64,000 nt of DNA from Schizochytrium sp. TIO01 (lineage: Eukaryota; Sar; Bigyra; Thraustochytrida; Thraustochytriidae), in assembly GCA_004764695.1 (NCBI GenBank), contig SMSO01000031.1, positions 7,683,261-7,747,260 on the forward strand, written 5' to 3'. Below, in pieces: positions 1 to 64,000 of the stretch. Position 1 is the stretch's first letter, and each line of letters opens with the position of its first letter. The translations under genes and the position numbers were made by a program. Below the pieces are notes generated by a model, which worked only from the letters and a program-made list of their open reading frames with translations, made no database searches and was not told where the DNA came from.

Positions 1-3000
1 AATCGAGAAGGTCGCAATGACGAGATATGATCTGAATGGCAATCTCAACTTCTTCGCCAGGCTCAATTTGGCCATCTGTAGCGCTAAAGTCAACCTTTAG
101 ATAGCTAGGAATAACAAGGCGATCCATGAGAACAGTCCACTCTCCAAAAGCTGTGCCTACGTTGCGTAAAATAAACTTTGCAGTAGAAGGACAGTGCAAG
201 GTAACAAGACCCATATCTTGTTGAAGGGCGTCCGCTTCTAAAATAACTCGACCGATATCAGCAACTATAGGAACATTGATAATTGACCAATGCCCATCCG
301 GAACAAGTTGCCAGCGAATTTTCAAATTCGAATCAAGAGTGGTGAGATCTTCAAACAAATGCTCATCCTCAACTGGCACGCAACAATTTATGAATATAGC
401 CTCTGTGCCTCCAGATGCGCCAAGTACAAATATCTCCTGGCTTGAAGAGAAGTATGGAGATTCGCATAAGACTTCCAAAGTGGCTTTGAGAGATCCACTA
501 TTGCTTAGAACAAGCTTTGCAGATGACTCTACTCCGAATTTGATTGCAGAAAAGCGCACTGCGTCGGACTTTGCTTCAACTCGAGCAGCTGCACCAACTC
601 CACTTAAAGAGACATTTCGTCGACCAAAGACATCTTCAAGAGCTAATTGAGCGTGGTATTCAGTGTTTGCGTGTATGGGACGAAATCGCACTGGTATTGT
701 GACAGTGCAACCAGGTTCTACGACCAGTGCACTGTCAGGGATCTCGAAGCTCAAATTATTGCATCGTGCACAATGAAAGGATTGCGGCTGAAGAGACTCG
801 TTGGTCGCAGAAATGTACATCATCGTCCCTTCGTTGTGCACATCTGGAGGGAAATGTTCTTGCGCCGCGGTTGGCTTAAAGCTGAGCTGTTGAGGCCTGA
901 AAACAAGTCTTCGAACGGCAGTTCCTTCCAAACGCATGTTAAAGGACGAGCTCTCTACACTAAGAATTTCTGCATCTCCTAGTTCAACATCAGTGCGCAT
1001 GTCAGGAACCTGCCAAGGCAAGAAGTCCATGGCAATTGGTACACTAACTGGAATACATACATCGGCAATGAAACTAACTCGTAAGATAAATGAATCTCCA
1101 GATTTCAGAGGAGGCAACTCAGGCAGCTCAGCATTTTGATAACGGTCTAGCGGTGCTTCAGGAATTAGAAGCCGTGGCATTAAGCCACCTTCCCTTTGAA
1201 GAAACCGTTCTAAGCTCGGCATCTGCATTTGCACTCATGAGCAGGTTGGCCTGTTCTGGGTGAAGCAGGCAAGATGATTGACTCAGAATCAAGCTCGATG
1301 AATTCGAATGCTGGTGCATGCTATTTGTAAATAAATGAGGTCTTGATCCACTATTTTGTTCCAGGTACTGTTGCATGGAGCGATTGAGCTGAGAACTAGA
1401 GTTACCCAGTTGCAGCATGTCTTGACGCGAACCTTGTTTAAGTTTAACAGATTGAAAAAATTTCGAATTGCGTCCGTAGGAAGGTTTCTCCATCCTGAAA
1501 GATGTCTCGCGGCGTTTTTGAAATGCAACAGACCCGTGAGCTTTGAAGGAAGCTCTGCTACGCAGTGCCCGTGACATAGCTGGCATTTTAATCTTTTGGA
1601 TAGAAGCAGAACCTGTGATTCTCGATTGCAGTTGTTTTGCGCGCGTTTTTCGCACAGCATGACCCAGACGCTGTTTAAGAACAATCCAAGTATATGGCCT
1701 TTCGGTGATCGGCATGACATTCGTTGTCTCAGTAAAAGAGGGCAATACTCCAATGAATGTGATGCGAGTTCTACGAAGCTGCCAGGCCAAGTTCCGTAGA
1801 CCAGTGTACTTGATACGAGAAAGGCACAGGGGAAGATTCCCAGTATTTGTCACTGTAACAAAACTTGAACTTATTGTTCCGTATTTGCGCGGACCAAACT
1901 GCACCAAACCGCCACTATGCGAGACGGAGGACAACAAGTTCATCTCACCGCAAATTCCTCGTAATAAGAATACTGAAGGCTTTCCATTTAGCATGCAAGT
2001 GAGCTCTTGTAAATACGAGCCTCCCGAAGAAGCAAAGAACGTGATAACAACATCAGCCTCTCCATTGGGCTTCATTACAACTTGTCGAGGGGAGACATTG
2101 AACGGGCTCGCAACCGTAAAGCTCAGTTCTTGTGATGTTGTACCTCTATTGACTAGTCGCCAAGTGCGAACTGTGCTCCCCCCCTGCGGAATAGCCCCGA
2201 AGTCAAACAGATCGTCGGCCTCAGGCAAGCCATGAATTGCCTCGATGTAAGCGTTTGCAACTAAATTAATGTGGCTTGTGTATGAAGCTTTCTCCTCGGC
2301 GTTGCTGTTATCAGGACATAAGCTTGTTGTAACTATGAGGGCTTCTTTGAGATTTTCTTGCGATTCAGGCTTATACACCACAGGTACAAAGACAGCTTCA
2401 AAGGGTTGTAGTATCCCCGCAGAGCTCTCAGGAAGAAGCTGAAAGGGAGAATAACCGCAGCGATCCTGCAAATCACTAGGCAGGGCGACAGTGAAATTCA
2501 CTGGATGGATTGACCAATTTCGCAGAGCCGCCCAACGGCGCGTGCACGTTCCAGCAAGGCAAGATCCAAAATTTAGTTCTGCTGTCTTGCCTGATCTTGG
2601 TAAAAGATGCAAACTCAAAGGACCGCCGCGTTGGATAAGAATGCTCGATAGATGCGATGCAATGCTTCCACTTTCTTGGGTATAATTCTTAATAGCGAGA
2701 AACCCAAATTCGCACGGTGCGACGCACGGAGAGTTTCGGTTCACAATTATTCGAGAAGAAGCTTCAATCGCTGTAGCAGATATTCCCCGTGATACTATCA
2801 AGGACTTGGGTGTATCTTCATCTGAATATATCGAAGTTTCCAACACCACCTCCGGAGTCGATCTGTCATAGTGTAATATCAACGGTTGATCTGGAGTTTG
2901 ATAAGTATTTTCACCAACAACACTCCAAGCCAGCTGCTCAACTGCTTGACAAGCATCCATTTCTTCAGAAGTAAACTCTGCATCACATCGCTTGCATAGC

Positions 3001-6000
3001 TCTGCAGTGTGCTGAGATATACTTCCTAGTTGCTTGCAAAACTCCAATGTACTTCCGGCAGGACCAACAAAGCTGTTTGGTCTCGTTTCACCTACCCACG
3101 ATTCAATGGAAGCTATACGATTAAGATCAAAACCAGCGGGGACCCCTTGGAGGCTAGGTGCAGTAACAATTCCCACAAGCTCGATGAGTCCGCAAGGTCC
3201 TGCAGCAGCGTATGTCACAGACACAGGTCGCGTTATTCGGAGACCTAGGATTGCTCGGTATATGCCACGGCATTTGCCTGGCTGAAATTGAATTTCAATC
3301 CATGCGTAGCCAAGTCCTGGTATGGTATCACTGTCAAGTAAAGTTGAACCTACAGAAGCAGTAAAACGGTCTCCTAAAGGAAGCAAAACGAAGTCAATAT
3401 CATAAGGTGAGTGATTGACAAGTGGAATTCGCAAGGTCACGGGTTCGTCACTGGGTAGCAAGGTACCGAAATATGTTCTTGGGGCTACAGGGAACTCCAA
3501 AGCTCGCCCTACAAAGCCAATAACACGAATTCTCAAAGGACACTTGAGAATTGCTGCAGTAACTTCGATAGTTCGATCAAAAGCACCTGTCCAATCACCG
3601 GGACCTGTTAGCTGTAAATCCACAACAACTTGATCCCGCCCTGGAATACCAATCAAATTTGGAATTTTGATCCACCCGCAACCCTTAAGGTTTATACCCA
3701 CTAAGACATTTTCAGTTGAGATATTCTCTAGAATAAATTTTCGTTTGAGAACCTGAAACGGGTCAACTAATCCGAAGTCTATTTGTAAACATGATTCTTG
3801 ATCCTCCCTAAGCCAAGTAAGACCTTCCGTAGAAGCTGGAACATCAGTCGCTAAATCGGGATTGGCATCTTGCACAGATTTGCCTGCAATGCTCTTGTTC
3901 ATAGCCGAACGAGCCAGGTTTTCAAGAAATGGTGTTTGTTCTTTTGGTCTTTCAAGAGGGTTATCGTATGGATAACGACGCCGAACCTGAAAGCCAGAAA
4001 TTCCACTCATTTTGCTAACAATTTTACGAACCTGTGACCAATTCTTTTTCATTGAGCCGCCTGTTGTGATGCTATTGGAAGCAGCTACATCCGATTCTAA
4101 GAGGCCTCCTCCTTTTGCAGCAACAGGATTAATGCGGCCCTGCAAAATTTCCGCGCCCTCGGCTAAATGGCTTATCGTAGGTTGGCTTTTCAGGCGCATT
4201 GCGCGCAATGTGCTTTTTCTCTTTTTTTCTAAAGTGGGTTGCACATTTCTTGATTGGTCAGTTGGGTCAGCATCAAATAGTAACTTTTCACGAGGATTCA
4301 AGCCTCGCGCCACAATCGGCAATCCACAAAATGCAGAAATAGGCAACATGTGCTCTTCTGCAGTGTTAGTTGTAACACAGAGACATGCTTCGTGTTTTCC
4401 TGGCATATCCCCAGGAGCAAAATGGATGGGTACAAACGCGTCTTGATACTTAAAGATGCTCAGTGATTGTGTGTCAACCGCAAAAAGTAAAGCAGCATCA
4501 TCTTCGAAAGTATCATCCTGAAGTCCATCAGCAATTGGAACAACCTTGAAATTTAAGTCCAATTTCTCACCACAAAGATTAGAAACTGCAGCAACAAACA
4601 TACTGTTTTGACCGGGTAAAAGCCACAGGGGTCGGCGTTGTACGTTGCTGACTTTGACAACCGGACCTCTAAAACCTTTTAGTTCAGCTGTACCGAGTAC
4701 CTGTCCAGCAAAGTCCTGAATCCTAACCTCTCCACGAATTGGAGCAGAGCGCTCGGGGTGCTTGTTTGGACGAAATATTATTTTAATTGTGACAGAAGTA
4801 ACCTTTGGGGAGAAGCGTAACACGGCAGGTTCGACCTCAAAAACTTCAGCAGGATCGAGCATAACAAAAACGTTGAGTTCATGCTGAGGAGCCACTTTAG
4901 TCTGCACTGTAATGTTTCGTTGCTCCTCGGACATTGAGTGAGTAAATTCAATAACAGCGTGTTCAAAAAGGAGCTGTACCGGCCTAGATGTTTTTACTTC
5001 ATCATCTCCACCAGCATAAAGTGATGCCATCAAAGACATTGTAGAGCCAGATTTAAGCGAGCTGGTTGCTTCAGACTCTGCAAAACCAAAGCCGTCGCTG
5101 AAACCGATATCATCATCATCTTCTTCTTCTTCTTCTTCACTAGCGTCGATAGACGTTCTGGATAAGCTTACAGGGCCTCCAATTCTTGAAGAACTGTCGT
5201 CGCTTGCTATGGCTCCTGATGGCAACGATTCAAGATCATCTACCTGGCTCAAACTCCGTTTGGAAATTTGCGTACCTCCGCCGAAGAACCCGGCTCCAGA
5301 AGCTGCCCTGCCCCGCATGAAAGCGGTAGCAACTTGGAGTTTGGCAATAAGATTTGATGTTCCCTTACCCAGATGTCGGCGCGTAGAGCGTAGCGCCTTA
5401 CGGACCATAGCACGTCGTCGTGCATAACCTTGGAAAAGAGGATGTAACACGATGGAAACTGCAGAATAAAATGGAACACCTGTCGATGTATACCCTGTGG
5501 GCAGAGGAAGCAGACCGCCCTCTGTTCGATAAAAGGGACGCCCATAGTTACTATAAACCAGCGGACGCTCAAGCTTGGAAACATCCCCATTGATTTGATA
5601 TGCAAATTTTCCCTCTCGTGAGCATGCAACTGCTCGCTTGCGTAATGGCAAAGCAGCTCCATAGAGAGGAGATCCTGAACCTTGCATATATTGATCAGGT
5701 TCAGGTGGTAAATTACACGGCGGAGCAAAAATGACTTTGCCATTGCTGCACAAGCCAGCAGGAATCGGATTTGATCGTGCCATGTTAGCACTCGTCTCGT
5801 CTTTATCAGAACCCCACATTTCAAGACTTTGCTCATCTTCCATAACCTCTAAGACCGTGACCATGGCCACAAATACTGTGCCAGCAGAAGTGCGAAAACG
5901 AATTTCAACTTGGTCGTCTTCCATCCAGTACATATCATCATTATCGTGACCTTCATTCTCATCGTCTTCATCGTTATTGAAACGCAGATCGACACTTGCA

Positions 6001-8699
6001 GATTGTGCCGGAGTCAGAGAATCTGCGGTGGTGACTCGAGTAATTTGACCCAGAAAGCGTCTTATTGGGTCATTCACAGTCTCTGTAATCCATATCTCAA
6101 TTTCGCCGCCTTCTAAAAAGCGGCTGCCAATCTGGCTCACAACGTGGTTTTCTAGTGATTTTTTGGGGAAGGGATGGTAAGCGGATACAATTGGCACTGA
6201 AGCTGTGGTATATTCATGTGGGTCAAAGGCCGAGGCCGCATCTGACATTGAGTTGTCTTGCCGACGAAAGCTTGTGCTAAGCGTTGAGCTGGCATGCGAG
6301 GCAATATCTCCATTTTCCCATATCGGCTGGTTGACATCTGCATCAACGTATGGTGTCATTGGAGGTTCCCAACCGTCAGCAAATCGAACTGGTTGGTCAG
6401 AGAGTAGTTTCGCATTATTGGAGCCATTCTTGAATACAACAGGCAGAAAACCTGCTGGTACGGTTGTCACAGAAAGGTACCCAAAGCTGTGCGCACTCAC
6501 CTCACTAGGGTCACGAGGATCTGCTGGGTTAACCTCTAGGTTTGCATCGTTTTCTATATCTGCAATACCTTTTACTTGAAGGCTTGTGTTCTTGTTCGAA
6601 AGAATTTGAAATCGAGACCTTTCAGCCCCGTGGGCTTTAGGTAGCTCTAGCACCCCTTGTTGCGGCGGTGGATACGGAGAAAAGCCAAGTTCGACGAATT
6701 CTTGTAGCTCAGGAATATCTTGCACCATTGCTGGAGTACACATGGGAACATGCTCCTTCCCTGGTCGGAAGAGCATTGGAGGAACTGTTGTGCAATTCTC
6801 TGGGACTTCAGGGAGTTCTGGAATTCGCAATGCCACGCGCACAGTTGCTTGCGCGGATCCATAGGCAACTACCGCGATGCCATCAATTCCAGTAATCCTT
6901 TCGAGAGTATTGTCACCATCCGCAATAAATTTCCGCATACTCCTTGCACCATTTAAGGAATTACTTGCGGTTCTAACAGCGCTGTGTGCCTCAGATCCGT
7001 GCGCAAGGAGTTGTGCGACAGTACCAGGTCTTTGCAATATAACACGCACTCCTTCAACACGTCGTCTCACCTCTACACGAATCTGGTCAAGCTCACCTTT
7101 TGCAGCATCTTCAATCTTTTTGAAACCTGTAAAAGGTGCATTTTGAGCGCCAAGAAGTGCAGGGAATCCTGTTACGCATTCCAGACGAAGCTCTGCAGCT
7201 CGGTATCTGACTTCGAGTTCGTCCATTCGAGAATATACGCTTGCCCAGGTGCCGAGAAAAGCAAGTGCCGCCTTTTCGACTAGACGATCACGATAGTCTT
7301 GCAGCATATCCTGCATCAAGGGCACAAAAAGGGCGCAAAACCTCAAGAGCCCAAGGTCCATATCTTTGGCATCACTGTGGAAAGCCTCTTGCTCGAACTC
7401 ATCAAGCTCGTCTTCAAATTCGTCAAGGCCATCCTGGTCATCCTCCACATGCTGGGACAATAGAATTCGAGACTCGGTTTCAAGCATTGTCAGAAAATTA
7501 GCAACAACGAGAGGAGACAGTCGCACACGCGACGCTAGTAGCTCATATGCAACAAAAAGGATTCCAGATCGGCTCCACAAACGGGTCTCCGGCTGCTCAA
7601 ATTGGATGACTCCACCAAGGCAACTTCCTAGGACCGCGATCACACGTTGAACGGGTCTATTACTTTCTCGGAAACACCAGTATCGGCCGAGCTCACCAGT
7701 TTCGCCACCGCAGCGATTAAAGGCATCCGCAATAAAGTGGAGCACAAACATTCGTATCCTCTCGCGTTGAGCTTGGGCCTCGGATCGTGAAGACCCGTCC
7801 AGGCGGTGGAAATTACTGGCCCGGCGGAATTGTTCATGGCCAGATGAGCTGCTCATTTCCCCGTGACCACTAAGTGTGGTACCCAAAAGCTGTGTGGCAA
7901 CAAGGCGATTATCCTCAACCTCGTCACCCACAATCATGTCTAGCAGATCCGTCACAAACTTACGCGCCACACGAGCCTCCAAAAGGTCCCACAACGGGTA
8001 TATCCGAAATAGCTGCCCAATTTTCAGCAGTGCGGCCTTCCGAAGTGGCGCTTCAGAATGACCCATCATGCCAAATAAGTTCTTCCACAGCCTCTGTGCC
8101 CCCCGAAAATCCTGCACAGCAAACGCTGAAGCCATATCTTTATCGCAAAGGTCTACCTCCAAAAAGTCCCGATCATACGCGGCCCCTTGCAGCAGTACCC
8201 TAGAGCTTACCGCCCACATCTCGTTGGGCGTCCTCGACGTTGCCGAAGCATTCTGGGTCACAGAAATTTCAGAGCCATGCCCGTACCCGCTCCGCGAGCT
8301 TCGTCCAGAGTCCGATACATTCCCATCAAACTGCGAATCCTCATCGATGCCCTTGTTTCTGGGAAAATCAGCGAAATCCTCGTTGCTGCTATCGTCATTG
8401 TTATCATTTAAGTCGTCATCAACGCTGCTCCTGCCGCCTGAAAATCCAAAGTCATCGTCTTCGTCAAGGCTTCCACCTTTGCGATTTTTAGCAAAGTCTT
8501 CTGCTGCAAATTCGTCGGCATCGAAGTCCTCTGCGGCAGAGTCTTCATTGTCAAAATCTGCATCGGAATCTGCACCGCGGCTGTCGCGAAAGGCAAATTC
8601 CTCGTCAGCGTCCGAGAAGCGGTCGGATGTGGCGCTCGCTCCGTCGGGGTCCAGGCCTGAGGGTGCACCACCTGCCGAGTCTGAGCTTCCTGTGCTCAT
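1..8699 (-). CDS. Giant ASH/MSP-domain protein, probably ciliary (C-terminus off the left edge)
   Basis: The start ATG is at 8699. The first frame runs 2513 codons to a TGA at 1158-1160. A second minus frame, open from 1234 to base 1, continues the same kind of sequence for about 410 codons, so the gene is at least 2900 residues. Residues 1-135 are rich in D, E and S, and about 160-560 look helical and armadillo-like. From about 1300 on there are repeated beta-sandwich segments of the ASH (ASPM/SPD-2/Hydin) type, with phrases such as FVTVTNTGNLPLCL and, in the second frame, VTIPVRFRPIHANTEY and AKLVLSNSGSLKATL. ASH repeats mark axonemal and centrosomal proteins (Hydin, CFAP65, CFAP47, DLEC1), but I cannot choose among them. 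The frame change lies between 1160 and 1234: either a small unrecognised intron or an extra base in CCC/TTT at 1192-1197. Confidence 0.72.
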
Positions 8700-9839
8700 T
8701 ATCTACCTATGCCCTCAATCTGTAGCTTTGACAAATCAGTATTAGCTTGCAGTGGACCTGAGTTGGTCCTCGATCTATGAATTTGAGGCAGAATCCGGTG
8801 TGGTTTTGAATTTGCGTTGGAAAATCTTGAGCCACGTAGCAGGCCCAACAGCCAACTAGAGCGGCGTAAGACGCCTCCCTCACGCCCAAAAGGCGGATTT
8901 CGGGAGCGCAAAAGGGGGTCTGCGGCGCTCAGTGCTACTATACTGCCGCTGAGGGCTCAAACTCTGCTTGGAGTTGCTTGGAGTTGAAATTTAAAAACCA
9001 AAGAACCTTCAATGATGATCCCTTTTTTGCTCCTACTTTCTTTCTCTTTTCTTCAATGATTTGCATGTTCTCTTTGTTCTCTTTGTTCTACTCACTTTAG
9101 CATTGACTAGGGCGTTCCTGTATCATGTTCTGATTAAAACACTATTGACTAAGTAGGAGGTACCTAAACGCTATACGGTCCTAAACAATGAAACTTCGGT
9201 TCTTTTCCACAGTCTGCAGGGTGGTGGAAGAGCTGGCTCTGATTAAATGTTTGCAGGCCTCATATGAGGTCAAAGCATGAGGCCCTCACACGAAGTCACT
9301 TGCTTGGAGTTGTAAAGCTGCTGTTATAAGCATGCAAAGAGATGGTAGAATAGGTCTAGTTAGGAACATTAAGTACTATGACAGGTGGGACAACTACGAG
9401 TGAACTTTTCACTTATGAAGTGGTATAAAACTTACTTACAGAGACAATAGTTGACTTAGAGGGTCTAAAATGGGACAAATGGGCGACATTATAGGAGTCC
9501 GTTAAAGAGTTTTACTAGTTGGGCTTACGGAGATTTCTAACGCATAGACGTCGTTTGTCAAGTAAAAGACGGGTGTCTCAGTATTTCACTATCATGAAAA
9601 CAACTTGGGGTCTAAATAAAAGACCGCGGCTCAATACAATAGAGATGAGAAGAGAGGTTGCCACGGGGGTATATAAGAAATAAAAAAGAAGCTTGAGGAG
9701 GAGTTTACTTGAATTTGGGTTATTTGAGATTTTTAAGAAACAATTTTTCTGCTTTACATGATGTACTATTATATGCATCGAGCACCAACAGCGCTTGTGG
9801 AAGATGCTTGTGCTTTCTCACAATATTCATAGGAAATTT
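8700..9839. other. Intergenic, 1.1 kb
   Basis: This holds the 5' flank of the ASH gene (8700 onward) and the 3' flank of the IQ/WW gene (up to 9839), both on the minus strand. Short minus ORFs (8699-8911, 9578-9778) have biased composition and no family resemblance. No RNA gene, mobile element or tandem array is seen. Confidence 0.5.
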
Positions 9840-12800
9840 CTACCAGGGTCGCTTCCAAGTCGACTCTCCAGTATTTTTATTTACATAGTAAGACGCTCCA
9901 TCGATTGCAGAATAGTACTCATCCCAATTTTCTTCTGGCCGACGTAAAGCATCAGGTTTTTCCCAAACTACTTCTTCAGTAGTATTAGTAAACTTATTCC
10001 AACAATAATAATAGGGGCGCCCAGATTCCTCATCGAAAGGCCTCAAACCACTGCTGGTTAGAAGTGTCGTCTAAAGCTGCCTGTCGCTCGGCAGCTGTGA
10101 GTTCGCGATTTGCCTTTTCGCGTTCTTCTGGTGTAAAGTACTCCTCTGGCTTGATGTAAGTCCATTCTCCAGTAATAGAACTCATCCAATATGGCTTGCT
10201 CTCATTATAATCCCAATATTCTGCATACTCGTATCCGATGTCCTCAATTGGACGTTCCCATCTCGCCTCCTGAGTATCACGGTTCACATAGAATGGACGA
10301 TTAAGTGCTGGGTGCATGTAAACCTTCCAAAGAGGCTCGTCAGGATCAGGACCTAATACTTTGGGGCGTTCCCATGTTGAAATCCCCATAGCAGTATTTT
10401 CATAATATTTTACACCAGAAGTTTCATCTACATGGACACTCCATTGGTTCATACGACGGTCCAGTTTTTCTTGCTCAATCTCTGCCCTAATGATTTTGCG
10501 CATATGCATCTCTTCATGTAGCATAAGACGCCGCTCATTACGCTCTCTCTCGGCGTAAACATACGCTATTGGCTTTTCAAAGCATGTTTCCATAGTTTGA
10601 CTGTTAAAATAGTATGTCTTTTCGTTCCACGTATCCCAATGTCGCGTCCATGCGCACTCCAGTTCACGATCTTCATCATTTGCGGCATTACGAGCAACTT
10701 GAACAAGGAAGGCTGTGTAAGCTCCCTGATTTCGCCTCCATTGGCGTTGAATTCTTAAAGCCGCTCGTTTTCTCGCAATGTAAAAGCGAAACAGCTTCTG
10801 AATTTTTCTTGCGCAATTATCTTTATTCATAGCATTTGCACGCATTAGCGCCTGCAAGTACGAACGTTTGACAGCAAGCGATCGGCGCACGAGGTACCCA
10901 CGAATATTGCATTGAATTCGCACTGCAGCCTCTTTTTGTTTTTTAAAGTATATTTTTGCAAGCGTGCCTCTAATAATGGCCTGAATTCGGGTTGCTGCTG
11001 TACGAGCCCGTAGCAAGAATCTACGTACAAGCATACCTCTCACAACTGCTTGCATTTTGATGATAGCACTCTTCTTTTTAATGTAAATAAGACGCTGTGT
11101 CCATCCTCGTGCTGCAGCTTGAATTTGGATTGAAGCATCGCGTTGTTCAACAAACCAGGATCTTTCCAGCCATCGCCTATATTGTGATTGAATAAGAATA
11201 GCTGCTTGCTTCTTCTTAAGAAATGCAGCACGTTGAACAATGCTTCGATATTTAGCTTGAAGATGAATACATGCCATGCGCAACATATGATAACGACGCT
11301 TATGAACAAAGGCCCGTGCTACGGATTGCATTTGAACCACTGCTCTGCGTCTTTGCGCTGCCCTTTTCCGAGCCAGGTGTCCACGAACAATTGCTTGAAT
11401 AGCTTTTGCATTCTTAGTCCGCTTTGCGTGTAGACGCCATCGCATACCAGCCAAGCTGAGAGCATGTTGACGCCTCTCAAGCTTATATTTCGCAGCAAGA
11501 TTAAGAATACGCGTTATTCGTCTTCTCCATGCACGCTGCACTCGAATAGCAGCAGATATGTGATCTCTAGACCATTGTATACTAAATATAATGCCCTCTT
11601 TACTGTTGAGATGTGCCTTCTCATGATCTTTTAGTACTCCGTGTATTACATGCATACAAGAACGACAAAATTTGCCTTCGCATGCTCGACAGTACACAGC
11701 ACAAACCTCGTCATTGCATTCATCGCATAAAGGCATGCCTTCAAGGCGATTGCGGCGTTCGCGTAATGCAGAGAGCATGCAACGTGCCGCGTGTGATCTC
11801 ACAGCTCGCTGTAAAATGAGAACTGCTTTCTTTTGCTGACAAAACGAATAGTGTTGCAGTTTAAGACGTATAAAAGCTTGGATTTGGATGATCGCACCTT
11901 TTCGCTGCTTGTACCAGCAGTGATGCCGCCACTTACGCTGGATTGACCATACTTTGTGATAAATACGTAGTTGCTTTGCTCGATATGCACGCTGAACAAT
12001 TCGTGCAGCTCGCTCACGTTGTTGGTTTCGGAGGTGAATAATAACAGCAAACTTCCTATAGAATTTCTGGATGATGTAAGCACATCGTTCACGTTCTCGC
12101 CGTATTAGGAAGTATCCCAGCTGTGCGTGTTTTGCCCGCCATCTTGCTTGAATCCGGAGTGCGCACAGCTCACGTTTTGTATGACGTGCATGCTTTGCTC
12201 TCCGCCGTGCTTGGCGTCCTCGAATAATGCGCTGCATTTCAATAGCACCTGCATTTTCCCGAATCTTTCTAAGACGTCGAAAGTGCACGTGCAATTTACC
12301 CTGGCGACAGCGCCACCTTGTCTGAATTCTCAGAGCGCATCTCTCGAGACGAAGATTTTCAAGCTTTTTCATTGCTGCTGCCATGCGCATAAACTGTGTA
12401 ACGCAAAGTGCTGCTTTCTGCCGCTTGTGAGCTTGCATGATCTTTCGCGCCACACTTGTCTCCACACAATTTCTCCATGCCTGTTGGATTGTAAATGCCG
12501 CATCTTCCTTCTGTTGGCATTTGCGAGCTTTTTGCAGCATTCTTTTTGCTATAATCTTTCTACCAAAGCATTGAATTTTAGTAGCAGCATTACGCTGGTA
12601 GCGTTCAAGACGCAGTCTATGCGCATTCCGTAAAGCATGGCGGCGACGAACTTGTGCAGCAATACGGGTTTGCGCTCGTCCTCGCCGAAGCCTGTGAATA
12701 TTGTTCCGGACAAAATGACCCCGATACACTCTTTGTATTTGCATTGCTGCAGCAGTTTGTCCTCTCTTTTTGGAAGTTGTCGGCCTGTGTTTTGATTGCA

Positions 12801-13564
12801 AGAAAAGCAGGTTCAAGCCTTTGTTTTCGCCATGCTACAAGAACCGAACGGAGCTTGAATTTGAGAAATTTGCGTTCATGAATCTCAAGACGCTGTTGTA
12901 AACGCTTTTCAATTTTATCCACCTCGTTGTTACTCTGCATAGCAGAAGGATCTGAAGCATAAAATGCGGGATCATGGGAGCTTTCGCGGAACATGCCCAA
13001 CTTTTCCACAACCTTGATTTCAATACGCCGTTCTCCTTCGTCATAAGCTTGTTGCATTCCTCTGTGAGGGTGCAGGTGAGCCTTGAACATATTATCTACC
13101 TCGGTTTGAACGTGGTCCACGCTCCAAGTTGACCCATGCCATACAAAGCTATGATGGCGCATCTCCACTCGAAATACACCTGCACAGAGAGATTCTGAGG
13201 TGGAGTCTAAATTGTTGATTTTGTCGAGTAAAATTGAGACATTTTTTTGAGGAAGACCTTTGGATCTAAACCCTCGGGAACGTATAGCAACACGCTTGGA
13301 AATTTGACTTCGACCAAGAGCTTTTCGATACTCTAAAGCTTTGGTTTTGGGTGTGCGGAATGGCTGCCCTGGTGTCTGTTTAAAGTCTTGATTTTGTGGT
13401 GGCCATGCAAGTTGCGCCCTCCTCTTCGTTAAACCCGGAACCTCAGGAACTGGCCGATCATAGTCCCTATCGTGGACCCCTGGTCTTGGACGCTTGCCCC
13501 TACGTGGTCGCTTCAGCCGACTACCTCCAGCATTTTCTGCGCTGGATGCTGCACGAATACCCAT
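9840..13564 (-). CDS. IQ-motif / B-box / WW-domain protein (about 1240 aa, two frame breaks)
   Basis: ATG at 13564 (MGIRAASS). The N-terminal frame (to about 12770) is basic, then acidic and helical. The main frame holds roughly 15-20 IQ motifs (for example AMQIQRVYRGHFVRN), the calmodulin/EF-hand-binding helices of myosin necks and ASPM. A B-box-like zinc finger sits mid-protein near 11650-11740 (CDECNDEVCAVYC, then CRACEGKFCRSCMHVIHG). The C-terminus has about six WW-like modules, such as VKYYENTAMGISTWERP and YYVNKNTGESTWKRPW. The frame changes twice: near 12767-12771 (five T on plus) and at 10036-10038 (AAA on plus), the second inside a WW module (WFEAF, then DEESGRPYYYCWN). Each would be repaired by one base fewer. 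IQ plus WW suggests a calcium-responsive cytoskeletal or ciliary scaffold; that role is inference. Confidence 0.7.
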
Positions 13565-13991
13565 TGCTCATCTACGAGCATGTAAATGTGCACCCAGATC
13601 TCATCACGCTGCCCCAGCTGAGCTCCACGCGCACAACCTCCTTACGCATTCACGTGTAGAACACCTTCTAGACAAAATAGACTCTAATATGTCATAGGTA
13701 AGCGCTCACTCGCACCTGAGACTGCAGAACCCATTTGTTTGGGAGTTGCACTCTTTCAACGGACACATATGAAAGGACTTCGAAAAAGTATAATATAGCC
13801 TAGCAAACTCGTAGACTTCTACCTAGATGCCAAAGTTCAGGTCATATAGTATGGAGTATCTAAGTTGCGTATGAAAGCAAAGCTGGGACAGCTGGGTTGC
13901 TTGAGATTTCAGGAAAGGTAGCTGGGAGGGAGTACAGAAGCATTCAAGAATTGGAGTTGTAATTTCATTTTTAGTGTTCGGAAAAGCCAGG
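13565..13991. promoter_or_regulatory. Divergent intergenic region between the IQ/WW gene and the EFCAB9-like gene
   Basis: The 427 bases between two divergent ATGs (13564 minus, 13992 plus) must carry both 5' UTRs and promoters. A shared control region for two probable flagellar genes is inference. I see no clear TATA box or named motif. Confidence 0.4.
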
Positions 13992-14791
13992 ATGTTTGTG
14001 CGTAGCGACTTGTTCCTGACTCTGCATCTTGACCCGCGACAGCTCTTACTTACAGCTCGGGGCGTTCAGGTCGTTGGCGAGTACTTTCGTTTGCTCGATG
14101 TAGCGTGCCAGGTACGTTGACAATGTCTCATTGCGCATCAATTTTATACTTTTTCTTGATTTGAGCAACTAATACGAAGGCTTGGTCGATCTTCGCAATT
14201 TACTATACAACATTTTCAGGGAGAACTGGACGATTTAGCCTTCACAACCTTTTTGCAATGTTCTACCGACTTGAACGAAAAGGAGGCATATAAAGTTTTC
14301 GATCTATTTGATGTTGACAGCAGTGGAACAATTGGATTCGATGAATTTTATTTAATTGCTTGCATTCTCATCGCAATTAAGGTACGTAGGTTTGTGGAAA
14401 CAGGGACTGAAACCAATTTATTCAATAGCTCGATAAACTGACTCAGAGTGGATGGAGATGAAAACGAACTATCATTTTACAAATATTTTTACCTGTTTTG
14501 CGGAGATAGGATAACCAGCAAAAACAGTTCTTGTGGAATCATTCTCGGACTTGTTTCGAACTGATTGATACCGATGGAAGTAACTCAGTGTCACGGCCAG
14601 AGTTCGAAACTTTTGCATTTATGTTTAACATCAGCAGACGCGCTTCCAGAGATATTTTCTCAGATTTTGATAAGGATCGGAGCGAAGAGCTAGATTATGA
14701 GGAGTTTCGCATGTTTACAATGGCTTGCCTCGATAAACAATTTGAAATTGACAGTGGTTTGCATCCAGCTCAATCACAAATTAACTTCTGA
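13992..14791 (+). CDS. EFCAB9: EF-hand protein, EFCAB9-like CatSper subunit (3 exons, 187 aa)
   Basis: Three exons: 13992-14111, 14220-14381 and 14510-14791. Introns are GTACGT...TTTTCAG (108 nt) and GTACGT...AGATAG (128 nt), both phase 0. The product is 187 residues; human EFCAB9 is about 197. The layout matches that family: an N-terminal module with GEYFRLLDV, EF loop 1 at D71-E82 (DVDSSGTIGFDE), the QFLWNHSRTCFELID link, EF loop 2 at D114-E125, and EF loop 3 at D148-E159 (DKDRSEELDYEE). In animals EFCAB9 with CatSper-zeta is the calcium/pH sensor of the sperm CatSper channel, and CatSper channels occur in many flagellated protists. The second acceptor was chosen over CAG at 14527 because it keeps the spacing to the HSR motif. 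Family assignment is from remembered similarity, not a search. Confidence 0.8.
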
Positions 14792-15024
14792 GAGAAAGCA
14801 TTATTATACCTGTGCACAATATATAGTCCTCGTGATTACAAAAACATATTTTATGTCTGTATAAAACATATTTCCAAAACTCATAACATTCAAATAGCCT
14901 CCATTTGTCGACGCGAAGATTTACCTGCTCCAAAATTTAATTAAGCACTTCCGCTACAAAATTTTCGATTGTTCACAGACAATTGAAAATGAAACTAGAA
15001 TACAAAATGTTGAACAGATGAATG
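14792..15024. other. Short convergent intergenic region
   Basis: The 3' ends of the EFCAB9-like gene (plus) and the Rif1-like gene (minus) face each other across 233 A/T-rich bases. Both polyadenylation regions must lie here. Nothing else is seen. Confidence 0.5.
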
Positions 15025-18000
15025 TTAATCTTGAGACTTTGATGGCATCTTTTGATCTTGCAGATTTTTTGTTGCGCTAGTAAATGCACGTGAAAGGTGC
15101 TGAGATTCAATCCATTGGCTTGCAAGTAGATCAAACGACTTTCGTAGTTCATTTTCGATTTCGACGGCATCGCTAGCATCGCCCTCTGCAAGGCTACGTG
15201 ACTTCATTTTAATCTGGGTACGTGTTTGAGAAAGCTTCTTATTCAAATCTCGAGATTTCTGCAGTAACTTGGAAATGTGCAGCATGGTAGATTCAGTGTA
15301 ACCCGTGCGAAAATAACTTGTTACACCTATCGACTTTGATAGCGTATCATCTTTGCTTGGTGTGCTAGAGTTCGATTGATCATTCTTTTCAGAAGTTGCA
15401 TCAGATGGTAATTTCGTGTCAGCATATCCCACCTCAGTACTCTTATCTTTTCTCTGACAACTCCTCTTGGGCTCAGATTGGCCCCACAGAACAAGTTCGT
15501 CATCACTATCATTGTCTATATTCGATTCTTCTTGATCCTCTGCAACCGACCGAGGGTCAGAATCTGCGCCCTGGTGTTCCTCCTCATGATCACGCATTTG
15601 AGAGGCATCCAAGTTATTAAAGGCTGGCGCTACTACAGCAGCCCCTTGCTCCTCGCGCTTTTCTCTCTGCTTCTCAGTAAGGTACGTCCCGCGTTTCCGC
15701 TTTGCAACCGGGGGGGTAGCAACGAATCCCTGGGAGTCGACTTTCATTGAAGGCAAACGCACAAGTTCTGGGCGAAATATGCCCTGACGTGCGAAGCACT
15801 CTTTCCACAGCTCTTCCTTTTTCGTTGTATCCAGCCCAGTTCTAAGAAGTGGTTTAATTCGATCTGCTAGCTCTTGAGTAAATATTTTGACATCCGAAAC
15901 ACTCGCGCTTGCTTTGGACAGGGTCACCATACCTTCGATACATGCATCTGCCACCCGCGACAACCCTTGCGGACGAGTCTGAATTGTTTTGGTAACTTCA
16001 TAGATCTGCTCAATAAATATCTGTAGACCGTGCTTTTGTCGTTTCAGTATGTTGACCATGTCATGCAAAAGATCAACGGCTTTGTGAGCTCTCGATGCGA
16101 CTTCAGGCAAACGCAGGAACTGAGACAGCATAACCTTGTAATAATCAACCTCGAGTGGGACAGGTCGAACATCTTTAAGTTGCTGTTGAATTTGATGATT
16201 ATTGCCTTGTAACGGAGATGCCGGGGTAGGCGAAACGGAGGAGAGCGTGGGGTTTCTAAGTTCATTTAGCCAGTCCCAACACTCGCTTATACTAACGTTT
16301 GCAAGCAATAGTGCAGCATCGAACATATCACGAACTACACGACCTTTATCGACATTCTTGTTTTGGAGCACTGCTTGCTGCGCAACGTAGGCCAGATTTG
16401 CTGAAGGCACTTTACGCCACTGTGGTAAAAGGTCATCATGTAAAAGTTGTTCAGACAGTTCTTGAGCCAAGGTCTTGGCAAATGCACATGGAGGCTTTGA
16501 AGAGAGTTTAGATAAGACTCCTCTAAAAATAACATGGGGTGGGAACTTCTGCAAAGTATATTTAATAAGCGCCTGGCGGTACCAGCTCTCCTCAGAGCGC
16601 CAAAGCGAGAGGTGTGCCAGCCCACCAAGAGCTTGTTTTGATTTTTCTGAGTCCTTAGATGGAAAGGAGTCCACTAAAACCCGTTGGAAGTTCTCAAATC
16701 CAATCCAAGCTGCAACAGCTTCATCCAGTGATGAAAAGCTTGTGTCAAGAGAACAGAACTGATTTGTCTGGTTGATATAACGCTTCGTTAAGAATGGAGC
16801 TTGTAGGAAGGTTTGAAAAATTCGAGCTCCAGCACGGCAAGTTTCGACATTGCAGGTTGCTCGAGGATAGAGTCTTTGTACCAAAACTACATCCGCGAGC
16901 TGTGTGCTAAGAACACGTGTTAAAGACTTGTGATTGAAAAGGTTGCAAACAATCTTAGCCATATCACTAGGTTCGCGAGCTGATTTGAAATAGTTCACAA
17001 GAGCCACACATCCTACAAAACGTACAAGTTCTGCTACCATTCCCGCTTGCTCATTAGAGATATGTAAAAACTCGCTCGTATGTCGCTTGGCTCTTTCCAG
17101 AAGAAGAGAGCATCGTTGTTTACGTGATTTGTATGTACAGCGCTCTAGGAATGCAACAATGTCTGGCAGTGCAACCATAAAAGATTCAAATGAGTGCAGT
17201 TTGGCTTGAATCACTTGAACAGGAAGATAGTTTGCACTATCACTAGTGTCCAGGCCAAGCAGGAAAGAGGACCGCACTTGTGCTGTTTCTTCTAACGCTT
17301 GTTTTGGCGACCTTTCAGCTAGTATATGCTCAATGAATGCGATAGTCCAATCACAAGCGGGTGTAATATTATCCTGTTTAGAGAAACCCTTGCTCAACAT
17401 TTTAAAGACAGGGGCAACCACGTCTTGCCACGCACATACATTCATACTCCTAGGTGGTTTTATAGAACTTTCTTCCCCAACTGGAACGGACGGCGTTTTG
17501 TTTTGAGAGAGTGAAAGATCAAACTGTGCTGCTTTTAAAGACCCAAGCATGTAGCTCCAGACTTCCAAACGCTTAGTTAGCATAGAATCTGTACTGCTCC
17601 GGTTTCTAAACAGAATTTTTTTATGGATTCTTGAAGAAATCGAAGAAATGGATTTGGATTTGTGACGTCTTGATGTGCAAAGCGTGCGCCCTCAATAAGG
17701 TACATAACGTTTCGCCAAGATTTAATACGATTTACATCAGAAAGGTGCGCAAAGCAAGACAAAAGGGTTTTAATACCTTGACGTATAGTTTTGTCCGCTG
17801 TATGCGTTAGCCAAGGGGAGATTCGTGGCATGTAAATAGCAAAATATGCACAAATCTGGCTAGCTTCGTCTTGACTATAATTCATATCAACTTCAAGCGG
17901 TTTCGAAACACTTTTGTCTGTGTTTGCAGCTGATGTCGATGCTGATAGAGAGGAAATCCATTTGTAGAGAGTGATGAGATTTCCTTTCCACTCTTGGAGG

Positions 18001-19019
18001 CGAACGAGTTCACGTCCCTCTTGAACTTTAAGTGAATCTGCAACCCATAAATTCTTTGTGTCTCTCCATCTCAAGAGGGCCGGTGTAACCCTTTTCCAAA
18101 ATGCAAGCACGTTCAAATGTCTTTGTTGTGCTTCAATGTCATTTGGTGTCGCAGTACAGCACCTGGGTGGTAACAGGTTTGATAGTAGGAGGTGAAAGAT
18201 CTTGTGTTCCCTAAAGTTCACAGTTGATAGAGCATCCGGTGCTGCTAAAATCACATCTCCCAGAGCATGAAGTGATCTAGACAGCAACTTAAGTGTCGAC
18301 ACCTGCTTTGAATTGAGTTTGGTCTTCTTAGCTGGCACATTGTCTTGTTCTCTTGTCTCATTTACCAGCACATCTCGACTATGATTCTGCTTATACGTTT
18401 GGGCTGCATTTGTGGATTCCTTTGAGGCTATCGGGCGTGACAGATCTTCAGTAGTATTTGCGATCGCATCATTGGTAATCAGTGCCAGTGGTTCTTGCAA
18501 TAACTTTATGCAGCCGTCAACTACAAAAGGTGCTGCAAGCTGCCAGAACCCTTTGGAAGACTTCTGCCTGAAATTTTCATTAGCCAGAGCTTCCCAAAGT
18601 TCCTCTGAAGCTGACATTTCTGTCTCGACGTTTTCGCACATTGGAATGGTTTGTGAGAGCATTCCAAGAGCTATTAGATCCATGAAGGCCTGCTCTTGAG
18701 CCTCGAGATCACTCCCAGGTCTCTGGACTAACCTCAGAAGTTCTTGAGCTGCATTTGAGGATACAGGAGATTCCCCACTTTGAGCAATTTGCACGAGTGT
18801 GTAGCGCCACCGCGCTCCATGTTTGCTCAAGGCTTCTTTTTGATAAAGCCCGTTCTCAGGTTGATGGTTATTTTGATCGCTGTCCTTGCTATGGTAGTCG
18901 ATTTGATTATGCTCAGATCCAACAGGTTTATTAAAAACCTCAGCAAGCTCGGCCTGAATCTCTCTGAATGCTCGATCCGCTCCACCCAGCGCCTCGCCAG
19001 CGCTTGCGGCCGAAAACAT
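15025..19019 (-). CDS. HEAT-type repeat protein, possibly Rif1-like (frame break at A7)
   Basis: The N-terminal frame starts at ATG 19019 (MFSAASAGEALGG) and stops at 17577. The C-terminal frame is open from its first ATG at 17583 to 15025. The two frames are offset by -1 and overlap at ATGCTAA. Joined, they give about 1330 residues: a long helical, HEAT-like region to about residue 1000, then a charged, S/D/E-rich linker and a short C-terminal helical segment. Near 15650-15730 the protein reads KRKRGTYLTEKQREKREEQ followed by FNNLD, which resembles the LTE-x-Q element I associate with Rif1 proteins (telomere and replication timing, PP1 recruitment). That identification is tentative. The joining point is seven A on the coding strand (T run 17616-17622): either one A is missing from the sequence or ribosomes slip there. 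Confidence 0.55.
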
Positions 19020-19310
19020 TAACAAGAATTCTCGTTTGATCTTGATTGAGTTTACTTATTTGCTTCACGTGTCACTCTCAATTCTTATTTTTTTTTGTAT
19101 TTTTTTGTTGTTGGCATTCTTGTTTTGTCAAATTGGGGACAGTCACCGGGGCTAATATCGACACTTTGCCTTAGGCTCCAGCCTTGGCTTCTTCTCTGCT
19201 GACGCGATCATCTTTCTATGTGGCTCTTCTGTTAGAAAGGCTTGGGTCCTCTGTCTTCATCGTCAAAACCCACTTTATCTTGAAGTTTCATCAAATATTG
19301 TCGTTTCGTC
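19020..19310. promoter_or_regulatory. Divergent intergenic region between the Rif1-like and SUMO-protease genes
   Basis: These 291 bases separate ATG 19019 (minus) from ATG 19311 (plus), so both promoters and 5' UTRs lie here. It contains T-rich runs near 19085-19125. No specific site is recognised. Confidence 0.4.
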
Positions 19311-22300
19311 ATGGACAAGACTCCCTCAGGTTATTTTGTTTCTTCTACTTCTGCTGCCGCTTCTGCATCATCCCCCAATGTACCATCCCTTGCCTTGGGT
19401 GCCTCCACTTCCCCTGCTCCCATTTCTCGTAATTCCGGCCGTATCGAAGCCTCAGAATGGCAGCTCATAAGGTCTGATCAGGCTCGCCTTGAGAATCTTC
19501 AGCGCCGCTCTCGCGACCTTTCGACGCTCGATTCAATCTCCTCAACTTCTAAAGCACCTCGGAATGCTGCCCTTGACGAAATTCGCGAGGAGATTGAGCA
19601 AATTTGTGCTTCTTGGACCAGATCTCCTCGTTTCGAAGCTCTTTTGCGTCGCTGTGAAAAGCGACCTCTTGCTCTTGCGCTTCTGAACAGAATTTTTCAG
19701 TCCAGAGCCTTCGCGGCTATGCACCAGACTTGTCCTGATCTCCCCCGTGAGCTTCTCAACTCTTTAGCTTCAATCTATCGCAGGCACCATTCGGAAATAT
19801 CTGCTCTAGACCATACTCGTTCGGCGAAGGCGAAGAACATGTGCGACATAAGTCTCTTTTGTGTGTGTAGACTTTTTGAGAATCTTGACGCTTCTGCTAT
19901 CTCAGTAGATATGCTTACAGATCTCGCAGATCTAGCTCGAAGAAGTGTGTCCATTGCCAACACCTCCTTCAGACTCGCTGTGCGTGGCATGGAGCTCTCT
20001 AAGTTCGTGTCGGTAAGACTAAGATCAGTTCTTGCAAGAACTGATCTTGAAAAGTCAACAGCGGCACTCAATGATGCCAAAAAGGACCTTGAGCAGTGCT
20101 TTCGATATGGACTGAGACTAATGTATATTCCGAGAAAAAAAAGGCCCTTCGAGGCAGCGCAGGAGATGCTGCTGGCGAGCCAGTGGCTTACGATTCCATG
20201 GACAGGATCGGAACTGATATCATCGTCAGGAGTGTCCACATCTACATCAACAACGCAAACATTGACTAAACCAACCCTAACACAAAGTGGTGGAAGTTCG
20301 CATAGGTCTGGCCCACTATGTGAATTGCAAAGAAGGATAGCGAAGGTGCTACGGCCACATCAGTGGTTGCTGGAACCGCTACCAAGTAGGAAAATAGTAG
20401 AGATGCAAGTGAAAGATCTTGGATGGTCTCAAATGGAATCTCGTACTGCGAGCTGGCGCAGGAATACCCTGCGCACGTATCATCATTACCGACCAGGACT
20501 CGACCTCGTTCAAGGTCAGGCTGGACTTCATGCCTTGTGGCTGCGGGTGGTTGCGAATTACGACCTTGTATCTGAAGCCGCCTTTTCCAAGATCAATCCA
20601 TGTTCGAGTGAGACTCATCCTCCTAATTGTCATGCTGCCCAGACATCCCGCCGAGCAGAGCGTCTGGTCAGTTTAGCAGTGCACAGTACGGGTAACAGCA
20701 ACAATAAAGCTGTTGCAACCTATGGTAGCGCAATTGGTGACATAGCAAAATCCGTGTCACACCTTTCAACCGCTGCAAGTACAGTTGCTCCAACTGATCC
20801 AGACAGCGATTGATGCCTTCTCCTGCACAACTCAGGCTGTTCTCGCTTTCGGAGCTATTCTTCTAACATACAGTGGCTACCCTCAAAAGACAAGCGACAA
20901 AACCTTGGAGGACGCGCTGGAAAGAGAGGGGGATAGTGAGGCGTGCTTGCTTCTTCACCGTGCCATGCCAAATCTCATCAAAGCCAGCTCAAATCCGCAG
21001 GATTGTCTTCTCCCAGCTCGTTGCCTCCTCATAGCGTTCACAGAACAACATCTTGGGGAGCACGCAGCCATGACCAACGCTCGCACAGCAATAATTGACC
21101 ACGCGAGTCATTTGATGCACTTATTTGGATCAATTTGCAGCGTTTCAGATGATGCTCAGTTTAAAGAAAAATGCTTTGCAATCTGGACATTCACCATCGC
21201 CAGTATTTCTCCAACACTTACTCGAGGACCTTGATGTATGGGATTTATGTACCGCACCTGTTCTTAATGCAGCGAACGCAACAATGTTTTTTCGTAATAG
21301 CTCCCAGAACCAATCTTGGATGGCTGAGTTTCTTTTCAATGCAAACCCGTCAGAGCGTCCCATGAACGAGCAATCAAATAAATACTTCTCACGCGCCTGC
21401 GCTCTAAATGTACGAAACCTAGCTAAACCTGTCGAAGTAACTCTTGTCTTCCGTTCCGAGGAGCTCATGAAAACTATTTGGACGCATCGACTTGAACTTT
21501 GTGTGCAAGCTTTCATTTGGCAGAAAGAAATCAACATCGGACCATCTGCTCAACACCTTGTCCGTGAATTAATGGTCACAAAATACAGTTCTCAAGCCCT
21601 AATAGCTATGAAACGTGAGCCCAAACTTTTGCGGCTTCTTGAGCTCAATGAAATTCAAGAGATTGCTCGTAAATTAGGTTGTGGCTCAGACGCACAGTTT
21701 ATTTGGAAAAAGGCAAGGGAAGTTGCACCTGGTAAAGCCGTATTAGCTGCTAATTTGCAGGACTCCGTGGAACTGTTGGAAACTTGTTTTCCTGAATCTA
21801 AACGGGAGCGTTCCTTACAACCCTTGGCTTCACGGGCAGTTCGGGACAGTACCTTTGTTGACCAAGTCCGCAAAGCACCGAGACTATTGGTCTCTATTCT
21901 GAGATATAATGCTCTGCGTAACATTTCTCCGGGACAAAAGGTTAGGCTGCTTCGATTAGCTGTTGTTGGGATTCGCTCCTGGAATGCTAAGATGGCTTCA
22001 ATTGTCTTTGATGATATAGGAACTTTGGCCCAACAAGAGAGGCTCTTTGATGCAGGTCTCACACTAATCATCGACAATCCAGCGTTTGTAAAAAGCTTCT
22101 TCAAAATTCTCTTTGCCGAAACCTTAGACTCAACTCTACGCGCAGCCCTTTTTGATACAGAGGGGGAGATGCTTGACGAGCTCATAGTCTTAACGCAGCG
22201 AAAAGCAACAAGCAATCGCTTGGTCTCGCGAATTATGGCGGAAACCAAGTCAGGAGATCCCATCGATCTAATCGACTCACAGGAGTCTACTAGCTCACTT

Positions 22301-24643
22301 CACCATGGTCCTGCATTTGCCGACGCAAACAAGGACAATTACCTCTTTCGCTACCCACCTGATGGAGGTCATCGCGTAACTTATGTAGGAGACACAGAGC
22401 TTGACATTGTGAAAACAAAAAATCGACACTTTAACGATGCCCTTGTTCAGTTTTACTTTCTCTGGTGTAAACGAGAAAAATACAAGTCTTACTACGAAAC
22501 TTTTCAAGAGTCTATTTTCGTGTTTGACTCACTTTTCTTCTCCAAGATGATGGCGAAATTTTACGATAAAAAGACTCGAAACACTGACGAGGTGTACGCA
22601 GAGGTTGCTTCATGGTATCAAAATGAGGAACTCTTTGCCAAGGACATGTGGGTTATTCCTATTGTGTATGAAATGCATTGGTCTCTTTTGCTAGTCTGTG
22701 ACGTACAGACTGACAATCCTATTCTTGTTCATCTGGATTCTATTGGTTCACATGAGAGCGTAGATATTGAGCGTATTTGTCGAGCGTTTTGGCGACGTCG
22801 TGCCGAGGCAACATATAGACCGTCCCAAACACCACCTTCGTCACCCCACTTAGTTCGTGTTCAACCACCCCGACAGGAAAATGACTATGATTGCGGCCCC
22901 TTCATTTGCAAGTACTATGACCAAATTTTACGAGAGCTCTTTGTTACAAAAAGGCTTCAGCTTGGAGATATGGTTGCTTGCATTGACAAGGTTATTCAAC
23001 CACGCTGGTTTGCAAAGTCTGCAGCAACACGAAAGGAAGAAAGGATCAGCAAACCCGAGTCTAATACCAGTATGAAGGAGGGTGCTCCTTCGGTGGTGAC
23101 TCGAGATTCTGCCAAGGCGAAGCATTTCGGCAAAAATCCTGTTGGAGGTGAAATTCGGACCCAGTTACTTCGACTGATTGAAGAGAAATCCATGGAGGCT
23201 TCTCAAAATAACTCACACGGATCTGTATCTTCAACCTCTGTTGGCCAGGAAGGTGGCGAATCATTAGGTCATTCTAGCGTTCGAAGCACATCCAATTTCG
23301 ACTTTGATCCGCGGGCCTACATCAAGCTATCAACTTTATTGTTTGAAAGTACACAGGATTCTAACATACGCAAGCAAATATGGGACTGCATTTATAGTAT
23401 CGAAAGCAAACGTCATCGAAAGGATGGCGGATTCGCTGAGGCGTTAGTGCGTGCATATCATCGGTATCTTCCAGGTTCATCAGAACTTGCGCCAGAAGTT
23501 TCAATTCTAATTGAGTTTGTTGACCCAGATCGCTTCAACGAATTGCTTTTAGTTGCCGTCTGGCCTCTCCTCAAAGCTTGCTCTATGCGTTCTACTGAGG
23601 AGAGGATTTGCTCAGCAATTATTAAATACATAGAGCGCAACTTGCACCCTGGGAGCGGTTATGAGTTGCCTCATGGCTCAGAAGCAGAATGGTTTTTTAA
23701 GCTTGCTTCTGTGCGGGTTGAGACATTGTTATGGCAACGTTTTCAAAATCTTCAGAAGTCGATGAAACGTTCAGTAGCCTTGAAGAACTCTGCACCTGCA
23801 AGACCTACAGGGGATACAAACGCCCTTACCTTTGTCCAAGCGGGGGCTACCTCTCAGCATTCTAAACACAATATACCCAGATCTAAATTACAGACTCTAA
23901 TGAGAACAGACGATGACGGTAACGACGGTGATCACGGTGGAGTTTGCAGTACGAGTAATCATCAGGATAATACTATGCATCCCTCTAACATAGCTAAAGA
24001 AATCCTGATAGAATCAAGAGACAAACCTAGAAAGTCCGGCAGCAGCGACAACGTATCTATCAAGGAGGTAAACGAAAAAGACTCAACATCTGTTTTTGAT
24101 CGAGGTAACGATTTGACTGTAGAAGAGCAAATAAAGAAGGGTACAAATCATCCACTGGATGATTTGGTAGATAGCCAAGAATCAAGTTTGGATGAAGACC
24201 CATCTTCCCACGCAAATGAAGACAATGCCGTCGTAGAGATACTTGACTTCGATGGTGATTCTCATGATGATGATTTGGTACTAGGGATAGACATTAGGAA
24301 GCAGCCACAGAGTTCAGAAAAAAGAAAAGCAGATGTGCAAGAAAATGAAACAAAACCATCTTCTCTGGTTGCCTTGTCAGGACGAAAGCGCCTTACAGCT
24401 AAGCCTTTAAGTCCTATGATTGCAAAGAGGAAAAGGACTATAGTACATAACTCTGCCGATTTAGAGTCTACAGAGGGTCCAGAAGACTACCCGATTGATC
24501 CATCAGATCTTGTACAAGTAAGATTTGCGCTCGATCAAATTGTGGGGCAACCTGAGCGGCTCTGCGTTTATAAAGATCGTTTTTTATCAGCTGCACAGTC
24601 TTTGTGGGATCAACTAGAAGAAGAACGCAACACCTTTTTTTAA
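19311..24643 (+). CDS. Ulp1/SENP-type SUMO protease (peptidase C48) with a large N-terminal region split between frames
   Basis: The peptidase lies in the long frame 21125-24643 (no ATG at its head, so not an independent gene start). Counting from 21125, the catalytic set is H518 in EMHWSLLLV, D538 in LVHLDSIG, Q584 in PPRQENDYDCG and C590 in DCGPF, the C48 pattern that cleaves or trims SUMO. HFNDALVQFYFLW upstream matches the entry segment of SENP6/7-like enzymes. The tail (about 23900-24500) is disordered, with acidic runs and basic KRKR patches that could be nuclear signals. Upstream, ATG 19311 opens a 500-codon frame (Ser-rich start, then helical), a second frame is open 20752-21234, and then the protease frame follows. 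The frame changes lie near 20780 and 21215, with two more possible near 20431 and 20610. No splice sites fit. Base errors, pseudogene decay in the N-terminus, or recoding are all possible. Confidence 0.78.
20021..20048. repeat. Perfect 28-base palindrome inside the SUMO-protease gene
   Basis: The segment is identical to its reverse complement over 28 bases (arm AAGATCAGTTCTTG). It lies in the open frame upstream of the protease and encodes RSVLARTDL. In RNA it could fold into a near loop-free hairpin. Confidence 0.8.
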
Positions 24644-24937
24644 TGATGATATGATATGATATGATACTGGTCTTTGGAAGTTAATCTTTCTTATCGAAAC
24701 CATTTTGTTTGTTTCAGGTACAGTAATATAATAACATTTCAGTTTGTACGTACGCACTCGTGTATATTTTGCATGTGTACTCTATGTGTTGCAGCCTCCA
24801 ATGCTTATTTCTCAAACAAGAGGTTAAGTTTCTTCTTTTTCTTTTTCTTAGAAACAAACAAACAAAAACAAAAGCAAGACGTGAGTACAGACTAAATAAC
24901 TAGGTATATCTCAAGATATTGCGTGAATGACCCCATC
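24644..24937. other. Short convergent intergenic region
   Basis: These are the 3' flanks of the SUMO-protease gene (plus) and the prenyltransferase gene (minus). There is a small ATATG tandem at about 24647-24665 directly after the protease stop, and a T/A-rich stretch at 24830-24880. Confidence 0.5.
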
Positions 24938-25840
24938 TTACGTGATTTTCTTGCTAGCTAAAGGACATGGATCTTGTTTCTCAGAGGATCCCCTATAAAC
25001 ATGATAGTCCCAGAAGGCTCCGAGAAAATGCCACATGTCTAATTCAGGCCATGTCACGTCAATAAAGCTAAGGTGTGCTTCGGACGACTGCCAAACAAGA
25101 AAGTCGCTGAGACGAGTTTCACCGGACGTCCTAATCAAAAGCTGAGGGGAGCTTCCTCTCGTGTACATTCGTGAAGAAAGAAGATCAGCCGATATGGAAT
25201 CCTTTGCAATTTTGCCAGCTCTAGCGTCGCGCACAACTTCACGCACGGTGCGAGAAATTTCTTCACTCGATGTATAGGCAAAGCAAATATTGAAGACAAG
25301 GTTCGTGTGATGGTGTGTTTTCTCCATGACTTTCTGTGCAGCTTCCTGAACATCCTTGGGCAAAAGGGACGTATCACCTAGGATATTGACACGAATGCCA
25401 TAACGCATGACAACATCTGAGCTATCCAGAAACTGCGAGAATTTCTCCCTGGCCAGCTGCATGAGCGCGTCAACTTCCTCCTGCGACCTCTTGAAGTTCT
25501 CAATGCTAAACGCATAAACTGTCACTTCATGGACCCCAAGCTGCATGCACCATTCTAGTACACGTAGAAGCGACGAGTAACCTGACATATGGCCTGCGCT
25601 ACCTGGTTGTCCTCTGCGCTTGGCAAATCTTCGATTCCCATCCATGATAAACGCCACGTGTTGAGGAACATTGAGGCTTCTTGAAGCCACGCCTAAAATA
25701 ATACGATCTAGATACGAAAGATTCGAAGTGTTCGATGAATTATTTAACTTTAATGTTCCGACAGTCTGAAGGTCTTTCCCAGCCATACTTTTGCCCAGGG
25801 GTGGTCTCGACGTCGCTCCTGCTGACGGTTGGTGCATCAT
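24938..25840 (-). CDS. DHDDS: cis-Prenyltransferase, dehydrodolichyl diphosphate synthase catalytic subunit
   Basis: A single-exon gene of 300 residues with two adjacent start codons at 25840/25837. It shows all hallmarks of the UPP/DHDDS family: HVAFIMDGNRRFAKRRG with the catalytic Asp at 67, YAFSIENFKRS (about 112-122), and the C-terminal RTSGETRLSDFLVWQ substrate-binding stretch. The enzyme adds isopentenyl diphosphate in cis to farnesyl diphosphate, making the dolichol precursor for N-glycosylation at the ER. Length and sequence fit eukaryotic DHDDS/Rer2. No clear C-terminal RxG is seen, as in human DHDDS, so a NgBR/Nus1-type partner elsewhere in the genome is expected (inference). The first 55 residues are Ser/Asn-rich and poorly conserved. 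Confidence 0.93.
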   Translation of the reverse strand: MMHQPSAGATSRPPLGKSMAGKDLQTVGTLKLNNSSNTSNLSYLDRIILGVASRSLNVPQHVAFIMDGNRRFAKRRGQPGSAGHMSGYSSLLRVLEWCMQLGVHEVTVYAFSIENFKRSQEEVDALMQLAREKFSQFLDSSDVVMRYGIRVNILGDTSLLPKDVQEAAQKVMEKTHHHTNLVFNICFAYTSSEEISRTVREVVRDARAGKIAKDSISADLLSSRMYTRGSSPQLLIRTSGETRLSDFLVWQSSEAHLSFIDVTWPELDMWHFLGAFWDYHVYRGSSEKQDPCPLASKKIT

Positions 25841-26979
25841 GAGCTCTTCTTCCCGAAACCTCAGCCCCTTCTTATTCTGTGGTGAGGCTCGCCTTCGCGA
25901 AGGTTTCGGGGCGCCCCGTGGCGCTAGAATTCTGGTTCACTCAGAGATGGTCTTGATTCGTGATTTGCTGCTGAGTTTCTGATGAGCTCCAGCTTTTGCA
26001 AACCTGGCACCAATCTCCAAAACAAAATGATAGACTTGGCTCTTACGTGTAGGTAGTGTGCTAGTAGTTGTAGTTGTCCTGAAAGAGAAGAAGTAATAGG
26101 TAGGGAGGTATCTACTTAGTAATCTAGTAGTACTGAGTGAGTGAGTAACAAAAGAAAATTGGGTTCATTGCTTTCGCTTGAGTTTCTGCCCAAGTTAAGG
26201 ATTTAATACAAGTAGCCTCTGACGCGAGGGCGTATAAGAAAGCTGAGAGAGAGAGAGAGAGATAGTAGATACTTTTATATCTCTATTATGGTGAGTTGGT
26301 CAGGGAGATACTTTGCAAGTTTCGCTAATGGCATTCGCATCGTATAATCTTTGATTTAATTGTTGAGAACGAACAGCATAGTTTGTTTGTATGCCCTCGT
26401 AGATCTTTTGAGACTAGTTTTACTATTGTGATACTAATTTTGGTGACTATGTAGCACTAAGGTGTTTGAAGAGATGACGTCGCAGAGGTAAAATTGGGCG
26501 TCATCGTGTGTGTCAGATCGATTTTTTTGTTTCTCGATATTAAGACACATAGGAACAGGAAACAGGGCCACAAATCTGACTAAGACAGTTTGCGTGGCAC
26601 CTAGTAAGGGACAAAATGTTGATCGGCTAGAACATAGTTAACACCAATACTGAGTACAGTGAAACTCGTCATTGTGCCATAGTACGACATACGTAGCGAA
26701 AATCGGTTTGTTTGGCGAAAAAACAAAAAGCAAAAAAATAAGGACCAAACACCGAGTTCGAAAACAGTTGGAAGCTAAACAGAATTGTGCTATCAGAATC
26801 AGATGCGATTAGAAATTAACTGGAGTATGTTATTCTGTTGAACTCCAGTATGCTTTTAATTTTAAAACATAAGCAGTAATTGTGGTGTAAGATTAAAAAA
26901 AAAGGTGGAGTAGACTTAAGAGCGAAGTTTAGTAACGGGCTCTATGATAAGACTCCAAGTGATTTTCAAAGAACTCAGA
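25841..26979. other. Intergenic, 1.1 kb
   Basis: This covers the 5' flank of the prenyltransferase gene and the 3' flank of the CSDE1-like gene, both on minus. It holds a (GA)9 microsatellite at 26245-26262 and short A/T runs. No coding or RNA feature is seen. Confidence 0.5.
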
Positions 26980-29900
26980 TTAGTTCGTTTCGCTAGGTTT
27001 GAACTCTTGTGCGGTGACACGAAGCTTGGTGCGCTCGGGCAAGTTGCGCCCGCGGCCAGCAGGGAATCCAGAAGTGCCATCAGGACCCTTGGCCATGGAG
27101 AAGCGCTGCACTGCAACAGCACTAGTGGCAGTGCCAAGCTTACGAAGGGCATCGCGGTTCACAAGACGAGGCTGTGCATTGCTAGCAACAGCGACCTCAG
27201 GGGCCTTCTTAATGAGGCGCACACGGGTAGCACGTGCCTCCTTTGTCTTGGAGTTGACAACAAGGGTATATTCTACCTCGTCACCATCGTTCAGCTCAAC
27301 CCCGTCGCGGATCTCGGAGCGATCGAAGCGAATGGTACCATCGCGGCCTCCAAGGCCAGGCTTGTATGACTCATCAACGTTATCCTTGCCATCGGAGCTT
27401 TCGCCAGCGACGAGCGGCCGCACAAAACCAAAGCGACCAGATACAGTACCCTCAATAAGACCACGAGAGGTTTTGGTACCAGCACTAATAAGCTTCATGT
27501 TTGTTGCACGAACCTTGCCCGTGGCACGGTTCTTGCAGAGAACAAATTCGACCTCATCACCGATGGTGGGCATCCAATCAACATCAACACGAACGCTCTT
27601 GCGAGCTTCGCCTTGCTCTTCTTCATTGCTGACTGCCTTTGGATCATCGTCAGACTCCTTTGGCTGAATTACGTCGCTCAAAGTAAAGACGTATTTAGCA
27701 CTCTGAGGAGCATCTTCGTCATTTGCAGACTTTTTACGGTTTGCTTTACCCTTTGCAGAACGAGCCACCACCGGAGAATCTTCAATATCGCCAGATTCAT
27801 CCTCATCTTCTTCTTCGTTTTCTGTATCTTTTTCGTCCTTTGAGGACGAGTCGTCCCCGCTTTCATCGTGCTTCTTGTCTTCGGCGGACTCTGTCTTTTC
27901 CTTCTCTTGCGGTGATGGTGTTTTGTCCTCTTCTGTTGCGGAGCCCGTTTCCTTCTCCTTTTCAGCGCGAAGTATCTGCAATTCCTCCTTCGATTTAGCA
28001 ATCAAAAGAGTTTCTCCGATCCAAGCGGTGGCGAAGCGGTCACGCTGAGCGAGAGACTCGAGCTCTTCGAGTTCCTGCTTCGGAAGATCCTTAGCGACCC
28101 ATTTGAGCTGCGCATCATCATCAGCAAATGTCTTGTGCATTTTACTGAGTTCATTTGATCGACGCCAGTCGAGATTGTCATTAGTCTTCTCCACAAGAGA
28201 CTTCGGGTCCGAAGCTGCAGAGGCGTCAAGAACACGGCCCATCATTGCGAAAGGTACGTGAATACTGGCAACGCGGAGAGCCTTAGGGTGATCAGACGGA
28301 CGTGTATTGGCATTGTTGTTGTTGTTGTTCTGTTGGCCACGCTGTCCAAATCGAGGGTCGGCCTTGCTTTTGGGCTCTGCAACAATAACTCCCTTGTAGA
28401 TACGCTGCTCGCCAGACTCTGCATCAATAATAGGCTCATCTATCACGATGGATCCCTTGGGCAACGGGCGGATCTTTGTCGCCTTGCCGCCACGCGGAGC
28501 ATGCTGGTAAATGTATTCGACCTCATCACCAGGTTCGATACGAGTGCGGAACTCATCATCTTCGCATTCTCCGATGTGAAAGAAGAGGCGTTCAGGGCGG
28601 TCTACACTCTGAACAAAACCAAATCCTTGGTCATGGAGGCACGCAACGATACCAGTTTCCGCATGCTGGCGACGGGGGCGCTGAGTGACTTCCTGTTTAG
28701 AGCGCTCGAGGACATGAACTTCTTGGGCCACGTGGCGAATGTATCGCTTGTCAAGACAGAGACGAAATTTAACCTTGTCACCAACCTTTGGCTGGCGTTT
28801 GTCCACAATCGAGGATACAGAGAAACTAACAGTCATGTGAACATCCTCAGCAGGCGATAATTTCTCATCATCCTCAACAGACTCTCCGGCTTCCTCAGAA
28901 TCCTTCTTGTTCTTCCCTCCATTCGGCTTCTTGGCGGCCTTCTTGCGAACGAGAGTGATACGAGGCTCAGTACTGGACTTGTCATTATGCATAGATTTGT
29001 AGTCACAAAATAGCCCAAGCCAATGGCAGTAGTCGCGAAGGATACGTTCCTCATTCTGGGAAATCTGAAGCGAGAAAGTTTTCGATGCTGCAGCAGCAGC
29101 GGCTGACTTGGCCTGTGCAGAGCTCTTGTTGCTGCTTCTACGGGAGTGCCCCTTGCTACGCTTACTCTTGGATGCCAAAGGGTTGTCCGCAATCACCTCC
29201 ACGGCAGTTGCCTGAACCCTGCCCTCGCCTTCACCAATGTAAAGTTCACCAGCCGCCAGGTTAGACAGAACCTCATAGAGGTGGGGTGCCACAAGGCCAG
29301 CAGGTACGCATTGGAGAGTACCAAACTCCTCGCGACCAGTGTTGCTGTTATTGTTACCGCCACGACCTCGCGAAGGAAAGTTGCTACGGTTGGAGGCGCG
29401 ATGCGGCACCTTGGTGACAATTCCTTCAACCTCCTCTTGAAGAACAATCTCACGTTCAACCTTGTCCAGTTTGAGGACGCGAACAGCAACGGAACGTTTG
29501 TCTCCACCTCCTGGTTGCGGCTCGACAATGTATTCGAAGGAAACGGGTTGGCCTTCCTGAATAAGGTCATTGCGAGTAGCGCTTCCTGCTCCTCCGCGGC
29601 GAGATCCATGACTGGTGTCTACACTTTGAGCATCTGCGACGCTGCTGTTATCAGATTGTGAACGGTCGCCAATGACTTCCTTGATGGGGAAAAACACTTG
29701 ACCAGGGCGGTCAAGACACTCAATAAATCCGAACCCAGATTGAGCTCTCAAGTTCGCAACAATCCCGGTCTCGCGCTTGCACTTGCCCTCAAAAGCTGCC
29801 ATGGCCCCATTCTTAATGCGCTCCTCCTCTTCGGAAGGCACTACAAGTTGAATATTCTGCGCACGAAGATTTCCAGAGCGCTTTACACGCCAAATGTCCG

Positions 29901-32448
29901 CTGAAATTTTGTCGCCGGGCAGAATACGAGGCCCGTTCGTGAGCATGTGTTCTGTGCTAAAGGTAACCTCCCGCTGATCGTCAGGAAGGTCTGCAATATC
30001 ATCAAGAATCCTGAGCTTTCCGACCAAAGGTCTTGGTTCGTGGTTGCTCGATCCTCGACGTTGGCTGCTTCCTGCACTGTGTTGACTTGCGGTGTCGCTG
30101 GGCTCTACTTTCTTGCGCTGAAGACTCACAAGCTCAGCTGTGGCTTTCTCCTTGATGAGGTCTTCAAGCTTGATGGTACCAGCTGCTAGTGCCTCCATCT
30201 TGACAGCAAGTTTGCGTTCTGGGTCAAAGGGGTCAGAAACCACAGTAAACTCGAGCTCCGTGCCCACACGGAGGGTTGAATCACGTGTTAGAGCAGCAAG
30301 CTCTGCGTCTTGGCGCCAGTCAGAGGCTCCAAATCGCTTTTCCTTATCCTTGGCAGCCTTTTCTGCAGCGCTACGACCCTTCGGATGGAACTTCTCTGGG
30401 AGATCACGGTACAAAAACATGATAGGCTCCTCATCATCCTCAGCTTCAATCGAACCTTGCGCATATAAAGTCCACTTGGACGCGGTTGACAAAGCACTAA
30501 CGCGGCCACGTTGACGTTTGACACCGGGTTTGGAGGCCTCTGCATCAATAATCTTCTGGACACGCTGACGCGCAGATTGCATGACCGTAATGTTGACAGC
30601 GTGAATGCGTTCTGAGCCAAGCTCCTCGGCAACGTCGAATCTGACAATATCTCCCCGCACGGGAAGCTGTACGTGGGAGCGCCGAGGCTGACGGTGTCGG
30701 CTTGAGGCACGGCTGCTCGTGGTGCTGCTGGCATCGTCACCCTTATCCGCACCTTCAGATTTGTCACCCGCATTGGTCGAGGCAGAAGAGGCTTGGGCGG
30801 AAGCCGCTTTCTTCATGCCACGCGCCGCAAAACTGTACACTTTATCATTATCGGGAGCTGCTGCAGAGACGTTTCCAGGCACGATTTCGCGCAGATTCTC
30901 AACCTCTTCCTCAGAAAGAACCATGATTCGTCCAGAGTAATATCTGGGATTGCCCTGAGCTTCCATAAAGTCATTGTCAAAAGCACTGTTTCCGTGCAAT
31001 CCGTTTGGGGCACCGCGATTGTAAAAGGATCCCTGGCGGCGGTTTTGTGTCTGCTGAGGGCGAGTTGTTTCTGTGATGACGACGCCAAAGAGGCCCGTTT
31101 TACCTTCCACAACTTTGTCATACGGGATACCTCCCTTCTCGAGGACTTTGACGCGAGTTGCATTTGGCTTACCGCTGCGTCCCGCCATGAGCTCAAATTC
31201 GACCTCATCACCAATGGAAGCTTTGCTAGGGTCAAAACCAAACTTGGCTGCCTCGTCGTAGTGGAAGAAAACGTCAGATTCCTGCTGTGCAGAGAGCATT
31301 TTGATAAACCCAAAGCGCTCCTTTAACGCAGCGATGATACCATATGACAAAGGTCGAGACTGTTGTTGCTGCTGGTTTTGGGCATGACCATCATGACTAC
31401 GCCGCGGTCCACCACGTCCAGGTGGGGGGTTTCCGCGCTGCAATTGTGGAGGAGGTGGTGCATTAGGTCCTCCTACACGTGGCTTCGGGGCTGCCCTATC
31501 CTTGCTCTGACCAGGCCCTGATCCTTCCTTTGCAGTTTGCTGCTTTTTTGTAGATTTAGTATCACCAGAGCTATCCTTGTTATCATTGTTCTCCTCAACT
31601 GCAGTTTTACCAGATGCATCTTCCTTCACAGAAGCCGACGCATTTGCAACAGCTTTAGAAGAGTCACCTGGGTCCTCAGATGTGCTCGCAGATTCTTTCG
31701 TCGCTGCAGCAGAAGTGGTTGAAGGTGCCGCCGCAGTGGGTCCTCGGCGCTCCCATGTTCCTTCTGAGGGAGCTGCCGACACTGGCGGAGCAATGTTCTT
31801 TGCCACAGTTTCGCGAGGTGCAGGTGGTTTGCTTGGAGGAGGTGCGCTTCTCCAGCTTCCCGTAGAGGTCGGCGTTGGATCTACTGGGGCTGCTACATTT
31901 GGTGTACTCACTGCTGCTGCTGCCGCTGCTGCTCGGAGTCCTCCCGTAGCTTGGATACTACTTTGCACCATTGCAGGAGCCGCAGCCGGGGCTGCCGATG
32001 GAACTCTTGCTGGCGCGGGAGCTCCTCGCCAGTCGTCGCCTCCGGGAAGGTCGCTGGTGGCGTGAGCGACGAGCTTGGCCTGCAGCACAACGCGATCATG
32101 CTGTCGTTTTTGGGCCATGGCTTCGTCGTGGCGTTTCATGTGATTCTTCCACCGATCAGAGGCGGCTCCACCGCCGCCACCTCCGTTGCCACTGCCTCCG
32201 GGGCCTGCGCCTAATATTGGAGCTGGCGGCGCAGGGTCTGCTACTTGTGGCGCAGGAGCCCATGCATTTTGGACAGGGGCAGCCGGAGCAGCCGGAGCAG
32301 GGGGGGGCACGGGTTGAGCTGGGGGAGGCTGCGATTTTTCCTTCTCACGGCGCTCTTGTTCGAGCTTGGCAGCGACCTTGAGGGCCTCGGCATCCTCGTC
32401 GTTGGGCACGTACGTGCCATCGTCTTCAACTTCGTCAGCCCAATTCAT
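26980..32448 (-). CDS. CSDE1: Multi-cold-shock-domain RNA-binding protein, CSDE1/UNR-like (1822 aa)
   Basis: One uninterrupted exon from ATG 32448 (MNWADEVEDDGTYVPNDED). Residues 40-365 are low complexity (P, A, G, S, with a short Q run). The first cold-shock domain starts near 368 (YGIIAALKERFGFIKML, then DVFFHYDEA). Further RNP-type cores recur: GIVANLRAQSGFGFIECLDR, GIVACLHDQGFGFVQSVDR and LIEGTVSGRFGFVRPL, separated by degenerate copies such as YVFTLSDVI. Acidic K/E/D linkers lie between them. The C-terminus (QRFSMAKGPDGTSGFPAGRG) matches the SUZ-C motif found at the end of CSDE1. CSDE1/UNR binds purine-rich single-stranded RNA and controls translation and mRNA decay; animal CSDE1 is about 800 residues, so this form is over twice as long. 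C/G-ending codons dominate, suggesting strong expression. Confidence 0.87.
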   Translation of the reverse strand: MNWADEVEDDGTYVPNDEDAEALKVAAKLEQERREKEKSQPPPAQPVPPPAPAAPAAPVQNAWAPAPQVADPAPPAPILGAGPGGSGNGGGGGGAASDRWKNHMKRHDEAMAQKRQHDRVVLQAKLVAHATSDLPGGDDWRGAPAPARVPSAAPAAAPAMVQSSIQATGGLRAAAAAAAVSTPNVAAPVDPTPTSTGSWRSAPPPSKPPAPRETVAKNIAPPVSAAPSEGTWERRGPTAAAPSTTSAAATKESASTSEDPGDSSKAVANASASVKEDASGKTAVEENNDNKDSSGDTKSTKKQQTAKEGSGPGQSKDRAAPKPRVGGPNAPPPPQLQRGNPPPGRGGPRRSHDGHAQNQQQQQSRPLSYGIIAALKERFGFIKMLSAQQESDVFFHYDEAAKFGFDPSKASIGDEVEFELMAGRSGKPNATRVKVLEKGGIPYDKVVEGKTGLFGVVITETTRPQQTQNRRQGSFYNRGAPNGLHGNSAFDNDFMEAQGNPRYYSGRIMVLSEEEVENLREIVPGNVSAAAPDNDKVYSFAARGMKKAASAQASSASTNAGDKSEGADKGDDASSTTSSRASSRHRQPRRSHVQLPVRGDIVRFDVAEELGSERIHAVNITVMQSARQRVQKIIDAEASKPGVKRQRGRVSALSTASKWTLYAQGSIEAEDDEEPIMFLYRDLPEKFHPKGRSAAEKAAKDKEKRFGASDWRQDAELAALTRDSTLRVGTELEFTVVSDPFDPERKLAVKMEALAAGTIKLEDLIKEKATAELVSLQRKKVEPSDTASQHSAGSSQRRGSSNHEPRPLVGKLRILDDIADLPDDQREVTFSTEHMLTNGPRILPGDKISADIWRVKRSGNLRAQNIQLVVPSEEEERIKNGAMAAFEGKCKRETGIVANLRAQSGFGFIECLDRPGQVFFPIKEVIGDRSQSDNSSVADAQSVDTSHGSRRGGAGSATRNDLIQEGQPVSFEYIVEPQPGGGDKRSVAVRVLKLDKVEREIVLQEEVEGIVTKVPHRASNRSNFPSRGRGGNNNSNTGREEFGTLQCVPAGLVAPHLYEVLSNLAAGELYIGEGEGRVQATAVEVIADNPLASKSKRSKGHSRRSSNKSSAQAKSAAAAAASKTFSLQISQNEERILRDYCHWLGLFCDYKSMHNDKSSTEPRITLVRKKAAKKPNGGKNKKDSEEAGESVEDDEKLSPAEDVHMTVSFSVSSIVDKRQPKVGDKVKFRLCLDKRYIRHVAQEVHVLERSKQEVTQRPRRQHAETGIVACLHDQGFGFVQSVDRPERLFFHIGECEDDEFRTRIEPGDEVEYIYQHAPRGGKATKIRPLPKGSIVIDEPIIDAESGEQRIYKGVIVAEPKSKADPRFGQRGQQNNNNNNANTRPSDHPKALRVASIHVPFAMMGRVLDASAASDPKSLVEKTNDNLDWRRSNELSKMHKTFADDDAQLKWVAKDLPKQELEELESLAQRDRFATAWIGETLLIAKSKEELQILRAEKEKETGSATEEDKTPSPQEKEKTESAEDKKHDESGDDSSSKDEKDTENEEEDEDESGDIEDSPVVARSAKGKANRKKSANDEDAPQSAKYVFTLSDVIQPKESDDDPKAVSNEEEQGEARKSVRVDVDWMPTIGDEVEFVLCKNRATGKVRATNMKLISAGTKTSRGLIEGTVSGRFGFVRPLVAGESSDGKDNVDESYKPGLGGRDGTIRFDRSEIRDGVELNDGDEVEYTLVVNSKTKEARATRVRLIKKAPEVAVASNAQPRLVNRDALRKLGTATSAVAVQRFSMAKGPDGTSGFPAGRGRNLPERTKLRVTAQEFKPSETN

Positions 32449-33073
32449 CTTGATGTAACTTGGTTAGTGCCTTAAAGGTTAGCAAGAAGAGGTGCAAACT
32501 AGCGATTGATAGTTCAGAAAGATCAGCAAGACAAGCGATTAAACACAATCAAACACTGCTTGCAGATGCAAAAGAGTAGGTGGTTGGGTTTTGATTTGAT
32601 ATTATCTAGGGTCTGCCTCGATGTTATATCAATAGAATTGACGTTCAATGCGAGGTTAGTCCAATCAAAGTCTCGTTGTTAGCTTCCTCGCTCGCTTGAA
32701 CAATTAGTTAGTCACACTTGCTCCTCGAGCAGCCTGCATCCAAGTCCCTTCAAATAGATTCCAGGAAACCTTGCAAATATAGTCGCAGTTTTCCAAGTCC
32801 TAAGAATCCTCCCCAACCACAATAGTCTCCCCTCAAGAACCTATTGGAAACGAAGAGCAAAAGTAGCAGCAGAAGAAGTTATAGCTGCGAAGCCGTCCAC
32901 CAGGTCGTCCCCACACGCGTCAATATTCCGCCACGTCAAAGGCCTTAGCCCTGCCCCAGAGCCTCGAACGCGCTCCTGGGTGTCCCTAATCAATCTCCTC
33001 GCCAAACAGGCACGCTTCAGACGAAAGTCCACACAGGATATGCTGCCAAGAAGAAGGGAAGAGCGCCAAAACT

Positions 33074-33103
33074 ACAACAGCAACAACAACAACAACAACA
33101 AAA
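33074..33103. repeat. (CAA)n microsatellite
   Basis: Nearly perfect CAA/AAC triplet array of about 30 bases in the 5' flank of the CSDE1-like gene. Confidence 0.85.
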
Positions 33104-33440
33104 TCAGTCGAGCCCGAAAGAACGGGAAACAGAACAGGAAAAGAACGATGGGCCAAGCAGGCGGAGAGCGTCTAGCGAAACTATAGGAAATACTAGGTTG
33201 AAAGAGGAGGCGGGTCTCCGCTCCTGGCTAGCTCGCGAAGACACCTTGTGCCTTCTCCGCGGCGTTTGGCTCTGGCTGCGTGAAGCCCGGCTTCCTTCGC
33301 GTTGCTTATTGCCCCGTCGTGTCGATTGTAGGGAGCGGGATCGATCCAACGACCGCCGCGAGATCGCGATGATTTAGATTTAGATGGAGGTTTCGCGACG
33401 ATCTTCGAAGAAAGAAAGAGAGAAAGAAAACTTCTAAAGT

Positions 33441-33484
33441 AAAGATAGAAAAAAGATAGAAAAGATAGAAAAGATAGAAAAGAG
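33441..33484. repeat. Nine-base tandem repeat (AAGATAGAA)n
   Basis: About four to five copies of a 9-base unit, with slight length variation in the A runs, directly before the AAAC array. Confidence 0.75.
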
Positions 33485-33497
33485 AAATAAAAGTCAC

Positions 33498-33558
33498 CAA
33501 ACAAACAAACAAACAAACAAACAAACAAACAAACAAACGAACGAACGAACGAACGAAC
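33498..33558. repeat. (CAAA)n passing into (CGAA)n
   Basis: About ten CAAA units followed by about five CGAA units without interruption. This is a compound microsatellite in which one A-to-G change has spread through one end of the array. Confidence 0.85.
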
Positions 33559-36455
33559 AAATCAACCAGATAACCAAACAAAGCGAATAAAGGCGACACT
33601 CGAGGTCAAAGCTCTCTCGTGTTTGCATCCAAGATCAACAGTGTCAAGGCACTAGTACCTCCGCCTTCAAGTTTATTCCTGCTTCTTAAAGTCTATCTTA
33701 GATAGTGAGTAGTAAGTAGGTAGTGCTAGCCAGAGCCTAGGAGGCGCCTAACTACCTATCTGCCTAGGACCTATTACTGTTCGAGATACTAAGAAACTGT
33801 TTGTTTGGATATCTGACTCTTCAATGCTTTCTTGTATGAATATGTTGCGCTTCAAGCGCAGGGCTTACGGGAGAGCAAGCAGACCAAGCTTTACGAACCT
33901 TTGGGCTGGCTCAGACCGGTGCTCGCCTACTCCCTGCCAGGAAGCACCTGCAGACAGAGGTGGTACCTAGGCACTTTTACTTTTAATTGGCGGGGGTCTG
34001 GACGTTGTAATGCTTAAGGTATACGAGTGTGTAGAAACCTAAGCGAGGGGTCATTTCGGCCAGACCTCGAGGTCAACATGCATCTTTGAAATATCTCAAT
34101 GCCGATGATCGACCGCGACGGGAGAATTCTATGATAACTTTGCACTTGCTCCCAGATTATGGATTATAAGAGTGACCTTAAGTATGTACCCACACCTTTA
34201 TATACAGCACATGAACATCGCCAATGCTCTTTGTTCAATTCCGTGGCTAGGTGATCTTGCGCAGAACATCTCCTTCCATTGATGACTTGTATCTTTAACT
34301 CTATTCTCGCAGAACAGCTCGGTCATTTGACATCGCATAATGAATCTCGCCCAATTTATTTTGGAAACGTCAATTCCAAATGCTAAATGCTGGCTATGTA
34401 TGCTCTTTATTTTCGAGACACATTCACGAATCACATTGTCGCAACGAAGGTTCACAAAGTCTGATTTCGTCTCAGAGTAATCTCTTTTGCATCTTCACAT
34501 GAATTGCAGAGAGTCAACAGCAACAATTCCATCCTCAAAAAGTGAGTCATGGGAATTAAAAAAAGAAAAGATAATGAAATATAAGGATGCCGTAAGTTGG
34601 ATCAATCGCGTTTTCAACAGTATAACAAAGCACACTCAAGAAGAGAATTGCGACGCTACACAGTAGAGTAAACGACAGTCCTTTGCAAGACAAAAACAGC
34701 GAATCCTTGCGATAAGAGTGAATGGGTCAATCGATCTGATCTTCAATCTGAGTTGTCAAATTGCAATAAACCACCAAGCAGCGATGTCTTTCCCTGCGAT
34801 TCCAACCTATAAAACCAGCCAAAGTGCAATCTCCAGACGTTTCAACCCTCCTCACATTTCTCTTTTCCATTCCGCAATGTGTGTTCTTTCATCGAAAATT
34901 ACTCCTTTTAGATGACATATAATAGCACTCGTTTCAACCGCAACATGTTATCTTTGTTATAACTAACTGCCGTGGTACCCAGAAGTAGTGCAATTTACAA
35001 TGATCCTTGAAAAGAACGTGTTCCCATACGCTTCGGTCTCGAGCACTGGGCTCATTTCGTCCAGTCTGTACAGCACCAGTTGATGTCTTGGGTCACCCGA
35101 ATCATTATCAGCGCCATTTGGCCCATGCTCGCTTCGTCCCTCTGTTTTACCTCTTGATTATTATTAACATCACAATACCTGTTGCCCATGTACTATGAGG
35201 GTACTCCCTTCATCCTTCTATCTTTAAGGGCCGACGTTAGGAAATCTTAGGGATATCCCTTTTCGGGGCCTCCTAGCGCCGAATTAGTTGCTTCCTCCGT
35301 GCGAATCGCCACCGGATAGATTCCACCTTTTTTTTTTTTCTCTGGTACTTAATAAAAGTTAAGTCTTCGCTCCTGTTATTCCGATACATTTGGGCTGTTA
35401 GGATTTCCGCACCACTCTGCCCGCTGGGCTGTGCAGCGCAGAGATGAGAACTAGGCAAGCCGTTATTTCAGAATGAAGTCTCGCACAGAACTGTGTTGGC
35501 CGTTTAGGGCCGGCCAAAGTGAAAAGGAATTCTGAATTTCTTGAAAAAGCGAACTTTACTAACTTAGACATAGGAGTAATTCACAAAAACAACAGTGGTG
35601 TGGTACACACCCTGTGCGCAAGGATGCGCTTGCTCCTTCATAGGAACTCGAACAGCAAGACTTAGAACTCTTTGCGTTTGCATTCTTGCATAACAGACAG
35701 TGAACACGAGCGCGTCGTAATTTCTGGGCGGAAAGATAAAGCAGCGAGCCTCTGGCGAGTGCGTGTCGGCACGCGCATCCCCCCGAGGGCTTTTCCCTCA
35801 TCAGTAAACGGTTCCGAGTCCTTTTTTAGTTTTGTTTTCTGGCTTCTTGCACAAGTACGCAAAGTCGTTTGATAAGAGAGCACGCGCTACAGCAGAGGCC
35901 GAATAGCTTCGACAAAACGACGCCTTTATCACGGAGGACGCCAAAAGAGCCGAGGCTTGCTAGCTTGCCTTCTCTCCTTGAGGACGAAGGCACGCATAGG
36001 TTGACGTTCCCAGGTACTTCGCGGCTGGACTGGTCAACCAGGTCAGTCGGTCGAACGCTGCAAATCAATTTTCGAGAGCGCAATTGTTAACTTAGTACGC
36101 GCGAGTACACGAAGAGACAGGCAATAGATAGTCCAACGCTTGTATTGGAAGGGCATCAGCTGGACTGTGATTTTGGAAACACAGCAACTGGTCCCTCGCT
36201 CTTTTTGGCAGCACGCGACACGGTGCCGTCTAGAGAATCCACTTGAGGTTGATTGTTGCGCTGAATTTTGGTGGTCCAAGTTGGGGAGAGTATCTTGTAT
36301 ATCCTTGCCGGAGCTTTGCATCCTTATCGGCGAAGTTGAGAAACTGGAGTTCGGACTATCAAATCAGGTAGAAAGATATTTAGAGCAGGGAAGGGAACCC
36401 GTTACACCAAAGTACTTAATACACCAGAGCCGAATCGTGCTGAGTGATCCAAACC

Positions 36456-37493
36456 ATGAATGACATGAACTACGAGCAGTCTTTGAGCCTTGTTCCATCG
36501 TCTGGAGCAGTGAGCTCACCTTTGCTTCGCAAGATGCAGGCGATGCAACAACAACAACAGCAGCAGCTGCAATCGTCTGTACAAGTCTCTGTTGGCGAAT
36601 GGAAAGGTAAATGTCAAAGTGTCTTGGTCCCTCCGCATGAATGTAGACAACCACGAACGTCAGCGCTTACCGGCAAACTAAGTCGTTCATTTCCAATGCG
36701 GTTCTCCACTAATATTTCTCAGAAGCGCAGTAAGCCAGATGGCTCTGACCGCCGCCTGCAATGGGCTTCATCTGTAGACGATGTCCAGAATGCTTTGGCA
36801 AATGTGAGAAATAGCATGCATGGAGGCATGCAGGGATTTTCTCCTTATATGAACCCGAGATTTCGCAAGCTTAACGCTGGTGTTCCTCGTCGTCTCACCC
36901 TTCATGAAAAGGTGCAGTTGTACACGAACCGTCCTGATCTCGACTTGGCAGGCATTATGCCACGGCTCGAGGCGATTCGGCGCTTGGAACGCATGAACTC
37001 GCTCCCGCCTCACCAGGGAAGCCACACTGAGGATGAAATTGAAGAATGCAAGGACGACGAAGATGAGGAAACCAAAGCTGAGGAGAAGAAAGAAGAGGAT
37101 AGGGAGGATGAAGAGTCAAAGCGCGAAAATCGCATGGAGGAGGACGACGACGATGATGATGTTGATATGAGCCACCGTGGCCCTCAAAACCATGATATTG
37201 AAGAGAAAACTATTGACAAGGATCGGGCGCAACATTCAATGACAGATTCAGATGATGAAGAGTGCAGCCCGAAAGTAGGCATTGACTTTGATGATGATAA
37301 TGACACGGGTGACGAAGAAGATGATAAAGAGCTGGACGAATTTGGAGAGGATCGCTATGAAGTACAACAAAAATCCTCTGGGGCTTCGTATCAAAATACC
37401 AACAGTGCGTTTTTAGCTTTCAAAAAGCAACGATTGCAAAAGCCTCTTTCAAATGGAAACCTTTCATCTCAATTTCGTCTATATTCTAACTGA
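36456..37493 (+). CDS. Acidic protein of unknown function (345 aa)
   Basis: The first ATG of the open frame is 36456 (MNDMNYEQSLSLVP). Residues about 28-38 hold a Gln run (QQQQQQQ) encoded by CAA/CAG. Residues 40-185 are basic to neutral and contain RRLTLHEKVQLYTNRPDLDLAGIMPRLEAIRRLE across about 145-180, probably the folded or binding part. From 190 to 315 the protein is a long acidic tract of D/E runs (EEDDDDDDVDM, DDDNDTGDEEDDKELDEF) with K interspersed. The last 30 residues are polar and basic. Such composition is typical of nuclear chromatin- or RNA-associated proteins, but no domain is recognised. No introns are needed. Whether the transcript starts further upstream cannot be seen. Confidence 0.6.
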   Translation: MNDMNYEQSLSLVPSSGAVSSPLLRKMQAMQQQQQQQLQSSVQVSVGEWKGKCQSVLVPPHECRQPRTSALTGKLSRSFPMRFSTNISQKRSKPDGSDRRLQWASSVDDVQNALANVRNSMHGGMQGFSPYMNPRFRKLNAGVPRRLTLHEKVQLYTNRPDLDLAGIMPRLEAIRRLERMNSLPPHQGSHTEDEIEECKDDEDEETKAEEKKEEDREDEESKRENRMEEDDDDDDVDMSHRGPQNHDIEEKTIDKDRAQHSMTDSDDEECSPKVGIDFDDDNDTGDEEDDKELDEFGEDRYEVQQKSSGASYQNTNSAFLAFKKQRLQKPLSNGNLSSQFRLYSN

Positions 37494-38026
37494 CAACTGA
37501 TTTGTTACACCATTGAAAGACATATTATCATTTGTATATCCACGCTCCAAGTACCCCTAACAGTCTATGCCTTGATGATAGATATAAACTTCTCTTTTTT
37601 AACATTCCTTTTTTTTAACCTGAATATTTCAAGTTTAGAAACCAAACCAAACAAAACATAAAAGTTGGAGAACAACAAACAAAATTGGTTTTGTCTCATC
37701 TAGTTGCTGGACATCTATTTGTCATCTCACTGATTTACATAGAGCCAACTCTTGGAAACACAACACAAGGAAGAACATAAAATGATTTTGTGCTACGTGT
37801 GCAAGCAACACACGGGTGGCATGGACACAGTATAAGTGCGACAAAGTTTGAATGATAGAATGGCTTGACAACAGAAGGAAACCGTAGAATGGCAAGAAAG
37901 GTGAATGTGAGAATGGAAAATTTACGGCCATGCCAATCTTTCGACGTAGGTGCATTGCGTTTTAATGATCAAGGAGATTGAACCTGTAGTTCGTTTCTTC
38001 CGCATGCTCGTCATTTTTGAGACACT
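37494..38026. other. Convergent intergenic region
   Basis: The 3' flanks of the acidic-protein gene (plus) and the cysteine-rich gene (minus). A/T-rich. A minus ORF at 37722-37955 is hydrophobic but unlike any known protein. Confidence 0.45.
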
Positions 38027-39049
38027 TTAACGATCCATCTCCTCAGGTTCGGGGGATCCCTTGGCGGTGAGCTGAGCATTGTACTCAGCCTCGGCGAAGG
38101 CAAGGTTGCCCTTGTATTCACCACAGCAGCATGCACATGGATCAGCAATGCAGTTGCCGCTGCAGCACTTGCACATGCAGCATTTGTAGCGGCACTCAGT
38201 GCAGTCACAGCATTTGGGCTTGCTGCAGCATCCGCAGCCTACAATCATGAGAAATTTAGGAACACAATTGTACATTGAACATATGTACCTGTTAGTAACT
38301 CAATTTTCATTCTTCGTTTTGAAGACCGTCGCTGTCATTATGAAAGTGTTGTCATTAGAACTTACAGCATTTGCTCGGGTCGTTGAAGCTAAAGTTGGAG
38401 GACTCGCCAGCGCGGCCTGTATTTCAAAACATAGTAAAAGAAAGAATAATGAGATATATACGCAGAGGGCGAAGATCAACCATCAATCAACACAGAATGC
38501 AACACACAAAAAATATTAGTCGTCACCTTTGAACACTCAATTAGCAAAAGCATATTAGAAACGTACAGCACATGATATCGCAGCATTTTCCACAGCATCC
38601 GCGGTCACAGCAGTCCGGAATGCAATCCACGTAACAGCAGCCACAGCAGCACTGTGAAATCGAAAAATCACCAGGTCCGGATTCGATGAAGATGTCTCAT
38701 CTCATTGTTAGTGTAAAAGTTCTATAAAGTTATAGAGATTGTTAATCTGCCCCGTATACAATTCAACTCTACTTCAAGTGTCGGTTTCTTCCCTCGACCA
38801 CCGCACCATGGGCTTGAACGGGAAGAGGAGACGAGTTTCTTGCTTCCTCGCACTAACTCAATAAGAAACGCTCTGCCTCGGGTTTCTTCTGCTATAGCCT
38901 ACTAGCACATAGCTTGAGCACTCTTCTTATGGTGGGAGCAACAAACGGGGCGATCGCAGTCACGAGCGAAACAGCATTTTATGCCGGAAGGCTTTGGGAC
39001 CTGCGGCGTTACGACCTGAATTGTCCATTGGTAAACTTACGACAGTCAT
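38027..39049 (-). CDS. Cysteine-rich protein, 118 aa with 33 Cys, four exons
   Basis: Reconstructed by splicing on the minus strand: exon 1 39041-39049 (ATG ACT GTC), exon 2 38567-38651, exon 3 38366-38416, exon 4 38027-38238 (TAA). Donors are GTAAGT, GTACGT and GTAAGT; acceptors are TTTCACAG, AAATACAG and ATTGTAG. All four exons join in one frame. The product begins MTVCCCGCCYVDC and carries mostly CC pairs and CxC spacings in two blocks (about residues 4-32 and 48-87), separated by a 15-residue hydrophilic linker (RAGESSNFSFNDPSK). It ends in a Cys-free acidic tail (EAEYNAQLTAKGSPEPEEMDR). There is no signal peptide or membrane segment. The density (28% Cys) and lack of aromatic residues in the blocks resemble metallothioneins, though it is longer and has CC doublets. 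Metal binding is inference; no family is recognised. Confidence 0.72.
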
Positions 39050-40502
39050 CTTAGCAAGACAAGTTTAGGTTCGGCGAGCGCAACGAGCTTCAAAGCGAGC
39101 AGGGCTGCGAAGATGGGCGGGCTCGTGCACAATACAGTTCTACGCGACGCCGCAGCACGTGCATGAATAATCCCTTCCTATCCCCTTGCAAATTATAACA
39201 AATCCAGCACAATACCCAATTCGTTAGTCTTTAAATGCCGCAAAGGTGTGGTTGGGGGCAGAACAGGACTGTGCACCTTTACAGGGAAAGAGGGGAGGGT
39301 ATCTAGATGGGGTGCCTGGTACTATAGTTTGTGGTAGACCCGGGCTTATGAAACGCAGTCATGGTCGAGGCCTAGCAAGAGTTGGGCCAGGAAAGAAAAT
39401 ATAGGCCAAGGTTATGTACCTGAAAGCTACATAGTACAACCAGACAGCAGGGGCGGATGCAGACGTGCGAATTGTCTAAACCACAATGTGAATTGTGGCG
39501 ATTACGATTACGGGTCCTTCTGACCATAGTTAGAAGAGCACGAACATTCTTTGATACCTTGAAGAATGCGCTGGGCCATTTTCTTTTTGTAGAATGCTAC
39601 GAAACATGTGATCGGTCTTGTCCCTCCCATACAGTCTGACAATTCAAGCATAGCTCAATGCTGGGTGCCCTTGATTAGGAAGGGAAGAGGATGAAGATGA
39701 AGAAGGTTGTGGCGGCGGGATTTCATGAATAATGGTCAGGTATCATGAATGTGAATATAGAAACAATTGATTCGATTTGTAAAGTTGCAGGCTTTAAATT
39801 GCTTCATGAAATTCAAAAACATGTAAATTTTACACAACATACTATTGTTCATGTTCTAAGTTGGCACCCCGCTTTGAGTAAAGCAAGTTTATCTTACCAG
39901 AATATGTTATGCGCTACGACCTCAGACAACCCAGAGTTTAATTAATAGTGTACATTCTTTTGCATACAATTTACCCAAAAGCCCTTTTATACCAAGTACC
40001 TGATGCAAAACATATGCCCCACCTCTGAATAAGGCTTGTCGCAGCACCTTCCTCCTACCACCTACAATGATTGTAGGAAAATGGAATAAGATATTATCTA
40101 TAGGCCTACTATTCATAATACCAGGTAGTAGTTTGTCTTCAACGGCTATATCTCCTTTCAATGTGGGATGGGATAATGCGGACTGCACAGGCAGTCCATG
40201 ACAATTCAGTGTAGCTCTTGGCGAGGCGTAACGCAAGGCAAAGGCAAGGACGCTAACTTGCAGCGACTCTTGCAAAGGCGGATGGCGCGGGCTGAGTAGA
40301 TGAGTTGGACCATCTTCCTTTACGTTGCACCACGAGGTGCAGCTGAGAGTTTGCTAAGCCAGTCAAGTTTGAAGGCCATAAGAAGCCCCAAAACAGTTTC
40401 AATTCGAAGTGGCCTACTTCCAGGGCTGCTTGACTCTCGCTGAGCTGTGCAGAAAAGCTCAGTATAATACAGATTTAATATTTTGGCCACGAGAGCGCGA
40501 AC
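39050..40502. other. Intergenic, 1.45 kb
   Basis: This contains the promoter side of both the cysteine-rich gene (minus) and the tetraspanin gene (plus). A 117-codon minus frame at 39922-40275 and a 66-codon plus frame at 39745-39945 have fairly natural composition but no recognisable domain. I do not call them genes. No tandem array of note. Confidence 0.4.
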
Positions 40503-41504
40503 ATGCCTGATGATGGAGATGGGCAGACGTCAGGATGCTTGGAAAAGAAACGGGTGACAAGCGTGCTGCGGTTTTTGCTCTCGCTGCAGTTTTTTGCGTC
40601 TCTTGTGTTAGCAATCCTTGGGCTTATATTGGCCGCAGACTCCTATGTCATTGATGGCCTTGGAAAAATGCCTTCTACAACAGGAGGCTTTGTTGTCTTT
40701 GTTAGTTTGGGACAGATGGTATCATGCACATGTGGCCGCTTTGGAACTCGAACACACAACAAATTTTGTCTTTTGATTTATATGATAGCCCAGCTGACAG
40801 GCACAATCTTCATTGCGATTTTAGTATCTGCAACAATAAACTGGGCAACGGATGACTACGATTCAAGTTTACAAGTGGCGTGTGCGAAACAAGGAATTAA
40901 TAGCACATGTTCTGAGTTCTTAAATGATGATAAACGAATGCGAATGCGTAAATTATGGCGTGATTTGTTTGCCGAGACAGAGCTGCAGCTTGAAAACTCG
41001 CGAAGTGCCAAGTCGGTTTTGCAATCTATTCAAACTGATGGACGTTGTTGTGGATTTGATCCACCATATGCATGCCAGTATGGTTCTGCAACTCAAAAAT
41101 TTGTTGATGCTGATTATTTGCAAGGAAGCTCCGTTGTCCCCGATAGATGTGGTATGCAATCACAGTGGTATTTTCCAACCGAGGAATGCAGCGTGGAAGG
41201 AACCATGACAAACGGCACATCATACCAAGCAGGATGCCCGTACTTTTTACCTGGAGGATCTTGTATGTACTATGACTTTACCAATGGTTGCGTTTATCAA
41301 ATGCGAATATACTTATTGGAGCGTTGTTTGCCGATATTAGATGGAATTGATGTCCTTGCATCTTTTAGTATTGTGACTTCAGTGTTCACATTCATTTTAT
41401 TCATGAAGCGCAAAGACAACGATGTTGTTCCTACAGCTTATGTAGTAGCCCACCGTCCATCGAAGTTTACGACAGGCAAAGCTCAAAAGGTCCAGCCCAA
41501 GTAA
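40503..41504 (+). CDS. Tetraspanin-like membrane protein (333 aa)
   Basis: Single exon. Four hydrophobic spans in tetraspanin order: about 22-46 (LRFLLSLQFFASLVLAIL), 62-80, 88-110 and, after a large extracellular loop, about 283-305. The large loop (about 112-280) carries the CCG signature in QTDGRCCGFDPP plus further cysteines (ACQYG, DRCGMQ, EECSVEG, GCPYF, GSCMYY, NGCVYQ) that can form the usual disulphides, and NST/NGT sequons. The charged C-terminal tail is cytoplasmic. Tetraspanins organise membrane microdomains through lateral partners. Family assignment rests on topology plus CCG, since the rest is divergent. The partner cannot be told from sequence. Confidence 0.8.
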   Translation: MPDDGDGQTSGCLEKKRVTSVLRFLLSLQFFASLVLAILGLILAADSYVIDGLGKMPSTTGGFVVFVSLGQMVSCTCGRFGTRTHNKFCLLIYMIAQLTGTIFIAILVSATINWATDDYDSSLQVACAKQGINSTCSEFLNDDKRMRMRKLWRDLFAETELQLENSRSAKSVLQSIQTDGRCCGFDPPYACQYGSATQKFVDADYLQGSSVVPDRCGMQSQWYFPTEECSVEGTMTNGTSYQAGCPYFLPGGSCMYYDFTNGCVYQMRIYLLERCLPILDGIDVLASFSIVTSVFTFILFMKRKDNDVVPTAYVVAHRPSKFTTGKAQKVQPK

Positions 41505-42061
41505 GCGTTTCATATGATTAAAGCTTTGGTGATCAAGTTCCGAATTGCACCGTTGCGACATATATTGTATTGCTTTTCTTGAAGCTCACCTGCAGAACAA
41601 TAATAAATTCCACCAATTGATGCATATATATATTTTTTATTTTTTTTTGGAACCATTTTCCAAGGTTATTCTTTCTTTTGAGTGTCTCGATGAGAGCAAA
41701 GGAGAGGTTGAAATTGAAATTGCTAAAACAGCTTTAAAAGCATTAAACAATGAAATGAGCCAGCTGAGAAGCTGAAATGTTGTAAAATCAGAATGCACTG
41801 GAGTTTGGTTCCTTTTGCTTGTCTTTTCTTATTCACTCTTCAAATTTGGAGGGAATTCAATACATGCGTTGCTTGTTTTCTTTTTCTTTCTATTTATGAG
41901 GCTCCGCGAGGGCGCCAGCTGCAGCTCTGACTGGCTATGGCATGGCTAAGTGCAACGTAATGAATGGAGAGGAATAACGTGCACAGCAGAGCGAGCTAGT
42001 TATATTTGTAAAGGAAAGGAAATGATCGAAAAATCTGAGATTGAGACCTCTGTGCCCCTAA
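41505..42061. other. Convergent intergenic region
   Basis: The 3' flanks of the tetraspanin gene (plus) and the hydrolase gene (minus). T-rich tract at about 41628-41650. A 76-codon plus frame at 41545-41775 is A/T-driven and not called. Confidence 0.45.
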
Positions 42062-43567
42062 TTAGTATGTGGTAAAAAAGTCCCGAAGAGCATCAAGGAC
42101 TTGAGACCGTTCTGATATTACAGCGTAAAACTCATACATATGGGGGTCCGCAGAGGTCGAGGAGAGCATGATACGGTTGCTCGTATCGTGATCTTGAACA
42201 AGCGATACATGGGAGGGAATCATTCCGTCCTGAGGGTGACCAAGAATCAATTTTCGGTTATGCGGGAGGGTCTTCCACGCGGGACCTACATCCATATCCC
42301 ATCCCAAAAAGCGGACCAGACGCAGAGCAAATGAGTTCAGACGATTTTGCTTGCCAAGGAATGCACCGAGAGCAGCGATGAATACTGTGTATTCCCATGC
42401 AGGCCCAACGATGCTACTGATCATGAGAAGCAGAGTTGTGCAGGCAAAGGTTCGCAGACCAAGAATACCGTATGTAATTACCTTTTTCATATTCGGCGAT
42501 GATTTCCGTGCTTTCTCGTCTAAAGGCCACGTAGGAGACACTGACCTGTTGAGGCTAGTCACGACCAATGCTGCAATGCCAAGTGCAGTCAGTGCTGAGA
42601 GACCCGGAATAACGGGCAGGTCCACGCCAAGTCCCAACCTGATAATTGAAAATGTTACAATTGCACCGTCCAAAAACAGAAATCCACCAATAGGGGTCAT
42701 ATCAAAGTCCTCTCCGAGTTTGTCCTTAACAACATCAGCCAGAGAATAGAAGGTCCGATCAGCAAGTACAAACGGCAGGCTCTCTTGCGCAGAAGATTGG
42801 GAAGTGGCCTGGGTCGGGTCCAAAGAATTTGACCTCGGCTCATTAGACCTTGGTAGCAAACCCACATTACCATTAATATTACGCTTACGGGCTAAGGCTG
42901 CGGCCGCCAGGACTGCTGCTGCACCACCGATGGAGTGGCCATGCAGAATAATGTTGTCATAGGTTGCCCCATGCTCTTTGCAAAGCCACTCAACCACTGC
43001 AATACCATCCTCAACAAGGTCATTTCCGCACGAGGTACGTCCGGTACTTGCCCCAACACCCTTGTAGTTTACGAACACCATATGGCAAGGGTGGCGAATG
43101 ATTTGCTGAACGTCACAAGCAATGCCGAGCTTCTCTTCATAGCACACCCCGTTAGCATTCAGCTGGACGTAGAATTTGCGGCATGACGCATTGGGGTGGC
43201 GTAGGAGGATTCCATCTAGTTTCTCGCTGCCATTTTGGCCAGTAGGAACGCTAATGCGCGAGGCATTTTTGACTTCCTTCAAAAATTGTTCACGATTGGC
43301 TTCGATATCTTTCTGACGCATTACATATACAATTTGCGAGGGCAAAAACAGCATGCTTAAAATAAATCTCCAGCCGTAGTAGTTTGCAAGGCCCGCCAAA
43401 GTCGCTACAGCGCCCGCAGAGCCTGCTTTTGACACAAGTGTCGCAAATGGGAGACCACCGTTGATGTTCTTTTCCCCAAGCTCGGCGGCCATATCGGCAG
43501 CCATATCAGCGACTTTGGAGGCTTGAATTCCTGCGCCTTGCCGGGCGCCTTCGACTGCGTCAGCCAT
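42062..43567 (-). CDS. Membrane-associated alpha/beta hydrolase (501 aa)
   Basis: Single exon from ATG 43567. Residues 1-50 are Ala/Gly-rich, and 52-83 form a hydrophobic segment (YYGWRFILSMLFLPSQIVYV). The hydrolase fold begins near 115. VNYKGVGASTG (166-176) is the loop after strand beta4, and LHGHSIGGAAAV places the nucleophile Ser at 212 in G-H-S-I-G. An insertion at about 225-400 has three more hydrophobic stretches (including LGVDLPVIPGLSALTALGIAALVV), unusual for a cap domain and suggesting membrane anchoring. The acid and His are probably in HPQDGMIPSHVSL (about 450-460) and near DPHMYEF. Substrate unknown; serine esterase or lipase activity is the family expectation. Confidence 0.75.
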   Translation of the reverse strand: MADAVEGARQGAGIQASKVADMAADMAAELGEKNINGGLPFATLVSKAGSAGAVATLAGLANYYGWRFILSMLFLPSQIVYVMRQKDIEANREQFLKEVKNASRISVPTGQNGSEKLDGILLRHPNASCRKFYVQLNANGVCYEEKLGIACDVQQIIRHPCHMVFVNYKGVGASTGRTSCGNDLVEDGIAVVEWLCKEHGATYDNIILHGHSIGGAAAVLAAAALARKRNINGNVGLLPRSNEPRSNSLDPTQATSQSSAQESLPFVLADRTFYSLADVVKDKLGEDFDMTPIGGFLFLDGAIVTFSIIRLGLGVDLPVIPGLSALTALGIAALVVTSLNRSVSPTWPLDEKARKSSPNMKKVITYGILGLRTFACTTLLLMISSIVGPAWEYTVFIAALGAFLGKQNRLNSFALRLVRFLGWDMDVGPAWKTLPHNRKLILGHPQDGMIPSHVSLVQDHDTSNRIMLSSTSADPHMYEFYAVISERSQVLDALRDFFTTY

Positions 43568-44951
43568 AATATCTAACTATATTCTACCTGAGATTCCACG
43601 ACTGCAGACTTCGCTTGTTCAGGCCTTCGAAGCTTCTTTCTTGGTGGTTGCCGATCTCGAGAATGTAAAGGTTTCTGAGGGATGCTGCGCTGCACCTGGA
43701 GTCGATTTAGCACACTCTGAGCTCAGAGTAGAGCAGAGAATCGAAACAGACGACTAATCCTGAGCCAAGGCACACAGCCTTACAGGGTTTCAAGCTCGTA
43801 ACAGCAACGAAGAAGAAAAAAGGATACTGAAGGCGCCCTCCCAGCAGCTGGAAGAGGGTCCCGGGCAGAGGCCCAAAAGCCAAAAGGTTTTTACTCGTCT
43901 AATCTTGCTAGTCATCCCTGGTGTGTTAGTGTAGTAGTCGTCTAGGCACGGAGCTTTCAGTATTAACTTCTGTCATCGTATTGCAGCGACCTTACTTTAC
44001 TTTGCATTAGCAGGTAGGTAATTACCGCAATTGGAAATGTACTTGAGAAAGGCCAAAACGAGAGAGGGTAGGCACCTAGAATGCTCTGCATCATAGAGTT
44101 GCTAGTGAAGGCAGAAACAACGAAATTAGGACGAAAGGAGAGGGTGTTGATAAACGGAATGGGAGTGTGTGAATCTCTTCTTATTTCTCCTAGCAGGTAG
44201 GCCTTTCAACATGCATAGAGGAATAAGCTTGAAAATAAGTAAACCCTGGAGTACAATCTTATACTTGCATAAAAGTTGGCCGATGCTGAATTTCCATTGG
44301 CAATTAACTTGGGAAGTGTTGAAAGAGTATCTCACGCTTTGTTTTAAGGAGTTATTTCCCCAAAACCTCAGTAAAGTAGTAAAGTCAAATTAGATAGAAA
44401 TCGTGCTAAAAATTTCTATCAACATTTGCAAGAGTTTAGTCTTAATTCGTTTGATGAGATCACCGTCTAGATAAATAAAATCCAATTTGCTGCAACTTTT
44501 GTAAATTTTACAGAGCATGGCTTTTTAATAGAAGTCAGATAATTGATAGATGACTTGAGACACGTTTTGCTTTGTTTTGTTTTGTTTCTTGTTTTTCGTT
44601 GCGTGCAAATCTTCAATGCCCTCAATCGCCAAAGCGACTATAGTTTTCAGTTCTCATGGCCACAACCAAATTTCCTTTGCAGTAGAATTCCCACCAACTC
44701 TGTGGATGAATGATCAACATTCTTCACCGCCATGACTGTTTGTCATCTTCTCCTTTAATCCTAAACCTCTGATCTGGGCGCAAGAATGCCGCTTGATTTA
44801 CGAAACCAGAAGGCACTACAGGCTGTGCTACCTTGGTTCTTTTCATTTAGATCTACATAAAAAGTAAAGATCATCGATTAAAAAAAGTATTTTTAATTTG
44901 CAGATTTACCTCGTTTATTTGTTTTGGTCTTGCCCAGAATCCCCGTTCACG
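43568..44951. other. Divergent intergenic region, 1.4 kb
   Basis: This lies between the hydrolase start (minus) and the methyltransferase start (plus). Overlapping short frames at 44126-44393 on both strands are not convincing. An ATTTGCAG at 44895-44902 just before the methyltransferase ATG could be a splice acceptor, so a 5' non-coding exon may lie upstream. Confidence 0.4.
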
Positions 44952-46037
44952 ATGCGGTTCTTTCTTTCCAGAGCTGTCCAAGCCCGCTGCCTAGGATCGC
45001 CTCGAACCCCTCCTCTGGCTTCCTCATCTGGTCCTCATCACGTCAACTCTGTTCCTTTTGTCCCTTACTTCACGTCTTTCTGTGGCGTCCACCGAATTCC
45101 TCGTTCCCTTCAAAATCCTTTGTTTTTGCAAACCCAGTTCCGTTTGTGCTCTTCGAAGCTTTCCGAGTCTTGGCAACCTTCTTCTGCGATGACTTCAAAC
45201 GATACTTCTTCATCTTCGTCCTGTGCCGCAGACTCTGCTGAGGTCTTGGATGCCTCAAAAGTCTCTGATGACGCCACAGTTGGCCAAACTCAGGGCCCTG
45301 AATCCTCGTCTCCGTCAGAGGCTGAGGTCGATGCCGCGGCTCGTAAGCTTCTGGAAGACCTCGGCGTGGACGAGTCTGGGGCGCAGAACGATGAAGGAAC
45401 CACAAGTCAAACTCTGGACGCCGCGGAGGTACCTCGTTTCTACGTCATCGTGCACAATGTGGCTAAAAAGAACAACATCGGCATGCTGATGAGGTCCGCA
45501 GGCGCCTTCGGGGTCAAGGAGATCCTCGTGGTGGGTCACCGCAACAACGTGCAATTCTTCGGCGCCCAGGGGTCGCTCAACCGCGTCCGCGTGACATTCC
45601 TCACGTCGCTGCAGGAGGCAGTCGACTTGGTTCGCGCCCAGAACTGCCACATCTACGGCATTGAGATCAAGGACGAGGCCGCTTCCGTTGTGGACGAGCC
45701 CTTCGTGGCTGGCAAGAACGCTGCTTTCTTGCTTGGCAACGAAGGTATTGGCCTTACCGCCGGCCAGTGTCGAGCCTGCGACAGTTTTGTGTACATACCA
45801 CATTATGGTGATGCCACGGAATCGCTCAATGTCACCATGGCTGGAACAGTCATTTTCCACCGATTTGCTGCATGGGCGAAATATCCTGAACACACACGAA
45901 GCGGCGAGAAGTTTCATGTCAAGAGCACCGTAGAGAAGCGTGGAATTGCCAATCTCGAGGATGCTCGCAAACATGTTGTCAGGAACTGGAAGCGGATTAA
46001 GCTCGACGAGAAGGCGTCTATTGAGAAGGCCGAATGA
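44952..46037 (+). CDS. SpoU/TrmH-family RNA 2'-O-ribose methyltransferase, probably organellar (361 aa)
   Basis: ATG 44952 is the first in the open frame. The N-terminus (MRFFLSRAVQARCLGS) is basic, hydroxylated and without acidic residues, as in mitochondrial targeting peptides. Residues about 80-160 are Ser/Glu-rich and disordered. The SPOUT fold follows with its three motifs: motif 1 NNIGMLMRSAGAFGVKEI, motif 2 AAFLLGNEGIGLT and motif 3 SLNVTMAGTVIFHRFA, which form the knotted S-adenosylmethionine site. Family members methylate ribose in tRNA (TrmH, position 18) or large-subunit rRNA. The exact RNA target cannot be told. The C-terminal tail is Lys/Arg-rich and could help bind RNA. Codons in the catalytic part are strongly C/G-ending. 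Confidence 0.88.
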   Translation: MRFFLSRAVQARCLGSPRTPPLASSSGPHHVNSVPFVPYFTSFCGVHRIPRSLQNPLFLQTQFRLCSSKLSESWQPSSAMTSNDTSSSSSCAADSAEVLDASKVSDDATVGQTQGPESSSPSEAEVDAAARKLLEDLGVDESGAQNDEGTTSQTLDAAEVPRFYVIVHNVAKKNNIGMLMRSAGAFGVKEILVVGHRNNVQFFGAQGSLNRVRVTFLTSLQEAVDLVRAQNCHIYGIEIKDEAASVVDEPFVAGKNAAFLLGNEGIGLTAGQCRACDSFVYIPHYGDATESLNVTMAGTVIFHRFAAWAKYPEHTRSGEKFHVKSTVEKRGIANLEDARKHVVRNWKRIKLDEKASIEKAE

Positions 46038-46696
46038 ATAAAATCATGCTTGATCTCAGTTTTTAGTCACTCCTTTCGGCTCTCTTGGTGGCTGGAGTTC
46101 GACTCCTTGCTGCTCTAGTGAATTGGTATATCATAATACGGCTGGCTGCTGGCTATGTATGTTTGTTTGTCTGTTTCACAGTGCTTGGAATATCTCGTAG
46201 AAATGAGCATATGGGGAAGTGGATTGTGAACGAAAACGGTGAAAATGTCTAAACAAAGTCACTTTGTGTTGTTTGTTTAACGTGGGGAGTTTAGAATTAA
46301 TTATTGATATCTAGTGCGTTGAGATACTGACTGGCCATAAGCACATATAAGCAGAAACAACAAATATCACAGAAATCACAAAATCTATAGAAACCAGGAA
46401 TCTGTTCCTAGCGAGTTTGATTATTTGAGTATCTAAGAGTAATTACATGATCAAGGGAGCGAAAACCTTTAAAAGGAGCATTCTACTACTTTGTTTGGAG
46501 CAACAAACGCTGGAGAAAGCAGTAGCAGACCCACACATTCAAACATAGATACGTCTTTTATATCAAGTAACTTTTTTCTTTTTTTTTTTAGGGCGTTGCC
46601 CTAACAATGATAACCTGCCTAAACAAAAATCAATGAATAAAATAACAACAGCATCAACAGTATAAACAACAACAAATTGAGCGTGAATAAACTGGT
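46038..46696. other. Convergent intergenic region
   Basis: The 3' flanks of the methyltransferase gene (plus) and kinase gene (minus). A/T-rich with a T run at about 46567-46589. No coding feature is seen. Confidence 0.45.
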
Positions 46697-48583
46697 TTAG
46701 TGTGCGTGTTCATGAGGGGTTTCGAGCTCCATCATATGCGAGGGAGCACTACTGTGAGAGTCAGGGGGCAGGAGGGTGTTAAGGGTGAGTTTCGGGAGGT
46801 CGCCCGCGCCACCATCGTGCATGGCGTGATCGTGGTGCCCCCGACCATGATCAGGGCCTGCACCGTAAGCACTAGGAGACATCATCGGGTCATTCGAGTA
46901 TAAAGAGTTGGCGTCTGACGAGGGTGGCGACATTTGTTGCTGGTGTTGAATGTGATGGATCTGATGCTGATGGTGGTCGGGCTCGGAGAAGTGGACATGC
47001 GGGCGGTTGAGTTCGACCTCATCACCCATAGCGAACTGTTCAGCAGCCGCAGCGGCAATTCGTGCCTCGTATAGCTGCTGCTCATACTGGAGCTGCTGAG
47101 GCGTCAGCTGGACGTCTTGATGGTACACAGGTTCTGTTTCAAGCCCCGCTGAGGAGCCTTCGTGGTGGAATTGCTGATGCTGCTGGTGAATTACGCCGGA
47201 CTGCGCTTGCAGAAGCTGCTGGTGTTGTTGTTGTTGTTGTTGCTGGTGCTGTTGCATCAGCTGCTGGTGATGGGAGTCCATTGGTGGGAGGTACAGATGG
47301 TCCTCGTGGTGTTGTTGCTGGTGTTGCTGTTGTTGTTGCTGCTGGTGTTGGTGCTGCTGGTGGAGCATCTGCTGTTGCATTTGCAGCTGGTGCTGTTGGT
47401 GCATTTGAGGGTTGTTGTTATTGTTGTTTGCCCCGTTGTTGCCCCCGTTTCCCGCAAGCGGGTTCATGCGTTTTACAGCAGCGACAAACCCCTTTTTGGA
47501 TTTACGCTTGCCGTTGTAATCTGTGAGTGACCTGTCAATGTTGGGTGTAATGGGAGTGGCAGGAACTGAAGCCATCTGCTCAACCCATGGGTGCTTCAGC
47601 AACTGATCCGTGTCGTAGCGCTTCTCAGGGTCGACCACGATCAGGCGTTTAATCAAATCCTTGGCAAGATGTGAGATGTGGTCCCATGCAGGGTCATCAA
47701 AGTCGAACTCGCCCTTGCAGATATTACTCCACAGTTGAGCGTCCGAGGCATCGCCATCCGGATCGAATGGATGGTACGCTCCGAGAATAACAAAGAGAAT
47801 CACGCCAACGCTCCACAAGTCTACCTTGGCGGTGTAGCACGCAGGTCCACCCTCCTCCTGCATTGTAGTCTTTACCTCAGGGGCACAGTATGCCCAAGTA
47901 CCACAAACAGTGCGCATTGTGGCATTTTCTACGTTGTCGACGATGTTGGCGAGACCAAAATCAGCAATCTTGAGCTCGCTGTCATCGCCCTTGTGGGCAA
48001 GCAAAAGATTCTCTGGTTTCAGGTCTCTGTGGACGATACCAGCACGATGAAGAAACTTGAGAGCTTGCCCAATTTTGCGTATGTGATGACTAGCCTCCTG
48101 CTCGGAGTAAGGTCCCTTCTCTACCATGCGATCAAAGAGCTCTCCACCGGTGAGGAGTTCGAGTACAAGGATTAGCTCCGTCTCTGTGATAAAGATATCA
48201 TAAAGCGTGACAATATTGGGGTGGCGGCCAACCTTTTTCAGGACCTCAACCTCACGACGCAGGGCTTCTACGCGGGATTTACTGATCTGGATGCGCTTGA
48301 CAGCAACTTGCCTGCCGGTTTCTTTGTGTGTGCCCAGGTTCACCGTGGCGTAATGTCCTCTGCCCAACACTGTGTTGTAGTCCACATCATACGACGCTGA
48401 GATCGGTCCTTTGCTTAGAAGAAGCTCTACAGTCTCTGAGGCATCATTGTCTGCGGCAAGTGATTGTCCATTTCCCAAACTCGGTCGGCTTCCTCTGACC
48501 GCACTTCCTCCAGGAGCTGCCTTCTTGGTGGATCCTGTAGCACCTGCCTTGCCCGGGCGGAACTTCTTCTGCGTGTTACCCAT
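46697..48583 (-). CDS. CAMK-like Ser/Thr protein kinase with a Gln/His-rich tail (628 aa)
   Basis: The frame is open upstream to 48667, but its first ATG is 48583, giving MGNTQKKFRP, a possible N-myristoylation start. The kinase domain spans about residues 65-345: glycine loop LGRGHYATVNLG, catalytic Lys in VAVKRI (residue 96), HRDLKPEN (Asp 187), DFGLA, GTWAYCAPEV and the subdomain XI Arg in DPEKRYDTDQLLKHPW. Order and sequence match the CAMK group (DCLK/CHK2/CaMK-like). No calmodulin-binding or FHA domain is evident. After residue 390 the tail is Q/H-rich (uninterrupted Q runs up to seven, with many QH alternations), then polar with repeated HH. The tail is encoded by CAG/CAA/CAC repeats at 47180-47420. 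An upstream CTTATTTACTTAG resembles an acceptor, so a 5' UTR intron is likely. Confidence 0.88.
   Translation of the reverse strand: MGNTQKKFRPGKAGATGSTKKAAPGGSAVRGSRPSLGNGQSLAADNDASETVELLLSKGPISASYDVDYNTVLGRGHYATVNLGTHKETGRQVAVKRIQISKSRVEALRREVEVLKKVGRHPNIVTLYDIFITETELILVLELLTGGELFDRMVEKGPYSEQEASHHIRKIGQALKFLHRAGIVHRDLKPENLLLAHKGDDSELKIADFGLANIVDNVENATMRTVCGTWAYCAPEVKTTMQEEGGPACYTAKVDLWSVGVILFVILGAYHPFDPDGDASDAQLWSNICKGEFDFDDPAWDHISHLAKDLIKRLIVVDPEKRYDTDQLLKHPWVEQMASVPATPITPNIDRSLTDYNGKRKSKKGFVAAVKRMNPLAGNGGNNGANNNNNNPQMHQQHQLQMQQQMLHQQHQHQQQQQQQHQQQHHEDHLYLPPMDSHHQQLMQQHQQQQQQQHQQLLQAQSGVIHQQHQQFHHEGSSAGLETEPVYHQDVQLTPQQLQYEQQLYEARIAAAAAEQFAMGDEVELNRPHVHFSEPDHHQHQIHHIQHQQQMSPPSSDANSLYSNDPMMSPSAYGAGPDHGRGHHDHAMHDGGAGDLPKLTLNTLLPPDSHSSAPSHMMELETPHEHAH
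47180..47420. repeat. CAG/CAA/CAC repeat tract in the kinase coding region
   Basis: Read on minus this tract encodes the Gln/His tail. Units are imperfect (CAA, CAG and CAC mixed), so the peptide run is kept while the DNA is interrupted, a pattern suggesting selection on the protein rather than a recent expansion. Confidence 0.75.
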
Positions 48584-48802
48584 GGTGCTCAGCGATTTCA
48601 CGAAGTCAGCAGTGAAATCAAGTTTATAGGTCCCTGGCTCAGGTCCTTTCTCTAAGTAAATAAGCAAACTCGCTCACCGAAGAGCAGAATATGTATGACC
48701 CCAATGAGGATCTTGAAGAACGAGAGCAGCTCGATCAAAAGTCTGCTGCGACAAAACTCAATGATCTCTGTGCCAGCGCAACAAAAGATCAGAGATGGGA
48801 CT

Positions 48803-48845
48803 CGACGCGACGCGACGAGACGAGACGAGACTAGACGAGACGAGG
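48803..48845. repeat. GACGC/GACGA pentamer array upstream of the kinase gene
   Basis: About eight to nine five-base units (CGACG and CGAGA types) in tandem, with one T substitution, about 220 bases upstream of the kinase ATG. Confidence 0.75.
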
Positions 48846-49358
48846 TAAGAGAGTTGCAACCTTGAGACTCCTGCTTGCGATCGCAGTAGTTTCTAAGAGG
48901 CTATTGGCAAAGTTGTCAGGCAGTATAGAACCGGTCGTCAGCCCAACACAAAGCTTGCGAAATCGATAAAATAACCTGCACTCAGAATAAGTCTCAGGAG
49001 TCCTGCTACCAATGAGACTATGTCTCAAAGACCACGTTCGAGTAGAGCCTACCTCGCTTCGCGTGCAAGTTTTGCCGACTGCAGCTTGTTTATATTCCTC
49101 CTATTTATCAAGGAAGGAAGGAAGGATGGATGGATGGAGTGACGACTGATCTCCAAACCGACGTCACGAGCGGGTCGAGGGTTGAAAACCTGGTCACTTG
49201 AGCTGCTTGAGGCCTAGCTTGCACCTCCCGGAGTTCAATCTGGCCTGTTCTGCGCCAGGGTCGCCGAGGCAGGTTCGCGTCACCCCGCTGGATGTGTGAA
49301 TGAACGAACGAAACAAAGAAACAAAGAAAGAAATGCGAAAGGAACGAACGAAAGGAAC

Positions 49359-49399
49359 CAATCAATCAATCAATCAATCAATCGATCAATCAATCAATC
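49359..49399. repeat. (CAAT)n microsatellite
   Basis: About ten CAAT units with one C-to-G change (CGAT). Confidence 0.85.
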
Positions 49400-49609
49400 G
49401 CCCAATCACTCGATCGATCGTCCTTCGACGGTACGTCAGACAGTCGCAGCCGAGCTGGAGAGCAGCCACTTGAGAGATGCGTCGCAGATGCAGGTCCACC
49501 GCCGCCCCTTCTTCGGTGCCTGCTGCCGTTCTGACGCTGTCCGCAGAGTTTGCCTGACTGCCTGTCTGACTGACTGTCTGTACGTACGTATTCTTCACAT
49601 AGTACTAAT

Positions 49610-49651
49610 AGGTAGGTAGGTAGGAGGTAGGTAGGTAGGAAGGTAGATAGG
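49610..49651. repeat. (GTAG)n microsatellite, imperfect
   Basis: About ten GTAG/GGTA units with small interruptions. Confidence 0.75.
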
Positions 49652-50370
49652 TCCTAAGTACCTGTTATACCATCTAAAGGTAGAAAGAGTTAAAAAAACC
49701 AAAAAAACATGTCTCCTTTCTATTCTTTATAATCAATCCAAAGAACTTTGAAAATAGTTCTGTACAAAACTCGTATTTTATTCACAAAATCCCTGCTACT
49801 TAAGTTCCACGCATGCTACTGCCCTCCTACACATTACACTAGCAGCACTGGCAAGGGAAGTTTTTATTTTTTGGTTTTATTTTTGGTTTTGTTTTTTGTC
49901 TTTAATTCCCCAAACAATCTGTGCTGCGCAATCTATATAGGTACTTTTTAGTACAAACAAAAACAAATCCTTCATCATTTCAAGTGATGAGTTTGTTATT
50001 TTAAGCTTTAATTGATTTAAAGTAATGTTAAAGTAAATAAGAAGCTCCTCGTTTATGAAATAGCTTTTGCATTTCGTAAGTCTTTCATTTATCTCGTTTC
50101 GATCAGCTGATTCATGTCATGAATATCCAACATTCGAAGAACTAACTCGCTCATTTATTATTTACTTACTTACTGACTTACTGATTGACTGAAGTGCCTC
50201 TGACCAAGTGACAGAGTGCTCAATTACTTCGCCTCCAAAGCTCTTTCTTTTTCTTCTTCTGCTTTGCTTTTTATGTGGGTATAATAATCATCGTCTCCTC
50301 ATTAGGAGCCGACTACCGACTTCTACGCTCTATTCGCAAAATTGTTCTCTCTTAGTTTAGTTTATCGCCC

Positions 50371-50398
50371 TATTATTATTATTATTATTATTATTATT
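50371..50398. repeat. (ATT)n microsatellite
   Basis: About nine perfect triplets. Confidence 0.85.
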
Positions 50399-50630
50399 GC
50401 CTTCGGCAATTGATGATCGATGATGGATGTCCTGGCAAGATTTGGCTTTTCCCCAAAACCCTGAGTGAAGCCGCCCAAAGTGGTCATCCAAACCCACTAT
50501 TGACATACGAGCGGCCTCTCTTTCGAGCACCCCTTTCCGTAAGCACGGCGTATCTCCAAAGCCACGCAACGGAACGAAGAGGACGCGCGAACCTTCGAAC
50601 GCGAAGAAAGCTTTGCTTGTGCATCTCTCT

Positions 50631-50632
50631 TT

Positions 50633-50692
<60 letters not shown>

Positions 50693-50693
50693 T
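50631..50693. repeat. (TTTC)n microsatellite
   Basis: About sixteen perfect tetranucleotide units, a pure pyrimidine strand. Confidence 0.9.
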
Positions 50694-50815
50694 GCTCGTG
50701 TAGGTACCTCCTAGGGATTTGGCTAACTATACAACTAGCTAGCTATATCTACATGCGAAAGCAGAAATGAATAATCAATGCTCCATAAGCAGACATACAC
50801 ATGGATACATCCAAT

Positions 50816-50875
50816 ACAATCATAGATACACAATCATAGATACACAATCATAGATAAGCAGTCATAGATACACAA
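50816..50875. repeat. 14-base tandem repeat, about four copies
   Basis: The unit is ACAATCATAGATAC. Copies 1 and 2 are identical; later ones diverge (ATAAGCAG insert). It is a minisatellite-like array rather than a microsatellite. Confidence 0.75.
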
Positions 50876-50932
50876 ACATTTATACAAACATGCATACACA
50901 GAATATGAGATTATTATAGGACGCAGTGGGTC

Positions 50933-50962
50933 TTTGTTTGTTTGTTTGTTTGTTTGTTTGTT
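50933..50962. repeat. (TTTG)n microsatellite
   Basis: Seven perfect units. Confidence 0.85.
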
Positions 50963-51632
50963 GTCTGACCTATGATCTGTGTGGAAGTCGAAACGAACAA
51001 ACTGAATAACAGAGAGAGTAAAGTTCTGTCTCAGCTCAGACTTCATTTCTTTTATTACGAAACTCGGCGGTGCGTGTTTTACTAGTTAGTATACCGTACA
51101 ATCGGTGCTCGCTTTGCAAGCGAACTGCAAATGCGCTGCAGCTTTGGCAAAGAGAGCGGCCTCAACTTATCGAAAAGCTGCCGAGGCGAGCTGGTTCCGG
51201 GTTCTTTTCTGCCCGAGTTTCTGAATGCTTGTTTGCTTGCTTGGTTTGTTGATTGCTTGTTCTGGGCCCGAGCTCTGCAAGCATTCCATTCAATTTAGCT
51301 GTGATAAGGAGCGCTTCAACTTTCAGTGTTCTTACTGTGAGGAAGCAATCGAAATATGCGCACCCTCTTCGTCGCACTGCTAGCAATACGCGTAGGCGGT
51401 GCTAGCGAAAGAGAATCAAGGCTTCTTTTCAGACCACCTTTCTTTCCCCTTTTATATGGGTTATATGAAGGTAGGAAGGCCCGTCTTTTATTTATGTGGT
51501 TCTTCTTCATTCGTTTTCACTTATTTAATTTAATTAAAAAAACAAAAAAAAACAATGTTTTTTATTTTAATAAAATAATATAATATAAATATAAATTCAA
51601 TAATAAGAATAATAAAGAATAATAGAGTGGAA

Positions 51633-52115
51633 ATGAACTTGGAGTGGAAAGCAGATGCGCATAAGTACATTCTCAGCTACGACAAAAAGACACCCAGCAC
51701 GAAGATTGAAATCACGATCTTCAAGCTTTTGGCTGGTTTATCATCTTGTTCTTTGCTTGATCTGGTTTTAGGGATTCACAGTTTGCAGTAGAGTTAAAGA
51801 GGAACCCGAAATTGTCGTGCTCGATGACCTTGGATTGTGTGTATGGTGGCAGCATGAACCTAGAACAGTAACCCAGAAGGGGTTTGGTCTCTGAAGAAAT
51901 ACACCACAGGGACATTAAAGGTGAAGAGATAGTTTTGTTCAAGGTAATGTTTGATTCGAGCGTTTATGCAAGATAAAATATATTGAAAATCTTGGATTCG
52001 AGCATGTGCAGCTCGGGTCGCCGATATGTACCGCGAACTTCAAGTTATGTTCATCTTTGAGTGACCATAGCTTCGTGTGCGTTGTACTTGCTAAGTGAAA
52101 ATGTGAAGTTCAACT
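51633..52115. other. Possible broken coding segment with a SWIM-like CxC motif
   Basis: Several short frames here have natural protein composition but none makes a whole gene. On minus, about 51940-52115 reads WSLKDEHNLKFAVHIGDPSC followed by TC, which resembles the first half of a SWIM zinc finger (CxC). The expected CxH partner is missing and the frame stops. A second minus frame, 51721-51942, contains CSRFMLPPYTQSKVIEHDN. On plus, a 52-codon frame at 51633-51791 overlaps it. This could be a decayed gene or transposon fragment, or unrecognised exons. Low confidence. Confidence 0.25.
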
Positions 52116-52244
52116 CGAAGAGCTCCCGAAGAGCGACCATAAAGCTCACTTAATCTGCAAATCAAGCTAAGAAAAGAAAAGCAATCTCTCCATATCCTCC
52201 ACACAGCTCAAGGTCTACTTTGAGTCAGGTGCTTATATACTAGG

Positions 52245-52609
52245 CACCTACCGATAAGCCTCACAGTAAGACGCTATCGCACTGTTAAATTAATAAACAA
52301 CTCATTCGCCTGAATTAGAACTCATCGTACTCGAAGATTCGCATCACAGAATACAGCTGTAAACCTGCACCATCCCATTCAATCAGGTGGTAGTCAACAT
52401 GAGCTGTGCACTCCGCACAGACTGAAAACGCATCTCCACCCCCAGCTTTTGCATGCTTATCATCTTGAAAATGAGCGCGCACGAAGTCACGTCCTATTCC
52501 AAGCTGCTTTTGCTTTTGCATTTGCATTTCTTCATCCACCCAAAAGCAAAATACAAAAGTGTTAAAGGAGTGTAATTTCCATTCTTTAATAGGGCTCACC
52601 TACCGATAA
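52245..52609. repeat. Pair of 13-base direct repeats (52245-52257 and 52597-52609)
   Basis: CACCTACCGATAA occurs twice in the same orientation, 352 bases apart, flanking the second exon of the gene at 52315-52861. It could be a duplication scar or coincidence. Confidence 0.6.
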
Positions 52610-52861
52610 ATGTACCATTCCATCCCAAAAAAAGAAAGAAAAACAAAAGCAAAAGGTCAATCGATCGAAATCAATCCCCAAATCTCAGAATCTTTTGACA
52701 TTACGTGCACAAAAGCGTGGACCGGCTGGCATCAAACCAGGAAACTGCGTAGGGTCGTGGGCCTTGTGGATAGGCGTTGGTCCACGGCGGAATGAGCGTC
52801 GGTCAATCGGCAGCGAAGCGACGGTTCTCTCCATTCGTGAACAACTTCGCCATTTACCCAT
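52315..52861 (-). CDS. Probable two-exon gene, 141 aa, function unknown
   Basis: Exon 1 is 52705-52861, from ATG (MGKWRSCSRMERTV) through PIHKAHDPTQFPGLMPAGPR. The intron is 52584-52704 (121 nt, donor GTAATG, long T-rich tract, acceptor ATTAAAG). Exon 2 is 52315-52583, containing LGIGRDFVRAHFQDDKHAK, VCAECTAHVDYHLIEWDG and the end MRIFEYDEF-stop. Both exons read as natural protein, phase matches (1 nt + 2 nt), and intron length fits others in the window (108-150 nt). The acceptor lacks a pyrimidine at -3, and exon 2 begins with A/T-driven sequence, so the exact junction is uncertain. No domain is recognised; the CxxC is single. It stands in an otherwise repeat-filled region. Confidence 0.45.
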
Positions 52862-54465
52862 CGTTATGGTGGATAGGCCTATCTATGTAGAGACCTATTA
52901 ATAAGCAAATAGAGTAAACAAAACCAACTTATTAAAAACAGGCAAAGTGAGCATAGTCCTAACCTGCTCTCCTTTTCATCATGGCCACACGGGGGATCAC
53001 AGGTTAAAAGGGGGCATGCGGCGAATCTTAGGCGTTACCAGACGGAGACCGAAGACCCGACCCAACGCTGTTCCTGAGGCGCCAAACAAAGCCAGAGGGC
53101 CCGAAAAACTCGCGTGAGGCCGCACGAAACTCTGCGGGAGTATGCCTATCTAGAGCTGCCCAGTTTGCGCGCCTTTATTGGCCCTCGTGCGTCACCGCCA
53201 CGCGATCAGGCATGCCATCCTTTGCTGGCTTGCTCTCTCTTAATCTGTTGCTCTATTCCGCTTTTGTGCGACTTCGGAGGGGGTCGATAGCAATCAATAA
53301 CAAACAATATACAATTCTTTCTTTCTTTCTTTCTTTCTTTTTTTAATGAAGAATAGAGGTAAATGAGCAGCTTCTAAAGCCGCAAAAACAAAACAAATAA
53401 AACAAAGATATAGTATAATAATGATTATAAAATTGCTCTTCGTCCCTTGGGTGCTTTCTCAACTCGAGTCTTTTTGAGATTGGAGAAGGCCGTGAGAATA
53501 AAAGTATTTTCAGAGCGGGGAGGCAAAAGAAGAAGAAGAAAGAAGAGCTTCATTTGTGTGGATAAACTGGATAAAGTATGCAGCTCCAGCAGTTTTGCAT
53601 TTGTTTCTCATAAGAAACCTAGCTTCGAATAAAATACGGAGGCATACCACCTACAATGTGTTTATGTTTAATCATTTGTGAATTACAAAATAATTTAATA
53701 CAAAATCGTTATAATTAATAACACTTTGAAAGCACATTACTATAAAACATTTTTAGATTTCTTTTTATTATATATATTAAATAAACTAATTTCATAATAT
53801 GCTTATGTAATACGTAATAGTTCACATTTCACATAGTCAAATTTTTTTTTAGTTTTTTAAAAATTAAACTAAGGCCGCCTTTCTCACGCTCGCAAACATT
53901 TAGGATGCCCCCCATAGCCGCGGGCTCTCGAGTCTTCCTGGAAGACAGTGCTCGGAGTGGAGGGTACAGTGGGAATGTAAGCTTGGCCTGCGAGGAGACC
54001 GGAAATGCTCTCAAGGTTAGCCAGCCTTGCTCTTCTGAAATTGCAGAGGCGCTGCTCGCACATAGACGTACCATTTAGGTTAAAACTGTCTTATTTCCGT
54101 GCTTCGCGAGGCAAAGGGGGTACAAGGGAAAATCAATACGGCCATAACCATGAGAAATCTTATTCCTCCATTAACTCATTCATTCATTCATTCACTCATT
54201 CATTTCTTGAGACAACTAAACTATTATGATTATGGCTTCTTTCAAGTACAAAGGGTTGTAATATGCACCTCCGCTGACCCGCGCATATCCCGGCGGTATT
54301 GTCCCAAGTGGGATAGTGTGAGACACACTGAGTTCCCAGGTTACTCCCATGGAGACGGAGGTGGTGCCTTGAAAGAGCTCCAGTGAGGGGCTGTGTGGAC
54401 GTTTAACCCTCGCTTTGTTCTTGCTAATAGCACCTCCTACCTACGATGTAGCTAAAAAGTTAGTC

Positions 54466-54592
<127 letters not shown>

Positions 54593-54607
54593 GTTCGAGA
54601 TGAAAGA

Positions 54608-54886
54608 ATGAAAATTGTTTTTGACGATGCGTATGCCGGGAACGAGACGGAGCTCGGGCAAGTTGCTGTGAATGTGGACTTTGAGGTTTCTCGCTTTGCA
54701 GAAGCTGATGTGCTTTCAAGAAAGGACGCATATTGAGCGATGGGAGGTACCTTTGAAGACTTGGATTTCATTTACTCCAGCTTCGGCTGACTCGCGGAAA
54801 ATATCCTTTGTCGGTCCGAGTCTGCAGGTCATCTTGCTGATAGCTCGCTCTTTATTCGTTCGGGGAAAGAAAGAATCAACTTCTAA
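54608..54886 (+). pseudogene. Possible gene remnant: open frame with two in-frame TGA codons
   Basis: Starting 16 bases after the GTTA array, the frame from ATG 54608 reads MKIVFDDAYAGNETELGQVA and on to VSRFAEADVLSRKDAY, then TGA (54734), AMGGTFEDLDFIYSSFG, TGA (54788), 31 more residues and TAA (54884). Composition on both sides of each TGA looks protein-like. It may be a decayed C-terminal exon, or chance. No family is recognised. Confidence 0.25.
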
Positions 54887-54942
54887 AAGCAGACCTCTAT
54901 TCATCATGTTTTAGGACCAAGCTTTCATCTTATTATTAATAC

Positions 54943-54980
54943 ATAATAATAATAATAATAATTATTATTATTATTATTAA
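54943..54980. repeat. (ATA)n/(ATT)n inverted tract
   Basis: About six ATA triplets followed directly by about six ATT triplets, making a self-complementary A/T palindrome able to extrude as a cruciform. Confidence 0.85.
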
Positions 54981-55616
54981 CTTTACTACTGCCAAAAGTT
55001 AGGAACTAAAGTTAAAGTTAAGAAGCTTGCTTATAAAGCTTCAGCGAAGGGCTCCGCTAATTCCAACTTGCAATAGTGCCATTGCTCCATTGCTCCTTTC
55101 GGCGGTCTGTCTCTTTGCCTGCTCCAAAGCATTTCTTGGTTTCGGTTTCTAATTCGACTTCTGTCTGGGTTTCCATTTCTTTGTTGATTTGGATTTTGAT
55201 TCCCACCATACTTAGCTTGCTGGCTATAGCTAGCTAGCTGCAGCTACTAAGTGCTGCCTATGCTTCTCAGCTCCTGAATATGCAGCTCTATTACTTAAAG
55301 AAAGTAACTCAATCGTGTCATTCATTCATTCATTCATTCATTCGCGCGGTAGACTTGTAGAAAAGAATTCGTGAAAACGCAGCGTAGATCTAAAGATTGT
55401 TGCCGAAGCTGCGGTGTGCAAATGCAAAAGCGGAATATGCGCTTCTCGCGAGCGGTTATCTGGTCAGCGAATAGTTCGGCCTTTATCTGTTTCGAGCTGG
55501 GTTGTTTTCCGCAGCAGCGAGAGGTGATCCCAAATTCCATTTGCGAGCCGGCTTCAGACTTATTATTTCTTTATTCATCGTCGTCGTTGTATTTTATTTA
55601 TAGTTGTTTTTTACGA

Positions 55617-55690
55617 TTCATTCATTCATTCATTCATTCATTCATTCATTCATTCATTCATTCATTCATTTATTTATTTATTTATTTATT
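55617..55690. repeat. (ATTC)n passing into (ATTT)n
   Basis: About thirteen ATTC units followed by about five ATTT units. The same ATTC motif recurs at 54175, 55319 and 61063, and as its complement near 62813. Confidence 0.9.
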
Positions 55691-57880
55691 AGTTTACTTG
55701 TATTTTAATTATTTAAATTTTGCAAAAGAAAAAGAAAAAGAAGGATGAAGACAAAGGGGTAAAGAAAGACTCTCGATACTTGGGCATTAGAAACACACAG
55801 GTTCGAGGGCCTGAAAAACCTTGCACAATTTTTGAAAAGAGCGAGAGCCAACGACGAACCATGGAGACGCACGGCCGTGTTTTGAGGCGGTAGATTCAAT
55901 GCGGTCTGCTCAAAACCCTTTTGGCTGGTCCGCTTGAATTTACAGTAAACGACAGCCTATTATCTAGGCAGGAGTTTTAATGATTTAGGTTCCCGCCTAC
56001 CATGTTTTTTTGGCTTTTTTGCCTTTTCTTGTTCACAAATAAGAAAATGAAAGAAAAGAAGAAGAAGGAGGAGGTCTTTAAAATAAAGTTAAAGAATACA
56101 GAAATGTATTTCTTTTTTGTTGTTGTTAGCGAGCGAACCTAAGTAGTTTCAAAGCCATCGCCGAAGACTCTTGTTAAGGCAGCGAAGAGATTGCCGTGAT
56201 CCACTTTCAACTTTGACAAATAACCACTCTTGAAAAGTTGATGTCGACCTGAAATCATTCTGTATTTTAAGGCCTCAGAGGGAGAAATTCGCACAACCTT
56301 GCAGAGTCCTAAGCCCTACTATGCCATACTGCTAGGAGTAGGGGGTGACCCAGATCTCGCGAGGTTGTGCATTTTGAGATTTGGCGCGGCATGCGCTGCG
56401 CTGACATCGTATAAGAAAGAGCGAAGTTCTTGTGCTTCGATGGCGACGGATGTGACGTCTTTTCGTACAAAGGCGAAGGGAGGTCGACATGACCTTACTC
56501 GGCTCTAGCATCGATGTTAAGATCGAGCTGGGTTTGCACGGTTGGTTTTCGTGAGGAGGGTTGGTTATCTGGTCTTTGACGTGCCGAATGCACATGAAAT
56601 GCCGAATCGCTGTCGATACAAATTTTGGCAATTTCTCGACAGTGCATAGATGGCTGTTTAGGTCTTGGCAGGCGCTTTGCTAACAAACGCGACGGGTGGA
56701 CGCATTTGTTTGGAATGGGAAGTGCTCCTTTACATCTGTACGGAGATCGTTCAATTTTCTTTTGGGGGGGTTCTTGTAATGGGCACGCGCGTCGGTCACG
56801 TGCCACCAATACCTACATGTTGTATATGAATTGATAAATTAGAAAATAAAATTTAAAAAATAGGAATGGTGCACTGTCGCATCGGTCATCCAAATCAGCG
56901 CAGTCCTGCACTTGCAAAGCGAAGACTGAGCTTCGAGATTGCCGAGCTCAATAATTGTATGGGGTACTTCTGAACAATCTGAATGACGGACGCCCCTGGA
57001 CGGAATACGTAAAAGTCCTCCTGTTATGAAAGTCATGGTGCGTACTAGTAGGTACTGCTGCAAACTGTTCAGTGCAGACAATAGCTATCCAGTGCTAATA
57101 TCAATTTTTCGCACAAGGCTTTTCGTATTTTAAAGAATCAAAATAAAGAAATCAAATGTCCGCTCAATGTAATACACTGGAAGTTGAAGAATATATCGTT
57201 ATCACCCTCATCTTCAAGTTTTGCGATAGTCCGTTTTGAGGATCGTCGCTCTGTATCGAAACAGGCTTATGCTGTATCTACCTTCTACGCGTTCATCACT
57301 CATACCAGTTGTGCGTTTCCGTAGCCTCTAGATGTTTTCCTTTGAAGATAACGCCCCTAGATTAGCTCATTAGGGTCCTTCAAAAAGCAGATTAGGGTCA
57401 TTTTGCACAAATTGGGACTCGAGACGATGCTTCTCTAAACAACTAACAGAAGTAGATGCCTACCCAGGCTCATTTGTATCAGTTGCCAACACTTCGACAT
57501 TCGGGCCAAACTGCCACGCGCCTTGAGAACTTCCGCAAGGTATATTGCGTCCTCTTGCCGCAACTTCTGAAAGAGGTAAATGTAATCATGGAGACAACAC
57601 CGGGTGCTTTTTAATGCTTCAAACGATCGTAGTACGGGATGCCAGGTGAAATCTAACAGTATGCCATACGATGGTAGAGAAGGACTGTAATGCAAGCCGC
57701 ATGTTTTCTCATACGCATGATTATTGCACAATACTCTTCAATAGACGAGTGAGATCCAAACTCGGAAGAAGGTAAAAATGATAAGCACAAGTGGAGATGG
57801 GTCGCAATGCGAAGTAGCAAAAATGTATTTCATCTATAAATCATAAAGTTGATCATTCTCAAACGCTCGCGCACGAAAAC

Positions 57881-60262
57881 TTATGCAGACTTGTAGCCAG
57901 CCCAGGCAGCGCCAGCAGCGAGGGAGTGGGCGAGAAAGAAGTCAGCAAAAACAAGCGAGTTGATGGAGGTGAGCTTGAGAAGAATGTTCACAGCAGGACC
58001 CGAAGTATCCTTCATAGGGTCACCGACAGTGTCACCTGTAACGGCCGCACGATGCTCCTCGGTACCCTTGCGGCCCTGCTTCTCAAGAAGCTTCTTGGCG
58101 TTATCCCAAGCGCCACCAGAGTTACTGGCAGAGATAGCCATCTGCACACCAGAGACAAGGTTGCCAGCGAGGAGACCAGTGAGGGCGTGCACACCAAACA
58201 CGTATCCAGTGACAATGGGTGAGAGGATAACAAGAGCACCAGGGGCAATCATCTCACGGAGAGAAGCCTGGGTGGAAATTTCAACGCAGCGAGCGTAGTC
58301 AGGCTTGGCAGTACCCTCCATGAGACCAGGGATGCGAGCGAACTGACGACGCACCTCGACGACCATCTCGCGGGCGGCAATACCCACAGACTTCATGGTC
58401 ATGGCAGAGAACCAGTACGGGAGCATGGCTCCGTAAAGCAAGAAAGTGAAGATGATCGGCTCAAGCACGTCCACGTGGGTAGCACCAATACGGGCCACGA
58501 AGGCACCGTACAGTGCGAGGGAGACGAGAGCAGCAGAGCCAATAGCAAAACCCTTGCCAATTGCAGCAGTGGTGTTTCCGGCGGCGTCAAGAGCATCAGT
58601 AATGTGACGCACGGGGGCACCGAGCTCAGCCATCTCAGCAAGGCCTCCTGCGTTATCAGTGATAGGACCATAAGCGTCAATGGTGAGGCCAATGGACAAA
58701 GACGAAAGCATTCCAAGAGCAGCGAGGGCTACTCCGTACATGCCAGCGAGCTGGAGGGATACGAAGACAGTGAAACCAAGGGCCACGACGGGAATAATGA
58801 CAGACTTGTAACCAAGAGCCAAGCCATAAATGATGTTAGTGGCAGCACCAGTCTTGCATGAATCAGCGACCTCACGCACAGGGGTGTAAGAATGGGAGGT
58901 GTAGTACTCAGTGATGAGACCTGTGGCGAGGCCAGCCCAGAGGCCAGAAGCAACACAGATAAAGGCACCAAACCAGGTGCCCATGGTGTCCTCATCGCAT
59001 TCCACACCAGGCTTGGGAAAGCAGAACTTGCTCGGCAAGAAGATCACAGCAAGCACAAAGATTGCAGGAGTCAGAAGCACAGTCGAAAGGATAAGCTGGA
59101 CCTTGAGGACATGTTCAATGTCGGACTCCTTGCGAACAGGGCTTACGTCAGTGGCAACAAAAGAAGTCGCAAGACACACAAGGATACCCACTGCAGAAAT
59201 GCACAACGGGAACATCATGGAGCCCCAGTTGGCCTGAAGCTGCGGGGAAAGCGAACTCAACACAAGTGCGGCACAGGTAGACTCGGCAAAAGATCCAAAG
59301 AGATCAGCGCCCATGCCGGCAATATCACCGACGTTGTCACCAACGTTGTCAGCGATCGTGGCCGGGTTACGGGGGTCATCCTCAGGAATATCCTTCTCGA
59401 CCTTGCCGACAAGATCAGCTCCGACATCAGCAGCCTTGGTGTAAATTCCACCACCAACACGACCAAAGAGAGCGATCGAACTGCCACCAAGACCGTATCC
59501 TGCAACAACCTCAAAGAGAGTACGGTACACGTAGGTGGTAGCATTGGCGCCAGAGACAGCATCAGTAGGGACAAAGATCCAGGAGTAGATGAAGATGAGT
59601 GCGAAGAGCGATCCCAAAGCGAGGGAGCACAACGCAAATCCCATGACGGCACCTCCACGGAAAGCTGCGTTGAAAGCCTGAGTCCAGCCAATCTGAGCGC
59701 AGGTTGCACAGCGAGCGTTGGTGTAAACGGCGATCATCATGCCGACGTAGCCGCTCACCATGGATGTAAGGCCACCAACAAAGAAGGCAACGGCAGTGTA
59801 AAGACCTTCGTCCCAGCAGGAGCCGCTGACATCAAGAGGAGTTCCAGTGGGGTTAATACGAGAAGCGTTGATGCCACAGTTTCCGGCGCTTCCAACGAGC
59901 ACAAAGACGAGACCACCAAAGACGATCAAGAAAAGCAGGCAAATCTTGTACTCGGCGTACAGGAAGGACTTGGCTCCGAGGGAGATAGCGTCGTAGATTT
60001 CGCGGAGCTGGCGAGTACGGTCAGCAACGTTGGGCCCAGCACGGTTGGCGGAGCCGTCATCGCGAACGAGGCTGGCACTCTCGGCGTGCTCGTGCATCTC
60101 AGAGTCATCGAGCTTCATGGCCTGAATCTGGATGCTGCGAATCTTGCCGGCCTGGATCATGGCGAAGAAGAAACCAAGACCCACGGCGACGAGAATGAGG
60201 AGTGCAGCGCCGAAGGATCCGCCGGTGATCTCATACTCTGCGGCGTTCATGCTGCTGTCCAT
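57881..60262 (-). CDS. Membrane H+-translocating inorganic pyrophosphatase, K+-dependent type (793 aa)
   Basis: Single exon, full length for the family (about 760-800 residues, 16 membrane spans). The substrate motif is at about 279-310: DVGADLVGKVEKD, then DDPRNPATIADNVGDNVGD, whose acidic residues bind Mg-pyrophosphate. The GNTTAAIGKG motif at 562-571 has Ala at the K/A position (566), which marks the K+-stimulated (type I) class as in plant AVP1. The enzyme couples pyrophosphate hydrolysis to H+ pumping into vacuoles or acidocalcisomes. An N-terminal hydrophobic span (about 17-37) starts the topology. Codon use is extreme (C/G-ending nearly throughout), suggesting high expression. That bias also leaves a 516-codon open frame on the opposite strand, which is not a gene. 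Confidence 0.96.
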   Translation of the reverse strand: MDSSMNAAEYEITGGSFGAALLILVAVGLGFFFAMIQAGKIRSIQIQAMKLDDSEMHEHAESASLVRDDGSANRAGPNVADRTRQLREIYDAISLGAKSFLYAEYKICLLFLIVFGGLVFVLVGSAGNCGINASRINPTGTPLDVSGSCWDEGLYTAVAFFVGGLTSMVSGYVGMMIAVYTNARCATCAQIGWTQAFNAAFRGGAVMGFALCSLALGSLFALIFIYSWIFVPTDAVSGANATTYVYRTLFEVVAGYGLGGSSIALFGRVGGGIYTKAADVGADLVGKVEKDIPEDDPRNPATIADNVGDNVGDIAGMGADLFGSFAESTCAALVLSSLSPQLQANWGSMMFPLCISAVGILVCLATSFVATDVSPVRKESDIEHVLKVQLILSTVLLTPAIFVLAVIFLPSKFCFPKPGVECDEDTMGTWFGAFICVASGLWAGLATGLITEYYTSHSYTPVREVADSCKTGAATNIIYGLALGYKSVIIPVVALGFTVFVSLQLAGMYGVALAALGMLSSLSIGLTIDAYGPITDNAGGLAEMAELGAPVRHITDALDAAGNTTAAIGKGFAIGSAALVSLALYGAFVARIGATHVDVLEPIIFTFLLYGAMLPYWFSAMTMKSVGIAAREMVVEVRRQFARIPGLMEGTAKPDYARCVEISTQASLREMIAPGALVILSPIVTGYVFGVHALTGLLAGNLVSGVQMAISASNSGGAWDNAKKLLEKQGRKGTEEHRAAVTGDTVGDPMKDTSGPAVNILLKLTSINSLVFADFFLAHSLAAGAAWAGYKSA

Positions 60263-61062
60263 GGTGGATATAATAATTCCTGTCCATTAGTAACGGGATT
60301 TGGGCGCACAAAAGTCACGCAGAAACATTCCACACACGGTGCATTGGCGAAGGGTCGTTCACGCACCATTGATCACCATCACAGCGCAGGGTCATGTGTG
60401 CGAGCAAATGCATTCATTGTCATCATCACCATCTCAAGTTAGTCCTCCTTGTGTCCAAGCCCCGCGAATTCATCCTTTTTCGCTCACAACTCTATCATGC
60501 GATCAAGTTCCTTGACTTATCTAACCTAACCCCACTAAATACACCCACTCCAATCTTCACAGCCTTATGCGTCAATCGTTGCCACGATCCCGCTCGCAGA
60601 CTGATTGCCACAGCTCTGCAGATCTTGCTCGCGGTGCCGTCGCACGCATAACCATGTTTGCTCTATTGTATACCAATCCTTATACCCCACTTTGCTGCTC
60701 TATAGTCTATAGTACGCCGCTCCGCTGCACAGCGCACAATCGGAAAATAGTCTATAGTATCCGCGCCGCATAGTTCATAACTCACTCACCTTGCACGGGT
60801 CCCTGCTAGGCTGCCGACGGGACGCTTTCCTTTCGTGCCGCCGCGACGCTCGAGGTTGGCGTGCGTGCGGGTTCGACCGGGCGTGGGCCTGGCTGTTGCT
60901 CGCGGGAGGGGGTGGTGACTCGGGCGGGTCTCTCGCTCGAGAGGCGCCGCGACCAAGGCGAGGATCGGGGTCTGCCGCCGGCTCCGTCGCTTGAAATGGT
61001 GGCGGCGCTTTGATCTTTCTACTTCCACTGTCAAAAAACAGCGCTTATTTACTTATTTATTG

Positions 61063-61109
61063 ATTCATTCATTCATTCATTCATTCATTCATTCATTCAT
61101 TCATTCATT
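61063..61109. repeat. (ATTC)n microsatellite
   Basis: About eleven units of the same motif as at 55617. Confidence 0.9.
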
Positions 61110-61280
61110 GATTTATTCCAAATACCCATTCTATTCTCGCATTGCGAAGTTTTTAAAGTGCCCACTTACCATAAAAGAATAGTAACTTTCAAGTCTTTAT
61201 AGAAAAGCGCAACAAAAATCGAAAACAAACAGATTAATTAATATCCTCATACTGTAGTACAAAAAGGGACGGCACAGAGG

Positions 61281-61332
61281 TATACATACATACATGTATG
61301 TATGTATGTATGAATGCATGTATGTGTATGCA
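61281..61332. repeat. (CATA)n/(TATG)n palindromic tract
   Basis: CATACATACATG passes into TATGTATGTATG, giving a self-complementary tract around position 61295, followed by imperfect units. Confidence 0.8.
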
Positions 61333-61435
61333 TCCTCGATGAGCGCAGGCCCTTCTAAGCTGTAGTCTAGGCTGCGCTAGAGTGGCGCAAGCTTTGAGCT
61401 AGATTAAAAAACATTTAATCGATGAATTAGCTAGG

Positions 61436-61471
61436 TAATTAATTAATTAATTAATTAACTAATTAATTAAA
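61436..61471. repeat. (TTAA)n-type microsatellite (AATT units)
   Basis: About eight AATT units with one C substitution. It is self-complementary. Confidence 0.85.
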
Positions 61472-61582
61472 ACTTTAATTTTATCATAATCATAAATCTT
61501 AGCAAACGCAGTCCTAGGGAGTACGCTAGAGAGTGCATAAGACTGGCTGCACGTATCAGAAGATCCCTTTGATTCATAGACT

Positions 61583-61635
61583 CTCTTTCTCTTTCTTTCT
61601 TTCTTACTTTCTTTCTTCCTTGCTTTCTTACTTTC
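61583..61635. repeat. Imperfect (CTTT)n microsatellite
   Basis: CTTT units with ACTTT and CCTTG interruptions, so older than the pure TTTC array at 50631. Confidence 0.75.
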
Positions 61636-63633
61636 GCTGCAGATGCTAGAAAACAAGAGATGTGAACGGGCTCAGGAAAGCGATGCAGCGATGGACAGCT
61701 TCGAAGGAAGAGCTCTTTCGCGGCAGAGCTCTTCGAATGCGTACTCTGAAAGGACCGCTCGCTCGACTCTCCAGAAAAGCCTCGAGTTTCGAGACAAAAC
61801 GAAAGCAATTAGACAGCAAGAACAAGAACAACGCCTGCTGCTCTGTCAACTGCCACTGCTGTAGTTTAGGGTAGGTGCGCCGTTAGAGACTCTTTCGATC
61901 AAGGCCGCTTTGTGTTTATAAATTTTATTTTAAAAAAAAAAGAAAGAAGGGAAAATTAACATCAAACAATTTTTATTTATTTCTGGGCCCTTCGTTTCTT
62001 TCCCGCGGCGGAGGAATCTTCGCTGTAGACTGAAGTGAGGACTGCGTATCGCGGCCGTAGGCTCGCGGTCGCGATGCGCCTCAGCCTAATGGGCTCCAAT
62101 CAGACGCGCGAGTTCTATTTTTCTGCCCTTCATCTCAGCTTCTTCTTCCTTTTTATTTAAAACGAATTCCCATTCTCATTCTTTTTTCCATTCAAGTTTT
62201 GACTCTTTTTTCAATTTTGCTTCCACGCGCCTCAAAGTTCTAATACCAGAACCCCAAAGGCCTATTAGCGCTGCCTCAACCCCTAGGACGTCCCTTTAGA
62301 GATAACATTGGAAGTATCGCCGGAAAATAACCTATGTAGAATTCGTATGAAACGCCGACGAGCAGAGAGGGGCGGACCTCGACGATCGGCTGCATGTGCC
62401 TGCAATGGATATCAACGCGCGGGGCGGGTCAAGATATGGCACGCTTCTTCTGCTGAAGAAGCAGGTCAAAGCAGTTCGAAGGTAACCTATCAAAAACGGT
62501 TTGCAAAACGTGCAATTATTTGTTTGCATTGGTGACAACGTTGGGCCAAAGACAATTCTCAAACCAGAGAATTAGTCCACGCCACTGGAAGCGGGAAAGC
62601 TCGGCTTGGCGGATGGATGGGCACTTGGCGGAAGCCGACGAATGACACGGCATTCGAGCTGTCGTGGCTTTGATCCACCTCGTTGACGTGCCGAGTTTTT
62701 CAGATTTAGGTGAAAGGATGGATAGATAGATAGTTTGCACAGAGACGTTATTTGGTTATAACGCGATCATAGGTCCAATAGGATAGATAAGGCAAATAAC
62801 TGCCGCACAGATGAATGAATGAATGAGTAAATGATCATCAGAAACAACTCCTTCACTCGATAATTGGGGGAGACCATGAATGTTTGCGCGAGGAATTGGG
62901 TTTATTTGATTGCTGGGTATATATATAGGTTGCTCCTGCTTCGCGTAAAGGTCAAGAATCGAAAAACTAGCTTGGTATCTAAATGAGCAATAACGAAGGA
63001 CTAAGGTTGATAGTGACCTGGATGGATCGCGTCTTCTTTTTACAATAGGCTATGAAACGGCGGAAGTGTTGAGGGCTAAATAGGCACAGGCATGAGGTAG
63101 AGCCGCCAATGATAAGAGCACATAGGTATTAAGTAGGTGCATACTTTGAAGAATTAGTAGCAGAGTAGAACTATAGAACTATGGCCACGTGAGAGTGAAC
63201 CATGATAAGTATTAGTGAAGTATAATAACAGAAGACAGTATCTAGATAGGTTAGGTAACTACTGTTACGATGGTGCTGTTTGCTAATTATTTCTCAAATA
63301 ATAAAGTTTATGATGATAGATTACAGCTTGGGCAAGTATCACAAGCAATTCGAACTTGAATGGTGCGCTATTTCAGTTTGACAATATCTAGAAGCGTCAA
63401 AATAAAGAGAAGACAGTTGAAATATATATCTCGCTTGCAATAAGGAGTGAGTTGCAAATATTATTGAAGTTTTTAGAGGTCAAAGCACCTTTTTTAATTG
63501 CTACGATATAGATCCACCGTGTACGCAAACAATCAATAGGAAGGAACAGCAATTGAAATTAGCTGGTATATCATGATGCAAAACAAAAAAACAAGATTCG
63601 GTGTGCTGAACAGATCGCGAGAATCAGGCTAAA

Positions 63634-64000
63634 TTAAAAGCCAGTCTTGTCCCAAGGCATCCTAACAATAAAGTTTTGCAGCCAGCTGCCAATGTAAAGG
63701 TAATCACCAACCTTTTCGGCCTCCGAACAAAATCCCATACTTCCAGTGGGATCCTGTACACTGGAAATGATCTCGCCCTTCTCGAGATCCAGGCGGAGAA
63801 CCATGCTATGCACAGGCATGAGAGGAATAATGTAATGTTGGTTCTGTCCTAAGACAAAGAGCAGTACCTCCCGAAGCGTAGGGTATGGCGCGAGAAAGTC
63901 CAAAAGGGCAAAAGGTTTGGTGCGCCGGCCACCGCAAGCAAGAAGATACGTTTTACCATCCGGATGACGCCGAATGTTATCAGGAACACATGGTAGGTTA
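63634..64000 (-). CDS. Strictosidine-synthase-like / APMAP-type six-bladed propeller protein (N-terminus off the right edge)
   Basis: The frame is open from the window's right edge to a stop at 63634-63636, about 121 residues of the C-terminus. LPCVPDNIRRHPDGKTYLLA and ACGGRRTKPFALLDFLAPYP match the last blades of the strictosidine synthase / adipocyte plasma-membrane-associated protein family, where a PDNI-type loop is conserved. MVLRLDLEKGEIISSVQDP and GDYLYIGSWLQNFIVRM are the closing strands. Outside plants, family members act as membrane-bound hydrolases (arylesterase/lactonase-like) of unclear substrate. The protein ends 13 residues after the YIGS strand, as usual. Start, membrane anchor and catalytic residues lie outside the window. 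Confidence 0.8.
   Translation of the reverse strand, partial: NLPCVPDNIRRHPDGKTYLLACGGRRTKPFALLDFLAPYPTLREVLLFVLGQNQHYIIPLMPVHSMVLRLDLEKGEIISSVQDPTGSMGFCSEAEKVGDYLYIGSWLQNFIVRMPWDKTGF

Follow-up and report, generated by a model that had tools for sequence, protein, structure and literature searches.

A conserved four-exon gene of Schizochytrium sp. TIO01 encodes a possible metal-binding protein with two cysteine blocks and an acidic tail

Gene structure and splicing

The window, by which we mean the whole stretch of 64,000 nucleotides analysed here, carries on its minus strand (39049-38027) a gene consisting of four exons of 9, 85, 51, and 212 bases, separated by introns that are all of the GT-AG type. 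The elements of this gene, in the order in which they are read, are listed below.

39041..39049, minus strand: exon 1, ATGACTGTC, encoding MTV, with the donor GTAAGT next to it; placed by the sequence and by the start Met column in relatives
38652..39040, minus strand: intron 1, 389 bases, GTAAGT...CACAG
38567..38651, minus strand: exon 2, Cys block 1; placed by the sequence and by the alignment of homologues
38417..38566, minus strand: intron 2, 150 bases, GTACGT...TACAG
38366..38416, minus strand: exon 3, linker GESSNF..NDP that joins the two Cys blocks; alignment with P0001 and P0002 without gaps over both junctions
38239..38365, minus strand: intron 3, 127 bases, GTAAGT...TGTAG
38027..38238, minus strand: exon 4, Cys block 2, the conserved DPCA.CCGEYKG motif, the Cys-free acidic tail, and the stop codon TAA

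The spliced product comprises 357 bases with the stop codon and is translated into 118 residues, 33 of them Cys (28.0%). The sequence-only reading had proposed exactly such a four-exon gene, contained in no open frame, and both parts of this proposal are borne out. The join was computed, homologues are present, and junctions 2/3 and 3/4 are ungapped in the alignments of the window protein to P0001 and P0002; in turn, none of the six frames of the region holds the whole protein in one piece. On the evidence of homology, the four-exon Cys-rich gene is real and spliced in the pattern given above. The small size of its exons means that single-frame searches detect it only exon by exon.

For the first exon of 9 bases, the evidence is less direct than for junctions 2/3 and 3/4. 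The start column of the window protein is also occupied by Met in P0002, P0004, and P0005 (MPV, MVK, and MPK in the alignment), the residues on both sides of the start codon read LAK-MTV in the window and LAK-MPV in P0002, and an in-frame TAA is found six codons upstream of the window Met. In P0003, the nearest Met is located one column after that of the window, within a longer frame (MEGRFAGAMIL), and the model of the Hondaea protein starts with MEERQAGTK, with no Met at the window start column. The N-termini of P0001 (MEERQAG) and P0003 (MEGRFAG) are alike, and both are unlike the MTV start of the window. Since these two starts resemble each other, an alternative N-terminus is possible in those species, and it is possible that other N-termini exist, or are annotated, among the relatives.

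A second short CC-rich reading is present within intron 1 on the minus strand, from 38976 downstream (CCFARDCDRPVCC / CCFARDCDRPVCCSHHKK). An extra Cys exon at this place was rejected, since by eye no GT-AG pair retains the frame together with both CC pairs. A loose CC..C..CC pattern has 30 overlapping matches in the six frames of the window, with 9 in the gene, one in the intron 1 reading, and 20 elsewhere. As the pattern is this frequent, chance is a plausible origin of the intron 1 reading, the other candidate being the relic of a duplicated exon.

Homologues and distribution

A search of the spliced protein against 5.8 billion proteins gave two candidates, both of which match. P0001 is the protein FCC1311_101342 of Hondaea fermentalgiana, a thraustochytrid stramenopile; this direct homologue (78% identity, E 1.5e-51) has no name other than hypothetical, and its annotated N-terminus differs. 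P0002 is filed under Durusdinium trenchii (69% identity, E 2.6e-41) and is labelled partial, with a query coverage of 100%. These matches are not due to Cys content, because the identities with the window protein, counted only where neither sequence has Cys, amount to 63/83 for P0001 and 57/80 for P0002. A chance origin of the reading was likewise rejected, as the homologues span the coding blocks and agree at non-Cys positions.

A three-sequence profile, with E up to 10, found 5 proteins from 7534 candidates, and a six-sequence profile found 8 from 540, namely P0001 to P0008. The six relatives added by the profile searches are in part fragmentary: P0006 is without most of block 1, P0008 without still more of it, and P0005, as well as the N-terminal part of P0007, resembles intron read-through. 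Five proteins (the window protein and P0001 to P0004) were counted as full length. Frameshifts within the Cys blocks of relatives had been named in the sequence-only reading as an outcome that would speak against the gene; both blocks are collinear in all four full-length homologues. To judge from these alignments, the gene is common to Hondaea and other relatives, and hence not private to one species.

P0004 originates from a 495 kb contig filed under the chytrid fungus Batrachochytrium salamandrivorans, and the contig of P0002 is 20.8 kb long. With D. trenchii, which we take to be a dinoflagellate, homologues thus appear under dinoflagellate and chytrid labels. Both labels may reflect either contamination of the assemblies or gene transfer, and no literature on contamination or transfer behind them was found. 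In the 64 Mb genome of the organism itself, a single locus emerges when the spliced protein, P0006, or P0004 serves as the query (E up to 10), with the proviso that such searches work exon by exon and that a very divergent copy could escape them. One peptide pattern had no match in viral contigs.

Conservation of the cysteines

The window protein has a mass of 12.7 kDa and a pI of 4.76, and it contains 7 aromatic residues among its 118 and no His. As the sequence-only reading had described, its Cys residues are arranged in two blocks followed by an acidic tail free of Cys (residues 88-118, pI 4.3). The string CCCGCC is present in both blocks, there are 15 overlapping CC pairs, and the Cys residues extend over 84 residues. 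Among the five full-length proteins, 18 of the 33 Cys never vary; block 1 contains 8 of them and block 2 the other 10. Invariance extends to 22 non-Cys positions, which is consistent with a folded protein, and Tyr90 is among the residues found in all five.

The remaining Cys positions vary in a characteristic way. In the 33 columns that hold Cys in the window protein, 27 of the 132 cells of the four full-length homologues are occupied by another residue, F in 7 cases, L in 6, G and W in 3 each, Y and V in 2 each, and P, M, A, and H in one each, with Ser absent. The fraction of exchanges to hydrophobic residues (L/I/V/M/F/W/Y) is 21/27 vs 0.43 expected (binomial p 2.4e-4) and that of exchanges to Ser is 0/27 vs 0.29 expected (p 1.1e-4), where the expectation is taken from the one-base neighbours of Cys codons (43% hydrophobic, 29% Ser) and the p-values serve as a guide only, being too small, because the aligned proteins are related by descent and certain exchanges take more than a single base change. 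In 14 of the 15 variable columns, one or more of the four homologues carry a hydrophobic residue; column 22 has only Pro. When P0006 to P0008 are included with P0007 cut, 32 of 43 exchanges are hydrophobic and none is to Ser; with P0007 uncut, the numbers are 36 of 50 and one.

Such a pattern would be unexpected if all Cys were metal ligands, and it fits 18 ligands combined with a set of hydrophobic sites, several of them possibly converted to Cys in this species. If the protein binds metal, exchanges of Cys for hydrophobic residues would offer a direct means of separating ligand Cys from packing Cys.

Comparison with known families

In accordance with the earlier remark that no familiar family is matched, nothing significant was found in Pfam, NCBIfam, or the PDB. 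The window protein has no Pfam match at E 1, and neither do six aligned family members at E 10; among P0003, P0004, and P0006 to P0008, the only match is a weak one of P0007 to LSM, below the cut-off. NCBIfam, scanned with the eight homologues, gave no match. In the PDB, the window protein yielded one chance-level match to a 29-residue peptide (E 0.63), and a profile of the eight homologues yielded none. An AlphaFold prediction made on P0001 together with seven relatives has a mean pLDDT of 37.7 and provides no usable model. Judged by titles and abstract openings, none of the papers listed for thraustochytrid metallothioneins or for cysteine-rich proteins of Hondaea fermentalgiana describes such a gene.

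Under a loose definition of metallothioneins, given in PMC7216689 (no more than 300 aa, between 15 and 35% Cys, and aromatics below 10%), the window protein with its 118 aa, 28.0% Cys, and 7/118 aromatics falls within the class, and P0002 lies slightly above the aromatic limit (12/115 in the aligned part). A strict description, taken from PMC1808422, calls for a mass under 7-10 kDa and for the absence of aromatics and His; here the window protein agrees in its lack of His alone, departing by its 12.7 kDa and its 7 aromatics, including the invariant Tyr90. The same paper names accepted exceptions to the no-aromatics rule, states that MTT3 and MTT5 likewise break it, and places the number of conserved Cys typically at 18-23 (PMC1808422). 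The 18 invariant Cys fall within this range, and the 15 further ones vary, mostly to hydrophobic residues.

Ciliate metallothioneins are described there as long proteins with abundant CC and CCC (PMC1808422), so that a length in excess of that of usual metallothioneins, which the sequence-only reading had pointed out, is no mark of novelty. The window protein resembles ciliate family 7a (Tetrahymena MTT1, MTT3, and MTT5) in being long for the class, in having more than 25% Cys, and in carrying most of its Cys in CC or CCC (PMC1808422). Unlike metallothioneins, however, it has no match to the curated metallothionein models in Pfam at E 1 or E 10, it contains aromatics such as Tyr90, and 15 of its 33 Cys vary. 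The window protein, which suits the loose definition and departs from the strict one in mass and aromatics, may well function as a metallothionein does. Judged by the many Cys that behave as hydrophobic residues, it is not an ordinary one.

Possible function and alternatives

The best explanation, to which we assign a probability of about 0.5, is that the gene encodes a small folded protein that binds metal through the thiols of its two Cys blocks and ends in an acidic tail. In each of two folded sub-domains, the invariant Cys (8 in the first block, 10 in the second) would most likely coordinate a soft metal (Zn, Cu(I), or Cd) as thiolates, and the conserved acidic tail would follow. The other 15 Cys would probably be buried in the protein interior or turned towards a membrane rather than serve as obligatory ligands, because 14 of their positions are hydrophobic in at least one full-length relative. 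We infer metal binding, the two domains, and the cellular location from sequence. This explanation is favoured by homology over all coding blocks, by the 18 invariant Cys and 22 invariant non-Cys positions, by the CCCGCC string of both blocks, and by the composition (28% Cys, pI 4.76, no His); counted against it are the lack of matches to metal-binding families by sequence in Pfam, NCBIfam, and the PDB, as well as the fact that the hydrophobic exchanges also suit a membrane protein. The chance-level number of metal-response-like sites upstream, the phytochelatin synthase matches in the genome, and the unusable AlphaFold model likewise weigh against it. Of the metal-storage or redox class suggested earlier, plain metal storage is weakened by the variation of 15/33 Cys with 21/27 exchanges hydrophobic. 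Tentatively, we can also speculate that an unnamed family present in thraustochytrids and certain other protists uses Cys in two roles, as 18 fixed metal ligands and at up to 15 further positions that are mostly occupied by bulky hydrophobic residues in relatives, its members being folded, possibly membrane-attached, and unlike classic metallothioneins.

The main rival, which appears doubtful to us and yet deserves consideration, is a peripheral membrane protein with S-acylated CC pairs, similar to cysteine-string proteins, in which the hydrophobic exchanges would mark membrane-facing positions. The 21/27 hydrophobic exchanges with no Ser agree with it, as do the very hydrophobic Cys/aromatic stretches that end block 1 in P0005 and P0006 and that may partly be intron read-through, but charged and small residues (D, R, K, G, and P), several of them invariant, lie between the Cys. 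We take cysteine-string proteins to be comparable in view of the Cys runs among aromatics in some relatives; unlike them, the window protein has no J domain (no Pfam match), and its Cys are spread over 84 residues. An improbable reading, weaker than that of an S-acylated protein, makes the window protein a distant offshoot, stripped of its hydrophobic segments, of the PLAC8 family (plant cadmium resistance, FW2.2, onzin). The appeal of this reading lies in Cys set among hydrophobic residues, in a PCALC-like motif (C..DPCALCCGEYK here vs C.EPCALCQEYR in FW2.2), and in similar C-terminal ends, all noted by eye. P0004 compared with FW2.2 scores above all 300 Cys-preserving shuffles, but this is the only such pair among 18 (six family members with three PLAC8 proteins), the next best being at 13/300. 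The three PLAC8 sequences used here all match PF04749 in the Pfam scan; the same model has no match, at E up to 10, among the 9 members of the present family that were searched, and the hhalign score of 14.1 lies inside 60 column shuffles (maximum 20.1) and 60 shuffles with Cys kept (maximum 17.6). PLAC8 membership was rejected on these grounds, and divergent kinship is retained as a rival only. Still less probable is a redox or structural protein with Cys in disulfides or cross-links, like the keratin-associated proteins: the 15 overlapping CC pairs would suit it, but by eye no secretion signal is apparent in the protein, which starts with MTVCCC, and 15/33 Cys are not conserved in the five full-length proteins.

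Elsewhere in the genome, the sole weak PLAC8 match (L012, 25.4 bits) is below the cut-off of 34.4; it was rejected as a relative by eye, the reverse-strand frame at that place encoding a hydrophobic protein with few Cys.

Genomic context

In the 1 kb upstream of the gene, both strands together contain one metal-response-like site vs about one expected (0.52 per kb per strand), and an enrichment was therefore rejected. Another search pattern was dropped as too common, with 10542 forward and 10780 reverse matches. Two matches to phytochelatin synthase in the genome exceed the cut-off (L015 and L016; G000:C31 and C34), and therefore the Cys-rich protein need not be the main metal buffer; that it is the sole thiol-based one in the cell is unlikely. 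In one of the two, an in-frame TGA is present in the matched stretch, perhaps because of an intron. What the locus offers is a conserved family without a name which, if metal-binding, would extend the thraustochytrid repertoire by a thiol metal protein.

Two other frames of the window, both on the minus strand, have recognizable Pfam domains. A frame of 2513 residues (1158-8699) contains HYDIN/CFAP65-like Ig domains, a type that we presume to be ciliary, and a frame of 928 residues (10030-12816) includes seven IQ and three WW stretches.
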